Source: Bordetella genomosp. 12 (GTDB lineage Bacteria; Pseudomonadota; Gammaproteobacteria; Burkholderiales; Burkholderiaceae_B). Taken from it: 64,000 nucleotides of DNA. Below the pieces are notes generated by a model. The model worked only from the letters and a program-made list of their open reading frames with translations. It made no database searches and was not told the DNA's origin. Every line of letters begins with the position of its first letter. Position 1 is the first letter of the stretch. Shown piece by piece: positions 1-64,000 of the stretch. The stretch spans positions 1-64,000 of the forward strand of contig NZ_NEVU01000001.1 of assembly GCF_002261355.1 (NCBI RefSeq). Reading direction: 5' to 3'. A program made the translations under genes and the position numbers.

Positions 1-2
1 GA

Positions 3-263
3 CCTGCCTGGGCAAAACAAGCCTGGCACCACTGGTGCGAGCAGGCCGAGCAAAGCGGTATAGCCCCCTTGAACACCTTCGCTCAGCGTCTGAAAGGCTA
101 TCTGCATGGCATCCTGGCCAGATGCCGGCATCGACTAAACACCAGCATCGTTGAGGGCATCAACAACACCATCAAGGCCATTAAGCGGCGCGCCTACGGG
201 TACCGCGACCAAGAATACTTCTTCCTCAAAATCCGCGCCGCCTTCCCCGGTAATGCTCAATGA
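3..263 (+). CDS. ISL3-type transposase, C-terminal end (cut by window edge)
   Basis: The frame is open from the window start and ends at TGA 261-263, so only the last ~86 codons are visible. The C-terminal residues NTSIVEGINNTIKAIKRRAY followed by GYRDQEYFFLKIR match the conserved end of ISL3-family DDE transposases, as I know that family. The glutamate in VEGINN is probably the last residue of the catalytic DDE triad. Whether the full gene upstream is intact cannot be seen. It converges on rpsQ with a terminator between them. No terminal inverted repeat could be identified in the 80 bases after the stop codon. Confidence 0.8.
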   Translation, partial: PAWAKQAWHHWCEQAEQSGIAPLNTFAQRLKGYLHGILARCRHRLNTSIVEGINNTIKAIKRRAYGYRDQEYFFLKIRAAFPGNAQ

Positions 264-266
264 ACC

Positions 267-305
267 AAAAAAAAGCGGCGGGGATTGCTCCCTGCCGCTT
301 TTTTT
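267..305. terminator. bidirectional intrinsic terminator between transposase and rpsQ
   Basis: GCGGCGGGGA (275-284) pairs with TCCCTGCCGC (289-298) through one G-T wobble and a 4-base loop. The stem has eight A on the left and seven T on the right, so it can work on both strands. It ends the S10 gene string 40 bp after rpsQ and also ends the transposase reading 3 bp after its stop. Confidence 0.9.
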
Positions 306-345
306 CGTGGCATCCGGGGCGAACCCTGGAATGCCGCGATGCAAC

Positions 346-627
346 TTAGATGATGCGCGCCGCTTCGACCAGACGCACCACACGCCACGCCTTGGAGCGC
401 GAGATGGGGCGGCCTTCTGCGATTTCGACGGTATCGCCTTCGTTGTACTGGTTCGTTTCATCATGGGCCTTGTACTTGGCCGAACGCATGATGATCTTAC
501 CGTAGATGGGGTGCTTGACGCGGCGCTCAACGAGCACAACGACAGTCTTGTCCATCTTGTTGCTGACGACCTTGCCGACCAGCGTACGCTGGCGCTTGGT
601 AACCTGGGTGTTTTGCGTTTCGCTCAT
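346..627 (-). CDS. rpsQ: 30S ribosomal protein S17
   Basis: This 93-residue protein is full length for S17, a primary 16S rRNA-binding protein of the small subunit body. The core [17 protein letters not shown] and VKHPIYGKI followed by the GDTVEI strand are diagnostic of its OB fold. It starts 2 bp after rpmC ends and is the last gene of the string. A strong terminator and an insertion-sequence end follow instead of rplN, so the spc genes lie elsewhere or beyond the element. Confidence 0.97.
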
Positions 628-629
628 GT

Positions 630-821
630 TTATTTCCCTGCCTTCTCGGTCAGCAAGGTACGCACACGCGCGATGTCGCGACGCACGTTGCGCAGCTGGC
701 TGTTGTTGGCAAGCTGCTGCGTAGCCTTCTGCATGCGCAGACCAAATTGCGCCTTCAGCAGGCTCTCGAGCTCTTTGCCCAGCTCGGCGGCGTCTTTCGA
801 ACGGAGTTCGCTAGCTTTCAT
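630..821 (-). CDS. rpmC: 50S ribosomal protein L29
   Basis: This 63-residue two-helix protein sits near the exit of the peptide tunnel. The start [19 protein letters not shown] and the core [20 protein letters not shown] are typical of L29. It lies between rplP (11 bp upstream) and rpsQ (2 bp downstream), the standard S10-operon order, and is translated from the same message. Confidence 0.97.
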
Positions 822-832
822 ATTTGTACTCC

Positions 833-1249
833 TTAAGCACCGATATGACGCGCGACGAACGTGGTCGAGATCGGCAGCTTCGCGGCGGCCAAGCGGAACG
901 CTTCGCGCGCCAGCTCTTCGCTGACCCCTTCCATTTCGTAGAGCACCTTGCCGGGCTGGATTTCCGCGACCCAGTACTCGGGGTTGCCTTTACCGTTACC
1001 CATCCGGACTTCAGCCGGCTTATGCGAGATCGGCTTATCCGGGAAGATACGAATCCAGATACGGCCGCCACGCTTGATGTGACGGTTGATGGCACGACGA
1101 GCAGCTTCGATCTGACGGGCGGTCAGACGGCCACGGCCGGTGGCCTTCAGGCCGAATTCGCCGAAGGACACGTTGGCACCGCGAGTCGCCAGGCCGGTGT
1201 TGCGGCCTTTCTGCTCTTTGCGATATTTTCTGCGAGACGGTTGCAGCAT
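833..1249 (-). CDS. rplP: 50S ribosomal protein L16
   Basis: This 138-residue protein organises the A-site region of the large subunit and contacts 5S and 23S rRNA. The N-terminal [17 protein letters not shown] and the conserved [17 protein letters not shown] segment identify it. It starts 2 bp after the end of rpsC, which suggests coupled translation, and has the length usual for the family. Confidence 0.98.
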
Positions 1250-1251
1250 TG

Positions 1252-2043
1252 TTATTCTCCTTCAGGCGCCGGAGCCGCGTCCGCCTTACGGGGAGCACGA
1301 CCACGACCACCCGGACGGCCGTTGCGGGCACCATCCGGACGATCGCCACGGGGGGCGCGACGCGGACGACGCTCTTCTTCACGCGGGGCGGCGGTTTCGG
1401 GAGGCAGCTCGCCATTGGCCAGCATATCGCCCTTATAGACCCACACCTTGATGCCGATCACACCGTAGGTGGTGTGGGCTTCGGAGGTGCCGTAGTCGAT
1501 GTTCGCCTTCAACGTGTGAAGCGGCACGCGGCCTTCGCGATACCACTCGGTACGAGCGATTTCGATACCGTTCAGACGGCCCGAGCTCATGATCTTGATG
1601 CCCTGAGCACCCAGGCGCATGGCGTTCTGCATGGCGCGCTTCATGGCGCGGCGGAACATAATGCGCTTTTCGAGCTGCTGGGAGATCGAGTCGGCGATCA
1701 ACTGAGCGTCGGTTTCCGGCTTGCGGATTTCCTCGATGTTGACGTGCACGGGCACGCCCATCAGACGCTGCAGATCAGCCTTCAGGTTTTCGATGTCTTC
1801 GCCACGCTTGCCGATCACCACGCCCGGACGAGCCGAGTAAACCGTGATGCGGGCGTTCTTGGCGGGACGCTCGATGACCACGCGACCGACCGAAGCGCTC
1901 TTGAGCTTCTTCTTCAGGTACTCGCGCACGCGGATGTCTTCGGCCAGCATGCCGCCGAAAGCCTTGTCGTCGGCGTACCAACGCGAGGACCAGTTACGGG
2001 TGACCGCGAGACGGAACCCAGTGGGGTGAATTTTCTGACCCAT
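1252..2043 (-). CDS. rpsC: 30S ribosomal protein S3
   Basis: This 263-residue protein of the small-subunit head helps form the mRNA entry tunnel and its helicase activity. An N-terminal KH domain ([15 protein letters not shown], about residues 75-90) is followed by the S3 C-terminal domain ([15 protein letters not shown]). After residue ~218 comes a low-complexity tail rich in Arg, Pro, Gly and Ala, longer than the E. coli form (233 aa). Such tails are common in betaproteobacterial S3. It lies 9 bp downstream of rplV. Confidence 0.98.
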
Positions 2044-2052
2044 CTTGACTCC

Positions 2053-2382
2053 TTAAGCTCCGACCTTGACCGTAATGTGGCAGGTCTGCTTCTCGATACG
2101 GTTGCCACGGCCCTTGGCGCGAGCCGAGAAACGCTTCATCGATTGAGCCTTGTCCACATAAATCGTGGTGACCTTCAGCTCGTCGATATCAGCGCCTTCG
2201 TTGTGCTCAGCGTTGGCGATGGCGGACTCGACAGCCTTCTTCAGGATGCCGGCAGCCTTCTTCGGCGAGAAGTTGAGGATGTTCAGCGCCTGAGCGACCG
2301 ACTTGCCGCGGATGAGATCCGCAACCAGACGGGTTTTCTGCGCCGAGATGTGAACCCCACGGATAATGGCAGTAGTTTCCAT
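2053..2382 (-). CDS. rplV: 50S ribosomal protein L22
   Basis: This 109-residue protein has a globular domain on the ribosome surface and an extended beta-hairpin that lines the exit tunnel at the constriction, where macrolide-resistance changes occur. The motifs [16 protein letters not shown] and [16 protein letters not shown] are characteristic; the second is the hairpin tip region and looks like wild type. Only 3 bp separate it from rpsS. Confidence 0.98.
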
Positions 2383-2385
2383 CGC

Positions 2386-2661
2386 TTACCTCTTCGCCTT
2401 CTTGTCCGCGGCATGACCCTTGAACGTACGGGTCAGGGCGAACTCGCCAAGCTTGTGACCGACCATGTTCTCGTTGATGTAAACGGGAACGTGCTGGCGG
2501 CCATTGTGCACAGCGATCGTCAGACCGATGAACTCGGGCAGGATCGTGGAACGGCGCGACCAGGTTTTGATCGGCTTTTTGTCTTTGCCCGTCACGGCCG
2601 CTTCCACCTTTTTGATCAGGTGCGCGTCGACAAACGGGCCTTTCTTGATCGAACGTGACAT
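2386..2661 (-). CDS. rpsS: 30S ribosomal protein S19
   Basis: This 91-residue head protein works with S13. [20 protein letters not shown] and the core [19 protein letters not shown] followed by [12 protein letters not shown] are the family signature. It sits 12 bp downstream of rplB, in standard order and of standard length. Confidence 0.98.
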
Positions 2662-2673
2662 AGTGTTCGCCTC

Positions 2674-3501
2674 TTACTTGCGCTTGCGCCGTTGAACGAT
2701 CATATTGTTCGTCCGCTTGTTGCGACGGGTCTTGAAACCCTTCGCCGGAGTACCCCACGGGCTGACCGGCTCGCGAGCTTCACCGGTACGGCCCTCACCA
2801 CCACCGTGCGGGTGGTCGATCGGGTTCATGGCGACACCACGGACCGTCGGGCGGATACCGCGCCAACGCATGGCACCGGCCTTACCGATTTGGCGCAGGC
2901 TGTGTTCTTCGTTACCGACTTCACCGATGGTGGCGCGGCACTCAATGTGCACGCGACGCACTTCACCAGAGCGCAGACGGACCTGAGCGTAGGTGCCTTC
3001 ACGGGCCATCAGGACGGCGGAGGCGCCGGCCGAACGAACCATCTGAGCACCCTTGCCGGGGATCATCTCGACGCAGTGAATCGTCGTACCCACCGGGATG
3101 TTGCGGATGGGCAGCGTGTTGCCGGCGCGGATCGGGGCTTCGACGCCCGAGATCAGCGTGGCACCCACTTCCACACCACGCGGAGCGATGATGTAGCGAC
3201 GCTCGCCATCGGCGTAGCACAGCAGGGCGATGTGAGCCGTGCGGTTGGGGTCATATTCCAGACGCTCAACCTTCGCAGGGATACCGTCCTTGTTGCGACG
3301 GAAGTCGACAACACGGTAGTGCTGCTTATGGCCACCGCCACGATGACGGATCGTGATGTGACCGTTGTTGTTACGGCCCGAACCACGGATCTTCTTTTCG
3401 AGCAGAGCGGCGTGAGGCGCACCCTTGTGCAGCTTGGGGCTGACGACCTTCACCATGCCACGGCGGCCAGCCGAGGTCGGCTTTACTTTAACGAGGGCCA
3501 T
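2674..3501 (-). CDS. rplB: 50S ribosomal protein L2
   Basis: This 275-residue protein is needed for subunit association and peptidyl-transferase activity. It has an OB-like N-terminal half, an SH3-like C-terminal half and the universally conserved loop [16 protein letters not shown], which carries the functionally important histidine near residue 230. The basic C-terminus [19 protein letters not shown] is typical. It abuts rplW with no spacer. Confidence 0.98.
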
Positions 3502-3798
3502 TTACTTCACCTCCGCAAAGTCGATTTCCTGGCCGTCCTTGAGCGAGACGTAGGCCTTGCGCTCATTGCGACGACGACCAACGAAACGGCCAAAGCGCTT
3601 GACTTTGCCCTTACGGTTGAGGACCTGCACGGCTTCGACCTGCACCTTGAAGAGCAGTTCGACGGCAGCCTTGATCTCCGGCTTGGTAGCGTCAGCCACC
3701 ACACGGAAAGCGATTTGCTGGTTCTTCTCGGCGACGAACGTGGCTTTTTCAGTCACGACCGGCGCGAGAATGACTTGCATCAAGCGTTCGGCGTTCAT
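3502..3798 (-). CDS. rplW: 50S ribosomal protein L23
   Basis: This 98-residue protein sits at the tunnel exit and is the docking site for trigger factor and SRP. The start [20 protein letters not shown] and the [18 protein letters not shown] loop identify it. The start codon overlaps the end of rplD by 4 bases, a sign of translational coupling. Confidence 0.97.
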
Positions 3799-4412
3799 CC
3801 GAGCATCTCCTCGAGTTGCGCGATGGCCGGCTTGGTGATCAGCACTTTCTTGTAGTGGATCAGCGACAGCGGATCGGCATAGCGGGGCTCGACCACGGCA
3901 ACGTGCGGCAGGTTGCGAGTGGCGAGGTAAACATTTTCATCCACCGTATCGGTGATGATCAGCACGGAATCCAGGCCCAGGGTCTTCAGCTTTTCGGCTG
4001 CCAGCTTGGTCTTGGGCGACTCGAGCGAGAAGGTGTCAACCACGGCGATGCGGTCTTCACGAGCCAACTGCGACAGAATCGAGCGGATCCCGGCGCGGTA
4101 CATCTTCTTGTTGACCTTCTGGCTGAAGTTTTCTTCAGGCGAATTCGGGAACGTGCGACCACCCCCACGCCACAGCGGCGACGAAGTCATACCGGCGCGA
4201 GCGCGGCCGGTACCCTTCTGGCGCCAGGGCTTCTTGGTGGAGTGCTTGACTTCAGCGCGGTCTTTCTGAGCGCGGTTGCCGCTGCGAGCGTTGGCCTGGA
4301 AGGCAACAACGATCTGGTGCACCAGCGCTTCGTTGAAGTCGCGGCCGAAGACGGTGTCGGGCGCGCTAAACGTCGCGGCCTGACCTTGGTCGTTCAGGAG
4401 CTTGAGATCCAT
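3795..4412 (-). CDS. rplD: 50S ribosomal protein L4
   Basis: This 205-residue protein's extended loop (about residues 45-95: [20 protein letters not shown] then GRARAG) reaches the tunnel constriction. In E. coli L4 is the autogenous repressor of the S10 operon. Here the matching leader would be the ~137-nt region before rplC, because a terminator separates rpsJ from rplC; that role is inference. It lies 4 bp after rplC. Confidence 0.97.
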
Positions 4413-4416
4413 TTAC

Positions 4417-5106
4417 TTACGCCCCCTTCTTGGCCGGCGCTTTGATGGCCGGACGCACGATGACATCGCCACCCGCGTGGCCGGGGACTGCGCCCTTGAC
4501 CAACAGCAGGCCGCGCTCAGCGTCGACACGAACGACGTCGAGGTTCTGAACCGTACGGGTGACATCGCCCAGATGGCCAGCCATGCGCTTGCCGGGGAAA
4601 ATGCGGCCCGGATCTTGTGCTTGGCCGATGGAGCCAGGCACGCGGTGCGAACGCGAGTTACCGTGCGAGGCACGTTGCGAGCCGAAGTGGTGGCGCTTGA
4701 TGGTACCGGCAAAGCCTTTACCAATCGTGGTGCCCGTCACGTCGACTTGTTGACCGGCTTCAAAGACGGATTCCACGGCGATGACCGAGCCAGCTGCAAA
4801 TTCAGCAGCGCGCGCGGGATCGAGACGGAATTCCTTCAGGTTGCTGCCGGCTTCAGCGCCAGCCTTAGCGAAGTGACCGGCCTCAGCCTTGGTCACGCGC
4901 GAGGCGCGGCGATTGCCATAAGTCACTTGGATGGCGGCGTAGCCGTCGGTTTCCAGGGACTTGACTTGGGTCACGCGGTTGTTGGACACGTCCAGCACAG
5001 TGACCGGGATGGACTCGCCTTCCTCGGTAAAAATGCGGGTCATGCCGACCTTGCGACCCACCAAACCCAGCCGATGGGCGGCGGGCGTGGGCGTCGTATT
5101 CGACAT
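4417..5106 (-). CDS. rplC: 50S ribosomal protein L3
   Basis: This protein of about 229 residues is one of the first to bind 23S rRNA; its tip reaches the peptidyl-transferase centre. Motifs include [19 protein letters not shown] and [20 protein letters not shown]. The reading frame is open further upstream to 5169, but I chose the ATG at 5106 because GGAG lies 7 bases before it and the protein then begins just ahead of the conserved [11 protein letters not shown] segment. It is the first gene after the promoter at 5250-5279. Confidence 0.96.
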
Positions 5107-5249
5107 TGTTTTCTCCATTCCCGACTGCGATTGGTCGGGGCTAATCAGGTAAAGGGTAACGGCCCTCACCCTACAGGACTAAGTACCAGGCCAACGCTTT
5201 TGCAGGCTGCCGGCCATAGTTATTCTTGCCACAAAATGGCAAGCTTCAC

Positions 5250-5279
5250 ATATTAGCATGTTTTTTGTAGCTGGCACAA
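5250..5279 (-). promoter_or_regulatory. candidate sigma-70 promoter for the rplC-rpsQ string
   Basis: On the minus strand an extended -10, TGC then TAATAT (5250-5255), lies 18 bases after a weak -35 TTGTGC (5274-5279). It would give a leader of roughly 137 nt before rplC. The leader also holds a 7-bp inverted repeat CTTGCCA/TGGCAAG (around 5225-5245). Position between a terminator and rplC supports a promoter; the -35 is poor, so the exact site is tentative. Confidence 0.5.
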
Positions 5280-5351
5280 GCACTTAGCGTTTTAGCCAAG
5301 CCGTGTCGGGCTGCCGCGACAGCGACAGAATCGGGCCGGATAATTGCCCGG

Positions 5352-5396
5352 AAAAACAAAATGGCCGCACTCCGAGGAGATGCGGCCATTTTTCGG
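5352..5396. terminator. intrinsic terminator between rpsJ and rplC
   Basis: ATGGCCGCA pairs perfectly with TGCGGCCAT around an 11-base loop (stem 5360-5389). On the minus strand the stem is followed by TTTTGTTTTT, so it should stop transcripts leaving rpsJ. On the plus strand it is also followed by T5. It lies 37-80 bp downstream of the rpsJ stop codon. Confidence 0.85.
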
Positions 5397-5432
5397 AACG
5401 CGCGCCAGGCGCGCACCCCGTTTTGCCTTGCT

Positions 5433-5744
5433 TTACTGCAGAGCGATCTCGACGTCGACACCGGCCGGCAAGTCCAGACGCATCAGGGCGTCAACGGTCT
5501 TGTCGGTGGGATCCACGATGTCCATCAGGCGCTGATGGGTGCGGATCTCGAACTGGTCGCGCGACGTCTTGTTGACGTGCGGCGAACGCAGAACGTCGTA
5601 ACGACGGATGCGCGTGGGCAGGGGAACCGGACCGCGGACGACAGCGCCGGTACGCTTGGCGGTGTCAACGATTTCCGCTGCGGACTGATCGATCAGTTTG
5701 TAATCGAAGGCCTTCAGACGGATGCGGATCTTTTGGTTTTTCAT
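5433..5744 (-). CDS. rpsJ: 30S ribosomal protein S10 / NusE
   Basis: This 103-residue protein is both a head protein of the small subunit and, as NusE, a partner of NusB and NusG in antitermination. Motifs [20 protein letters not shown] and the loop [20 protein letters not shown] are diagnostic. It is the last gene of the rpsL-rpsG-fusA-tuf-rpsJ string, 62 bp after tuf, and is followed by a terminator rather than reading straight into rplC. Confidence 0.98.
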
Positions 5745-5806
5745 GGCGTTTCCTAAAGAACGAAAAACGAAGGCGGTCGGTAGCCTGACCGCCCTCGTGA
5801 TGGGTA

Positions 5807-6997
<1,191 letters not shown>

Positions 6998-7073
6998 GAT
7001 CTATATCCTTTAACTTTCAAGGAAACTTGGATATTTGCCGCGCCCCGGATCATGGGGTCGCGGCGACGGTTAT

Positions 7074-9176
7074 TTACTTGGCCCGAGCGGCGATGACTTC
7101 GTCAGCGACGTTCTTGGGAGCCTCGGAGTAATGCTTGAATTCCATCGTGTACGTGGCACGACCTTGCGTCAGCGAACGCAGGTTGGTGGCGTAACCGAAC
7201 ATCTCGGCCAGAGGAACCTCTGCCTTGATGATCTTACCGCCGCCGACCATATCGTCCATACCCTGGACCATGCCGCGGCGCGAGGACAGATCGCCCATCA
7301 CGCTGCCAGCGTAGTCTTCCGGCGTTTCGACTTCAACAGCCATCATCGGTTCGAGCAGGACCGGGCTGGCCTTGCGCATACCTTCCTTGAAAGCCATCGA
7401 GCCGGCCATCTTGAACGCGTTTTCGTTCGAGTCCACATCGTGGTACGAACCAAAGAACAGCGTGACCTTCACGTCCACGACCGGGTAGCCAGCCAGAATA
7501 CCTGCAGGCAGGGTTTCCTGGATGCCCTTGTCCACCGCGGGGATGAATTCGCGAGGAACCACACCGCCCTTGATGGCATCGACGAACTCGAAGCCGCCGC
7601 CCGGGGGCAACGGTTCGACCTTGAGCACCACGTGACCGTACTGACCGCGACCGCCCGACTGCTTGACGAACTTGCCTTCGACTTCTTCGCAGACCTTACG
7701 GATGGTTTCGCGATAGGCCACCTGGGGCTTGCCGACGTTGGCTTCCACGCCGAATTCGCGCTTCATGCGGTCAACAAGAATTTCCAGGTGCAGCTCGCCC
7801 ATGCCCGAAATGATGGTCTGGCCGGATTCTTCGTCGCTGCGCACGCGGAACGACGGATCTTCCTGAGCCAGACGCGACAGGGCCAGGCCCATCTTTTCCT
7901 GGTCAGCCTTCGACTTGGGTTCGACGGCCTGCGAAATCACAGGCTCGGGGAACTCCATGCGCTCCAGCGTGACATGGGAATCGATGTCGCACAGCGTTTC
8001 GCCGGTGGTCACGTCCTTCAGACCCACCACGGCGGCGATGTCGCCAGCGAGAACTTCCTTGATTTCTTCGCGGTTGTTCGCGTGCATCTGCAGAATACGG
8101 CCGATACGCTCTTTCTTGCCCTTGATGGGGTTGAAAACCGTGTCGCCCGACTTCAGCACGCCCGAGTAGACGCGCACGAAGGTCAACTGACCCACGAACG
8201 GATCGCTCATCAGCTTGAACGCCAGCGCCGAGAACTTCTCTTCGTCGTTGGCGCTGCGCTTGACTTCGTTGCCGTTGTCATCGGTGCCTTCGACCGGCGG
8301 AATATCCACAGGCGAGGGCAGGTAGTCGATGACCGCGTCCAGCATGCGCTGCACGCCCTTGTTCTTGAAGGCGGTGCCGCACAGCATCGGCTGGATTTCG
8401 CCAGCGATGGTGCGTTGACGGATGGCGTTGTTGATCTCAGCCTCGTCCAGCGAACCGGTTTCGAGGTACTTGTTCATCAGTTCCTCGGACGATTCGGCGG
8501 CCGCTTCGACCAGCTTCTCGTGCCACTCTTCAGCGTCGGCTTGCAGTTCGGCCGGGATGTCGGCGTAGTCGAACTTCGTGCCTTGGCTGGCTTCGTCCCA
8601 AATGATGGCCTTCATCTTGACCAGATCGATCACGCCAGTGAACGTGTCTTCGGCGCCGATGGGGATCACGATGGGCACGGGGTTGGCACGCAGGCGGGTG
8701 CGCAGCTGCTCGTAGACCTTGAAGAAGTTGGCGCCAGTACGGTCCATCTTGTTCACGAAGGCCAGACGGGGCACACCGTACTTGTTGGCTTGGCGCCAAA
8801 CGGTTTCCGATTGAGGCTGAACGCCGCCCACGGCGCAGTACACCATGCAAGCACCGTCCAGGACGCGCATGGAACGCTCCACCTCGATGGTGAAGTCCAC
8901 GTGCCCCGGGGTGTCGATGATGTTGATGCGGTGCTCGGGATAGTTGCCGGCCATGCCGCGCCAAAACGCCGTCGTAGCCGCCGACGTAATGGTGATGCCA
9001 CGCTCTTGCTCTTGCTCCATCCAGTCCATGGTGGCTGCGCCATCATGCACTTCGCCAATCTTGTGATTGACGCCGGTATAGAACAGGATGCGTTCGGTCG
9101 TGGTGGTCTTCCCTGCATCGATGTGCGCAGAGATACCAATGTTGCGATAGCGCTCGATCGGGGTTTTGCGGGCCAT
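7074..9176 (-). CDS. fusA: elongation factor G
   Basis: This 700-residue translocase GTPase moves tRNAs and mRNA after peptide-bond formation and helps recycle ribosomes with RRF. The G domain has [12 protein letters not shown] (from residue 17), DTPGHVDF and NKMD; domains II-V follow at the usual lengths, including the domain IV segment [11 protein letters not shown]. It lies 18 bp after rpsG in the str operon order. Confidence 0.99.
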
Positions 9177-9194
9177 GGTGGATTAATCCTTAAA

Positions 9195-9665
9195 TTACCA
9201 GCGGAAATGGCTGAAAGCCTTGTTGGCTTCGGCCATCTTGTGCGTGTCTTCGCGCTTCTTCATTGCGGCGCCACGACCTTCAGAGGCGTCGATCAGTTCG
9301 CCAGCCAGACGCAGATCCATCGACTTTTCGCCACGCTTCTTGGCGGCTTCACGGAGCCAACGCATAGCCAGGGCCAGGCGGCGCACGGGGCGCACTTCAA
9401 CCGGCACTTGGTAGTTGGCACCGCCAACGCGGCGGCTCTTGACTTCGACGATCGGCTTGATGTTGTTGATGGCCAGCGTGAAGACTTCAATCGGCTCTTT
9501 GCCGGTCTTGGTCTGGACTTGAGCCAGGGCACCGTAGACGATGCGCTCAGCGACGGCCTTCTTGCCGTCCAGCATCACAACGTTCATGAACTTGGCGAGC
9601 TCGACGCTGCCGAACTTCGGATCGGGCAGAATCTCGCGCTTGGGTACTTCGCGACGACGGGGCAT
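9195..9665 (-). CDS. rpsG: 30S ribosomal protein S7
   Basis: This 156-residue protein nucleates the 30S head and contacts E-site tRNA. The N-terminus [20 protein letters not shown] and the NQVPVEVRP-like segment ([20 protein letters not shown]) identify it. In E. coli S7 represses its own operon by binding the rpsL-rpsG spacer. The spacer here is 167 nt, long enough for such a site, but I could not recognise the specific structure. Confidence 0.98.
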
Positions 9666-9832
9666 TTTTGCTTCCTTGTGTCTGTTCAGTTGAACCGCGC
9701 TTTCACACGGCCATGGTCATCCATACAGAATGACCCCTTACGTGCTGCACACTATTCCAGCGTTCACTGGCGCAGCTGCACACTCTCCGGGCCACGGGTC
9801 CTCCCGCAACCTGGGTACTGCGGCGAAGGTGA
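9666..9832 (-). promoter_or_regulatory. rpsL-rpsG spacer, possible S7 autoregulatory region
   Basis: This 167-nt gap inside an otherwise tight operon corresponds to the place where the S7 repressor target lies in E. coli. I see no strong terminator and no gene. The regulatory role is inferred from position and length only. Confidence 0.3.
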
Positions 9833-10210
9833 TTAGGCCTTCTTCGGGCGCTTGGCACCGTACTTCGAACGAGCTTGCTTACGGTCCTTGACGCCTTGCA
9901 GGTCAAGGGAGCCGCGCACGATGTGATAACGCACACCGGGCAAGTCCTTCACACGACCGCCACGCACCAGAACGACCGAGTGCTCCTGCAGGTTGTGGCC
10001 TTCGCCGCCGATGTACGAAATGACTTCGTAACCGTTGGTCAGACGCACCTTGGCAACCTTACGCAGAGCGGAGTTCGGCTTCTTGGGGGTGGTGGTGTAG
10101 ACACGGGTGCAAACGCCACGGCGCTGGGGGCAATTCTCCAGCGCGGGGCTCTTGCTCTTGATGATGCTGACTTCGCGCGGCTTGCGCACGAGTTGGCTAA
10201 TGGTAGGCAT
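9833..10210 (-). CDS. rpsL: 30S ribosomal protein S12
   Basis: This 125-residue protein of the decoding centre is where streptomycin-resistance changes occur. The key loop [15 protein letters not shown] keeps the lysine equivalent to K43, and PGVRYH follows VKDL with the usual lysine, so the sequence is the drug-sensitive form. It is the first gene of the str operon, ~345 nt downstream of a probable promoter. Confidence 0.98.
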
Positions 10211-10646
10211 GACCTTTGAAATCCCTTTTACGTACCACTGGTAAGTACTTACGTACTATGTCCTCCGGACGCCTGATGCTAAGACGCCTGGCGGAGGCAG
10301 TTTGCGCAAAACCGCCTCTGACGTGGGTGACGTAAAAGAGCGGGTCTTGCAGACAAGCGCGCAAAGTGTGAGAGATGCCTGTTTCACTGCTATTACCCAC
10401 ACAGGCATCGCTAGCCAAAACCATCTGGTGATGACAAAGCTGGCAGCCCTGGTGTGGGTGGGTGCGGACAAAACTACCCGAACTCGTGACGCATCCGGCA
10501 GTCTTGCTCAATCCGCAGCACCTGTACTTTGCACGCGCATAAAGCAGTAAGCCCTTTAGCTTAGCGTAGTTATCCACCGCTGTCAAAGGCTGTGCGCAAA
10601 AAATGCGCGGGATGACGGAACGCTGCGCGGCGGACTCCGACCCCGT
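10211..10646 (-). promoter_or_regulatory. rpsL upstream region with long leader
   Basis: This 436-nt gene-free region holds, reading toward rpsL: a promoter candidate (10558-10586), a 9-bp inverted repeat GATGCCTGT (10373-10381) / ACAGGCATC (10401-10409), a repeated GACGCCTG (10268, 10283), and a perfect 12-bp palindrome GTAAGTACTTAC (10241-10252) 31 bp before the start codon. No credible gene was found in any frame. Confidence 0.55.
10558..10586 (-). promoter_or_regulatory. candidate promoter for rpsL-rpsG-fusA-tuf-rpsJ
   Basis: On the minus strand a perfect -35 TTGACA (10581-10586) is followed after 17 bases by TAAGCT (10558-10563), a weak -10. The spacer contains GTGGATAA, close to a DnaA box. 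This is the only perfect -35 I found in the rpsL upstream region. Confidence 0.45.
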
Positions 10647-11360
10647 TTAATCCTGCGCGAACAGATACCCGCTGCCGTAGACCGTGCGGATAGGCAGAAT
10701 CAGGCCTGCCAGCTCCGCCTTGCGCCGCAACCGGCTGATGACCACGTCGATGCTGCGCGCCCCCGTCATGCGGTTGACGCTGCCCTCGGCGCCGAGGTCC
10801 GCGCCCAACACGCTGCGGCTGACGGCGCGCCCTTCGGCTTGCAGCAGCGTCCGCACGAGCAGCCTTTCGTTGGCAGAAAGCGACAGCGTGGCGCCGGTGG
10901 GCGCGGCCAGCGTCCAGTCCTGATCGCGCAGCTCCCATTTGCCGCCGGGCACCACATCGCCATGCGCCTGATCGGCGGCATGATCCTGCCAGGATGGCAG
11001 GCGGCGCGCCAGGGCGAGCAGGATACAGGCCAGCTCCCGATCGTCGACCGGCTCGGACAGCGCCGCATCCGCGCCGCTTTGCAGGCAGCGCAGGCGGGTT
11101 TCGACCGGCATGGCCTCACCTTTGACGATGACGCCCAGCTCTGCCGCCCCGCGCAGCCTTGCGATAAGGGCGAACCCGAGTTCGCCCAGCTCGCTCACGT
11201 CGAGCACCACGATGTCGTAGTGCGCTTCGTTGAGCAGGCTGAATAGTTCCAGCGGCGTGGAACAGCCTTTGGTGGAGATTCCCGCTTGCAGCAGTACCGA
11301 GATACTACGAGCGCGGCTGGCCGAATCCGGCACCATGATTAAAGCGCTCAATTGCTTCAT
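10647..11360 (-). CDS. OmpR-type response regulator with degenerate receiver
   Basis: This is a 237-residue protein with a receiver-like domain (1-120) and an OmpR/PhoB winged helix (about 140-237, ending RTVYGSGYLFAQD). The candidate phosphoacceptor Asp54 is kept (IVVLDVSELG). The N-terminal acidic pair is reduced to a single Asp (MVPDS), the usual Thr/Ser is replaced in VIVKGE, and the invariant Lys is Glu (LSEP for xxKP). It therefore probably works without normal phosphorylation. It is transcribed away from the regulator at 11635, and its stop lies ~60 bp from the rpsL promoter. Its targets are unknown. Confidence 0.8.
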   Translation of the reverse strand: MKQLSALIMVPDSASRARSISVLLQAGISTKGCSTPLELFSLLNEAHYDIVVLDVSELGELGFALIARLRGAAELGVIVKGEAMPVETRLRCLQSGADAALSEPVDDRELACILLALARRLPSWQDHAADQAHGDVVPGGKWELRDQDWTLAAPTGATLSLSANERLLVRTLLQAEGRAVSRSVLGADLGAEGSVNRMTGARSIDVVISRLRRKAELAGLILPIRTVYGSGYLFAQD

Positions 11361-11634
11361 GACCAGGCCCTATTTCACCTAGAAATCGTTGCCCGCACCG
11401 CGGGTGCAGCCTGGCGGCAGACCCTGATGCGATTGGCGATAGTGTGACGCTCTGTTGCGTCTGTCGGCCAGTCAAGATTCGTCAACTTTGCAATGATTAA
11501 CACTCTTGTTTCATGGGTTTATCGCAAAAATCAGAGCATGTGTGACAACGAGTATGATGGCGAAGTCAGAGCATCGTGAAGCCGCGATTGCTCAGGCCTG
11601 CCGCACCGGTCCCACCCTTACAGAAGCACGGCCC

Positions 11635-12333
11635 ATGAGAATCGCCTCATTAGAAGATGACCTGGACCAAGCCCAGCAAATACAGCAATTGCTAGAGCAA
11701 GCCGGCTACGAATGCAGCAGTTTCCAACAGAGCCAGGATTTGCTGGCCGCGCTGCGCACAGAGACTTTCGACCTGATCCTGGTCGACTGGCAAGTGCCCG
11801 ATATGGATGGCGATGAAGTCGTTCGTTATTTGCGTTCGCGCTATGGCATGAGCCTGCCCATCATTTTCCTGACCAGCCGCAATCAGGAAGAGGATCTGGT
11901 GCAAGGATTGCAGGCTGGCGCCGACGACTACATCGTCAAGCCGCTACGCCCGGCCGAACTGCTGGCGCGCATCGCCGCGCTGTGGCGCCGCATGCAACCG
12001 GCCACGCGCGACAACCCGCCGTTCGATGTGGGCCCCTATCACATTGATCCGGCGCGCCATGTCATCGAACTGCGTGGCGAATCCATCAATCTGGCGCCCA
12101 AAGAGTACGAACTGGCGCTGCTGTTTCTGCGCAATCTCGGCCGCCTGCTCTCACGCGATTTGCTGGCCGAGACGGTCTGGAACCGGGAGATCCCTCCCAC
12201 CTCCCGCACCCTCGACACACATCTGTCCAATGTGCGGCAGAAGCTGCAACTGCGCCCCCAGAATGGTTTGCGTTTGAGCTCTTCCTACGCCTTGGGCTAT
12301 CGCCTCGAAACGGTCACCGAACCAACGTCTTGA
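11635..12333 (+). CDS. OmpR-family response regulator
   Basis: This is a 232-residue regulator with a complete receiver: acidic pair Glu7-Asp8-Asp9, phosphoacceptor Asp51 (LILVDWQVPDMDG), Thr80 and Lys102 (VKPL). The winged-helix DNA-binding domain follows (APKEYELALLFLRNLGRLLS to SSYALGYRLE). The frame is open back to 11506; I chose ATG 11635 because the canonical receiver strand MRIASLEDD begins there, though its Shine-Dalgarno is weak. It stands 49 bp before the LysM-FecR gene and is probably the output partner of the CHASE2 kinase at 13501. Confidence 0.88.
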   Translation: MRIASLEDDLDQAQQIQQLLEQAGYECSSFQQSQDLLAALRTETFDLILVDWQVPDMDGDEVVRYLRSRYGMSLPIIFLTSRNQEEDLVQGLQAGADDYIVKPLRPAELLARIAALWRRMQPATRDNPPFDVGPYHIDPARHVIELRGESINLAPKEYELALLFLRNLGRLLSRDLLAETVWNREIPPTSRTLDTHLSNVRQKLQLRPQNGLRLSSSYALGYRLETVTEPTS

Positions 12334-12382
12334 TCGCTGCGCAGCCCGGCTGCGCGCGCCCTCACCTCCCCAGGAGATCGCT

Positions 12383-13489
12383 ATGAACCGGAGTATCCGG
12401 TGTGCGTTCCTGTCGCTGAGCATTGCTCTGGCCGCCTGTGCGGTTCAGGCTCAGCCGGCAGGCGCTTTGAATGAAGACTTCATCTATCGGATCAAGCCCG
12501 GCGACACCCTGAGCAGCCTGGCCACCAGGTATACCGGCAAGGCAGGCAATTGGCCGGCGCTGCAGCAGATCAACAAGATCGCCGATACGCTGGCCTTGCC
12601 GGTCGGGTTGGAGTTGCGCATTCCTCTGTCCATGATCCCCGAGGTCAAGGGTTCGGCCAAGGTCGTCAGTCTCACGGGCAGCGCCACCCTCGATGGGCAG
12701 CCACTCAGCCCGCAGGCGGCGCTGCCCGAGGGCGGCGTGCTGGCGACCGGAGAACGCAGCTTTCTCACGGTGCGCCTGTCCGACGGCAGTGAAATCACGC
12801 TGCCGCCCCACAGCATCGTGCGCCTGCAGCACCTGCGCCGCTTCGAGCACGTGCCGCTGACAGATACGGTGATCTCCGTGGAACAAGGATCGATGGAGTC
12901 CCGGGTCGCGCCGCAGGGCGAGGGGGTGGGACGGTTCGAGATTCGCGCGCCGGTCGCCGTCACGGGCGTGCGCGGCACGCGTTTTCGCGTTGTGGCCGAT
13001 GGCCAGGGCGCCGCGCAAAGTGTTCTGGAAGGAAACATCCGTGTGCAAGCCCATGCGCGCGATCAGGCACCCGCTCAGGCCATCACCGTGCGCGAAGGCC
13101 AGGCAGCGCGCATCAGCGCCGAAGGCAGGATGCTGGGTATACAGCCGTTGTTGCCCGCCCCCGAGCTTGGCGTTCCGCAGCGCGCCGCGGGCGGCTGGAC
13201 CAGCAGTGTGTCGGCGGTACCCGGCGCGCAAGCCTATGAAGTACGCGTATCGCGCGACGCGCAGGGCATGCACGTGATCTCGGCCCAGCGCTTTGCCACG
13301 GCGCAGATCAACTTTACCGCGCCAGGGCCCGGCACCTATTATGTCAACGTCAGCGCGATCGATCAGACCGGGCTGGCGGGCTACGAGGCAAGGCAGACAT
13401 TCGAAGGGGCCCTGGCCCTGTTGAGCAGTGATGGCCTGCCCATAGGTAGCGGAACAGGAGATCTGATCACCTTGCAGCAATACTACTGA
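12383..13489 (+). CDS. secreted LysM and FecR-domain protein
   Basis: This 368-residue protein has a signal peptide (1-23, cleavage after AVQA). A LysM peptidoglycan-binding module spans about 35-82 (YRIKPGDTLSSLATRYTG to GLELRIP). A FecR-like beta domain follows at about 95-215 (ERSFLTVRLSDGSEITLPPH, ITGVRGTRFRVV-type end). The C-terminal part (about 250-350) resembles a fibronectin-III-like sandwich. It should sit in the periplasm bound to the wall. AGGAGAT lies 8 bases before the ATG. Its position between regulator and CHASE2 kinase suggests a sensing or scaffolding partner; the function is not known. Confidence 0.8.
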   Translation: MNRSIRCAFLSLSIALAACAVQAQPAGALNEDFIYRIKPGDTLSSLATRYTGKAGNWPALQQINKIADTLALPVGLELRIPLSMIPEVKGSAKVVSLTGSATLDGQPLSPQAALPEGGVLATGERSFLTVRLSDGSEITLPPHSIVRLQHLRRFEHVPLTDTVISVEQGSMESRVAPQGEGVGRFEIRAPVAVTGVRGTRFRVVADGQGAAQSVLEGNIRVQAHARDQAPAQAITVREGQAARISAEGRMLGIQPLLPAPELGVPQRAAGGWTSSVSAVPGAQAYEVRVSRDAQGMHVISAQRFATAQINFTAPGPGTYYVNVSAIDQTGLAGYEARQTFEGALALLSSDGLPIGSGTGDLITLQQYY

Positions 13490-13500
13490 CAGGGGCAATC

Positions 13501-15804
13501 ATGCCTGCCGATGGACGCGCGCTCACGCGCCGCTCGGGCTTCATCCTGACGGCGCTGCTCACGCTGCTGGCCGCGTTGCTGGGCAGTTTCTCCGGCCTGG
13601 GCCGCATCGACCAGACGCTGTACGACCGGGCTCAATCGCTGATCGAGCAGCCCGCGCAGGCCAACATCATCCTGGTCGCCATCGACGATGACAGCATCGC
13701 CGCGCTGGGCCGTTGGCCCTGGAAGCGTCAAGTGCACGCGGCCTTGCTCGACAAGTTACGCGAAGCGCGCGCCGTCGGGCTGGACCTGATTTTTTCCGAA
13801 GCCGACCGGGATGACCCTGCTGCCGACGCCGCCCTGGCCCAAGCCATCCGCGCGCACGGCCGCGTGGTGCTGCCCATTGTTCTGAACAACCTCAATGCGG
13901 CGGCACGCTTTCAGGCCCCGCTGCCCGCGCTGGCCCGCTCCGCCGCCGAAATGGGGTTCATCAATATCCCGGTCGACAAAGACGGCGTGGTGCGCCGCAC
14001 GGCCTGGCAACGCACCATCGACGACAGTCTATGGACCCACTTTTCGCTCGCCATGCTGCGCGCCGGCGGCCAGCGCGACCAGGCAGAGCGCTTCCGCGCC
14101 GCCCGCAAGGACCAGGGAACCGAACTGATCCCGTTCGCCGGCCCGCCCGGCCACTATCCCGCCGTGGCCTACCGGGATGTGATCGACGGCCGTATCCCCC
14201 CCAGCCGCTTTCGCGATCAGTACGTCATCGTTGGGTCTTGGGCGACCGGCTTGACCGATACCTTTCCCACACCGGTTTCCCATCATGCCAGCGGCATGGC
14301 TGGCATGGAGATCCTCGCCAACTTGCTGCAAGCCGCCGCACAGGATCGTGCGCTGCGCACGGCTTCGCCCTGGCAAGGCGCGCTGGCCTGCGCCTTGCCG
14401 GTCCTGCTGCTGTGCCTGCTGATGCGGCACGGTTCGCCCAAGCTGTCGCTGGCCCTCAATGGGGCTTTGCTCATCCTCGTGCTGCCCGTGACGGCACTGC
14501 TGCTGCGCTATGGGCAGATATGGTTCCCGCCATCGGCTGCCCTCTTCAGCCTGGCCTTGTGTTATCCCATCTGGAGCTGGCGCAGCCAGGAAGCCGTGTT
14601 GCATTACATGGACGATGAGCTCAAGCGTCTGCGCAAGGAGTATGCGCCAGTGCTGGATCAGCGCAGCGCCGCGCTGTTGCTGGGCCACCGCTCGGTGGAA
14701 GACCGATTGAGCCAGTTCCGCCGGGCGCTTGCCCTGGTGCGCAACCTGCGCCAAGTCCTGACCGATGGTCTCAATGGCTTGCCCGACGCGACGCTGGTTT
14801 TCGATCAGGATGGCCTGGTGCAGTTTCGCAATCGCGCCGCGGCGCAGTTTTTCCGGCAGCTCAAATTACGCCCTCCGCATGCCGGCCAGCCGCTGGACGA
14901 TATGCTCACGCCGCTGCAGGTCTCGGCCGCGATGCGCGAGCGCATCGCCGGCTTTACCGTCGAAGCTGCCACCAAAGCGCCGCGTTCGGGCTGGAGCGTC
15001 GAGGTGGAGACGCGCATCTGCCATAGCAAGGATGTGATCTTCAAATGCGCCCCCATCCACTCGGGCGAAGGCCAATTCGTGGGCACCATCATGACGCTGA
15101 GCGACATCAGCGAAATTCGCCATGCCGAACGTCAGCGGGAAGAGACCCTGCGCTTCATCTCCCACGACATGCGCGCACCGCAGAACTCCATCCTGGCCTT
15201 GGTCGCCATGCATGAAAGCGATCCGGCCGGTCAGGATCAAACGGCCACGCTGCAGCGCATTGCCCAACTCTCGCGGCGCACGCTGGATCTGGTCGACGGC
15301 TTCGTGCAACTCACCCGCGCTGAATCCATGAAGATCCATCTCACGAGTCTGGACATGGCCGACTTGCTGCGTGAGGTCTGCGATGATTTCTGGGGCCCCT
15401 CCCGCGAACGCGGCATCGCCATCGAGGTGCGCGAACCCCTGCCGCCGGCTTTCGTGATGGCCGACCAGACCCTGCTGCGGCGGGCCATCGCCAATCTGCT
15501 GGACAACGCCATCAAGTACAGCCCCAGAGACAGCCGCATCGTCTGCACCATCGAGGCCGAGCCCACGCAATGGCGCTTGAGCATCGCGGATCAGGGCCCA
15601 GGCATCGCCGCCAATGAACAGGAGCGGATATTCCAGCCTTTTGTACGGGTTGCTTCAGCCGCGCAAAGCGATGCCGGCGGCGCGGGTTTGGGTCTGGCCT
15701 TTGTGCGCACGGTCGCCGAGCGGCATCAAGGTCAGGCCCTCGTTCGCAGCACGCCAGGCCAAGGCTCGGTCTTTACGCTGCGACTCCCGCGTCAGGAGCC
15801 GTAA
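13501..15804 (+). CDS. CHASE2-domain sensor histidine kinase
   Basis: This is a 767-residue membrane kinase. One N-terminal TM (about 13-33) precedes a large periplasmic CHASE2 domain (about 35-285, with GLDLIFSEADRDD and GFINIPVDKDGVVRR). Three close TM segments follow (about 287-360), then a PAS-like region (about 425-540) and the kinase core. The phospho-His is His555 in FISHDMRAPQNSI; the ATP site has NLLDNAIKYSP, DQGPGI and GAGLGLAFVR. Note MRAPQN in place of the usual LRTPL. It starts 11 bp after the LysM-FecR gene, so the two are almost certainly co-transcribed with the regulator at 11635. Confidence 0.88.
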   Translation: MPADGRALTRRSGFILTALLTLLAALLGSFSGLGRIDQTLYDRAQSLIEQPAQANIILVAIDDDSIAALGRWPWKRQVHAALLDKLREARAVGLDLIFSEADRDDPAADAALAQAIRAHGRVVLPIVLNNLNAAARFQAPLPALARSAAEMGFINIPVDKDGVVRRTAWQRTIDDSLWTHFSLAMLRAGGQRDQAERFRAARKDQGTELIPFAGPPGHYPAVAYRDVIDGRIPPSRFRDQYVIVGSWATGLTDTFPTPVSHHASGMAGMEILANLLQAAAQDRALRTASPWQGALACALPVLLLCLLMRHGSPKLSLALNGALLILVLPVTALLLRYGQIWFPPSAALFSLALCYPIWSWRSQEAVLHYMDDELKRLRKEYAPVLDQRSAALLLGHRSVEDRLSQFRRALALVRNLRQVLTDGLNGLPDATLVFDQDGLVQFRNRAAAQFFRQLKLRPPHAGQPLDDMLTPLQVSAAMRERIAGFTVEAATKAPRSGWSVEVETRICHSKDVIFKCAPIHSGEGQFVGTIMTLSDISEIRHAERQREETLRFISHDMRAPQNSILALVAMHESDPAGQDQTATLQRIAQLSRRTLDLVDGFVQLTRAESMKIHLTSLDMADLLREVCDDFWGPSRERGIAIEVREPLPPAFVMADQTLLRRAIANLLDNAIKYSPRDSRIVCTIEAEPTQWRLSIADQGPGIAANEQERIFQPFVRVASAAQSDAGGAGLGLAFVRTVAERHQGQALVRSTPGQGSVFTLRLPRQEP

Positions 15805-15811
15805 CACCCGC

Positions 15812-16984
15812 TCAAGGGAATACGTGGCTGATCGACGCGCTGCTGCCGGGTTTGACGTCGAGCGTGACGCGATACGGCGAGAGGTCGGCGTTGCGTACCA
15901 CGACGTTGTACTTGCCCGGCGCGAGCTTCAGCTCGCGCAAGGGCGGCGACACGCCGCGATGCACCCCGTTGATCCACACCTCGCCCCAGGGTTGAATGTT
16001 CACAGCCACCGCGATGCGCGCCACGGCGGCATTGGGCTTTTGCAGCAACTCCCCGGGGGATGCGCTTGCGGGCGGCGAACTATCGCGAGGCGGCGGCGCA
16101 GCAGACTCGGCTAAAGCCGCCGCGCCCGGCGCCGCCGGCGGCGCGGCTGGAGCGTCGGGCGGGACGGCGGCCGGCCCTTGCGCAGCGGGCTGCGGCGCCG
16201 TGGCATTCAATACCAATTGAGAATGCGCGATGACCGGCGACGGGGTCGCCGCCAGCCTGTCCCACCAGTACATCCCCACGCCGGCAGCAACCAGCAACAG
16301 CACGACCGCCAGCACCAGGCGCCGCGAGCGCGACGTCGCCGGTTGAACCGCGACATACTCTGTGCGCGGAATGGACGGCCGCAAGGTCAATGGCGGAATG
16401 AGTGCCAGCTCGGCCGCGTCGACGGCAGGGGCGAAGGCCAGGCTGTCGGCAAACGCCGCGATCGATGCCGGCCTGTCCGCCGGTTTGAGCGCCAACCCCG
16501 CGTCGATGGCGCGCAGAAAATCCGGGTCATAGCGTTTAAGGCCTTGCTGAGCCAACGGCTGATAGCCATCGTGCTCGATACGCTCCATCGCGGGCGGTGG
16601 CAGAAATCCGGTGATCAACGAATGTGACACCGCACAGAGGCTGTAGATATCGCTCCAGGGCCCGCGCGGCCATTGCGCCGCCTGCAGATAGAACTCATAG
16701 GGCGCAAAGCCCGCCGCGGTAGTGGGCGCCAGGCCTTCGAGCTGGCGCGGCTGAGTATCGACGGCCATGAGGTGGGCGCGGCCGTTTTCGTCCAGGCCCA
16801 CCGAGGAAGTCGTGATATCGCCGCAGATCCGGCCACGGTCGTGCAAGGACTGCAACGGCGCGAACAATTCGCCGAGGAGCCGCTTGATACGCGCCTGCGG
16901 AACGCCCCCACCTGCCGTGGCGGCAATGGCGTTTAATGGCCGGTGGGCCAACGGAGCAGCGCCGGCGAACGGGCTGCGCGACAT
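15812..16984 (-). CDS. membrane protein with degenerate kinase C-lobe and PEGA-like end
   Basis: This is a protein of about 390 residues. The first half resembles a Ser/Thr protein-kinase C-lobe: LHDRGRICGDITTSSVGL stands where HRDxKPxN should be (Asp kept, Lys and Asn lost), AVDT replaces DFG, and APYEF plus SDIYSLC match APE and DxxSLG. No glycine loop or catalytic Lys lies upstream, so an active kinase is unlikely. One TM (RRLVLAVVLLLVAAGVGMYW) leads to a long Pro/Ala linker and a C-terminal PEGA-like beta domain (about 325-390). I chose ATG 16984 because AGGA lies 6 bases before it; the frame is open to 17077. It converges on the CHASE2 kinase with only 7 bp between the stops. Confidence 0.7.
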   Translation of the reverse strand: MSRSPFAGAAPLAHRPLNAIAATAGGGVPQARIKRLLGELFAPLQSLHDRGRICGDITTSSVGLDENGRAHLMAVDTQPRQLEGLAPTTAAGFAPYEFYLQAAQWPRGPWSDIYSLCAVSHSLITGFLPPPAMERIEHDGYQPLAQQGLKRYDPDFLRAIDAGLALKPADRPASIAAFADSLAFAPAVDAAELALIPPLTLRPSIPRTEYVAVQPATSRSRRLVLAVVLLLVAAGVGMYWWDRLAATPSPVIAHSQLVLNATAPQPAAQGPAAVPPDAPAAPPAAPGAAALAESAAPPPRDSSPPASASPGELLQKPNAAVARIAVAVNIQPWGEVWINGVHRGVSPPLRELKLAPGKYNVVVRNADLSPYRVTLDVKPGSSASISHVFP

Positions 16985-17185
16985 TGATGGTCCTGCTGGT
17001 GGAGACATTTCAATCAAATATGCGCGGCGTAAAATATCCGCGGCCACTACGAGCCCTGAAAGATTTCCGCACGGCAATCACACAACAGATTGTCGCCATC
17101 TGCTTATTATGCCACCCACGGCGCCCTTCTTTGCGCGTGCTTGCCGGCAAGCATAAACTAGCCTCTCCACGGATCGAGATTCCAG

Positions 17186-17584
17186 TTGAAACGTATAAAG
17201 ACCCAACTGTATCCGCTCGGCATGCTTGCCTTGCTGCTCGGGCTATCCGCCTGTTCCAGCCTGCGCACCGCCACCGAGCGCCCCCCCACCGTTGCCGCGC
17301 TTGGCGCGCTCGAAGAGGTTCAGACCGCCTACCAGGCGGGCCGGTACGGCGAGGTCATCCTCTATGTCGCCCGATCGGATGACCTGGATCAGGCGCCGGC
17401 CAGTGTCAAAATCCCCGCGCTCAAGTTGCAGGCTTTCAGCTATTGCGTGAGCAACTATCTCCAGCTCTGCGAAGATGCCTTCGCCCGTATTCTGGCCATC
17501 GACCCGGGTTTCGAATTAAAGCCCGCGGAGATTGGACACCCCATCTGGGGCCCGGCCTACCAACGGGCCAAACAGGCGATCTGA
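17186..17584 (+). CDS. small lipoprotein, possibly TssQ-like
   Basis: This is a 132-residue protein with a lipobox (LLGLSAC, Cys23), so it is a probable outer- or inner-membrane lipoprotein. The mature part is helical and TPR-like: ALEEVQTAYQAGRYGEVILY, IPALKLQAFSYCVSNYLQLC, then GHPIWGPAYQRAKQA. This pattern recalls TssQ-family lipoproteins annotated near type VI secretion loci, but no other T6SS gene is visible, so the assignment is tentative. It uses a TTG start with GAG ~10 bases upstream. It runs divergently from the pseudokinase gene and convergently to rpoC. Confidence 0.6.
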   Translation: MKRIKTQLYPLGMLALLLGLSACSSLRTATERPPTVAALGALEEVQTAYQAGRYGEVILYVARSDDLDQAPASVKIPALKLQAFSYCVSNYLQLCEDAFARILAIDPGFELKPAEIGHPIWGPAYQRAKQAI

Positions 17585-17602
17585 CCTGCTTCGCTCCGGC
17601 CA

Positions 17603-17636
17603 ATAGAAAAGCCAGCCCCAAGGGGCTGGCTTTTCT
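17603..17636. terminator. bidirectional terminator between lipoprotein gene and rpoC
   Basis: AGAAAAGCCAGCCCC and GGGGCTGGCTTTTCT form a near-perfect palindrome with A and T tracts at its ends, 20 bp after the lipoprotein stop. It suits transcription from either side. Confidence 0.85.
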
Positions 17637-17674
17637 GCTTTGGACACCACACGCCGGCGCACAGCGCCCGCAAA

Positions 17675-17705
17675 GAAAACTGCCGGCACGCGGCCGGCAG
17701 TTTTC
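17675..17705 (-). terminator. rpoC operon terminator
   Basis: GAAAACTGCCGGC pairs with GCCGGCAGTTTTC around a short loop (17675-17705), 29 bp after the rpoC stop. On the minus strand the stem ends in TTTTC. Confidence 0.8.
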
Positions 17706-17733
17706 TCCTCACAGCCGAAGCTGCTGGGGTGGC

Positions 17734-26087
<8,354 letters not shown>

Positions 26088-26144
26088 GAGCACTCCGACT
26101 CGAGGTTGCATGGGCCGTCAACCACGGCCCCAGGTGATACGACT

Positions 26145-26189
26145 CCAGGAAACACCCCTAAAACTGCACGATCAGGAGGGGTTTCCTGG
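26145..26189 (-). promoter_or_regulatory. long stem-loop in the rplL-rpoB spacer
   Basis: CCAGGAAA-CA-CCCCT (26145-26159) pairs with AGGGG-TTTCCTGG (26177-26189) with only a two-base bulge, giving a 13-bp stem and a 17-nt loop. It lies just downstream of the attenuator-like hairpin in the direction of transcription. In E. coli an RNase III site lies in this spacer; the comparison is inference. Confidence 0.55.
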
Positions 26190-26195
26190 AAACGC

Positions 26196-26232
26196 AAAAG
26201 CCCGGGGACGGCATACTGCGCTGTCCCCGGGC
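26196..26232 (-). terminator. attenuator-like terminator between rplL and rpoB
   Basis: GCCCGGGGAC (26200-26209) pairs perfectly with GTCCCCGGGC (26223-26232) around 13 nt, followed on the minus strand by TTTT. It begins 16 bp after the rplL stop, where the partial terminator of the E. coli rpl-rpo operon lies. It would lower rpoBC output relative to rplL. Confidence 0.75.
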
Positions 26233-26247
26233 AGATGACGCGAAGGT

Positions 26248-26628
26248 TTACTTGACTTCGACCTTGGCGCCAGCTTCTTCCAGCTTCTTCTTGGCGGCTT
26301 CGGCGTCAGCCTTCGGCAGCGCTTCCTTGACGGGCTTCGGAGCGCCGTCGACCAGGTCCTTGGCTTCCTTCAGACCCAGACCGGTCAGCTCGCGCACGGC
26401 CTTGATGACGGAAACCTTGTTGGCGCCGGCTTCAACCAGCACAACGGTGAACTCGGTCTGCTCTTCAGCAGCGGCGGCAGCGCCACCAGCGGCCGGAGCG
26501 GCCACAGCCACAGCGGCGGCAGCAGCCGACACGCCGAACTTCTCTTCCATTTCCTTGATCAGCTCGGACAGCTCGAGCACGGTCATGCCAGCGATGGCGT
26601 CAAGGATTTCAGCTTTGCTAAGTGCCAT
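26248..26628 (-). CDS. rplL: 50S ribosomal protein L7/L12
   Basis: This 126-residue acidic stalk protein is present in several copies on L10 and recruits the GTPase factors. The dimerising N-terminus ends in a flexible Ala/Val/Gly hinge (about 35-58), and the C-terminal factor-binding domain has [19 protein letters not shown] and [10 protein letters not shown]. It is in the usual place after rplJ (84 bp). Confidence 0.98.
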
Positions 26629-26712
26629 TTTCTTTAGAACTCCAAAATTGGGTAATGCCAGGGTTGGGTGTCGCTTTGTCGTTCAGCGAGGATCCGCAAA
26701 CCGCGCCTGATA

Positions 26713-27237
26713 TCAGGCGGCGGCCTTCTGGTCGCGCACGGCGGCGAGGCCACGGGCGAACTTGGTCGGAACTTCGTTGAGCGTACGCACGAATTGCGCG
26801 ATCGGGGCTTGCATGGTGCCCAGCAGTTTCGAGAGCAGCTCTTCGCGGGAAGGCATCGTGGCCAAAGCCTTGACGCCTTCTTCGGTCAGCAGGTTGTTGG
26901 GCAGTGCGCCCGCCTTGATGACCAGCTTGTCGTTGCTCTTTGCGAAACCGGCGAGGACCTTTGCCGCCGCGACCGGGTCGTTGCTGATACCGTAGATCAG
27001 CGGACCGGTCAGTTGCTCGGCCAACGGCTCGAAAGCCGTGCCAGCAACCGCACGACGGGCCAGCGAGTTCTTCAGAACACGCAGGTAAACGCCCGATTCA
27101 CGCGCAGTTTTGCGCAGTACGGTGACAGAGGCGACGTCCAGACCACGGTACTCGGCGATAACAATCGACTGGGCCTTGGCGACTTGCGCCGAGACTTCCT
27201 CGATTACCACCGCTTTCTCTTGGCGATTGAGACTCAC
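26713..27237 (-). CDS. rplJ: 50S ribosomal protein L10
   Basis: This 174-residue base of the L12 stalk binds 23S rRNA with its N-terminal half ([20 protein letters not shown]-like region) and L12 with its C-terminal helix. With L12 it represses its own message in E. coli by binding the leader. It uses a GTG start (27237) with GGAG 10 bases upstream. A 244-nt leader separates it from rplA. Confidence 0.97.
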
Positions 27238-27481
27238 GGTTTGAACACTCCATCAAAAGACGCCTGGGGCTTGAAGCCTTGCGCGTCAACCGAATGCGGC
27301 GCCTGGTTGAGTTCTTCGGTTAAAGAATTCTTCCTGGGGACGCCGTCTACGCTGGATCCGGCCTGTACGAGCACCGGGATTAAGCCGCCCGTCCACGACT
27401 GGCGACGGGCCACTCCAGCGGTCTTTGACAGCAGCATCCGAAAATCCCGGATGCGGCCCAAAGTACTTTTTGCCAGCAGCC
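27238..27481 (-). promoter_or_regulatory. rplJ leader, candidate L10 autoregulatory RNA
   Basis: This 244-nt gap lies between rplA and rplJ, where proteobacteria carry the L10(L12)4 leader. It contains several hairpins: GCATCCG/CGGATGC (27434-27454), a GAATTCTT/AAGAACTC pairing (near 27310-27330), and the unpaired-looking stretch GTAGACGGCGTCCCCAGGAA. The role rests on position and structure; I did not match a covariance model. Confidence 0.45.
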
Positions 27482-28180
27482 TTAATTGGCCGACAGCGAA
27501 GCGATTTCCACGCGCGCACCGCCGCCCATCGTCGACGAGACAGCGAGCTTGCGCAGGTAGATACCCTTGGCGGCAGCGGGACGGGCCTTTTGCAGGGCGT
27601 CGACCAGAGCAGCCAGGTTGGATTGCAGTTGTTCGATGCCGAACGAAGCACGGCCGATGGTGGCGTGAATGATACCGGCCTTGTCGGTACGGTATTGCAC
27701 TTGACCAGCCTTGGCGTTCTTGACGGCGGTGGCGACGTCCGGGGTCACGGTGCCGACCTTGGGGTTCGGCATCAGGCCACGGGGGCCCAGGATTTGACCC
27801 AGGGCACCCACGACGCGCATCGTGTCGGGCGACGCGATGACGATGTCGAAGTCCATCTGGCCAGCCTTGATCTGGTCAGCCAGATCATCCAGACCGACGA
27901 CGTCGGCGCCAGCGGCACGAGCGGCTTCAGCCTTGTCGCCTTGGGCGAACACGGCGACGCGCACGGACTTGCCGGTACCGGCGGGCAGGACCACCGAGCC
28001 ACGGACCAGTTGGTCGGACTTCTTGGGGTCGATGCCGAGTTGCACGGCCACGTCGATGGATTCATCGAACTTGGCGGTGGCGGTTTCCTTGACCAGGTTC
28101 AGGGCTTCGGCGACCGGGTACAGCTTGGTGCGGTCGATCTTCTGAGCGATGCCAGCGGCGCGCTTGGACAGTTTAGCCAT
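27482..28180 (-). CDS. rplA: 50S ribosomal protein L1
   Basis: This 232-residue protein forms the mobile L1 stalk that guides deacylated tRNA out of the E site. It also represses rplKA by binding the rplK leader in E. coli. Motifs: [36 protein letters not shown] and the GKASF-like C-terminal strand. It begins 2 bp after rplK. Confidence 0.98.
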
Positions 28181-28182
28181 GA

Positions 28183-28614
28183 TTAGATCCCCTCAACGGT
28201 GATGCCCATGCTGCGGGCGCTACCAGCGATGGTGCGAACCGCGGCATCCAGATCGGCAGCCGTCAGGTCGGGCTGCTTCGTCTTGGCGATTTCTTCGGCT
28301 TGAGCACGGGTCAGCGTGCCAACCTTGTCGGTATGCGGCTTGGGTGAACCCTTTTGCACGCCGGCGGCCTTCTTGATGAGGACCGTCGCGGGCGGGGTCT
28401 TCATGATGAAGGTGAAGCTCTTGTCCGCGAAGGCGGTGATCACCACGGGGATCGGCAGACCAGGCTCCATGCCTTGGGTCTTGGCGTTGAACGCCTTGCA
28501 GAATTCCATGATGTTCAGGCCACGCTGACCCAGAGCCGGGCCAATCGGGGGGGAGGGGTTAGCCTTACCAGCCGGCACTTGCAGCTTGATAAAGCCGACG
28601 ATCTTCTTCGCCAT
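28183..28614 (-). CDS. rplK: 50S ribosomal protein L11
   Basis: This 143-residue protein of the GTPase-associated centre is needed for RelA stimulation. The N-terminal segment [20 protein letters not shown] and the end [15 protein letters not shown] are diagnostic. It starts 58 bp after nusG. Confidence 0.98.
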
Positions 28615-28638
28615 GCTTTGCTCCTAACGGGTGATAGC

Positions 28639-28657
28639 GCTCACTTCGACAGTGAGC
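28639..28657 (-). promoter_or_regulatory. hairpin in rplK leader, possible L1 target
   Basis: GCTCACT and AGTGAGC form a perfect 7-bp stem with a 5-base loop in the nusG-rplK spacer, 25 bp before the rplK start. L1 binds a hairpin in this leader in E. coli. The identity is inferred from position. Confidence 0.35.
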
Positions 28658-28672
28658 TCCCCGGGGTTGAAA

Positions 28673-29206
28673 TCAGGTTTTTTCGACCTGGCTGAAATCG
28701 AGCTCGACGGGGGTGGCACGACCAAAAATCGTGACCGACACACGCACCTTGCTCTTTTCGTAATTGACTTCTTCGACGTTGCCATTGAAGTCCGCGAACG
28801 GGCCTTCCTTGACGCGGACCATTTCGCCCACTTCGAAGAGAATCTTGGGCCGCGGCTTCTCGACGCCCTCTTCCATCTGCGACAGGATCTTTTCGACCTC
28901 GCGCTCGGAAATCGGCGTCGGACGGTTGCCCGAGCCACCCAAAAAGCCGGTGACCCGATTCGTGTTCTTGACCAAGTGCCAGGTTTCGTCGGTCAGGTCC
29001 ATTTCTACCAGGACATAACCGGGGAAAATCCGGCGCTCAGTGATCGACTTCTGACCACCCTTGACCTCGACGACTTCTTCGGAGGGCACAAGGATGCGGC
29101 CAAAAGACGTTTGCAGCTCAGCCCGCTCGATACGCTCGTTCAGGGCTTTCTGTACGCTTTTCTCCATGCCGGAATACACATGGACGACATACCAACGTTT
29201 ACTCAT
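28673..29206 (-). CDS. nusG: transcription elongation and antitermination factor NusG
   Basis: This protein of about 177 residues has an NGN domain that binds RNA polymerase ([20 protein letters not shown]) and a C-terminal KOW domain ([20 protein letters not shown]) that contacts Rho or S10. I chose ATG 29206, where homologous proteins begin; the open frame runs to 29251. The gene follows secE by 8 bp, the common secE-nusG pair. Confidence 0.98.
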
Positions 29207-29214
29207 GTCTGTCC

Positions 29215-29595
29215 TTATTTCCAGCCCAGCAGCAGGCCGTAAAGTATCCACTCGATGCCCTTATCGAGCACCCACATGAAAATGCCCATCACCGCGACGA
29301 ACGCGAAAACGATTCCAGTCATCTGGAAGGTTTCTTTGCGCGTGGGCCAGGAGACACGCTTGACTTCGTTGTACGACTCTTGAGCGAAGCTGATGGTGCG
29401 CCGGCCCGGTTCGCTGAACCAGGCAATAACGGCCGCGATCACCAGACCGCCAACAAACACGCCGATGCGGGCGACCATGGGTTGTGCACTCAGCACCGAA
29501 AACCCAACGATGCCAGCAATAACGACAAGAACCGCCAACCCGAGCTTGATCCGGTCAGCGGTACTAGTAACGGTTTCTACGCTGGTATTAGACAT
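29215..29595 (-). CDS. secE: preprotein translocase subunit SecE
   Basis: This protein of about 126 residues has three TM segments, like the E. coli form: about 17-35, 43-62 and 92-112. The conserved cytoplasmic amphipathic helix [18 protein letters not shown] precedes the last TM and clamps SecY. I chose ATG 29595 ([15 protein letters not shown]); the longer frame to 29628 has no supporting signal. It lies 57 bp after tRNA-Trp. Confidence 0.97.
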
Positions 29596-29652
29596 TTTGC
29601 GACACGAGCCCGCCGTGATGGTGCGCAACTCGCGGTACTCTCCGGCGGGTGG

Positions 29653-29728
29653 TGGCAGGGGCAGTAGGAATCGAACCTACAACCTTCGGTTTTGGAGACC
29701 GACGCTCTGCCAATTGAGCTATACCCCT
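29653..29728 (-). tRNA. tRNA-Trp (CCA)
   Basis: The minus strand folds as a full cloverleaf of 76 nt with encoded CCA. The acceptor AGGGGTA pairs with TGCCCCT, the discriminator is G73 (expected for Trp), and the anticodon loop CTCCAAA gives anticodon CCA. It lies between tuf and secE, the conserved position. Confidence 0.97.
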
Positions 29729-29827
29729 ATGGCTTTCACTTAGATTTGCAGCAAGTTTCTTGCAAGACACCACTGCAATTCGTATGGCACCTCGCGGAAC
29801 CATACATAATACTACTTTTTTCTGCCC

Positions 29828-29848
29828 GTGTGCAAGTTATTTGCACAC
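29828..29848. repeat. 8-bp stem-loop between tuf and tRNA-Trp
   Basis: GTGTGCAA (29828-29835) and TTGCACAC (29841-29848) form a perfect stem with a 5-base loop. No T tract follows on the minus strand, so it is not a classic terminator. It may be an RNA processing or end-protection hairpin between the tuf terminator and tRNA-Trp. Confidence 0.5.
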
Positions 29849-29850
29849 AA

Positions 29851-29878
29851 GGAAATGGGGCCGCTTGGCCCCGTTTCC
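29851..29878 (-). terminator. terminator downstream of tuf copy 2
   Basis: GGAAATGGGGCC pairs with GGCCCCGTTTCC (one wobble) around a 4-base loop, 16 bp after the tuf stop. The T content is modest, so read-through to tRNA-Trp-secE-nusG is plausible. Confidence 0.65.
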
Positions 29879-29893
29879 TTTGGCGATATCGCT

Positions 29894-31084
<1,191 letters not shown>

Positions 31085-31142
31085 GGCTGACTCCTGACCT
31101 GGATTGAAGCTTCTGACTGAAGAGAAAAGATTTAGAGAATTC

Positions 31143-31217
<75 letters not shown>

Positions 31218-31221
31218 ATTT

Positions 31222-31296
31222 TGGAGCGGGTGAAGGGAATCGAACCCTCGTCGTAAGCTTGGAAGGCTTCTGCTCTACCATTGAGCTACACCCGCG
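31222..31296 (-). tRNA. tRNA-Gly (TCC)
   Basis: This is a 75-nt cloverleaf with encoded CCA, the acceptor GCGGGTG paired with CACCCGC, discriminator T, and anticodon loop CTTCCAA giving TCC. It is 4 bp from tRNA-Thr, so the two are processed from one transcript. Confidence 0.96.
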
Positions 31297-31412
31297 GCTA
31301 CCCTTTCACCTTGCCTCACTACCATTTTGCGTGTGGTTCGCAACATCCTGGCATGACTGCCTCAGATGCAAATCCAGGCCAACACTGCGCCTGGATTTGA
31401 AATGGGTTCTCT

Positions 31413-31499
31413 TGGTGGAGGAGGTTGGATTCGAACCAACGTAGGCGCAAGGCCAACAGATTTACAGTCTGCCCCCTTTAACCACTCGGGCACCCCTCC
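31413..31499 (-). tRNA. tRNA-Tyr (GTA)
   Basis: This is an 87-nt class II tRNA with a long variable arm (TTGGCCTTGCGCCTACG region), anticodon loop CTGTAAA giving GTA, discriminator A and encoded CCA. It is the first gene of the tRNA-Tyr-Gly-Thr-tuf transcript, directly after a near-consensus promoter. Confidence 0.97.
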
Positions 31500-31512
31500 G
31501 AAGAGAAACGAG

Positions 31513-31541
31513 ATTATGAACACATTTATTATCGGTGTCAA
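31513..31541 (-). promoter_or_regulatory. strong promoter for the tRNA-Tyr/Gly/Thr-tuf operon
   Basis: A perfect -35 TTGACA (31536-31541) and a near-perfect -10 CATAAT (31513-31518) are separated by exactly 17 bases. The -10 ends 13 bp before the tRNA-Tyr 5' end, as expected for a tRNA promoter. Confidence 0.88.
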
Positions 31542-31573
31542 ACCAAACGCATCGATCATGCGTAAATGTGTTC
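31518..31573. repeat. 11-bp inverted repeat overlapping the tRNA-Tyr promoter
   Basis: GAACACATTTA (31518-31528) and TAAATGTGTTC (31563-31573) are perfect inverse copies 34 bp apart. Between them lies another 6-bp hairpin ACGCAT/ATGCGT (31547-31563). The left arm covers the promoter spacer; the right arm lies 9 bp from the asparaginase stop. It could be an operator or a terminator-like cruciform for the incoming asparaginase transcript. Confidence 0.6.
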
Positions 31574-31582
31574 CCACCCGGC

Positions 31583-32590
31583 TCAGTAGTGGTTAAAAAG
31601 CTGCTGCAAGGCAGCCGGATCCTGTGAGTACATCAGCCCGAGCGTGAGCAGGATGCGGGCTTTCTGAGGATTGAGTTCGCCCGCGGCAAGGGTGCCGTGG
31701 CCATCATCATCGACCTCGATGTTGCGCGTCACGCGCCCCGAGCCCGTGCGGGTTGCCCGCACGACCGCGACCCCGGCCGACACCGCCCGATCCAGGGCCA
31801 TGATGGCATCCGCCGTGGCATTGCCGTCCCCTACCCCGGCCAGGACGATGCCCTGGGCATAGCTGGCCATGAAATCGATCAGCCGGCTGTCCATGTCCAC
31901 GCAGGCATAGGCGATCTCGACGCGCGGCCAGTTGCGCGCCGGCGGCAGCGGCAAGGAGAAGACCTGGCGCGCAGCGGCGCTGGCGATACCCGCCTGGCCG
32001 TAGAAACCCACTTGCGAGCCACGCACCCACCCTGCCCGGCCTGCGCCGGGCGAGGCAAACGCATCCACGCCGCCGCAGCTCATCTTCTGGACCATGCGCG
32101 CATAGTGGATATCGTCGTTCATGGTGACCAGCGGGCCGCGGCCGCGGCTTTGCGCATGCGCGGCGATGGTGACGGCATTGAGCAGATTGCGTGGCCCATC
32201 GGCGCTGAGCGCGGTGGCCGGACGCATGGCGCCGACCAGCACCACCGGCTTGTCAAAAGGCAGAACCAGGCTCAGGAAATACGCCGTTTCTTCCAACGTG
32301 TCGGTGCCGTGCGTGATGACCACGCCGTGGACACTCGGGTCCGCACACAGTTCGTTAACCCGTGCGGCCAGAGCGCGCCAGACGTCGTAGGTCATATTCT
32401 GGCTGCCGACGTTGGCCAACTGCTCGGGCAACACCTGGGCCACGCGCTGCAGGCCCGGGACGGCCTGCAGCAAGGCCTCGGCACTGACGCTGCCCGCGCG
32501 GTAGGACGCGCTGTCAGCGCTGTCCTGCACGCCCGCAATCGTGCCACCGGTGGCCAGCAGCGCCACGCGTGCGAGCGTGGCTTCAGGCAT
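31583..32590 (-). CDS. L-asparaginase
   Basis: This 335-residue enzyme is expected to hydrolyse asparagine to aspartate and ammonia. Both catalytic triads are visible: the N-terminal Thr in ALLATGGTIAG and the HGTDTLEETAYFL motif with Thr-Asp, plus the distant Lys region VLVGAMRP. There is no signal peptide, so it is probably cytoplasmic. Its start lies within the end of parB (8-base overlap), so it is translated with the parAB message, an unusual partner for segregation genes. Confidence 0.92.
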   Translation of the reverse strand: MPEATLARVALLATGGTIAGVQDSADSASYRAGSVSAEALLQAVPGLQRVAQVLPEQLANVGSQNMTYDVWRALAARVNELCADPSVHGVVITHGTDTLEETAYFLSLVLPFDKPVVLVGAMRPATALSADGPRNLLNAVTIAAHAQSRGRGPLVTMNDDIHYARMVQKMSCGGVDAFASPGAGRAGWVRGSQVGFYGQAGIASAAARQVFSLPLPPARNWPRVEIAYACVDMDSRLIDFMASYAQGIVLAGVGDGNATADAIMALDRAVSAGVAVVRATRTGSGRVTRNIEVDDDGHGTLAAGELNPQKARILLTLGLMYSQDPAALQQLFNHY

Positions 32591-33497
32591 CGATCACTCC
32601 CGCCAGGCCTTGACGTTCGAGCAGCGCGTTCAGGTGGTCCCAGCCATGAAAATCGATCATGAGCTGGCCTTTGTCACGCGCCCCGATCTTCAGCGTCACA
32701 CGCGTGCCGAGGTGGTCGGACAGCGCCTCTTCGAGCCGGGTGACGTCGCGCGATGCGGACGCGTTTTTCTTGCGGGGATTGGACTCGGCGTCTTTGACGG
32801 TCTTGGCCACCAGCTTTTCGGCTTCGCGCACCGACAGGCGCCGCGCGATGATGAGATTGGCCAGTTGGATCTGCATGGCGGCATCGACGGCCAGCAAGGC
32901 GCGCGCATGGCCCATGTCGATGTCGCCCGCCAGGAGCATGGTCTGCACCGGGGCTGCCAGATTGAGCAGGCGCAACAGGTTGCTGGTCGCCGATCGCGAA
33001 CGGCCGATGGCCTGGGCGGCCTGCTCATGCGTGAAGGCGAACTCGTCGAGCAGACGGCGCACCCCCTGCGCTTCTTCGAGCGGATTGAGATCCTCGCGCT
33101 GGATGTTCTCGATCAGCGCCATGATGGCCGCGTTTTCGTCGGCCACGTCGCGCACTAGTACCGGCACTTCTTTCAGGCCGGCAATCTGGGCGGCGCGAAA
33201 CCGCCGCTCACCGGCGATGATTTCGTACACGCCGCCGCTGGCGCCGGCCAGTTCGCGCACCAGGATGGGCTGCATGATGCCCTGCGTGCGGATCGACTCG
33301 GCCAACTCGTTCAGGGCGCCTTCGTCCATGCGTGTGCGCGGCTGATACTTGCCGGCGCGCAGCTTGTCGATGCTCAGCACGTTGGGCGGACCCTCAGCGC
33401 GTGCGGGCGCCTTGCCGATGGTATCGATCGCCGGAGCATCTGCCCCGAGCAAGGCATCCAGCCCCCGGCCGAGACCTTTGGGTTTCTTGGTAGCCAT
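32583..33497 (-). CDS. parB: chromosome-partitioning protein ParB
   Basis: This 304-residue CTP-dependent clamp loads at parS and spreads. The N-terminal MATKKPKGLGRGLDALLG contains the ParA-stimulating Arg region. The CTP site motifs are GERRFRAAQIAG and ENIQREDLNPLEEAQ. The HTH lies about residues 150-180 (FTHEQAAQAIGRSRSATSNL), with a C-terminal dimer domain. Four matching parS sites lie at 37019-37246, 3.5 kb away. It follows parA by 85 bp. Confidence 0.97.
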   Translation of the reverse strand: MATKKPKGLGRGLDALLGADAPAIDTIGKAPARAEGPPNVLSIDKLRAGKYQPRTRMDEGALNELAESIRTQGIMQPILVRELAGASGGVYEIIAGERRFRAAQIAGLKEVPVLVRDVADENAAIMALIENIQREDLNPLEEAQGVRRLLDEFAFTHEQAAQAIGRSRSATSNLLRLLNLAAPVQTMLLAGDIDMGHARALLAVDAAMQIQLANLIIARRLSVREAEKLVAKTVKDAESNPRKKNASASRDVTRLEEALSDHLGTRVTLKIGARDKGQLMIDFHGWDHLNALLERQGLAGVIDA

Positions 33498-33582
33498 CTT
33501 ATGTGTCCTCTTTCTTCAACGCAGCAAGATGCATTGTCTTGAATCGTTTTTCAGCGCGGCCCCCCAAGGCCCGCGCCATTTA

Positions 33583-34377
33583 CTACATCGCCTTGACGCG
33601 CTCGATCATTTCGGCGCCGAACGCGATATAGGCTTGCGCGCCGCGTGATGCACGGTCATACACCACGCCAGGCATGCCATAACTGGGCGCTTCGGCCAGC
33701 CGCACGTTGCGCGGCACGACCGTCTTGAAAACTTTGTCGGCGAAATGCGCTTCGAGCTGGGCCGAGACCTGCTGCTGCAGCGTCATGCGCGGGTCGAACA
33801 TCACACGCAGCAGGCCGATCACACGCAGGTCATTGTTGATATTGCGATGCACCCGCTTGATGGTATTGACCAGATCCGACAACCCTTCAAGCGCGAAATA
33901 CTCACACTGCATGGGAATGATGACGCCGTGTGCCGCAGCCAGCCCGTTAAGGGTCAAAAGCGACAAAGTGGGCGGACAATCGATCAACACGAAATCGTAT
34001 TGGCTGGAAATGCTTTCGATGGCGAACTTGAGCTGACGCTCCCGTTCTTCCATTTGCACCAGATCGATCTCCGCCCCGGAGAGCTCGCGATTGGCCGGCA
34101 ATACGTCATAGCCGCCGGATTCTGAGCGTACCCGCGCGTCCTCGATGCTGGACTCGCCGATCAGCACTTGATACAGATTCGACTGCAGGGAATTCTTGTC
34201 TATGCCGCTACCCATGGTCGCATTGCCCTGGGGATCGAGATCCACCAGCAGCACACGCTGACCATGGGTCGCCAGGCCCGCCGCAAGATTGATCGCCGTG
34301 GTCGTTTTGCCCACGCCTCCCTTCTGGTTGGCGATACAAAAAACACGGGCGGATTTGGTGGGCGGAATATTGTTCAT
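33583..34377 (-). CDS. parA: chromosome-partitioning ATPase ParA
   Basis: This 264-residue ATPase has the deviant Walker A of the MinD/ParA family, NQKGGVGKTTTAIN (about residues 18-31), then DLDPQGNATMG (A') and FVLIDCPPTLS (Walker B). It has the short chromosomal form without an N-terminal HTH. It binds DNA nonspecifically and moves ParB-parS complexes. Its start overlaps the rsmG stop by 4 bases. Confidence 0.97.
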   Translation of the reverse strand: MNNIPPTKSARVFCIANQKGGVGKTTTAINLAAGLATHGQRVLLVDLDPQGNATMGSGIDKNSLQSNLYQVLIGESSIEDARVRSESGGYDVLPANRELSGAEIDLVQMEERERQLKFAIESISSQYDFVLIDCPPTLSLLTLNGLAAAHGVIIPMQCEYFALEGLSDLVNTIKRVHRNINNDLRVIGLLRVMFDPRMTLQQQVSAQLEAHFADKVFKTVVPRNVRLAEAPSYGMPGVVYDRASRGAQAYIAFGAEMIERVKAM

Positions 34378-35045
34378 AGAGTTCCTTGACTACGGCGCAT
34401 CCAGATGAGGCAACGCTCGGCCTCGAGCTCGGGCACTTGCAATGATTGAATGCGATCGACCTGCCAGTCGGCCGGCAACGCGTCGATCTCCTCGCCAGGG
34501 ACCTTACCCTTCATGGCGACGAGGGTACCATCCGGACGGACGTGCCGGCCGGCCCAATTTGCGAAATCCTGCAATGAAGCAAAAGCGCGCGAGATCACGA
34601 TGTCGCAGTCCGCGGGGGCCACACGTTCGATGCGGGCATGCATGGCATGCAGGTTGGGCAACATGAGCGCCCCGGCCATTTGCTGCACGAAGGCCGTTTT
34701 TTTCTCCACCGCATCGACGCAGGTGACCTCCCAATCCGGCTGCATGATGGCCAGCACGACGCCTGGCAGTCCGCCGCCGGAACCGACGTCGTAGATCTTG
34801 GCGGGCCGCCCCTGCAGGGACTGGGCCATGGGTTCCACGACGGACAAACTGTCGAACAGATGCTGGATGAGCATCTGCTCCGGATCACGGATGGCAGTGA
34901 GATTGTAGGTGCGGTTCCAGCGCTGCATCTGGGCCATGTAGCGCAGCAGTTTCTCCTGCTGCTCCGGCGTGGCCGCCAGACTCAGGGCCTGGCAAGCCTG
35001 CTCCAGCCGCTGGGAAGCGGCGATGTCCAAAGGTACGGAGCTCAT
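34374..35045 (-). CDS. rsmG: 16S rRNA (guanine-527 N7) methyltransferase
   Basis: This 223-residue SAM-dependent enzyme modifies G527 of 16S rRNA; loss gives low-level streptomycin resistance in other bacteria. The SAM site is [18 protein letters not shown] (about 80-97). The catalytic-side motif [14 protein letters not shown] is also present. It overlaps mnmG and parA by 4 bases each, so mnmG-rsmG-parA is one coupled unit. Confidence 0.96.
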
Positions 35046-36961
35046 GCTGCCTGCTTGCGCGAGCCGTAATGCAGGCGCTTCAGATGAATGAGCAGCAGCG
35101 ATATGGCGGCAGGCGTCACGCCCGAAATGCGCGCCGCCTGGCCGACGGTCTCCGGGCGGTGCGTCTTGAGCTTTTGCCGGACTTCAAAGGACAGACTGGT
35201 GACGGCGTCGTAATCAAGGTCGGCGGGAATGGGCTGCTGCTCCTGCGTGGCGTGTTTCTGCACTTCATCACGCTGCCGAGCGATATACCCGGCATATTTG
35301 ATCTGGATTTCGACCTGCTCGGCCAGCACCTCGTCATCGGAGACACCGGGTCCGGCCAGGAGTTGTCCCTCGCCGTTGACGGCTTGCATCAAAGCGTCGT
35401 AGCTGATGTTGGGGCGCTTGAGCAGATCCGCCAGGGAGTACTCGCGTTCGATGGCCTTGCCCAGCAAGGCCTCTGCCGCATCCTCCGGCAACAGCCGCGG
35501 GTTGACCCAGGTCGATTGCAGTCGTTGCACTTCGGCTTCAACGGCGTCCCGCTTGCGGTTGAAAGCATCCCAGCGCGCATCGTCCACCAGACCCAGATTC
35601 CGGCCGATTTCGGTCAAGCGCAGATCGGCGTTGTCTTCGCGCAGACTCAAGCGGTACTCGGCGCGCGAGGTGAACATACGGTAGGGCTCGGTCACCCCCC
35701 GCGTGACGAGATCATCAACCAGCACGCCGAGGTAGGCCTCATCGCGCCGCGGCACCCAGAGCTCGCGCTCGAGCGCGTAGCGAGCGGCGTTCACGCCGGC
35801 CAACAATCCCTGCGCGGCCGCCTCTTCATAGCCGGTAGTGCCGTTGATCTGGCCGGCGAAGAACAGCCCGGCAATCGCCTTGGTCTCCAGGCTGCTCTTG
35901 AGTCCACGTGGATCAAAGTAGTCGTACTCGATGGCATAGCCGGGACGCAGAATATGGGCCTGCTCCAGGCCGGGCAAAGAATGGATCAACGCGTACTGCA
36001 CATCGAAAGGCAGGCTCGTCGATACTCCATTCGGGTAGACCTCATGCGTATCCAGGCCTTCGGGCTCAAGAAAAACCTGATGCGACGTCTTATCGGCGAA
36101 TCGGTGAATCTTGTCTTCGATGGAAGGACAATACCGTGGGCCCACCCCTTCGATCACGCCACTGTACATGGGCGAACGGTCCAAACCACCACGAATGATG
36201 TCGTGGGTTTGATCATTGGTATGCGTGATCCAGCACGGCAATTGGCGGGGATGCAGCGCGGCCGAGCCCATGAAGGAGAACACCGGAACGGGATCCAGAT
36301 CACCGGGCTGCTCTTCCAACACGGCGTAATTAATGGTCCGGCCATCGATACGCGGCGGCGTTCCCGTCTTCAGGCGGCCTTGCGGCAACTTGAGTTCCTT
36401 GAGCCTTTGGCCCAGGGATATCGCCGGCGGGTCCCCTGCCCTACCCCCTGAATAGTTCTGCATTCCCACGTGAATCAGACCATTAAGAAAGGTCCCTGCC
36501 GTCAGTACGACTGAACGCGCACGGAACTTCAGGCCGATTTGGGTAACCGCGCCTACGACTTTGTCGCCCTCGACGATCAGATCCTCGACTGCCTGCTGGA
36601 ACAAGGACAGGTTCGGCTGATTCTCGAGACGGTGCCGGATTGCCTTGCGGTAAAGCACGCGATCCGCTTGAGCACGGGTCGCGCGTACGGCGGGTCCTTT
36701 TGATCCGTTAAGGATGCGGAACTGAATACCCGCCTCATCGGTCGCGATTGCCATCGCACCGCCTAAGGCGTCAACCTCTTTGACCAGATGACCTTTACCA
36801 ATCCCGCCTATCGAGGGATTGCAAGACATTTGGCCCAAGGTTTCTATGTTGTGCGTCAGCAGCAAGGTCTGCGCGCCGCTGCGAGCGGCCGCAAGCGCCG
36901 CCTCGGTGCCGGCGTGGCCGCCACCGACGACGATCACGTCAAATTCGCGGGGGTAATCCAT
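35042..36961 (-). CDS. mnmG: tRNA uridine 5-carboxymethylaminomethyl modification enzyme MnmG
   Basis: This 639-residue FAD enzyme acts with MnmE (51679-53031) on the wobble U of several tRNAs. The FAD motif is [19 protein letters not shown] (about 12-30); the catalytic Cys region [17 protein letters not shown] and the [15 protein letters not shown]-like segment are typical. No good Shine-Dalgarno precedes ATG 36961. A perfect TATAAT at 36997-37002 and a parS site just upstream mark its promoter region. Confidence 0.98.
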
Positions 36962-36996
36962 GGTGTGGGGGAGAGCAAGAATGGACTTCAGTGGGC

Positions 36997-37002
36997 ATTA
37001 TA
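36997..37002 (-). promoter_or_regulatory. mnmG promoter -10 element
   Basis: A perfect TATAAT lies 36 bp before the mnmG start. No good -35 is present 16-18 bases upstream: that position falls in the first parS site, so ParB binding could interfere with or replace activator contacts here. Confidence 0.55.
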
Positions 37003-37018
37003 GAGTCAGGCCCCCCGA

Positions 37019-37034
37019 TGTTTCACGTGAAACA
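37019..37034. promoter_or_regulatory. parS site 1
   Basis: TGTTTCACGTGAAACA is the exact parS consensus known from many bacteria. It is centred about 65 bp upstream of mnmG and overlaps the mnmG promoter. Confidence 0.95.
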
Positions 37035-37146
37035 TCGTAAGCCTGCCAAATCCGTGGGTTTCCCGGCACGAATTGAACACCCTCGCCAGGACTACTGGAT
37101 GAATACTCAGGCCTCTGATTTCACCCGGAACCTGCGGCGTTAGGGA

Positions 37147-37162
37147 TGTTCCACGTGGAACA
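37147..37162. promoter_or_regulatory. parS site 2 (variant)
   Basis: TGTTCCACGTGGAACA is a perfect 16-bp palindrome that differs from the parS consensus by one symmetric pair (T to C, A to G). Confidence 0.88.
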
Positions 37163-37186
37163 TATGCCGCATGCTGACTGCATCTA

Positions 37187-37202
37187 TGTTCCACGTGGAA
37201 CA
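37187..37202. promoter_or_regulatory. parS site 3 (variant)
   Basis: TGTTCCACGTGGAACA, identical to site 2 and exactly 40 bp from it. Confidence 0.88.
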
Positions 37203-37230
37203 TAGGGCAAGCGACGCGATCAACCGATGA

Positions 37231-37246
37231 TGTTTCACGTGAAACA
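37231..37246. promoter_or_regulatory. parS site 4
   Basis: TGTTTCACGTGAAACA, the exact consensus, 44 bp from site 3. Confidence 0.95.
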
Positions 37247-37746
37247 TCAAAATGGTGTACCAAGACATTTGCGGGCAACGCATTCGCGAACGTCCAGTGG
37301 ATGAGGCCTAAGTGTGAGCCGTAGGCGCGGACGTTCAGTGTAGACACATTGGACCGACACACAGGGAAGAAGTTCCGTCCAGACCCTGACGAGAGCCTTG
37401 ACGTAAGAGGCTGGCAAAACTATCGCAGCGATAGCCAGGGTGTTTTGTCCACAGGATTATTCACCGAAACCGAAAGTGAGCAACTCTGTTGATAAGTCCT
37501 GCCGTGCAGGAAAGATGACATATTGCATGCAGCTTGGTCGGGGGCACTGGATTAATCCCCAACACTATCCACAAGCTCGATCTATCAACAGCCGTGACAA
37601 GCCCCGACGACCCAGCACAGAAAATGGGGATATCTTTGTGAAGAATAGGCCGTTCAATGCGGTGGAAAACTCGGTCTGGCGAGCTGCCCTACTTAGGAAG
37701 TTATCCCCGAACTGAAAAACATCCTGCCCAGACATTGCAGCTAATT

Positions 37747-37769
37747 CCGTGATTAATCACGGTTTTTTT
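37747..37769 (+). terminator. small terminator-like palindrome in the gene-free region
   Basis: CCGTGATTAATCACGG (37747-37762) is a perfect palindrome: a 6-bp stem with TTAA as the loop, followed by seven T. It has the form of a plus-strand terminator although no plus-strand gene precedes it; it could end an untranslated transcript or act as a DNA structure near the DnaA boxes. Confidence 0.5.
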
Positions 37770-37929
37770 GCGCACTCGCCGTGTTAGCGCAAGCATTGCT
37801 CAGCAAAAGCGGCCTATCTCGCCTGGGTAAAACTATGTGGAAATCGTCCGCCAGATTTTGTGCAGAACTTGGGTTTCACCCGGCCGAACGGGAGCGTCGG
37901 ACTGCCCTGAAAACGCTGTCCCGGAATTT

Positions 37930-37950
37930 TTATCCACAAAGTTATCCAGA
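37930..37950 (+). promoter_or_regulatory. DnaA box pair
   Basis: A perfect DnaA box TTATCCACA (37930-37938) is followed 3 bases later by TTATCCAGA (37942-37950), one mismatch, in the same orientation. Confidence 0.6.
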
Positions 37951-38066
37951 GGCTGCGCAGCCTCCGGAACAGCCCGGAACAAAGCGAAATCAAGGCACAA
38001 ACGAGAATTCGAACGGGAGGAGATCCAGTTATGTTAGTGAGCACTAACTAACCGTCCGCAAACGAC

Positions 38067-38098
38067 AACGCCCCAGACTTTGAGGTCTTGGGGCGTTG
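38067..38098 (-). terminator. hairpin after cold-shock gene
   Basis: CAACGCCCCA and TGGGGCGTTG, with an inner GAC/GTC pair, form a strong stem 40 bp downstream of the cold-shock stop codon. No clear T tract follows on the minus strand, so its efficiency as a terminator is uncertain. Confidence 0.55.
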
Positions 38099-38140
38099 CG
38101 CCAGGGGTTGAGCCTGGCAACGGGAAAGAGATTTCCCGGT

Positions 38141-38347
38141 TTAGAGCGGGCGAATTTCGGCCGCTTGAGGCCCCTTCGGGCCATCCTTGACTTCGAATTC
38201 GACTTCCTGGCCTTCGTTGAGGCTGCGGTAGCCCCGGCCTTGAATCGCGGAGAAGTGCGCGAACACTTCAGTACCACCGGCGTCCGGGGTAATGAAGCCG
38301 TAACCCTTGTCGGCGTTGAACCACTTAACTTTGCCCTTCTGAGCCAT
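38141..38347 (-). CDS. cold-shock protein (CspA family)
   Basis: This is a 68-residue single-domain OB-fold RNA chaperone. RNP1 is KGYGFITP (about 14-21) and RNP2 is VFAHFS (about 28-33), both intact. The length and sequence [19 protein letters not shown] are typical of betaproteobacterial Csp proteins. AGGA lies 10 bases before the ATG and can be hidden in an 8-bp leader stem (38354-38398), which suggests structural control of translation. Constitutive or cold-induced expression cannot be decided from sequence. Confidence 0.95.
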
Positions 38348-38674
38348 TTTTATAGCGTCCTGAAAAAAAACACGAATTGCAAATGAATCAAGGACGCTGA
38401 CACCAACTCATCGTACAACGGTCACCGCTGGACGCTTCGTTTGCCGCTTGCCGCCAATGGCTTTAACCGGGCTTGCGCACTGCTTGAATCAACTGCAGGG
38501 CCAGCATACTCATCCCATCTTGCGCGTACATATTGTTGTTTACCCGTATGTGGCTTTTTTTCACTTGTCTCACAAGCGAAACCCTCTGCACGCCATACCT
38601 TGCCACGCATTTTGAACCAGCCGGGCCAGTCATAAGCTCATGCCCACATGGGCTTTACCGTTTTTGGGATACTT
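38348..38674. promoter_or_regulatory. spacer between divergent csp and aminotransferase genes
   Basis: This 327-bp divergent intergenic region holds the csp leader hairpin at 38354-38398 and the aminotransferase ribosome-binding site (GGGA 6 bases before 38675). I see no further gene. A run of T (38550-38558) and AT-rich bases around 38525-38560 suggest promoter DNA, but no clean -35/-10 pair stood out. Confidence 0.5.
38354..38398 (-). promoter_or_regulatory. csp leader hairpin hiding the Shine-Dalgarno
   Basis: AGCGTCCT at 38398-38391 (minus-strand reading) can pair perfectly over 8 bp with AGGACGCT at 38361-38354. The second arm contains the only good Shine-Dalgarno (AGGA). The loop is 29 nt and very A/T rich. 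Confidence 0.5.
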
Positions 38675-39889
38675 ATGCCCAACACCAGCTGCCCATCCAC
38701 GCCCCCTACCCTTTCACAAGCCATGATCCGCTCCAAACTGCCCGATGTCGGGACCACTATTTTCACCATCATGAGCCGCCTGGCCATCGATCATCAGGCC
38801 ATCAACCTGGGCCAGGGGTTCCCGGACTTCGATCCCGATCCCAAGCTGCTCGGGCTGGTTACCAAGGCGATGGCCGACGGGCACAACCAGTACCCCTATA
38901 TGCCGGGTGTCGCGCCGCTGCGCGCAGCCATCGCGGACAAAGTGGCTACGCTCTACGGGCATCGCTATGACCCGGAAACCGAAGTCACCGTCACCAGCGG
39001 CGCGACGGAAGCACTCATGGCCACGGTGCTGGCTGCAGTGGGCAGCGGCGACGAGGTCATCGTCATCGAACCTTGCTACGACTCCTACCTGCCCGCCATC
39101 CGCCTGGCCGGTGCCACCGCCGTACCAGTGCCCATGCGCGCCCCCACGACGGAAGACCCGCACTACCGCATCGATTGGCAGCGCGTGCGTGACGCCATCA
39201 CACCGCGCAGCCGCCTGTTGATGCTCAACTTTCCGCACAACCCCACCGGCGCCATCCTCGACGACAGCGATCTGGACGCGCTGGAAACCATTGTGCGCGA
39301 CACGGGCATTCTGCTGCTGGCCGATGAGGTCTATGAACACATCGTGTTCGATGGCAAGGCGCACGCCAGCATCGCGCGCCGGCCGTTGCTGGCAGAGCAT
39401 GCGTTTGTGATCTCGTCTTTCGGCAAGACTTACCACACGACGGGTTGGAAGATCGGTTATTGCTGCGCGCCGCGTCAACTCAGCGCGGAGCTGCGCAAAG
39501 TGCATCAGTTCATGGTGTTCACCGTGTCCTCACCCATGCAGTTCGCGCTGGCTGCGTTCATGGCGGATCCCAAACCCTATCTGGAGCTGCCGGCTTTCTA
39601 CGAAGCCAAACGCAAGCGCCTGGCCGATGGGCTGGCCGGCACGCGCTTTCGCGTCCTGCCCAGCCCCGGTACGTTCTTCATGCTGGCCGATTACAGCGAC
39701 ATCTCAGGCCAGAACGAAGCCGAGTTCGCACGCAGCCTGACGATCGATCACGGCGTGACCGTCATCCCGGTATCGGCCTTCTACCGCGACCCCGACGCGC
39801 AAGCCTCCAACCACAGCCTGGTGCGCTTTTGCTTCGCCAAGAAAGACGCCACCCTGGATGCCGCTCTCGAGCGTCTGGCCAAGGTATAA
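38675..39889 (+). CDS. PLP-dependent aminotransferase, methionine/kynurenine type
   Basis: This protein of about 404 residues is a class I/II fold-type I aminotransferase. The PLP-binding Lys is in SSFGKTYHTTGWKIGYCCAP (about residue 251); NFPHNPTGAIL and LLADEVYEHIVF are the usual PLP contacts, and VRFCFAKKD holds the carboxylate Arg. The end-to-end pattern (INLGQGFPDFDPDPKL) resembles the YbdL group, which uses methionine and kynurenine. I chose ATG 38675 for its GGGA; a start at 38723 is also possible. Confidence 0.85.
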   Translation: MPNTSCPSTPPTLSQAMIRSKLPDVGTTIFTIMSRLAIDHQAINLGQGFPDFDPDPKLLGLVTKAMADGHNQYPYMPGVAPLRAAIADKVATLYGHRYDPETEVTVTSGATEALMATVLAAVGSGDEVIVIEPCYDSYLPAIRLAGATAVPVPMRAPTTEDPHYRIDWQRVRDAITPRSRLLMLNFPHNPTGAILDDSDLDALETIVRDTGILLLADEVYEHIVFDGKAHASIARRPLLAEHAFVISSFGKTYHTTGWKIGYCCAPRQLSAELRKVHQFMVFTVSSPMQFALAAFMADPKPYLELPAFYEAKRKRLADGLAGTRFRVLPSPGTFFMLADYSDISGQNEAEFARSLTIDHGVTVIPVSAFYRDPDAQASNHSLVRFCFAKKDATLDAALERLAKV

Positions 39890-39900
39890 GGAGCCCACAG

Positions 39901-39936
39901 AAAAAAACGGCGTATCGTGAGATACGCCGTTTTTTC
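39901..39936. terminator. bidirectional terminator, aminotransferase / tctA
   Basis: AAAAAACGGCGTATC and GATACGCCGTTTTTT pair perfectly over 15 bp with the 4-base loop GTGA, between two convergent genes. It is strong on both strands. Confidence 0.95.
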
Positions 39937-39955
39937 ATCTGGCGGGTTCGCGCCG

Positions 39956-41473
39956 TCAGGCCGCCGCACGCCGCTTGCGGCGCAGATAACGCATGGCTTG
40001 CGGCACGACCACCACCGCCACAGCGGCAATCCACAGCCCCACCGACACCGAGCTGTCGAACAACACGCGCACATCCCCATTGGTGATGGACAAGGCACGG
40101 CGCAGGTTCTGCTCCATCATGTCGCCCAGCACGACGCCCAACACCAGTGGCGCCATGGGCACTTCGAACTTACGCAGAAAATAGCCGATGGCACCGATCA
40201 CCACCACCATCATGAGATCGAAGCTGCCGGCATTGATGGCATATACGCCGATATAGCTGATGCACAGAATCCCCGGCACCATCATCCAGGCCGGCACGGA
40301 AAGTACCTTGGAGAAGATGCGCACCAAGGGCACGTTCATCACGAACAGCAAGACGTTGGCGATGAACAGCGACGCGATCAAACCCCAGACCAGTTCGGGC
40401 TTGGTTTCAAACAGCGCCGGACCCGGCGTGATGTTGTAGAGCGTCAGTGCGCCCATCATGACTGCCGTCGTGCCAGAACCCGGCACGCCCAGGGTCAGCA
40501 TGGGCACGAAAGATCCGACAGCCGAAGCCGTGGCCGCCGCTTCGGGCGCCACCAATCCGCGCATGTCACCCTTGCCGAACTTGGCATTGGGATCTTTGTT
40601 TTCGATGATGCGCTTTTCTTGGGAGTAGGCCACTGCGGCAGCAACGCTTGCGCCGGCGCCAGGCAGCACGCCCACTCCAAACCCCACCAGTGCGCTGCGC
40701 ACCACGCTCCACCAGGTGAAGGCAAGCTCTTTCATGTTGAAAAGCTTGCGCCCGCTTGGTTTGACTTCGACGCTTTCGCCGCCGACGACTTTCTCGAGCA
40801 TTTCGAGCATTTCGGCCACGGCAAACAAGGCAATGACCACCACCACAAAGTCGATACCGTCGGCCAGATGCACCGAGTCGAAGGTGTAGCGATACACGCC
40901 TGAGTTCGAGTCCACACCAATGACGGAAATGCCCAGACCGATCATGGCGGCCAGCACACCCTTGACGGGCTGTTTACCCAACAAGCTGGTCAGACAGCAA
41001 AAGGCAAAGACCATCAACACGAAGTATTCCGCCGGGCCGAAGGCAAGCGCCCATTTTGCCAGCGTAGGAGCCAGCAGAATGATGCCCGTCACCGAAACGA
41101 TAGAGCCAAAGAAAGCCGACCATGCCGACAGCGACAGGGCCACGTTGGCCAGCCCCTGCCGAGCCAGGGGATAGCCGTCGAGCGTCGTCATGATGGCGCT
41201 GGCTTCGCCGGGCACATTCAACAGAATGGAAGTGATGCGGCCGCCATATTCAGCGCCCACATACACCGACGCCAACAGAATGAGCGCGGTCTCCGGCGGC
41301 AGATTCATGGCGAAGGCAATGGGGATGAGCATGGCCACGCCGTTGATCGGGCCCAAGCCTGGCAAGACACCCACCATGGTTCCGAAGAAGGAACCCAAGG
41401 CAGCCACCAGCACGTTGGTCATCGAGAACGCGACGCCAAACCCCAAAGACAAATGATCGAGAATGCCGTTCAT
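39956..41473 (-). CDS. tctA: tripartite tricarboxylate transporter, large membrane subunit TctA
   Basis: This 505-residue protein has about 11-12 TM helices and forms the transport path of a secondary tripartite (TTT) carrier. The family signatures GVLPGLGPINGVAMLIPIAF and the repeat GVGVLPGAGASVAAAVAYSQ are both present, the internal duplication typical of TctA. Its start overlaps the end of tctB by 4 bases. In Bordetella pertussis the equivalent gene is called bctA, as I recall it. The order on the minus strand is tctC-tctB-tctA. Confidence 0.92.
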   Translation of the reverse strand: MNGILDHLSLGFGVAFSMTNVLVAALGSFFGTMVGVLPGLGPINGVAMLIPIAFAMNLPPETALILLASVYVGAEYGGRITSILLNVPGEASAIMTTLDGYPLARQGLANVALSLSAWSAFFGSIVSVTGIILLAPTLAKWALAFGPAEYFVLMVFAFCCLTSLLGKQPVKGVLAAMIGLGISVIGVDSNSGVYRYTFDSVHLADGIDFVVVVIALFAVAEMLEMLEKVVGGESVEVKPSGRKLFNMKELAFTWWSVVRSALVGFGVGVLPGAGASVAAAVAYSQEKRIIENKDPNAKFGKGDMRGLVAPEAAATASAVGSFVPMLTLGVPGSGTTAVMMGALTLYNITPGPALFETKPELVWGLIASLFIANVLLFVMNVPLVRIFSKVLSVPAWMMVPGILCISYIGVYAINAGSFDLMMVVVIGAIGYFLRKFEVPMAPLVLGVVLGDMMEQNLRRALSITNGDVRVLFDSSVSVGLWIAAVAVVVVPQAMRYLRRKRRAAA

Positions 41474-41907
41474 ATCAGGCCCTCCAGCACACCGCCCGGC
41501 AACACCACGTCCAGGACCTTGTCAAACAACAGAAAGAACAGCAGCCCCATCACCAGGCCGCCGATGGCCGTCTTGATCCAGGAACCGCCGAACAGACGCC
41601 CGACCGCCACGGTCATGATGGCCGTGGCAATGACAAAGCCCAACCACTCGAACAAAAAGGCGTAGGCGGCGGCAAACAGCAGCATCAGTACGATGCGGCC
41701 ATTGGCTCCCGGGGGATTGGGATGGACCGGGTTGCCCCCTTTGATAGCCAGTCTGAGTCCGCACAAGCCGATGACCAAGGCGATGAGCAGCGGGAAAGCC
41801 CGCGGGCCGACGGGTTCGTAGGCGAAAGGCGCCTCGATGTCCCAGCCTGCCCAGGTCATAAAGGCGGCCAGGACCAGGGCAATAATGCCCAGCAAACGAT
41901 CATTCAT
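41470..41907 (-). CDS. tctB: tripartite tricarboxylate transporter, small subunit TctB
   Basis: This 145-residue protein has four TM segments (about 8-22, 40-56, 78-98, 105-135), the size of the poorly conserved TctB subunit. It is recognised by place (between tctC and tctA) and topology; the FEWLGFVIATAIMTVAVGRL segment also fits. It lies 68 bp downstream of tctC. Confidence 0.85.
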   Translation of the reverse strand: MNDRLLGIIALVLAAFMTWAGWDIEAPFAYEPVGPRAFPLLIALVIGLCGLRLAIKGGNPVHPNPPGANGRIVLMLLFAAAYAFLFEWLGFVIATAIMTVAVGRLFGGSWIKTAIGGLVMGLLFFLLFDKVLDVVLPGGVLEGLI

Positions 41908-41975
41908 GATCAGGGATCCAAGCGATGAGAATTACTGCGCGCGCCGGCGGCCAATGCCGCGGGCGCGCCGGGGAA

Positions 41976-42977
41976 TTACTTCTTGATCAAACCGAAGGAG
42001 TTGGCCAGTTCGGTGTATTGCTTGACCTGTTCCTTGACGTAGGCGTCGAGCTCCGGTCCCGTCTTGGAGAAGGGAAAGAGGCCTTGCTGCTCGCGCAGCT
42101 TGGCAAACTCGGGCGAAGCCATGGTCTTGTTGAAGGCGTTGACCCAGAATTGGTAGTCTTCATCCGAGACCTTGGGACCGACATAGAAGCCGCGAATAAT
42201 GGGCCATACGATGTCGTAACCCTGTTCCTTGGCCGTCGGGATGTCGGCCAGCTTGCCGGGCAGACGATCGGTATTGAAGACCGCCAGAACGCGAATCGGA
42301 GCGCCGCCTTCGAGCATCGTGAAGGCTTCGGCAGCATCGCCCATATAGGCCTGGATGTGACCGCCGCGCAGCGCCGTCACGGCTTCGCCACCGCCTTCGA
42401 AAGCCACGAAGCGCATTTTGCGGAAGTCCACGTCGGCGGCCTTGGCGGTCAGTGCGGCCTTCATCCAATCCTGGCTACCCACCGTGCCGCCCGCGCCCAA
42501 CACGATCTTGGTCGGATCCTGCTTGAAGGCCTCCATCAGGCTCTTCAGATCTTTGTAGGGCGAGTCATTGCGCACCACGGCCACGCCGTAGTCGGTACCG
42601 ATACCGGCCAGCCAGCGCACGTCGTTGACGTTGTACTTGCCGAATTTGCCCTGGGCCAGATTGAGCAGCGAACCGCCGGAGAAAGCCACGATGGTGCCCG
42701 GCTCCTTGGGATGCTGAGCCACGATGTTGTTGTAGGCCACCGCACCAATGCCGCCGGGCATATAGACGATGCGCATCGGTGTCTTGAGCGCGCCGCTTTG
42801 CTTCAGGCCTTCTGTGGCCAGGCGGCAGGTCAGGTCAAACCCCCCGCCCGGCTGGGCCGGAGCGATACATTCAGGGCGGCGGGGTTCGCCTTCGGCCTGA
42901 GCACTCAGGCTGGCGCCCAAGCTCACCATTCCCAGCGCGGCCATGGCGCCAATACGGATTTTTTGCAGAATCTGCAT
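41976..42977 (-). CDS. tctC: tricarboxylate-binding protein of the Bug family (TctC)
   Basis: This periplasmic protein of about 333 residues has a signal peptide (1-26, cleavage near SAQA). Bug-family features are the AGGTVGSQDW loop and the CIAPAQPGGGFDLTCRLATE N-terminal lobe that grips carboxylates through main-chain contacts. I chose ATG 42977 because the signal peptide begins there. The B. pertussis equivalent, BctC, was reported to bind citrate and to signal through the neighbouring sensor kinase; the gene arrangement here supports the same role. Confidence 0.92.
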   Translation of the reverse strand: MQILQKIRIGAMAALGMVSLGASLSAQAEGEPRRPECIAPAQPGGGFDLTCRLATEGLKQSGALKTPMRIVYMPGGIGAVAYNNIVAQHPKEPGTIVAFSGGSLLNLAQGKFGKYNVNDVRWLAGIGTDYGVAVVRNDSPYKDLKSLMEAFKQDPTKIVLGAGGTVGSQDWMKAALTAKAADVDFRKMRFVAFEGGGEAVTALRGGHIQAYMGDAAEAFTMLEGGAPIRVLAVFNTDRLPGKLADIPTAKEQGYDIVWPIIRGFYVGPKVSDEDYQFWVNAFNKTMASPEFAKLREQQGLFPFSKTGPELDAYVKEQVKQYTELANSFGLIKK

Positions 42978-43074
42978 GAGATGCGGTCTCCGTTGTTGTT
43001 TGGATTCTTGCCCGGCACGCGGGATCGCGCCGGCAGGTACCGCACCGTACAAAATCTACCCTTTCCGTTTCCTT

Positions 43075-44532
43075 TCAAATCGGCCAGTTTTTCTGACGCA
43101 ACGCAGCATCCCGCGGGAAACCTAGGGTAAACACCAGTGTTGCGCGCAAGCCCGGACCAGGCTGGCGATTCTCCAGCTTGAGCGTGCCGCCGTGGATACC
43201 GACGATGGTGCCCACGATGGCCAGGCCCAGCCCGGCACCCGGTTTGTTCTTGCCCGCCGTCCCCCGGCGAAACCGCACGCTGGCGTGCTCGATATCCTCG
43301 GCCGACATGCCCGGACCGGCGTCTTCCACGCATATCCAGGCATGGTCATCATCCCCGCCGATCTGCACGGTGACTTCGCTGCCGGCCGGGCTGTAACGCA
43401 AGGCGTTGTCCAGCAGATTGGACAGCGCCTCGCGCAACAGGCCTTCCACTGCCTGGATGCAGACTGGTTTGGCCGGCCGTTCGAGGCCGAAATCGATTTG
43501 CTTCTGGCGGATGGCCGGCAGCAGTGACCTGCCGACACTGTCGGCCAAGGCGGCCAGATCGACGTTTTCCAGCGGCAGCCCCCCTTCGCTCCAGGGGGCG
43601 TCCTTGGCGCGGGCCAGGGTCAGCATCTGGTTGGTGGTGCGTACGGCCCTGTCCAGGCCTTCCCGCATGGCCAATAAGGCGGTATGGATCTCGTGGGGAT
43701 CGGTTTCGCGCAAGGCATAGGACGTCTGGGTGCGCAAAACGGACAGCGGCGTGCGCAATTGATGCGAGGCGTCATCGAGAAACTGCCGCTGCACCCTCGC
43801 CTGAGCCTCAAAACGGCCCGTATGGAGATTAATTGCCTCCAGGAGGGGGAGGACCTCACCCGGAACATCGGACGCGCTGATGGGGCTTAAATCGTCCGCA
43901 GAACGGCTGGCCACTTCATCCCTGAGCCGCTCAAGGGGTCTGAGAGCCATCAGAACGCTCCATATGACCGCCAAAACACTGATGAGCAGCATGACGACGT
44001 CCCGCTCCACGGAACGCAACAGCGCCCGATTAAGGAAGTCCTCGCGGGTTTCCAGCCCTTCGGCGACCTGGATGATCACCCGCCCCCCCTTATCCGCATA
44101 CAGGGGGGGATCCATGGGCCGAGCCAGCGCAGCCACGCGCAACGGCTGGCCGTCATAGGTGGCATAGAAAAATTCGGGTTTGCCGGATTGCAGCCGGCGC
44201 TCGGGCAGCGGCAGGCCGGGATTGCCGATTTCGGCCAGCCCGTCCTCGGTCGCTACCCGGTAATACACGTTGCCATTGGCCGTGAGCTCGAAGAATTCCA
44301 GCATGAGGTACGGCAGCTCCAGACTTAATCCACCGCTGGCTGTGGATATGTTGTGGTCGATGGAACGCAGTGCGCCGGCAAGTGCGCGATCGTAGGCAAT
44401 ATCGACCTGTTCGCGCAGTTGCTGGTTCGACAGCCACAGGCCTGCGACCAGGATAGTCACCAGAGCCGGGATCAACCACAGCAGCAAAGTGGCGCGCAAA
44501 GTGCGCGCCACCGGCGTATCACGAGTTTTCAA
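43075..44532 (-). CDS. tctE: sensor histidine kinase, TctE/BctE type
   Basis: This 485-residue kinase has two TMs (about 14-33 and 178-197) flanking a periplasmic domain of the TctE N-terminal type (STASGGLSLELPYLMLEFFEL, RLQSGKPEFFYATYDGQPLR). A HAMP-like linker is followed by the phospho-His in LDDASHQLRTPLSVLR, then NLLDNALRYSP, EDAGPGMS and GAGLGLAIVG. It overlaps the regulator gene by 14 bases. It is expected to respond to tricarboxylate-loaded or free TctC and to activate the transporter. Confidence 0.9.
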   Translation of the reverse strand: MKTRDTPVARTLRATLLLWLIPALVTILVAGLWLSNQQLREQVDIAYDRALAGALRSIDHNISTASGGLSLELPYLMLEFFELTANGNVYYRVATEDGLAEIGNPGLPLPERRLQSGKPEFFYATYDGQPLRVAALARPMDPPLYADKGGRVIIQVAEGLETREDFLNRALLRSVERDVVMLLISVLAVIWSVLMALRPLERLRDEVASRSADDLSPISASDVPGEVLPLLEAINLHTGRFEAQARVQRQFLDDASHQLRTPLSVLRTQTSYALRETDPHEIHTALLAMREGLDRAVRTTNQMLTLARAKDAPWSEGGLPLENVDLAALADSVGRSLLPAIRQKQIDFGLERPAKPVCIQAVEGLLREALSNLLDNALRYSPAGSEVTVQIGGDDDHAWICVEDAGPGMSAEDIEHASVRFRRGTAGKNKPGAGLGLAIVGTIVGIHGGTLKLENRQPGPGLRATLVFTLGFPRDAALRQKNWPI

Positions 44533-45199
44533 CAGCCACCTCCAGGCTGTAGCCCATTCCCCGCATCGTCACGATTTGTACACCAGTGCCGGCGAGTTTT
44601 TTTCGCAGCCGGTGGACCAGGACTTCGATGGCTTCCAGGTTGACATCACTGTCTTCTCCCTGGATGCGATCCAGGATTTGCTGCTTGTTAATAGGTTCGC
44701 CGCTGCGCTGGATGAGTACGCGCAGCACCGCGTATTCCTTTGGGGATAAGTGCAGGTTCTGTCCACTGACCGTAAATCGTTGCGCGGAAGTATCCAGAAC
44801 CAGGTTGCCCAATGACAAGCGCGGGTGGTCGCGTCCGCGGCTGCGCCGGATGAGTGCTGTCAGCCGGGCTTCCAGTTCTTCCAGTACGAAAGGTTTGGGC
44901 AAAAAATCATCCGCGCCTTCGTGCAGCGTACCCACTCTTTCAGCCAGTGAATCTCTTGCCGTGAGCACGAGAACCGGTGTGCGGTCGTCACGAGACCGCA
45001 TTTTGGTGAGCAAAGTGTGCCCATCCATGCCCGGCAGACCGAGATCGAGGATGACGGCATCGAATTCTTCGAGCGCCAGTCGGCGTTCGGCAAGCAGGCC
45101 ATTGTCGGCCCAGTCCACCACGAAGCCCGCATGGCGGGCAAGGCTGCGGGACAACCAGTGAGCCAGGTCGGCTTCATCTTCTATCAAAAGGATGCGCAT
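44519..45199 (-). CDS. tctD: response regulator, TctD/BctD type
   Basis: This 226-residue OmpR-family regulator has a receiver with Glu7-Asp8-Glu9, phosphoacceptor Asp52 (VILDLGLPGMDG), Thr in VLTARDS and Lys in LPKPF. The winged helix ends in RGMGYSLEV. It is the first gene of the tctDE pair and lies next to the AT-rich gap with DnaA boxes. Its likely target is the tctC promoter (42978-43074 region). Confidence 0.92.
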   Translation of the reverse strand: MRILLIEDEADLAHWLSRSLARHAGFVVDWADNGLLAERRLALEEFDAVILDLGLPGMDGHTLLTKMRSRDDRTPVLVLTARDSLAERVGTLHEGADDFLPKPFVLEELEARLTALIRRSRGRDHPRLSLGNLVLDTSAQRFTVSGQNLHLSPKEYAVLRVLIQRSGEPINKQQILDRIQGEDSDVNLEAIEVLVHRLRKKLAGTGVQIVTMRGMGYSLEVAVENS

Positions 45200-45291
45200 C
45201 GCGGGGACCCCGTGGGGTGGTGGCGGTGGGAAAGCATGTTTTGGCTTTTCCTTTTTTTTTCTTTATAAAAAGATTAATGATTAATAAGGGC

Positions 45292-45300
45292 TGTGGATAA
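45292..45300 (-). promoter_or_regulatory. DnaA box
   Basis: TGTGGATAA is the exact reverse complement of the consensus TTATCCACA and directly follows the AT-rich tract. Confidence 0.7.
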
Positions 45301-45381
45301 CTACCTTAACGCTCAAAACCGTATCTTTTTCAACAGCTTGAGCGAATTTTAGGCTGTGCAAGAACTCTGTTTGGCAAGAAA

Positions 45382-45439
45382 GCCCAAGTTGAACAAGTTT
45401 TTGCCCTGATGCCAAAAGAGCAGGTTGTTCAACTTGGGC
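45382..45439. repeat. 15-bp perfect inverted repeat
   Basis: GCCCAAGTTGAACAA (45382-45396) and TTGTTCAACTTGGGC (45425-45439) are exact inverse copies separated by 28 bp, and the spacer has a further TTTTG/CAAAA pairing. It lies between the two perfect DnaA boxes. It has no T tract and no flanking gene end, so it is not an ordinary terminator. Confidence 0.85.
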
Positions 45440-45472
45440 GCACAGAATGTGCACAACTGCGCCACCCAGTAG

Positions 45473-45481
45473 TTATCCACA
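45473..45481 (+). promoter_or_regulatory. DnaA box
   Basis: A perfect TTATCCACA, opposite in orientation to the box at 45292 and 172 bp from it. Confidence 0.7.
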
Positions 45482-45652
45482 GGTCGGTTTCTGGCAACCG
45501 CCTCTTTTTCGGACCTGAAGGCAGGGGAAAAGTGCCTTGCGCAGGCCGGCAAAAACGCCCTCGTGAAGCGGCCAAATCGGGCCCAGGAGCGATGAAAACA
45601 ACGGCTGGCGAGCCGCCCGCCCGCCGGCGCGCCAAGCGCTTACCGGGGGCGT

Positions 45653-45673
45653 GGTGATCAAAAAATGATCACC
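45653..45673. repeat. GATC-containing hairpin
   Basis: GGTGATCA (45653-45660) and TGATCACC (45666-45673) form a perfect 8-bp stem with a loop of five A. Each arm carries TGATCA, so two GATC sites face each other. Confidence 0.6.
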
Positions 45674-45724
45674 AAAAAAGCCGCGCCAAGTTTGTTTTTT
45701 GCTTAGGGGCGGCAGATTCAGGCG

Positions 45725-45754
45725 AAAAAAAACCGCCGTCTGGCGACGGCGGTT
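45725..45754 (-). terminator. maeB terminator
   Basis: AACCGCCGTC (45731-45740) pairs perfectly with GACGGCGGTT (45745-45754). On the minus strand it is followed by a run of eight T, 20 bp after the maeB stop codon. Confidence 0.92.
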
Positions 45755-45774
45755 GCTTGCGAAAGTACTGGGGT

Positions 45775-48069
45775 TCAGGCGGGCCGGTTGGCGTCGATAA
45801 CAGTCAGCGCGGCCATGTTGACGATGCGGCGCACGGTAGCGCTGGAAGTCAGAATATTGACCGGTGCATTGGCGCCCAGCAGGAAGGGCCCCACGGCCAC
45901 ATTGCCCCCGGCTGCCGTCTTGAGCAGGTTGTAGGCGATGTTGCCCGAATCCACATTGGGGCAGACGAGCAGATTGGCCGATCCCTTGAGCGTGGACGAG
46001 GGCAGGATGCGCAGGCGCAGAGCTTCGTCCAGCGCGCAATCGCCATGCATTTCGCCATCGACTTCCAGATCCGGAGCTTGCGCGCGCACGAGATCGAGCG
46101 CTTCGCGCATTTTGCTGCCTGAGGCCGAGCTGCCCGAGCCGAAGTTGGAGCGCGAGAGCAAAGCGATCTTGGGCGCCAGATTCAAACGCTTCATTTCTTC
46201 GGCCGCCGCGATGGTGAACTCCGCGATCTGTTCGGCGCTGGGGTTCTCGTTCACGTGCGTGTCGACCAGCGCTACCGTGCGTTGATCCAACAGCAGAATA
46301 TTCATGGCGGCATAGGTCTGGGCGCCCGGTCGCATGCCCAGCACTTCATCGATGAAGCGCAAATGATCGTGGTAGGCGCCCACCGCTCCGCAGACCATGC
46401 CGTCGGCGTCGCCCAGACGCACCATCATGGCGCCGATCAATGTCATGCGGCGGCGCATTTCCACCCGCGCCATTTCCTTGGTGATGCCGCGGCGGTTCAT
46501 CAGTTCCCAGTAGGTCGTCCAGTACTGGTGGAAACGCTCGTCGTACTCTGGGTTGGTGACTTCAACATCTTCGCCCAGGCGCAGGCGCAGGCCGAATTTC
46601 TCGATGCGCGACATCAGCACCGACGGACGGCCAACCAGGATGGGCTTGGCGAGTTTTTCATCGACGATGACTTGCACGGCGCGCAGCACGCGTTCGTCTT
46701 CACCTTCGGTAAACACGATGCGCGCCCGGCCTTGATCACGCACCACCTGTTTCGCGATGGCGAACAGGGGTTTCATGAAGGCGCCCGAGTGGTAGACGAA
46801 TTGCTGCAATTGCTCGACATAGGCGTCGAGATCGGCGATGGGCCGCGTGGCCACGCCATCGTCCATGGCGGCGCGGGCCACGGCCGGCGCGATGCGTGCA
46901 ATCAGCCGCGGATCGAAGGGTTTGGGGATGATGTATTCGGGCCCGAAGGACAGATCGTACGTGCCATAGGCCGCAGCCACGACATCATTGGCTTCTTCTT
47001 GGGCCAGGCCCGCGATAGCGTAGACCGCGGCACGCTCCATGGCCGGCGTGATGGTGGTCGCGCCCACGTCCAGCGCCCCCCGGAAAATGTAGGGGAAGCA
47101 CAGCACGTTATTGACCTGATTGGGGTAATCCGAGCGGCCGGTGGCCATCACGATGTCGTCGCGCACGGCGTGCGCGGCTTCCGGCAGGATCTCGGGCGTG
47201 GGATTGGCCAGCGCCAGGATGAGCGGACGCGCGGCCATGGCGGCCACCATTTCGGGCTTGAGCACACCGCCGGCCGACAGCCCCAGGAAGACATCGGCGT
47301 CGGTGATGACGTCAGCCAGCTTGCGCGCCTCGGTTTTCTGCGCAAAACGCGCCTTGTCCGGATCCATCAAGGTGGTGCGGCCTTCGTAGACCACGCCCTC
47401 GATGTCGGTGACCCAGACGTTTTCCAGCGGCAGACCCAGATCCACCATCAAGCTCAGGCAGGCCAGCGCGGCGGCGCCTGCGCCCGAAGCAACCACTTTG
47501 ACCTTGGTGATGTCCTTGCCCACGACCTTCAGGCCGTTGATGAAGGCCGCGCTCACGGTGATGGCGGTGCCGTGCTGATCATCATGGAACACCGGGATCT
47601 TCATGCGCTCGCGCAGCTTGCGCTCGACGGTGAAGCACTCGGGCGCTTTAATGTCCTCGAGGTTGATGCCGCCGAACGTGGGCTCCAGGCCGGCGATGAT
47701 CTCGACCAGCTTGTCCGGATCGGTTTCATTGATCTCGATGTCGAACACGTCCAGGCCGGCGAACTTCTTGAACAGCACGGCCTTGCCTTCCATCACGGGC
47801 TTGGAGGCCAGCGCGCCGATATTGCCCAGCCCCAGCACGGCGGTGCCGTTGGAGATCACTCCCACCAGATTGCCGCGCGCGGTATAGCGAAAGGCGTTCA
47901 GGGGGTCATCGACGATTTCTTCACAGGCTGCCGCCACGCCGGGCGTGTAAGCCAGCCCCAGATCGCGTTGCGTCACCAGCGGCTTGGAGGCGGTGATGGC
48001 GATTTTGCCCGGGGTGGGAAACTCGTGATAGTCCAGCGCTGCCTGGCGGTCGTTGGGATGTTGGGGCAT
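45775..48069 (-). CDS. maeB: NADP-dependent malic enzyme with phosphotransacetylase-like domain
   Basis: This 764-residue fusion enzyme has an N-terminal malic domain (about 20-160, [14 protein letters not shown] and [14 protein letters not shown]), an NAD(P)-binding domain (about 165-400, [20 protein letters not shown]) and a C-terminal phosphate acetyl/butyryltransferase-like domain (about 430-760) that is usually regulatory. It turns malate into pyruvate and CO2 with NADPH, which suits growth on C4 and tricarboxylic acids next to the citrate-type transporter. It is divergent from a LysR regulator. Confidence 0.95.
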
Positions 48070-48172
48070 GAGTGTCTCGCTTGTAACGTGCCGGCATCGG
48101 GTCGATGCTGCTCAGCATTTACGCAAGTCTAAAGGCCGCCCATAAGCTTGTAATTTGGGGTTTTTATCAGGT

Positions 48173-48190
48173 TATAAGTAATAGCTTATA
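48173..48190. promoter_or_regulatory. candidate LysR-type operator
   Basis: TATAAGTAATAGCTTATA is a perfect TATAAG-N6-CTTATA inverted repeat of the T-N11-A kind, 40 bp before the LysR start and 104 bp before maeB. It is the most symmetrical element in the divergent promoter region. Confidence 0.6.
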
Positions 48191-48229
48191 GTTTGGGCTG
48201 AGTATTCCTATTGAAAACGGGGCTGGATA

Positions 48230-49195
48230 ATGCCGCTCAATGCCGCCGAGATACTGCACCGCCTGGCCAGCCGGCTGAAAATGCGTCATCTGCGCCTGTT
48301 GCTGCTCATCCGGCAGCATGGCTCCTTGACCAAAGTTGCCCAGCACATGGCCACCAGCCAGCCGGCCGTCACCAGTGCCCTGGCCGAGATCGAATCCATG
48401 TTCGGCGCGCCCCTGTTCATCCGCTCGGCGCGCGGCATGGAGCCGACCGCCCTGGGCGATATTGCCCTGGCGCGTGCGCAGGCGATGTTGCAGGATCTGG
48501 ACCATCTGGCGCGTGACATGGAAGCAGCCGCCAGCGGCCATGCGGCGCATGTCAATCTGGGAGTCATTCCCTTTGTGTCCGGGCAATTGATTTCCTCCGC
48601 GATTGCCCGAACCTTGCCGGACGGCAGACGCTTTACCGTCACTGTGCATGAGGCCACCAGCGATGTGTTGCTCGGTTTGCTGCAGGAGCATGTCTTGGAT
48701 GCGGTGATCGCCCGGGCGGCGGTGCGGCCCATGCGCGACATGCTGCAGTTCGAGGTGCTGTATCGGCAGAGGCCCCGTCTGGTGGCCAGCCGCCGTCTGG
48801 CGGCTAGATTGGCGCGTGGCCGTGTGGGGTGGGAGGATCTCGCCGGATTGGACTGGATACTCGGCACGGCCCAAACGCCGATGCGTGAGCAAGTGGCCGC
48901 CCGGTTTCTGGCCGAAGGCCTGGCTCCGCCCAAACCCGTCGTGGAAACCAATTCATCCAAACTCATCGGCGAGATGGTGGCCGCCAGTGAGCGCGCGGTG
49001 TCGGCCTTGCCGGCGGATATTGCCGACGAGCTGGTGCGGATCGCCGGCGTGGCCATCGTGCCCTTCAGTTTTGCTTGGGCACTGCCGCCCATCGCACTCT
49101 TTACGCGCAAAGATGGGCAGGCGCGCGAAGTCGATGGCTTGTTCGCCCAGGCCTTGCGCGACGTGTGCCAGCAGATCTACGGCAGCGCCGCGTAG
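48230..49195 (+). CDS. LysR-family transcriptional regulator
   Basis: This 321-residue regulator has an N-terminal winged HTH (about 18-77: LLLLIRQHGSLTKVAQHMAT and SQPAVTSALAEIESMFGA) and a periplasmic-binding-like effector domain (about 108-315). It is divergent from maeB with a symmetrical LysR-type box between them, so control of maeB or itself is likely. The 3' end lies 19 bp from the convergent peptidase gene with no terminator between. The effector is unknown. Confidence 0.9.
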   Translation: MPLNAAEILHRLASRLKMRHLRLLLLIRQHGSLTKVAQHMATSQPAVTSALAEIESMFGAPLFIRSARGMEPTALGDIALARAQAMLQDLDHLARDMEAAASGHAAHVNLGVIPFVSGQLISSAIARTLPDGRRFTVTVHEATSDVLLGLLQEHVLDAVIARAAVRPMRDMLQFEVLYRQRPRLVASRRLAARLARGRVGWEDLAGLDWILGTAQTPMREQVAARFLAEGLAPPKPVVETNSSKLIGEMVAASERAVSALPADIADELVRIAGVAIVPFSFAWALPPIALFTRKDGQAREVDGLFAQALRDVCQQIYGSAA

Positions 49196-49214
49196 GCCCG
49201 GCCTAGGGGCGCAT

Positions 49215-51281
49215 TTACTGGGTGACGGCGCGCCACAGAAAGCGGCTCTCGAGAGCTTCGGCATGCGCAATGCTGCGTGCTTCGACACCCGCGCCGTGGC
49301 CGCCTTCCCGCCGTTCGAGATACCAGACCCTGTCGTGGCCTTGGGCCTGCATCTTCGCCGCCATTTTGCGCGCGTGACCGGGATGCACCCGGTCATCGGA
49401 GGTCGAGGTGGTCAAGAGCAGGGCCGGATAGTGCACCCCTGCCTTGACCTGGTGATAGGGAGAATAGGCCAGCAGCCAGGCGCGCGCCTGCTCATCTTCA
49501 GGGTCGCCGTACTCGTCGATCCAGGTCGCGCCTTGCAGCAGTTTATGAAAGCGCAGCATGTCCAGCACCGGCACGCCGCAGAGCACGGCGGCAAACAGTT
49601 CGGGGCGTTGCACCATGCACGCCGCCACCAGCAGCCCGCCATTGCTCGCGCCGCTGATGGCCAGTTGCCGGGCGGTCGTGGCGCGGGTATCGATGAGCGC
49701 CTGGGCAATCGCGATGAAGTCGTCGAACGCGACCTGGCGCTTGTCGCGCAAAGCGGCCTGGTGCCAGGCGGGGCCGAACTCGCCGCCGCCGCGAGTGCAT
49801 GCAATGGCGTATAAGCCGCCGGCTTCGAGCCAACTGGCGCCGGCCGTGGCGAGGTAGGCAGGCTCGTCTAACGCCTCTTCGAAACCGCCATAGCCATATA
49901 GCAGACAAGGTTGGGGTTGCGTCGATAGGCGGCCGATCAGCCAATAGGGGATTTGCACGCCGTCGGGGGCGGTCGCGTAGCGCAACTGCGCGCTCATGCC
50001 GGAGGTGTCGAACTGCGGCGGCAGACGGGCCAGCAATTGCCATACATCGGAACCGGCATCGTCCGCCCGCGCGTAGTAGAGCGCGGTGGGTTCGAGAAAG
50101 TGATCCACGTGCACCAGCACGGTGTCATCGCGCAGGCTGTCGATGGACGTCATGGCAACGGCGCTGCCCTCCGGTGTGCCGATGATGTCGGCCTGCCACC
50201 CGGCTGCCGTCGGCTGCAGGCGGCGCAGCCGGGTGACGCAATCATGGCGTTCGGTGAGAATCACATAATTCAGCGTGAAATCCAGATCGGCCAGCACGCG
50301 CCGCGCGCCCGGCATGAACAACACCTCGGCGTGGCGGTCCCCAGCCAGAAAGCGCGCGCGTTCGAAGGCCACCAAACTGCCGCTGGCATAGCGCCCGCCC
50401 GGGGTCTGCCATTCGGATCGCAGGTGGATGAACAGCCAGTCGCGCCATTCGCTGATCTCGGCATCGGCGGGGATGTCATAACGGTGCCATTGGCCCGCGG
50501 CCTCGTCCAGCCAGAGCCAGTCCGTGCTCCACATGCTGAGGTAGCGCACGGCGAGATGCCGCTGGAGCTCGTAGTCGTACCAAGCATGCACAGAAATGTC
50601 GCTGCTGCCGCACTCCAGCACGACCGGCGCCTGTGCCAGGGGCGTGCCGCGCTGCCAGCGGCGCAGCAAGCGCGGGTGACCGGCATCGGTAAGCTCGGCA
50701 TCATCGTTGTCGGCGCTATCGTCCCACCCGACATAGACCGTATCGCGGTCTATCCAGTCCATGCTGTGCTGGCCGGGTTGCAAGAGCTCAAACCCATCGG
50801 CCACGAAACTGCGCGTCGCGATGTCGAACTCGCGGATGATGCAGGCGTCCGAGCCGTCGGGAGCCAGCGCGACGAGTGCGCGTTCGCCATCGGGGTAACG
50901 CAGATCAAAGTCCGCCAGAGTCCATCGTGTGCCGTCGGCACTGTCGCGATTCAGCGGCAGCGCATCGACGTCGAGCACGGTTTCCCAGACGGCGGTGCCC
51001 GCCAGCCAATCCTGCCAGGGGGCGCGCCGCACCAGGCCCAGGGGATGCTCGGCGTCGGTCCAGGTGTTGTAGGCCCAGTCCCCATGCCGCGAGCAGGTCA
51101 CGATGCGATCCGGCGAGTCGTAGATCGCCACCAGGCGCTCGGTCAACGCTGCAATAGCGGGATCCTGGTCCAGATGCTCAAGGGTGCGCTGGTTTTGCGT
51201 GGTGACCCATTGCTCGGCCTTGCGGCTGTCCAGCGATTCCAGGAAAAGAAAAGGATCTTGGGGCGTGTGCGGTGCGTTCAA
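49215..51281 (-). CDS. prolyl oligopeptidase family serine peptidase (S9A)
   Basis: This protein of about 688 residues has an N-terminal beta-propeller (about 70-400) and an alpha/beta-hydrolase domain. The catalytic Ser is in ISGASNGGLLVAA, the Asp in TSTSDDRVHPGHA and the His in EGGHGAG. No signal peptide follows the chosen start. The frame is open to 51398, but I chose TTG 51281 (NAPHTPQDPFLFLE) because family proteins begin there and AGGA lies 9 bases upstream. It is expected to cleave short proline-containing peptides in the cytoplasm. Confidence 0.85.
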   Translation of the reverse strand: MNAPHTPQDPFLFLESLDSRKAEQWVTTQNQRTLEHLDQDPAIAALTERLVAIYDSPDRIVTCSRHGDWAYNTWTDAEHPLGLVRRAPWQDWLAGTAVWETVLDVDALPLNRDSADGTRWTLADFDLRYPDGERALVALAPDGSDACIIREFDIATRSFVADGFELLQPGQHSMDWIDRDTVYVGWDDSADNDDAELTDAGHPRLLRRWQRGTPLAQAPVVLECGSSDISVHAWYDYELQRHLAVRYLSMWSTDWLWLDEAAGQWHRYDIPADAEISEWRDWLFIHLRSEWQTPGGRYASGSLVAFERARFLAGDRHAEVLFMPGARRVLADLDFTLNYVILTERHDCVTRLRRLQPTAAGWQADIIGTPEGSAVAMTSIDSLRDDTVLVHVDHFLEPTALYYARADDAGSDVWQLLARLPPQFDTSGMSAQLRYATAPDGVQIPYWLIGRLSTQPQPCLLYGYGGFEEALDEPAYLATAGASWLEAGGLYAIACTRGGGEFGPAWHQAALRDKRQVAFDDFIAIAQALIDTRATTARQLAISGASNGGLLVAACMVQRPELFAAVLCGVPVLDMLRFHKLLQGATWIDEYGDPEDEQARAWLLAYSPYHQVKAGVHYPALLLTTSTSDDRVHPGHARKMAAKMQAQGHDRVWYLERREGGHGAGVEARSIAHAEALESRFLWRAVTQ

Positions 51282-51678
51282 GCTGCGCGGTCCTGTAGCG
51301 ATTGGGAAACCGCCATCATAAGCGTTGCCGTCAGCCGCAACAGACCCCGCCGACCCGGCGTGAACTGTGAGGCCTGCGGCCAAACTCAGGCATTGCAAAG
51401 GGGCCAGCGGTTGATGATGGTGGCTTGAGGCTTACGCAAGCACATCGTCTCGCATGACGGAGACGCCCGCTTTCTCTTGCCTGGCGAGACACCCCCCGAC
51501 GATATCGCGTCCCTGAACATCCGCCATCTTGGAGAGCGGTTGTTCCGGTTGCGCCAACGCCTGGAGGACGTTTCGATAGCGCGGATCCGGCCCTGGATGC
51601 ATTTTTCGCTCGAGCCAGACCTCATGCCATGTTGACAGCGGACCTTTGTCTTGCACGCGTGCATGACTTGCCTTGCGC
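51282..51678. other. 397-bp spacer between mnmE and peptidase gene
   Basis: Short frames exist on the minus strand (for example one ending at 51432 that enters from within mnmE in another frame), but none has a start, ribosome-binding site or recognisable domain. No terminator, tRNA or strong promoter was found. It may contain the decayed remains of a gene; I cannot name it. Confidence 0.4.
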
Positions 51679-53031
51679 CTACTTCCCGATGCAGAAGTTG
51701 GAGAAAATCTCTCCCAGCAAGTCGTCGCTCGTAAAGCGCCCCGTGATGCTGGACAGGCTGTCGTGCGCCAGGCGGAGTTCTTCGGCGAACAGGTCGAGCA
51801 CGCGATCGTCCTGGCTGGCGTGCTCGGTGGCCAGGACGAGATGTTCATGCGCGGCCTGCAAGGCGTGCAGGTGGCGTTCACGTGCCAGCCAGGGCGACTC
51901 GGCCCCGGGATTCCAACCAGCCAGCCGAAGAAGTTGTGCGCGCAACTTGTCCAGGCCAAACCCCTGTTTGGCGGAGATGCCGGCCTGATTTTCGCCGAGC
52001 TGCGGGGGCGCGGGCAGCAGGTCTATCTTGTTAAAGACAGTGAGAACCGGTGTGCGTGCCGGCAGGCGCGCAGTGATCTCGGCATCCAGCGTGTCGCCAG
52101 GCGCGGTGGCATCCTGCAAATGGAGGATGACATCGGCGCGCTCGATTTCTTTCCAGCTGCGGGCGATGCCGATGCTCTCCACCGTGTCATCGGTGTCGCG
52201 CAGGCCGGCCGTGTCGACGATATGCAGCGGCACGCCTTCGATGTGGATCTCCTGCACGACTTTGTCGCGCGTCGTGCCGGCGATGGGCGTGACGATGGCG
52301 ATGTCGTCGCCGGCCAGGGCGTTGAGCAGGCTGCTTTTGCCGACGTTGGGTTGGCCAGCCAGCACGACATGCAAGCCTTCGCGCAGAATGACGCCTTGCC
52401 GCGCCTGGGCGATGAGGGTGTCCAGGTCGGCCCGCAGGCCGTCGAGCGTGGGACGGGCATGATATTTTTCGAGGAAGTCGATTTCTTCCTCGGGGAAGTC
52501 CAGCGTGGCTTCGACCAGCATGCGCAGATGCACGATGCGCTCGGCCAGCGCCGTGACACGTTGCGAAAACTCGCCCGACAAGGAGGCCATGGCACCGCGC
52601 GCGGCGGCTTCGGAGGAGGCATCGATGAGATCGGCGACAGCCTCGGCTTGGGCCAGATCGATACGGTCGTTCAAAAACGCCCGGCGCGTGAATTCCCCCG
52701 GCTCGGCCAGTCGCAGGCCGATATCGCGCCCGGCTTCGAGGCAGCGCGCCAGCAGACGCTTGAGTACTGCCGGTCCGCCGTGGCCTTGGAGTTCGAGCAC
52801 GTCTTCGCCGGTGTAGGAGCTCGGGCCACGGAAGTAAATGGCGATGCCTTCGTCGATGGCCTGGCCCTGCGCGTCGGTAAAGGGCAGGTAGTGTGCGTGC
52901 CGGGGGGTGAGATCGCGGCCCAGCAGCGCACGCACGTAGTGCTGCAGGTTGGGGCCGGAGACGCGCACCACGCCGATGCCGCCTCGGCCGGGAGCAGTGG
53001 CGATGGCGGCGATGGGAAGGGCATTGCTCAT
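51679..53031 (-). CDS. mnmE: tRNA modification GTPase MnmE
   Basis: This protein of about 450 residues is the partner of MnmG in making cmnm5U at the tRNA wobble position. An N-terminal formyl-THF-binding domain ([18 protein letters not shown]) precedes a helical domain with an inserted G domain: [28 protein letters not shown] and NKID. The protein ends in CIGK with the essential Cys. I chose ATG 53031 ([11 protein letters not shown]). In many relatives mnmE sits next to yidC; here about 10 kb lies between. Confidence 0.97.
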
Positions 53032-53152
53032 GACAGTGGAAATCAAAACGGCGTTAGGGGGCAATAGGGGAATATAACTGTTGCGTGGGGCAATCGTTGC
53101 TGGTTAATTTCAATGCGCGGCATCCGAATTCGAAACACTCTTGGAGATCCAG

Positions 53153-54733
53153 ATGGCATTTCGATTTTCGCGCAGGTTGAGCTGTGGCGCGGCGGCAGTG
53201 TTGCTTGCTTTCTGTAGCCAGGCGTCAGCGCGTGACCTGGTCATTGCGCTGAAGACCGAGCCCAGCTCGATGGATCCGCAATACCATGCCCTCACGCCCA
53301 ATACCCAGATCTCCCAGACCCTGTTCAATTCTCTGGTCGAAACCGACGAGAAGTTGCAACCGCAACCGGCGCTGGCCGAGTCGTGGTCCGTGGACGGCAA
53401 GGTGTGGACGTTCAAGTTGCGTCCCGGGGTGAAGTTCTCCGATGGTTCCCCGTTTACCGCCGAAGACGTGGTGTTTAGCTACGACCGTATTCCCAAGGTG
53501 CCCAACAGCCCGTCGCCGTTTACGCTCTATTTGGGGGCGGTAGCCAAGACGGAGGCGCTCGATCCGATGACCGTGCGCATCACGACCAAGGAACTCGCCC
53601 CCAATCTGCTGGTCAATCTGGCGCAATTGCCCATCATGTCCAAGAAGGCGGCATCGGGCGCGGCGCCCGAGGGCAAGACCACGACGGAACTCAACAGCGG
53701 CAATGGCCTGGTGGGTACGGGGCCGTATAAATTCGAGTCGTGGAAACGCGGCGCCGAGTTGGTTTTTTCGCGTAATGACAACTATTGGGGGCCCAAGCCT
53801 GCCTGGGACAAGGTGGTTTATCGTCCCATGACCAATGCGGCGGCGCGCGTGGCTGCATTGTTGGCCGGCGATGTGGATCTGATCGAGGATCCTCCGACCG
53901 ATGATTTGCCCAAGCTCAAGAGCAACAAGAAACTCTTCGTCGAAGAAACGCCCTCGGTGCGCGTGGTGTATGTCGCGCTGGACCAGTTTGCCGAACCCAG
54001 TCCGGGGGTAAAGGGCACCGAGAAGAATCCGATGAAGGACAAGCGGGTGCGCGAGGCATTGTCGCTGGCGCTCAACCGTGACGCGATCGTCGAGCGCGTC
54101 ATGGGCGGTGTGGCTAAGCCGGCGGGCAATATGCTGCCCTACCCCATGTTCGGCGCGTCCAAAGAGCATGCACAGGCACCCAAGGCGGACGTGGAGAAAG
54201 CCAAGGCTTTGCTCAAGGGTGCCGGCTACCCGAATGGTTTTGAAATCACGCTGGGCGCACCCTCGGGCCGCTACGTCAATGACGCCAAGGTGGCGCAGGC
54301 CATCGCTTCGATGTGGACGCGCATCGGCGTCAAAACCAATGTGGACGCCATGGCGCCCCCGGTGTTCTTCAAGGCGCGCGACAGTTATGCCCTGAGCGCC
54401 TATCTGGCTGGCTGGTCGGTGACCAGCGGCGAGATGGCCAACGCCCTGGCATCTTTGCTGGTGACGCGCAATCCGGAAGCGGGTCTGGGCACGACCAATC
54501 GCAGCCGGTATTCCAATCCCGCCATGGACAAGCTGGTCGAGCAGGCTTCCGGCACGATGGACGACGCCAAGCGCGCGGAGTTGCTGCAACAGGCCAGCAA
54601 TCTGGCCATGGATGACTACGCCATGCTGCCGGTGCATTTTGAACTTTCGGTCTGGGCCATGAAGGACGATGTGCGCTACAAGGGGCGTCCGGACCAGACC
54701 ACTTTGGCGCAGAACGCAACACCCAAGCCTTAA
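53153..54733 (+). CDS. ABC transporter solute-binding protein, family 5 (peptide type)
   Basis: This periplasmic binding protein of about 526 residues has a signal peptide (1-26, cleavage near ASA). Family features are the beginning DLVIALKTEPSSMDPQYHAL, LAESWSVDGKVWTFKLRPGV and DGSPFTAEDVVFSYDR. GGAG lies 6 bases before ATG 53153. It starts a five-gene transporter operon of DppABCDF layout; related systems carry di- or oligopeptides, nickel or glutathione, so the substrate is open. Confidence 0.93.
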   Translation: MAFRFSRRLSCGAAAVLLAFCSQASARDLVIALKTEPSSMDPQYHALTPNTQISQTLFNSLVETDEKLQPQPALAESWSVDGKVWTFKLRPGVKFSDGSPFTAEDVVFSYDRIPKVPNSPSPFTLYLGAVAKTEALDPMTVRITTKELAPNLLVNLAQLPIMSKKAASGAAPEGKTTTELNSGNGLVGTGPYKFESWKRGAELVFSRNDNYWGPKPAWDKVVYRPMTNAAARVAALLAGDVDLIEDPPTDDLPKLKSNKKLFVEETPSVRVVYVALDQFAEPSPGVKGTEKNPMKDKRVREALSLALNRDAIVERVMGGVAKPAGNMLPYPMFGASKEHAQAPKADVEKAKALLKGAGYPNGFEITLGAPSGRYVNDAKVAQAIASMWTRIGVKTNVDAMAPPVFFKARDSYALSAYLAGWSVTSGEMANALASLLVTRNPEAGLGTTNRSRYSNPAMDKLVEQASGTMDDAKRAELLQQASNLAMDDYAMLPVHFELSVWAMKDDVRYKGRPDQTTLAQNATPKP

Positions 54734-54745
54734 GCGGCTGGCTGC

Positions 54746-55720
54746 ATGCTTGCAACCATCATACGCAGGCTGCTGCAGACCATCGTTGTGATGATGGTGA
54801 TGTCGGCCGTGGTCTTTGCCGGCATCTACATGGTCGGTGATCCTGTGGCCATGCTGGCCAGTCCTGAAGCCACGGAGGCTCAACGCAACGCCATCCGTGT
54901 CGCTTTGGGGCTGGATCAGCCTTTGTGGCGGCAATATCTGATTTTTCTCGGTCAGGCCGTACAAGGTAACTTCGGCAATAGTTTTCTGACCGGCGAGCCG
55001 GCCATGCGGTTGATCCTGCAGCGCATGCCAGCCACGCTGGAACTGGCTGCCGTCGCCATGACCTTGTCGGTGGTCATCGGCGTGCCTCTGGGCATCCTGG
55101 CCGGGCTGCGGCCGCGCTCCTTAGGCGCGCGGGCCATCATGACCGGTTCGGTGCTGGGCTTTTCCTTGCCCAATTTCTGGGTGGGCCTGATGCTCATCAT
55201 GGTGTTTGCCGTCAGCCTGGGCTGGTTGCCAGCCAGCGGCCGCGGCGCCACCGTGAGCGTGGCGGGCATTCCCTTGAGCATCCTGACGCTCAACGGCTGG
55301 ATGGCCATTATTCTGCCGGCGGCCACTATCGCACTGGCCAAGTGTGCGCTCATCGTGCGCGTCACGCGGGCGGCCACGCGCGAAAGCCTGCCGCAGGATT
55401 ACATCAAGTTCGCACGCGCCAAGGGCCTGTCGGAAAGGCGCGTACTGGGCGTGCACCTGCTCAAGAACATTCTTATTCCCATCGTGACCGTGGCCGGCTT
55501 GGAGCTGGGTCAGGTGGTGGCTTTCGCCGTCGTGACTGAAACGGTGTTCTCCTGGCCAGGCATGGGCAAGCTGCTCATTGATTCCATCATCACGCTGGAC
55601 CGTCCCGTCGTGGTGGCGTACCTGATGCTCATCGTGTTCTTTCTGGTCATGCTCAATCTGCTTGTGGACATCATCTATACCGTGCTGGATCCACGCGTGC
55701 GTCTGGAGGCTCGCCGATGA
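54746..55720 (+). CDS. ABC transporter permease (DppB type)
   Basis: This 324-residue permease has six TM segments. The N-terminal TM (residues 8-30) and the long periplasmic loop before TM2 are typical of DppB/OppB. The cytoplasmic EAA-like loop reads YIKFARAKGLSERRVLGVHL (about 212-231). It starts 12 bp after the binding protein gene and overlaps the next permease by 4 bases. Confidence 0.94.
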   Translation: MLATIIRRLLQTIVVMMVMSAVVFAGIYMVGDPVAMLASPEATEAQRNAIRVALGLDQPLWRQYLIFLGQAVQGNFGNSFLTGEPAMRLILQRMPATLELAAVAMTLSVVIGVPLGILAGLRPRSLGARAIMTGSVLGFSLPNFWVGLMLIMVFAVSLGWLPASGRGATVSVAGIPLSILTLNGWMAIILPAATIALAKCALIVRVTRAATRESLPQDYIKFARAKGLSERRVLGVHLLKNILIPIVTVAGLELGQVVAFAVVTETVFSWPGMGKLLIDSIITLDRPVVVAYLMLIVFFLVMLNLLVDIIYTVLDPRVRLEARR

Positions 55721-56622
55721 ACAGCCCCGCCCCTGCGCTGACCCGTCCCATGACGCCGGCGCGGCGCTTTCTGAGCGACTTCTGTGCCAGCAAGCTGGCG
55801 TTGCTGGGACTGGTCATGCTCATCATCATGGTGGGCGCCGCCATTCTGGCGCCCTGGATCGTTCCGCAAAATCCCTATGACATCGGGGGGCTGGATATTC
55901 TGGACTCCAAGTTGCCGCCAGGTAGCGTCAGCGGTGACGGCAGCATGATGTATTGGTTGGGCACAGACGGGCAGGCGCGCGACATGCTTTCGGCGATTGT
56001 CTATGGCATGCGCACCAGTCTGTTGGTAGGCGCGGTGTCGGTGGTCGCTGCCTTCGTGATCGGCGCGGCGGTGGGTCTGATCGCCGCCTACTTCGGCGGG
56101 CGCATCGACGCCTTGCTGATGCGCGTGGTGGATATTCAGTTGTCCTTTCCCGCCATTCTCGTGGCGTTGATTCTGCTGGCGATTCTGGGCAAGGGCGTGG
56201 ATAAGGTCATCATTGCGCTGGTGGTGGTGCAATGGGCGTATTTCGCGCGCGCCGCGCGCGGCGCCGCGCTGGTCGAGCGCGGAAAAGACTATGTGGAAGC
56301 CGCGCGCTGCATGTCCCTGAGCTGGACGCGTGTGCTGTTTCGCCATGTGCTGCCCAACTGTATGCCGCCGCTGATCGTGATCGCGACGATAGATCTGGCT
56401 CATGCCATTGCACTGGAGGCCACCCTGTCTTTTCTGGGCGTGGGCGTGCCGGTCACGGAGCCTTCTCTGGGTATGCTCATCGCCAACGGTTTTGAATATC
56501 TGCTGTCCGGGACATACTGGATTTCATTCTTTCCGGGCATCGCGCTGGCGCTGCTCATCATCGCCATCAATCTCGTGGGCGACCATCTGCGTGATGTGCT
56601 CAACCCGCGCAATCAGGCCTGA
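55717..56622 (+). CDS. ABC transporter permease (DppC type)
   Basis: This 301-residue permease has six TM segments. The start MNSPAPALTRPMTPARRFLS is cytoplasmic. The EAA loop is YVEAARCMSLSWTRVLFRHV (about 192-211), and ATLSFLGVGVPVTEPSLGML is the usual DppC/OppC C-terminal signature. It overlaps the DppB gene by 4 bases. Confidence 0.94.
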   Translation: MNSPAPALTRPMTPARRFLSDFCASKLALLGLVMLIIMVGAAILAPWIVPQNPYDIGGLDILDSKLPPGSVSGDGSMMYWLGTDGQARDMLSAIVYGMRTSLLVGAVSVVAAFVIGAAVGLIAAYFGGRIDALLMRVVDIQLSFPAILVALILLAILGKGVDKVIIALVVVQWAYFARAARGAALVERGKDYVEAARCMSLSWTRVLFRHVLPNCMPPLIVIATIDLAHAIALEATLSFLGVGVPVTEPSLGMLIANGFEYLLSGTYWISFFPGIALALLIIAINLVGDHLRDVLNPRNQA

Positions 56623-56630
56623 AGACGACC

Positions 56631-57605
56631 ATGATGCAAACCACGCCCATGCTCGAGGTCAGAAATCTCAAGACCCAGTTCTTCACCCGCGCCGGTGTGG
56701 TCAAGGCTGTCGACGGCGTGGATCTGTACCTGCAGCAAGGTGAGATCCTCGGGCTGGTGGGCGAGTCGGGTTCAGGCAAGAGCATTACCGGGTTTTCGCT
56801 CATGGGTCTGCTCGACGAGCCGGGCCGCGTGGTGGACGGGGCCATTTTGCTTGCGGGCGAAGAGCTGCGTCAGGCTGACGCCCGCCGCTGGCGGGCCTTG
56901 CGGGGCCAGGAAATGGCGATGATTTTTCAAGACCCCATGATGACGCTCAACCCGGTGCTGCGCGTGGACACGCAAATGATCGAGGCCGTACAGGCGCATC
57001 ATGATGTCAGCCGCACACAAGCCTTGGCGCGTGCCTTGGAGGTGCTGACGATGGTGGGCATTCCCTCGCCTCGCGAACGTCTGCGCGCGTATCCCCATGA
57101 GCTGTCGGGCGGCATGCGTCAACGCGTCGCCATCGCCATCGCCTTGTTGAATTCGCCGCGCGTGATCATTGCCGATGAGCCGACCACCGCGCTCGATGTG
57201 ACCATACAGGCGCAGATTCTGTATGAGGTACGGCGCTTGTGCCGCGAGACGGGCACCGCGCTGATCTGGATTACCCATGATCTGGCCGTGGTGGCCGGCC
57301 TGGCCGACCGCATCGCGGTCATGTATGCCGGCCGTATTGTCGAGACGGGAACGAGCCAGGATGTCATCGGGCAGGCGATGCATCCTTATACACAGGGTTT
57401 GATGGCCTGTATCCCGACTGCGCAGGCGCGTGGCCAGCCGCTGGCGCAGATTCCAGGCATGACGCCGTCTTTGCTCATGCTGCCGCCAGGTTGCGCATTT
57501 CGCCAGCGTTGCCCGCGTGCGACTGACGCCTGTCTGCACGAGCCGCCGGCGCAGGAAATCCGGCCCGGGCATGATGTGCGCTGCTGGCACGCGGGGCGGG
57601 CGTGA
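56631..57605 (+). CDS. ABC transporter ATPase (DppD type)
   Basis: This 324-residue ATPase has Walker A GESGSGKS (about 44-51), Q-loop FQDPMMTLNPVLRV, signature LSGGMRQRVAIA, Walker B VIIADEPTTALDV and H-loop WITHDL. The C-terminal oligopeptide/dipeptide extension has the CxxRCP-type cysteines (CAFRQRCPRATDAC) that can bind an iron-sulfur cluster in relatives. Two adjacent ATG codons could start it. Its stop overlaps the next gene. Confidence 0.94.
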   Translation: MMQTTPMLEVRNLKTQFFTRAGVVKAVDGVDLYLQQGEILGLVGESGSGKSITGFSLMGLLDEPGRVVDGAILLAGEELRQADARRWRALRGQEMAMIFQDPMMTLNPVLRVDTQMIEAVQAHHDVSRTQALARALEVLTMVGIPSPRERLRAYPHELSGGMRQRVAIAIALLNSPRVIIADEPTTALDVTIQAQILYEVRRLCRETGTALIWITHDLAVVAGLADRIAVMYAGRIVETGTSQDVIGQAMHPYTQGLMACIPTAQARGQPLAQIPGMTPSLLMLPPGCAFRQRCPRATDACLHEPPAQEIRPGHDVRCWHAGRA

Positions 57606-58615
57606 TGGATAAGCCTGTGGATATCCCGCTGCTGTGCCTGCAGGGCTTGGAGATGCGCTTCGAGCGCAAGGTCGATCTGGCCGGGCGCATCGCCAACTGT
57701 TTTGGCGCGGGTTTGAAGGATCAGGTGGTGCATGCCGTGGCCGGCGTGGATCTAGAGGTCCGCGCAGGTGAAGTCATCGGCATCGTGGGGGAGTCAGGCT
57801 GTGGAAAATCCACCCTGGGCCGCCTGGTGGCGGGGATTCTGCCGCCTTCGGCCGGTCAGATCCGTTATCAGGGCGAGGATGTCGCCCAGTTGTCCGCGCC
57901 TTCACGCCGGCGTTACGAGTTGGCCGTGCAGATGATTTTCCAGGATCCCTATGCGTCGTTGAACCCGCGCATGCGCGTGGCCGACATCATCGGCGAAGCC
58001 CCGCTGGCCCACGGTCTGATCCGGCGGGGCGAGCGCGATGAGTATGTCGCTGGCCTGATGCATCAAGTCGGGCTGGACCCGAGTTATGCACAGCGTTATC
58101 CGCATCAGTTCTCGGGGGGCCAGCGCCAACGCATCGGCATTGCGCGTGCGCTCGCGCTGCAACCCACGGTCATCGTGTGCGATGAGGCCGTTGCGGCGCT
58201 GGATGTCTCCATCCAGGCGCAGGTGATCAATCTCTTTGGGCAGCTGCGTGGCGATCTCGGGCTGACGTATCTGTTCATCAGTCACAATCTGGGGGTGGTG
58301 GCGTATATCTCGGATCGTGTCGCCATCATGTATCTGGGGCGCATCGTCGAGCTCGCCAGCACCGAGGCGATTTTTGGTCAGGCCAATCATCCCTACACCC
58401 AGGCCTTGCTGCGCGAACTGCCGACGCTGGACACCGAGCGGCGCGAGTACCGGCCCATTGAGGGCGAGCTACCCTCGCCGCTGGCCCCGCCTGCCGGATG
58501 TGCGTTTCATCCCCGCTGTCCCCGCGCCATGCCGCGCTGCCGCGAGCAGCGACCGGTGTTGCGCGAGATATCTCCAAGGCACTGGAGCGCCTGCCACCTC
58601 AACGACGCGTCCTGA
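57605..58615 (+). CDS. ABC transporter ATPase (DppF type)
   Basis: This protein of about 336 residues has Walker [10 protein letters not shown]-loop [12 protein letters not shown], signature [12 protein letters not shown], Walker [14 protein letters not shown] and H-loop FISHNL. The C-terminal Cys motif is [14 protein letters not shown]. The ATG at 57605 shares its A with the DppD stop (TGATG). The two ATPases form the heterodimer that powers the permeases. Confidence 0.94.
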
Positions 58616-58662
58616 CGCTGCTGTGCTACAAGCCAACCTGTCTTTTCTTTCCGGTAAGCATC

Positions 58663-59862
58663 ATGAAAACCTTAGACGAAATCGAACGCGCTCACGGTGA
58701 CCTGACTGCCTTGCGGCGCGATATCCACGCGCATCCGGAATTGGCCTTTCAGGAGACCCGTACTTCCAACCTGGTGGCCGAGCGCTTGCGCGCGCTGGGG
58801 CTGGAAGTCCACACCGGGCTGGGGAAAACCGGGGTGGTGGGCGTATTGCGTGCCGGTGAGGGCAAGAAATCCGTGGGTCTGCGCGCCGACATGGATGCCC
58901 TGCCCATGCCTGAGCACAATCGCTTCGAGCACAAGTCGACCATCGCCGGGCGCATGCACGGGTGTGGCCACGATGGGCACACCGCGATTTTGCTGGGTGC
59001 GGCGCAATACCTGGCTGCGCATCCCGACTTCGACGGCACGGTGAATTTCATTTTCCAGCCCGCCGAGGAAGGCGGCAACGCGGGCGCGCGCGCCATGATG
59101 GCCGATGGCCTGTTCGAGCGCTTTCCCTGCGATGCGGTGTTCGGCCTGCACAATATGCCTGGCATGCCGGTCAATCAGTTCGGCTTTCGCACGGGACCCA
59201 CGATGGCGTCGAGCAACCGCTGGGATATCGTCATCAAGGGCCAGGGCGGGCACGCCGCCCAGCCCCATGCGGCGGTCGATCCCATCGTGATCGCCTCGGA
59301 GATGGTGCAGGCCTTGCAGACCGTGATCTCCCGGGGACGCAATCCCCTGGACCCCGCGGTGCTGTCCATCACGCAGATCCACGCGGGTGATGCTTACAAC
59401 GTCATTCCGGGCGAAGCGGTGTTGCGGGGCACGGTGCGCACCTACACCCTGGAGGCATTGGACAAAATCGAAGCCGATATGCGGCGCATCGCCACCACCC
59501 TGCCCCAGGTCTATGGCGGCAGCGGCGAACTGGATTTCGTGCGGGCCTATCCGCCCTTGGTCAATTGGGAGAAGGAGACCGCGTTTGCCACCCGGATCGC
59601 CGAGGAGGTGTTCGGGCGGGAAAACGTCGATCCGCATATGCCGCAATTTATGGGCGCCGAAGATTTTTCCTTTTTTCTGGAAAAAGTGCCGGGTTGCTAT
59701 CTGTTCCTGGGAAATGGCGATGGCGACCACCGCCTGCAGCGTTATCACGGGATGGGTCCATGCCAATTGCACAACCCCAATTACGACTTCAATGACGCCT
59801 TGTTGCCGGTCGGCGCCACGTATTGGGTCAAATTGGTGCAGGCCTTCCTGCCGAGAGGCTGA
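58663..59862 (+). CDS. M20 family amidohydrolase (hippurate/N-acyl amino acid type)
   Basis: This 399-residue cytoplasmic zinc or manganese hydrolase has metal ligands in MHGCGHDGHTAILLG, the general base pair Glu-Glu in QPAEEGGNAG and the C-terminal His in PQFMGAEDFSFF. The dimerisation insert lies at about 180-295. I chose ATG 58663 (MKTLDEIERAHGDLTALRRD); the frame is open to 58498 inside the upstream ATPase gene. It lies 47 bp after DppF and is probably co-transcribed, suggesting that the imported compound is an N-acylated amino acid or peptide. Confidence 0.92.
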   Translation: MKTLDEIERAHGDLTALRRDIHAHPELAFQETRTSNLVAERLRALGLEVHTGLGKTGVVGVLRAGEGKKSVGLRADMDALPMPEHNRFEHKSTIAGRMHGCGHDGHTAILLGAAQYLAAHPDFDGTVNFIFQPAEEGGNAGARAMMADGLFERFPCDAVFGLHNMPGMPVNQFGFRTGPTMASSNRWDIVIKGQGGHAAQPHAAVDPIVIASEMVQALQTVISRGRNPLDPAVLSITQIHAGDAYNVIPGEAVLRGTVRTYTLEALDKIEADMRRIATTLPQVYGGSGELDFVRAYPPLVNWEKETAFATRIAEEVFGRENVDPHMPQFMGAEDFSFFLEKVPGCYLFLGNGDGDHRLQRYHGMGPCQLHNPNYDFNDALLPVGATYWVKLVQAFLPRG

Positions 59863-60139
59863 AGTTCTGCACAGGCTGTACACAGCTTATCCACCGGCTG
59901 CTCACATTTTGCTCACAAGCTTGTTCCCAAGGTTATCAACAGCCTCTGTCCTGGGAAACCGAGGTGTGTCAGGGGGGGATAACCACAAGGCGGCGAGGCG
60001 CGGCTGCGCACAGAACAAGCGGCGCGCCATATGACTGCAGGGATTGAACAAAGGCGGATTTATTCGTTTGCCGATGGGTTCGGGGTTTTCATAATCCGTA
60101 CATGGCTTCCGCATGAGGAGGCCGCCTTCAGGAAACCCC
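59863..60139. other. intergenic region with near-consensus DnaA boxes
   Basis: This 277-bp region after the amidohydrolase gene holds TTATCCACC (59887-59895) and TTATCAACA (59933-59941), each one mismatch from a DnaA box, and GGGGATAAC near 59977. No terminator was clear. It is the third gap in the window with such a cluster. Confidence 0.45.
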
Positions 60140-60259
60140 ATGCGCTCTCGTTTGGCCGATTATGCCGCCGGCGCCGCCCTGGCGCTGTTTATTGCCTTGC
60201 TGGCCCTGGCTGCGCCCACCCCTGCGCAAGCCGCCACTGTCAGCGTGCAGACCCGCTGA
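60140..60259 (+). CDS. possible 39-residue secreted or membrane peptide
   Basis: An ATG with AGGAAA 4 bases upstream opens a 39-codon frame, MRSRLADYAAGAALALFIAL then LALAAPTPAQA, that looks like a signal peptide with a cleavage site after AQA. Only ATVSVQTR would remain. It could be a true small peptide, a leader gene or the stump of a frameshifted secreted protein; just downstream another frame reads MKKLGMAQR. No family is recognised. Confidence 0.4.
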   Translation: MRSRLADYAAGAALALFIALLALAAPTPAQAATVSVQTR

Positions 60260-62802
<2,543 letters not shown>

Positions 62803-62819
62803 AGCGTGGCGTGTCCGGC

Positions 62820-62854
62820 AACCCCGGCCGGCCTTCGGGCCGCCGGGGTTTTTT
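62820..62854 (+). terminator. katG terminator
   Basis: AACCCCGGCCGGCC and GGCCGCCGGGGTT pair around the tetraloop TTCG with one bulge, then six T. It begins 17 bp after the katG stop codon. Confidence 0.92.
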
Positions 62855-62885
62855 CATGTCCTCGGCCAGAGGGCAGGCACCAAAC

Positions 62886-62914
62886 AAAATGCCGCGCTCA
62901 AGGCGCGGCATTTT
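62886..62914 (-). terminator. yidC terminator
   Basis: AAAATGCCGCG and CGCGGCATTTT form a perfect 11-bp stem with a 7-base loop, followed on the minus strand by GTTTG. It lies 20 bp downstream of the yidC stop. Confidence 0.8.
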
Positions 62915-62933
62915 GCGGACCGTGCAGCGGCTA

Positions 62934-64000
62934 TCAGCTGCGCTTGGCCGGCACCTGCGCGCGGCGAGCGATGCTGCGCGTGATGCTCCATTGCTGCAGG
63001 ATGGACAGGGTGTTGTTCACGCACCAGTACAGCACCAGGCCGGCCGGGAAGAAGAACATCATCCCGCCAAACACCAGCGGCATGACCATCATCACCTTGG
63101 CCTGCACGGGATCCGGCGGCGTGGGGTTGAGGCGGATCTGCAGGAACATGGTGCCCATCATCACTGCCGGCAGGATGAAGTAGGGATCGCGCACCGACAG
63201 GTCATGGATCCAGAGGATCCAGGGCGCGCCGCGCATCTCGACGCTGGCCAGCAGCACCCAGTACAGCGCGATGAACACCGGAATCTGCACCACCATGGGC
63301 AGGCAGCCGCCCAGGGGGTTGATCTTCTCGGTGCGGTACATCTCCATCATGGCCTGATTGAGCTTCTGGCGGTCATCGCCGAACTTCTCTTTCAGGGCCT
63401 GCATACGCGGGGCGACCTGCTTCATGCGGGCCATCGAGCGATAGCTGGCCGAGGCCAGGGGATAGAACACCGCCTTGATGATCACCGTCAGCGCGACGAT
63501 GGTCCAGCCCCAGTTGCCCAGCAGGCTGTGCAGCCAGGTCATCAGGGTGAACAGCGGCTTGGCAATGATGGTCAGCCAACCGTAGTCGACCACCAGTTCG
63601 AGCCCGGGGGCGACGGCCGACATGGCTTTCTGGTCTTGCGGGCCGACCCACAGTTGCGCTTCGGACGAGACGCTGGCGCCCGGCGCCACCTGGCCGAGGG
63701 CTTCGATCGAGCGCGCGGCAAACAGATTGGGCTGGACCTGCAGCAGTTCGTTGGTGCGCGGCTTGCCTTGCTGCGGCACCCAGGCCGTGGCGAAGTAGTG
63801 CTGAACGATGCCGATCCAGCCGTTGTCAGCCTGCTTGATGTAGTTGGCCTTGTTCTTGGCAATGTCGCCGAAGGTGATCTTCTGGAACTTGTCCTGCTCG
63901 GAATACACCGCCACGCCCGTGAAGGTGTGATAGAAGCTGGACGTGCCGGCCGGATCGTTGCCATCACGCTCGAGCTGCATATAGACCGAGGGGCTTTGCA
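62934..64000 (-). CDS. yidC: membrane protein insertase YidC (N-terminus cut by window edge)
   Basis: The last ~355 residues of the insertase are present; the frame stays open to the window end, so the true start lies beyond 64000. The visible part has the end of the large periplasmic domain, then five TM segments including [20 protein letters not shown] with the substrate-contact Arg region ([20 protein letters not shown]) and the coiled-coil cytoplasmic loop, and [18 protein letters not shown] near the end. The rnpA-rpmH genes would be expected just beyond the window. Confidence 0.96.

Follow-up and report, generated by a model that had tools for sequence, protein, structure and literature searches.

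A very likely chromosomal origin of replication in Bordetella, of E. coli-type plan and away from dnaA

The closest described system for the locus reported here is the oriC of Escherichia coli (NC_000913), which lies between mnmG and mioC, has its AT-rich side at the R1 end, and carries two strong DnaA boxes, R1 on the minus strand and R4 on the plus strand, whose starts are 180 bp apart. Nearer to the organism under study, and according to the available passages of the papers concerned, a Bordetella pertussis oriC-region sequence from M. Weigand is already in use (PMC7774529); in Kerstersia gyiorum SWMUKG01, a bacterium that has been set beside Bordetella in comparisons, Ori-Finder placed a putative oriC some 31 kb short of the record's end (PMC6461280); and the exact position of oriC1 in Burkholderia cenocepacia was called uncertain by the authors (PMC4948915). 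The B. pertussis region belongs to the same genus as our locus, and those passages give neither its sequence nor its place. Other available passages define a basal unwinding system as a DnaA box, a spacer of up to 16 bases, and at least three NAN trios (PMC8287927); describe putative double origins in DoriC, with more than one origin-like region per bacterial chromosome (Gao 2015, PMC4403523); and report a 2022 inversion survey that took dnaA as the zero point and in which B. pertussis was consistently offset (PMC9584773). DoriC, which probably holds Bordetella predictions, lay outside our literature search, which, among the papers listed, showed no experimental map of a Bordetella origin and no tandem oriC modules in the family.

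Here, we examine a 575-bp gap between tctD and maeB in a 64-kb window (the whole stretch of DNA analysed), which forms the start of contig C3 in a 4.5-Mb Bordetella genome of three contigs. By tctD protein identity, the nearest species are Bordetella pseudohinzii (98%), hinzii (97%), and trematum (94%). The original prediction had proposed the entire gap as a candidate chromosomal origin. The site stood up to analysis, and the extent did not: the core is about 250 bp long (Table 1), and the right half of the gap, with the maeB terminator, is excluded from it. This core is very probably the chromosomal origin, oriC, of the window's Bordetella. We read it in this way because the GC skew switches there, the spacing of the DnaA boxes is nearly fixed, the DNA beside one box is the least stable in the window, and the core recurs where the skew switches in relatives, other genera included. 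The features that mark an oriC (a minus-to-plus skew, a non-coding DnaA-box cluster, an AT-rich unwinding element, and conservation at the switch of relatives) occur here together, and the element is with high confidence an oriC, of an ordinary kind, built on the E. coli-type plan and sited away from dnaA.

Table 1. Features of the candidate origin, its surroundings, and related loci (window positions unless a locus is named)
Feature	Position	Strand	Basis or remark
oriC core, unwinding element to R4, conserved module	45235..45491	+	profile match and conservation in relatives
DNA unwinding element: T-tract, TATAAAAAGA, tandem GATTAAT	45238..45287		least stable 50 bp of 64 kb
Perfect DnaA box TTATCCACA, R1 position	45292..45300	-	box scan; kept in relatives
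IHF-like site TTTCAACAGCTTG, 1 mismatch, conserved position	45328..45340	+	TCA and TT columns conserved
Perfect 15-bp inverted repeat, arms 45382-45396 / 45425-45439	45382..45439		inner parts kept in relatives
DnaA-like box TTGTGCACA	45448..45456	-	relatives commonly have TGTGCACA
Perfect DnaA box TTATCCACA, R4 position	45473..45481	+	start 181 bp from R1 start
Perfect GATC hairpin	45653..45673		172 bp past right box, outside conserved core
Terminator-like hairpin behind maeB	45731..45754	-	
tctD-type response regulator, left neighbour	44519..45199	-	
maeB malic enzyme, right neighbour in window	45775..48069	-	not constant in relatives
Aminotransferase left of module	38648-39889	rightward	
Four parS-like palindromes upstream of mnmG	37019..37246		
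Rival site: degenerate DnaA-box cluster with one perfect box	37445..37950		
Opposite-strand module pairs, 67-88 kb apart (G069, G141)	L231 10092-10340 with L235 18593-18842; L369 with L371		

The anatomy of the core follows E. coli closely in plan. Two perfect DnaA boxes in opposite orientation are present as predicted, with the same strand assignment, the same AT-rich side, and the same orientation relative to a leftward mnmG as in E. coli oriC. What places the locus in the E. coli type is its pair of strong boxes, inverted and separated by about 180 bp, together with an unwinding element at the R1 end. Between 45200 and 45500, three further boxes have one mismatch to TTWTNCACA. Across the window, 26 boxes with at most one mismatch were counted against 5.0 expected. 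Perfect boxes number three in the window and 16 in the 4.5-Mb genome, compared with 13 for a reversed control pattern; it is the pairing of the perfect boxes that is special, and not their number. The predicted AT-rich tract with a doubled GATTAAT is also there, the repeats starting in tandem at 45272 and 45279, and the duplex-stability minima of the 64-kb window all fall in this region, at 45257-45286 for 30 bp, 45238-45287 for 50 bp, and 45251-45330 for 80 bp. The least stable 50 bp stop 4 bases before R1. Outward from R1, a 4-base spacer is followed by four central-A trios, more than the three of the basal unwinding system, a match that is weak because the pattern is loose in AT-rich DNA. 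IHF-like sites with one mismatch have a background of 31 per window, and the same scan gave none in E. coli oriC.

The locus differs from E. coli oriC in its content of GATC, the site for Dam/SeqA: E. coli oriC has 11 such sites, and the core has 0. The original prediction had also listed a 15-bp inverted repeat and a GATC hairpin as parts of the origin. Both exist, and the repeat lies inside the core; the hairpin lies outside it. As an origin part the hairpin was rejected, being absent from the conserved stretch; it holds two of the window's 411 GATC sites. The gap contains no open reading frame of at least 100 aa wholly within it, in agreement with its description as gene-free. The leftward run of genes noted on its left side has an exception in the aminotransferase.

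If the E. coli model applies, DnaA would stay on the strong outer boxes, R1 and R4, and would spread from there over the weak inner sites, aided by a bend at the IHF-like site. The unstable AT-rich element to the left of R1 would then be opened by DnaA, helicases would load at the opened element, and forks would leave in both directions.

Conservation singles out the same stretch. With the 575-bp gap as query, matches were found in 15 of 41 genomes (the window's own included) and, except for two terminator pieces, were restricted to about 45201-45499; within the genus, the core was matched in 12 of 14 other genomes at 69-92% identity. A profile of 37 rows, made without near relatives (one row, L239, was assigned to the same genus by the tool), matched 45235-45491 at E 1e-45. 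The near-invariance of R1 in the alignment is in part an effect of row selection, since the box pattern had served to find most of the rows. In two Bordetella petrii strains (L073 and L085, upstream of tctD), R1 is replaced by TGTGGACAA. A covariance model, sequence-only and built from 43 modules, was run on 150 family genomes: it found the core in 137 of them, which represent 38 of 39 genera, and had no match in the other 13. The window's own genome was matched once. No second module was detected in that genome by the profile, in 864 kb searched, or by the model, in the whole genome. The next-best profile match in those 864 kb has E 0.017 and is partial; it corresponds to a small cluster of DnaA-like boxes at 59651-59957.

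The spacing of the boxes is conserved as well. Of 250 family genomes, 145 (from 32 of 43 genera) have a perfect box pair with a gap of 160-185 bp and 105 lack it, and a reversed control gave none; in the order, a gap of 165-178 was found in 7 of 200 genomes, four of those in the Bordetella family. Among 34 modules from 29 loci, one genome each, the R1–R4 spacing was 178-182 in 33, these genomes having been picked for possessing the pair and spacings of 169-194 having been allowed; a larger count of 129 modules includes repeated loci and was not used. Although the spacing is that of E. coli, no sequence similarity to E. coli oriC is detectable with the Bordetella-family profile (E 9.5), a combination suggestive of selection acting on the geometry as such.

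Skew evidence for the site had rested on five hand-counted pairs of G and C. All five were exact on recount, and single 60-base lines are weak evidence for skew, confounded as they are with strand. Because third codon positions depend strongly on gene strand in their skew, the skew of each gene was modelled as a function of its strand and its side. The predicted change at the site was borne out by the cumulative skew, which has its minimum at 44.1 kb (44101) in 124 kb. No other minus-to-plus switch was seen in 40 sampled 20-kb stretches: all 12 on contig C1 were negative, all 15 on C3 beyond the window were positive, and those on C2 comprised eight positive ones up to 1.02 Mb followed by five negative ones from 1.06 Mb (the first at -0.005). 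Together with the window, and on the assumption that the contigs run in the order C1-C3-C2, this amounts to a single switch of origin type and a single one of terminus type. Skew varies along the left arm, about 20-29 kb of the window being near zero or slightly positive. Change-point fits placed the turn at 44660 in the window's genome, -632 bp from R1; the corresponding offsets are -1204 bp in G014, +345 bp in G251, and +1581 bp in G124, relatives that all have a fitting gene context; in the four genomes, the minus-to-plus turn is thus at most 1.6 kb from the left box.

These fits bear directly on the rival reading that the origin lies upstream of mnmG, at 37.0-38.0 kb beside parS, with the tctD-maeB site a side cluster. 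Nowhere in the window are degenerate DnaA boxes more densely clustered than in this region (37.4-37.95 kb), which also holds one perfect box and four palindromes that we take, in motif and in name, to be parS-like; a 24-bp double-box piece of it is identical in two other genomes (G006 and G009), and in one relative (G018) the module itself is directly beside mnmG (L275). However, between mnmG and R1 the skew is that of the left arm in each of the four genomes (-0.042 to -0.066), and in strand-adjusted all-position fits the R1 gap was the best breakpoint in every one of them, whereas the mnmG-upstream site was worse by 22.4 units in the window's genome, 28.7 in G014, 17.3 in G251, and 11.6 in G124. 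Third-position fits, which are weaker, put R1 0.0-0.9 from the best and the mnmG site 12.3, 13.8, and 11.9 worse in three genomes and only 0.9 worse in G124; in G251, where the 20 kb left of mnmG have a skew of +0.006, the nominal third-position best is 46 kb away, and R1 is 0.9 worse. Further, 36962-38040 was matched in 12 of 41 genomes, the window's own among them, and the matches are either short or lower in identity (for instance, 67-72% against 92% for the core in G005, and 71-82% against 86% in G014). It has no profile match, and the lowest duplex stability in the window is found elsewhere. We therefore regard an origin upstream of mnmG as highly improbable.

An origin at rpmH/dnaA, as in many bacteria, is more improbable still and can be set aside with near certainty. 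The dnaA gene, at about 66 kb in contig C3 and 21 kb from the module, comes with one perfect DnaA box (C3:66067); yet the locus lies outside the span of compatible breakpoints in the all-position fit of the window's genome (-2.1 to +6.0 kb of R1), there is no significant profile match at dnaA, and dnaA and dnaN overlap, by 4 bases. A skew minimum at 37-38 kb or near rpmH, which the original prediction had named as grounds for giving the site up, was looked for and not found. The distance of 21 kb would resemble that of the putative oriC in K. gyiorum, which the available passages give by coordinates only, if the record of that genome starts at dnaA.

The two DnaA-box clusters could also act together, in a two-part origin that extends the oriC reading: the core at 45.3 kb would open, and the boxes and parS at 37.0-38.0 kb would help. 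Both clusters lie within one 8-kb origin region, and pieces of the 37.0-38.0 kb part recur in relatives, although that part is weakly conserved and its separation of 7.5 kb exceeds that of known two-part origins, which, in the available passages, reach about 2 kb (PMC4285127). We consider this arrangement unlikely, if less so than an origin upstream of mnmG. The sequences at 37019-37246 and 37445-37950 may serve in partition and, in addition, titrate DnaA or help the origin.

Since the module lies directly upstream of tctD, it might instead be a DnaA-titrating site (datA-like), a DnaA-reactivating site (DARS-like), or a DnaA-controlled tctD promoter, and no origin at all. The module, however, also adjoins the aminotransferase where a genome has no tct genes at that place (for example, L266, L268, and L269) and coincides with the skew switch, and there is very little probability left for this explanation. 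At 80 named tctD loci, the module was directly upstream in 46, with the aminotransferase beyond in all 46, and the box pair was present at 180-182 bp in 44 of the 80. No module was found at the other 34, of which nine are named Candidimonas, Castellaniella, Verticiella, Alcaligenaceae, or similar and the rest belong to other groups by title. The recurring neighbours are thus tctD and the aminotransferase, with maeB only in part.

As the probable oriC, the module can be followed through a varying gene context. In the window, unlike in E. coli, mnmG and the origin are 8 kb apart, and the aminotransferase and the tct genes lie between them. Of 20 family loci read with their flanks, 17 have the aminotransferase next to the module, and at four of these the tct operon and tctDE intervene, just as they do in the window; mnmG without the aminotransferase was seen at two, and at one locus (L267) neither module nor markers were found at the cut-offs used. 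The order mnmG, aminotransferase, (tct), module recurs in other genera. In the relative G018, the module directly adjoins mnmG (L275, 9896-10140), with none of the intervening genes, which is the E. coli arrangement.

Outside the family, the covariance model found weaker matches, and in the order as a whole it matched 76 of 150 genomes, six of them of the Bordetella family. We read 15 sister-family loci with their flanks, five of which were chosen for a match near the record start. In nine of the 15, the match is just behind dnaA, unlike in the window's genome, and although weaker it is significant in the dnaA-dnaN gap of six (L349, L350, L351, L355, L362, and L363); for L352 and L353, a match in that gap is given by model coordinates only. 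One match (L358) lies 5.5 kb from mnmG, and five of the 15 loci were not placed. Common DnaA boxes and AT content could inflate these weaker sister-family matches. Because dnaA and dnaN overlap in the window's genome and the sister-family matches lie behind dnaA, the origin has probably moved. Judged from these sequences, it most likely left the dnaA-dnaN gap in an ancestor of the Bordetella family, the direction being our inference. One sister-family locus (L357) has a match just behind dnaA (3127-3223) and another 5.5 kb away (8663-8823), and may represent an intermediate stage in the move of the origin from its former place to the present one. The likely origin of the window's Bordetella and its relatives is fixed to a core of about 250 bp away from dnaA, and an exact origin is a better reference point for the chromosome than dnaA.

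Many relatives have more than one module. Two or more model matches were found in 57 of the 150 family genomes (57 of the 137 with a match). Two modules are also present in Schauerella fraxinea (locus L108). Among the matches listed, both places are given for 38 genomes: 34 pairs lie on the same strand, 0.4-4.3 kb apart, and four on opposite strands, of which three belong to one genus (g56) at 67-88 kb and one to another genome (G061) at 1.5 kb. In g56, three of seven genomes have two matches. In one of them (G069), the cumulative skew has a minimum at each module (90.1 and 178.6 kb) and reaches a maximum near 110 kb, and in another (G141), for which three shorter stretches were read, a minus-to-plus change occurs at both modules. 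An inversion of about 20 kb explains the g56 skew as well as two origins do. We tentatively suggest, as a reading that is possible rather than probable, that the family origin is a movable, self-contained R1-to-R4 cassette that passed from the dnaA-dnaN gap to the mnmG-aminotransferase side, that it is present in more than one copy, mostly in tandem, in roughly two fifths of matched genomes, and that some wild chromosomes (g56) may use two origins. Compared with the double origins of DoriC, the tandem copies of this family are whole R1-R4 cassettes in many genera, whereas the window's genome has one. The relocation and the doubled cassettes are the interesting part of these observations, and the doubled cassettes of relatives would make two-origin use in wild bacteria directly testable.

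In the 12 pairs that were read, the copies are 51-69% identical, and perfect R1 and R4 boxes are present in both copies of eight. Support in a tree of twin modules was too poor to tell an old duplication from repeated ones. Ten of the pairs are in tandem, 0.4-3.6 kb apart and 51-64% identical (L260, L247, L246, L259, L279, L285, L249, L245, L250, and L254), and seven of these ten have a perfect R1 and R4 in both copies.
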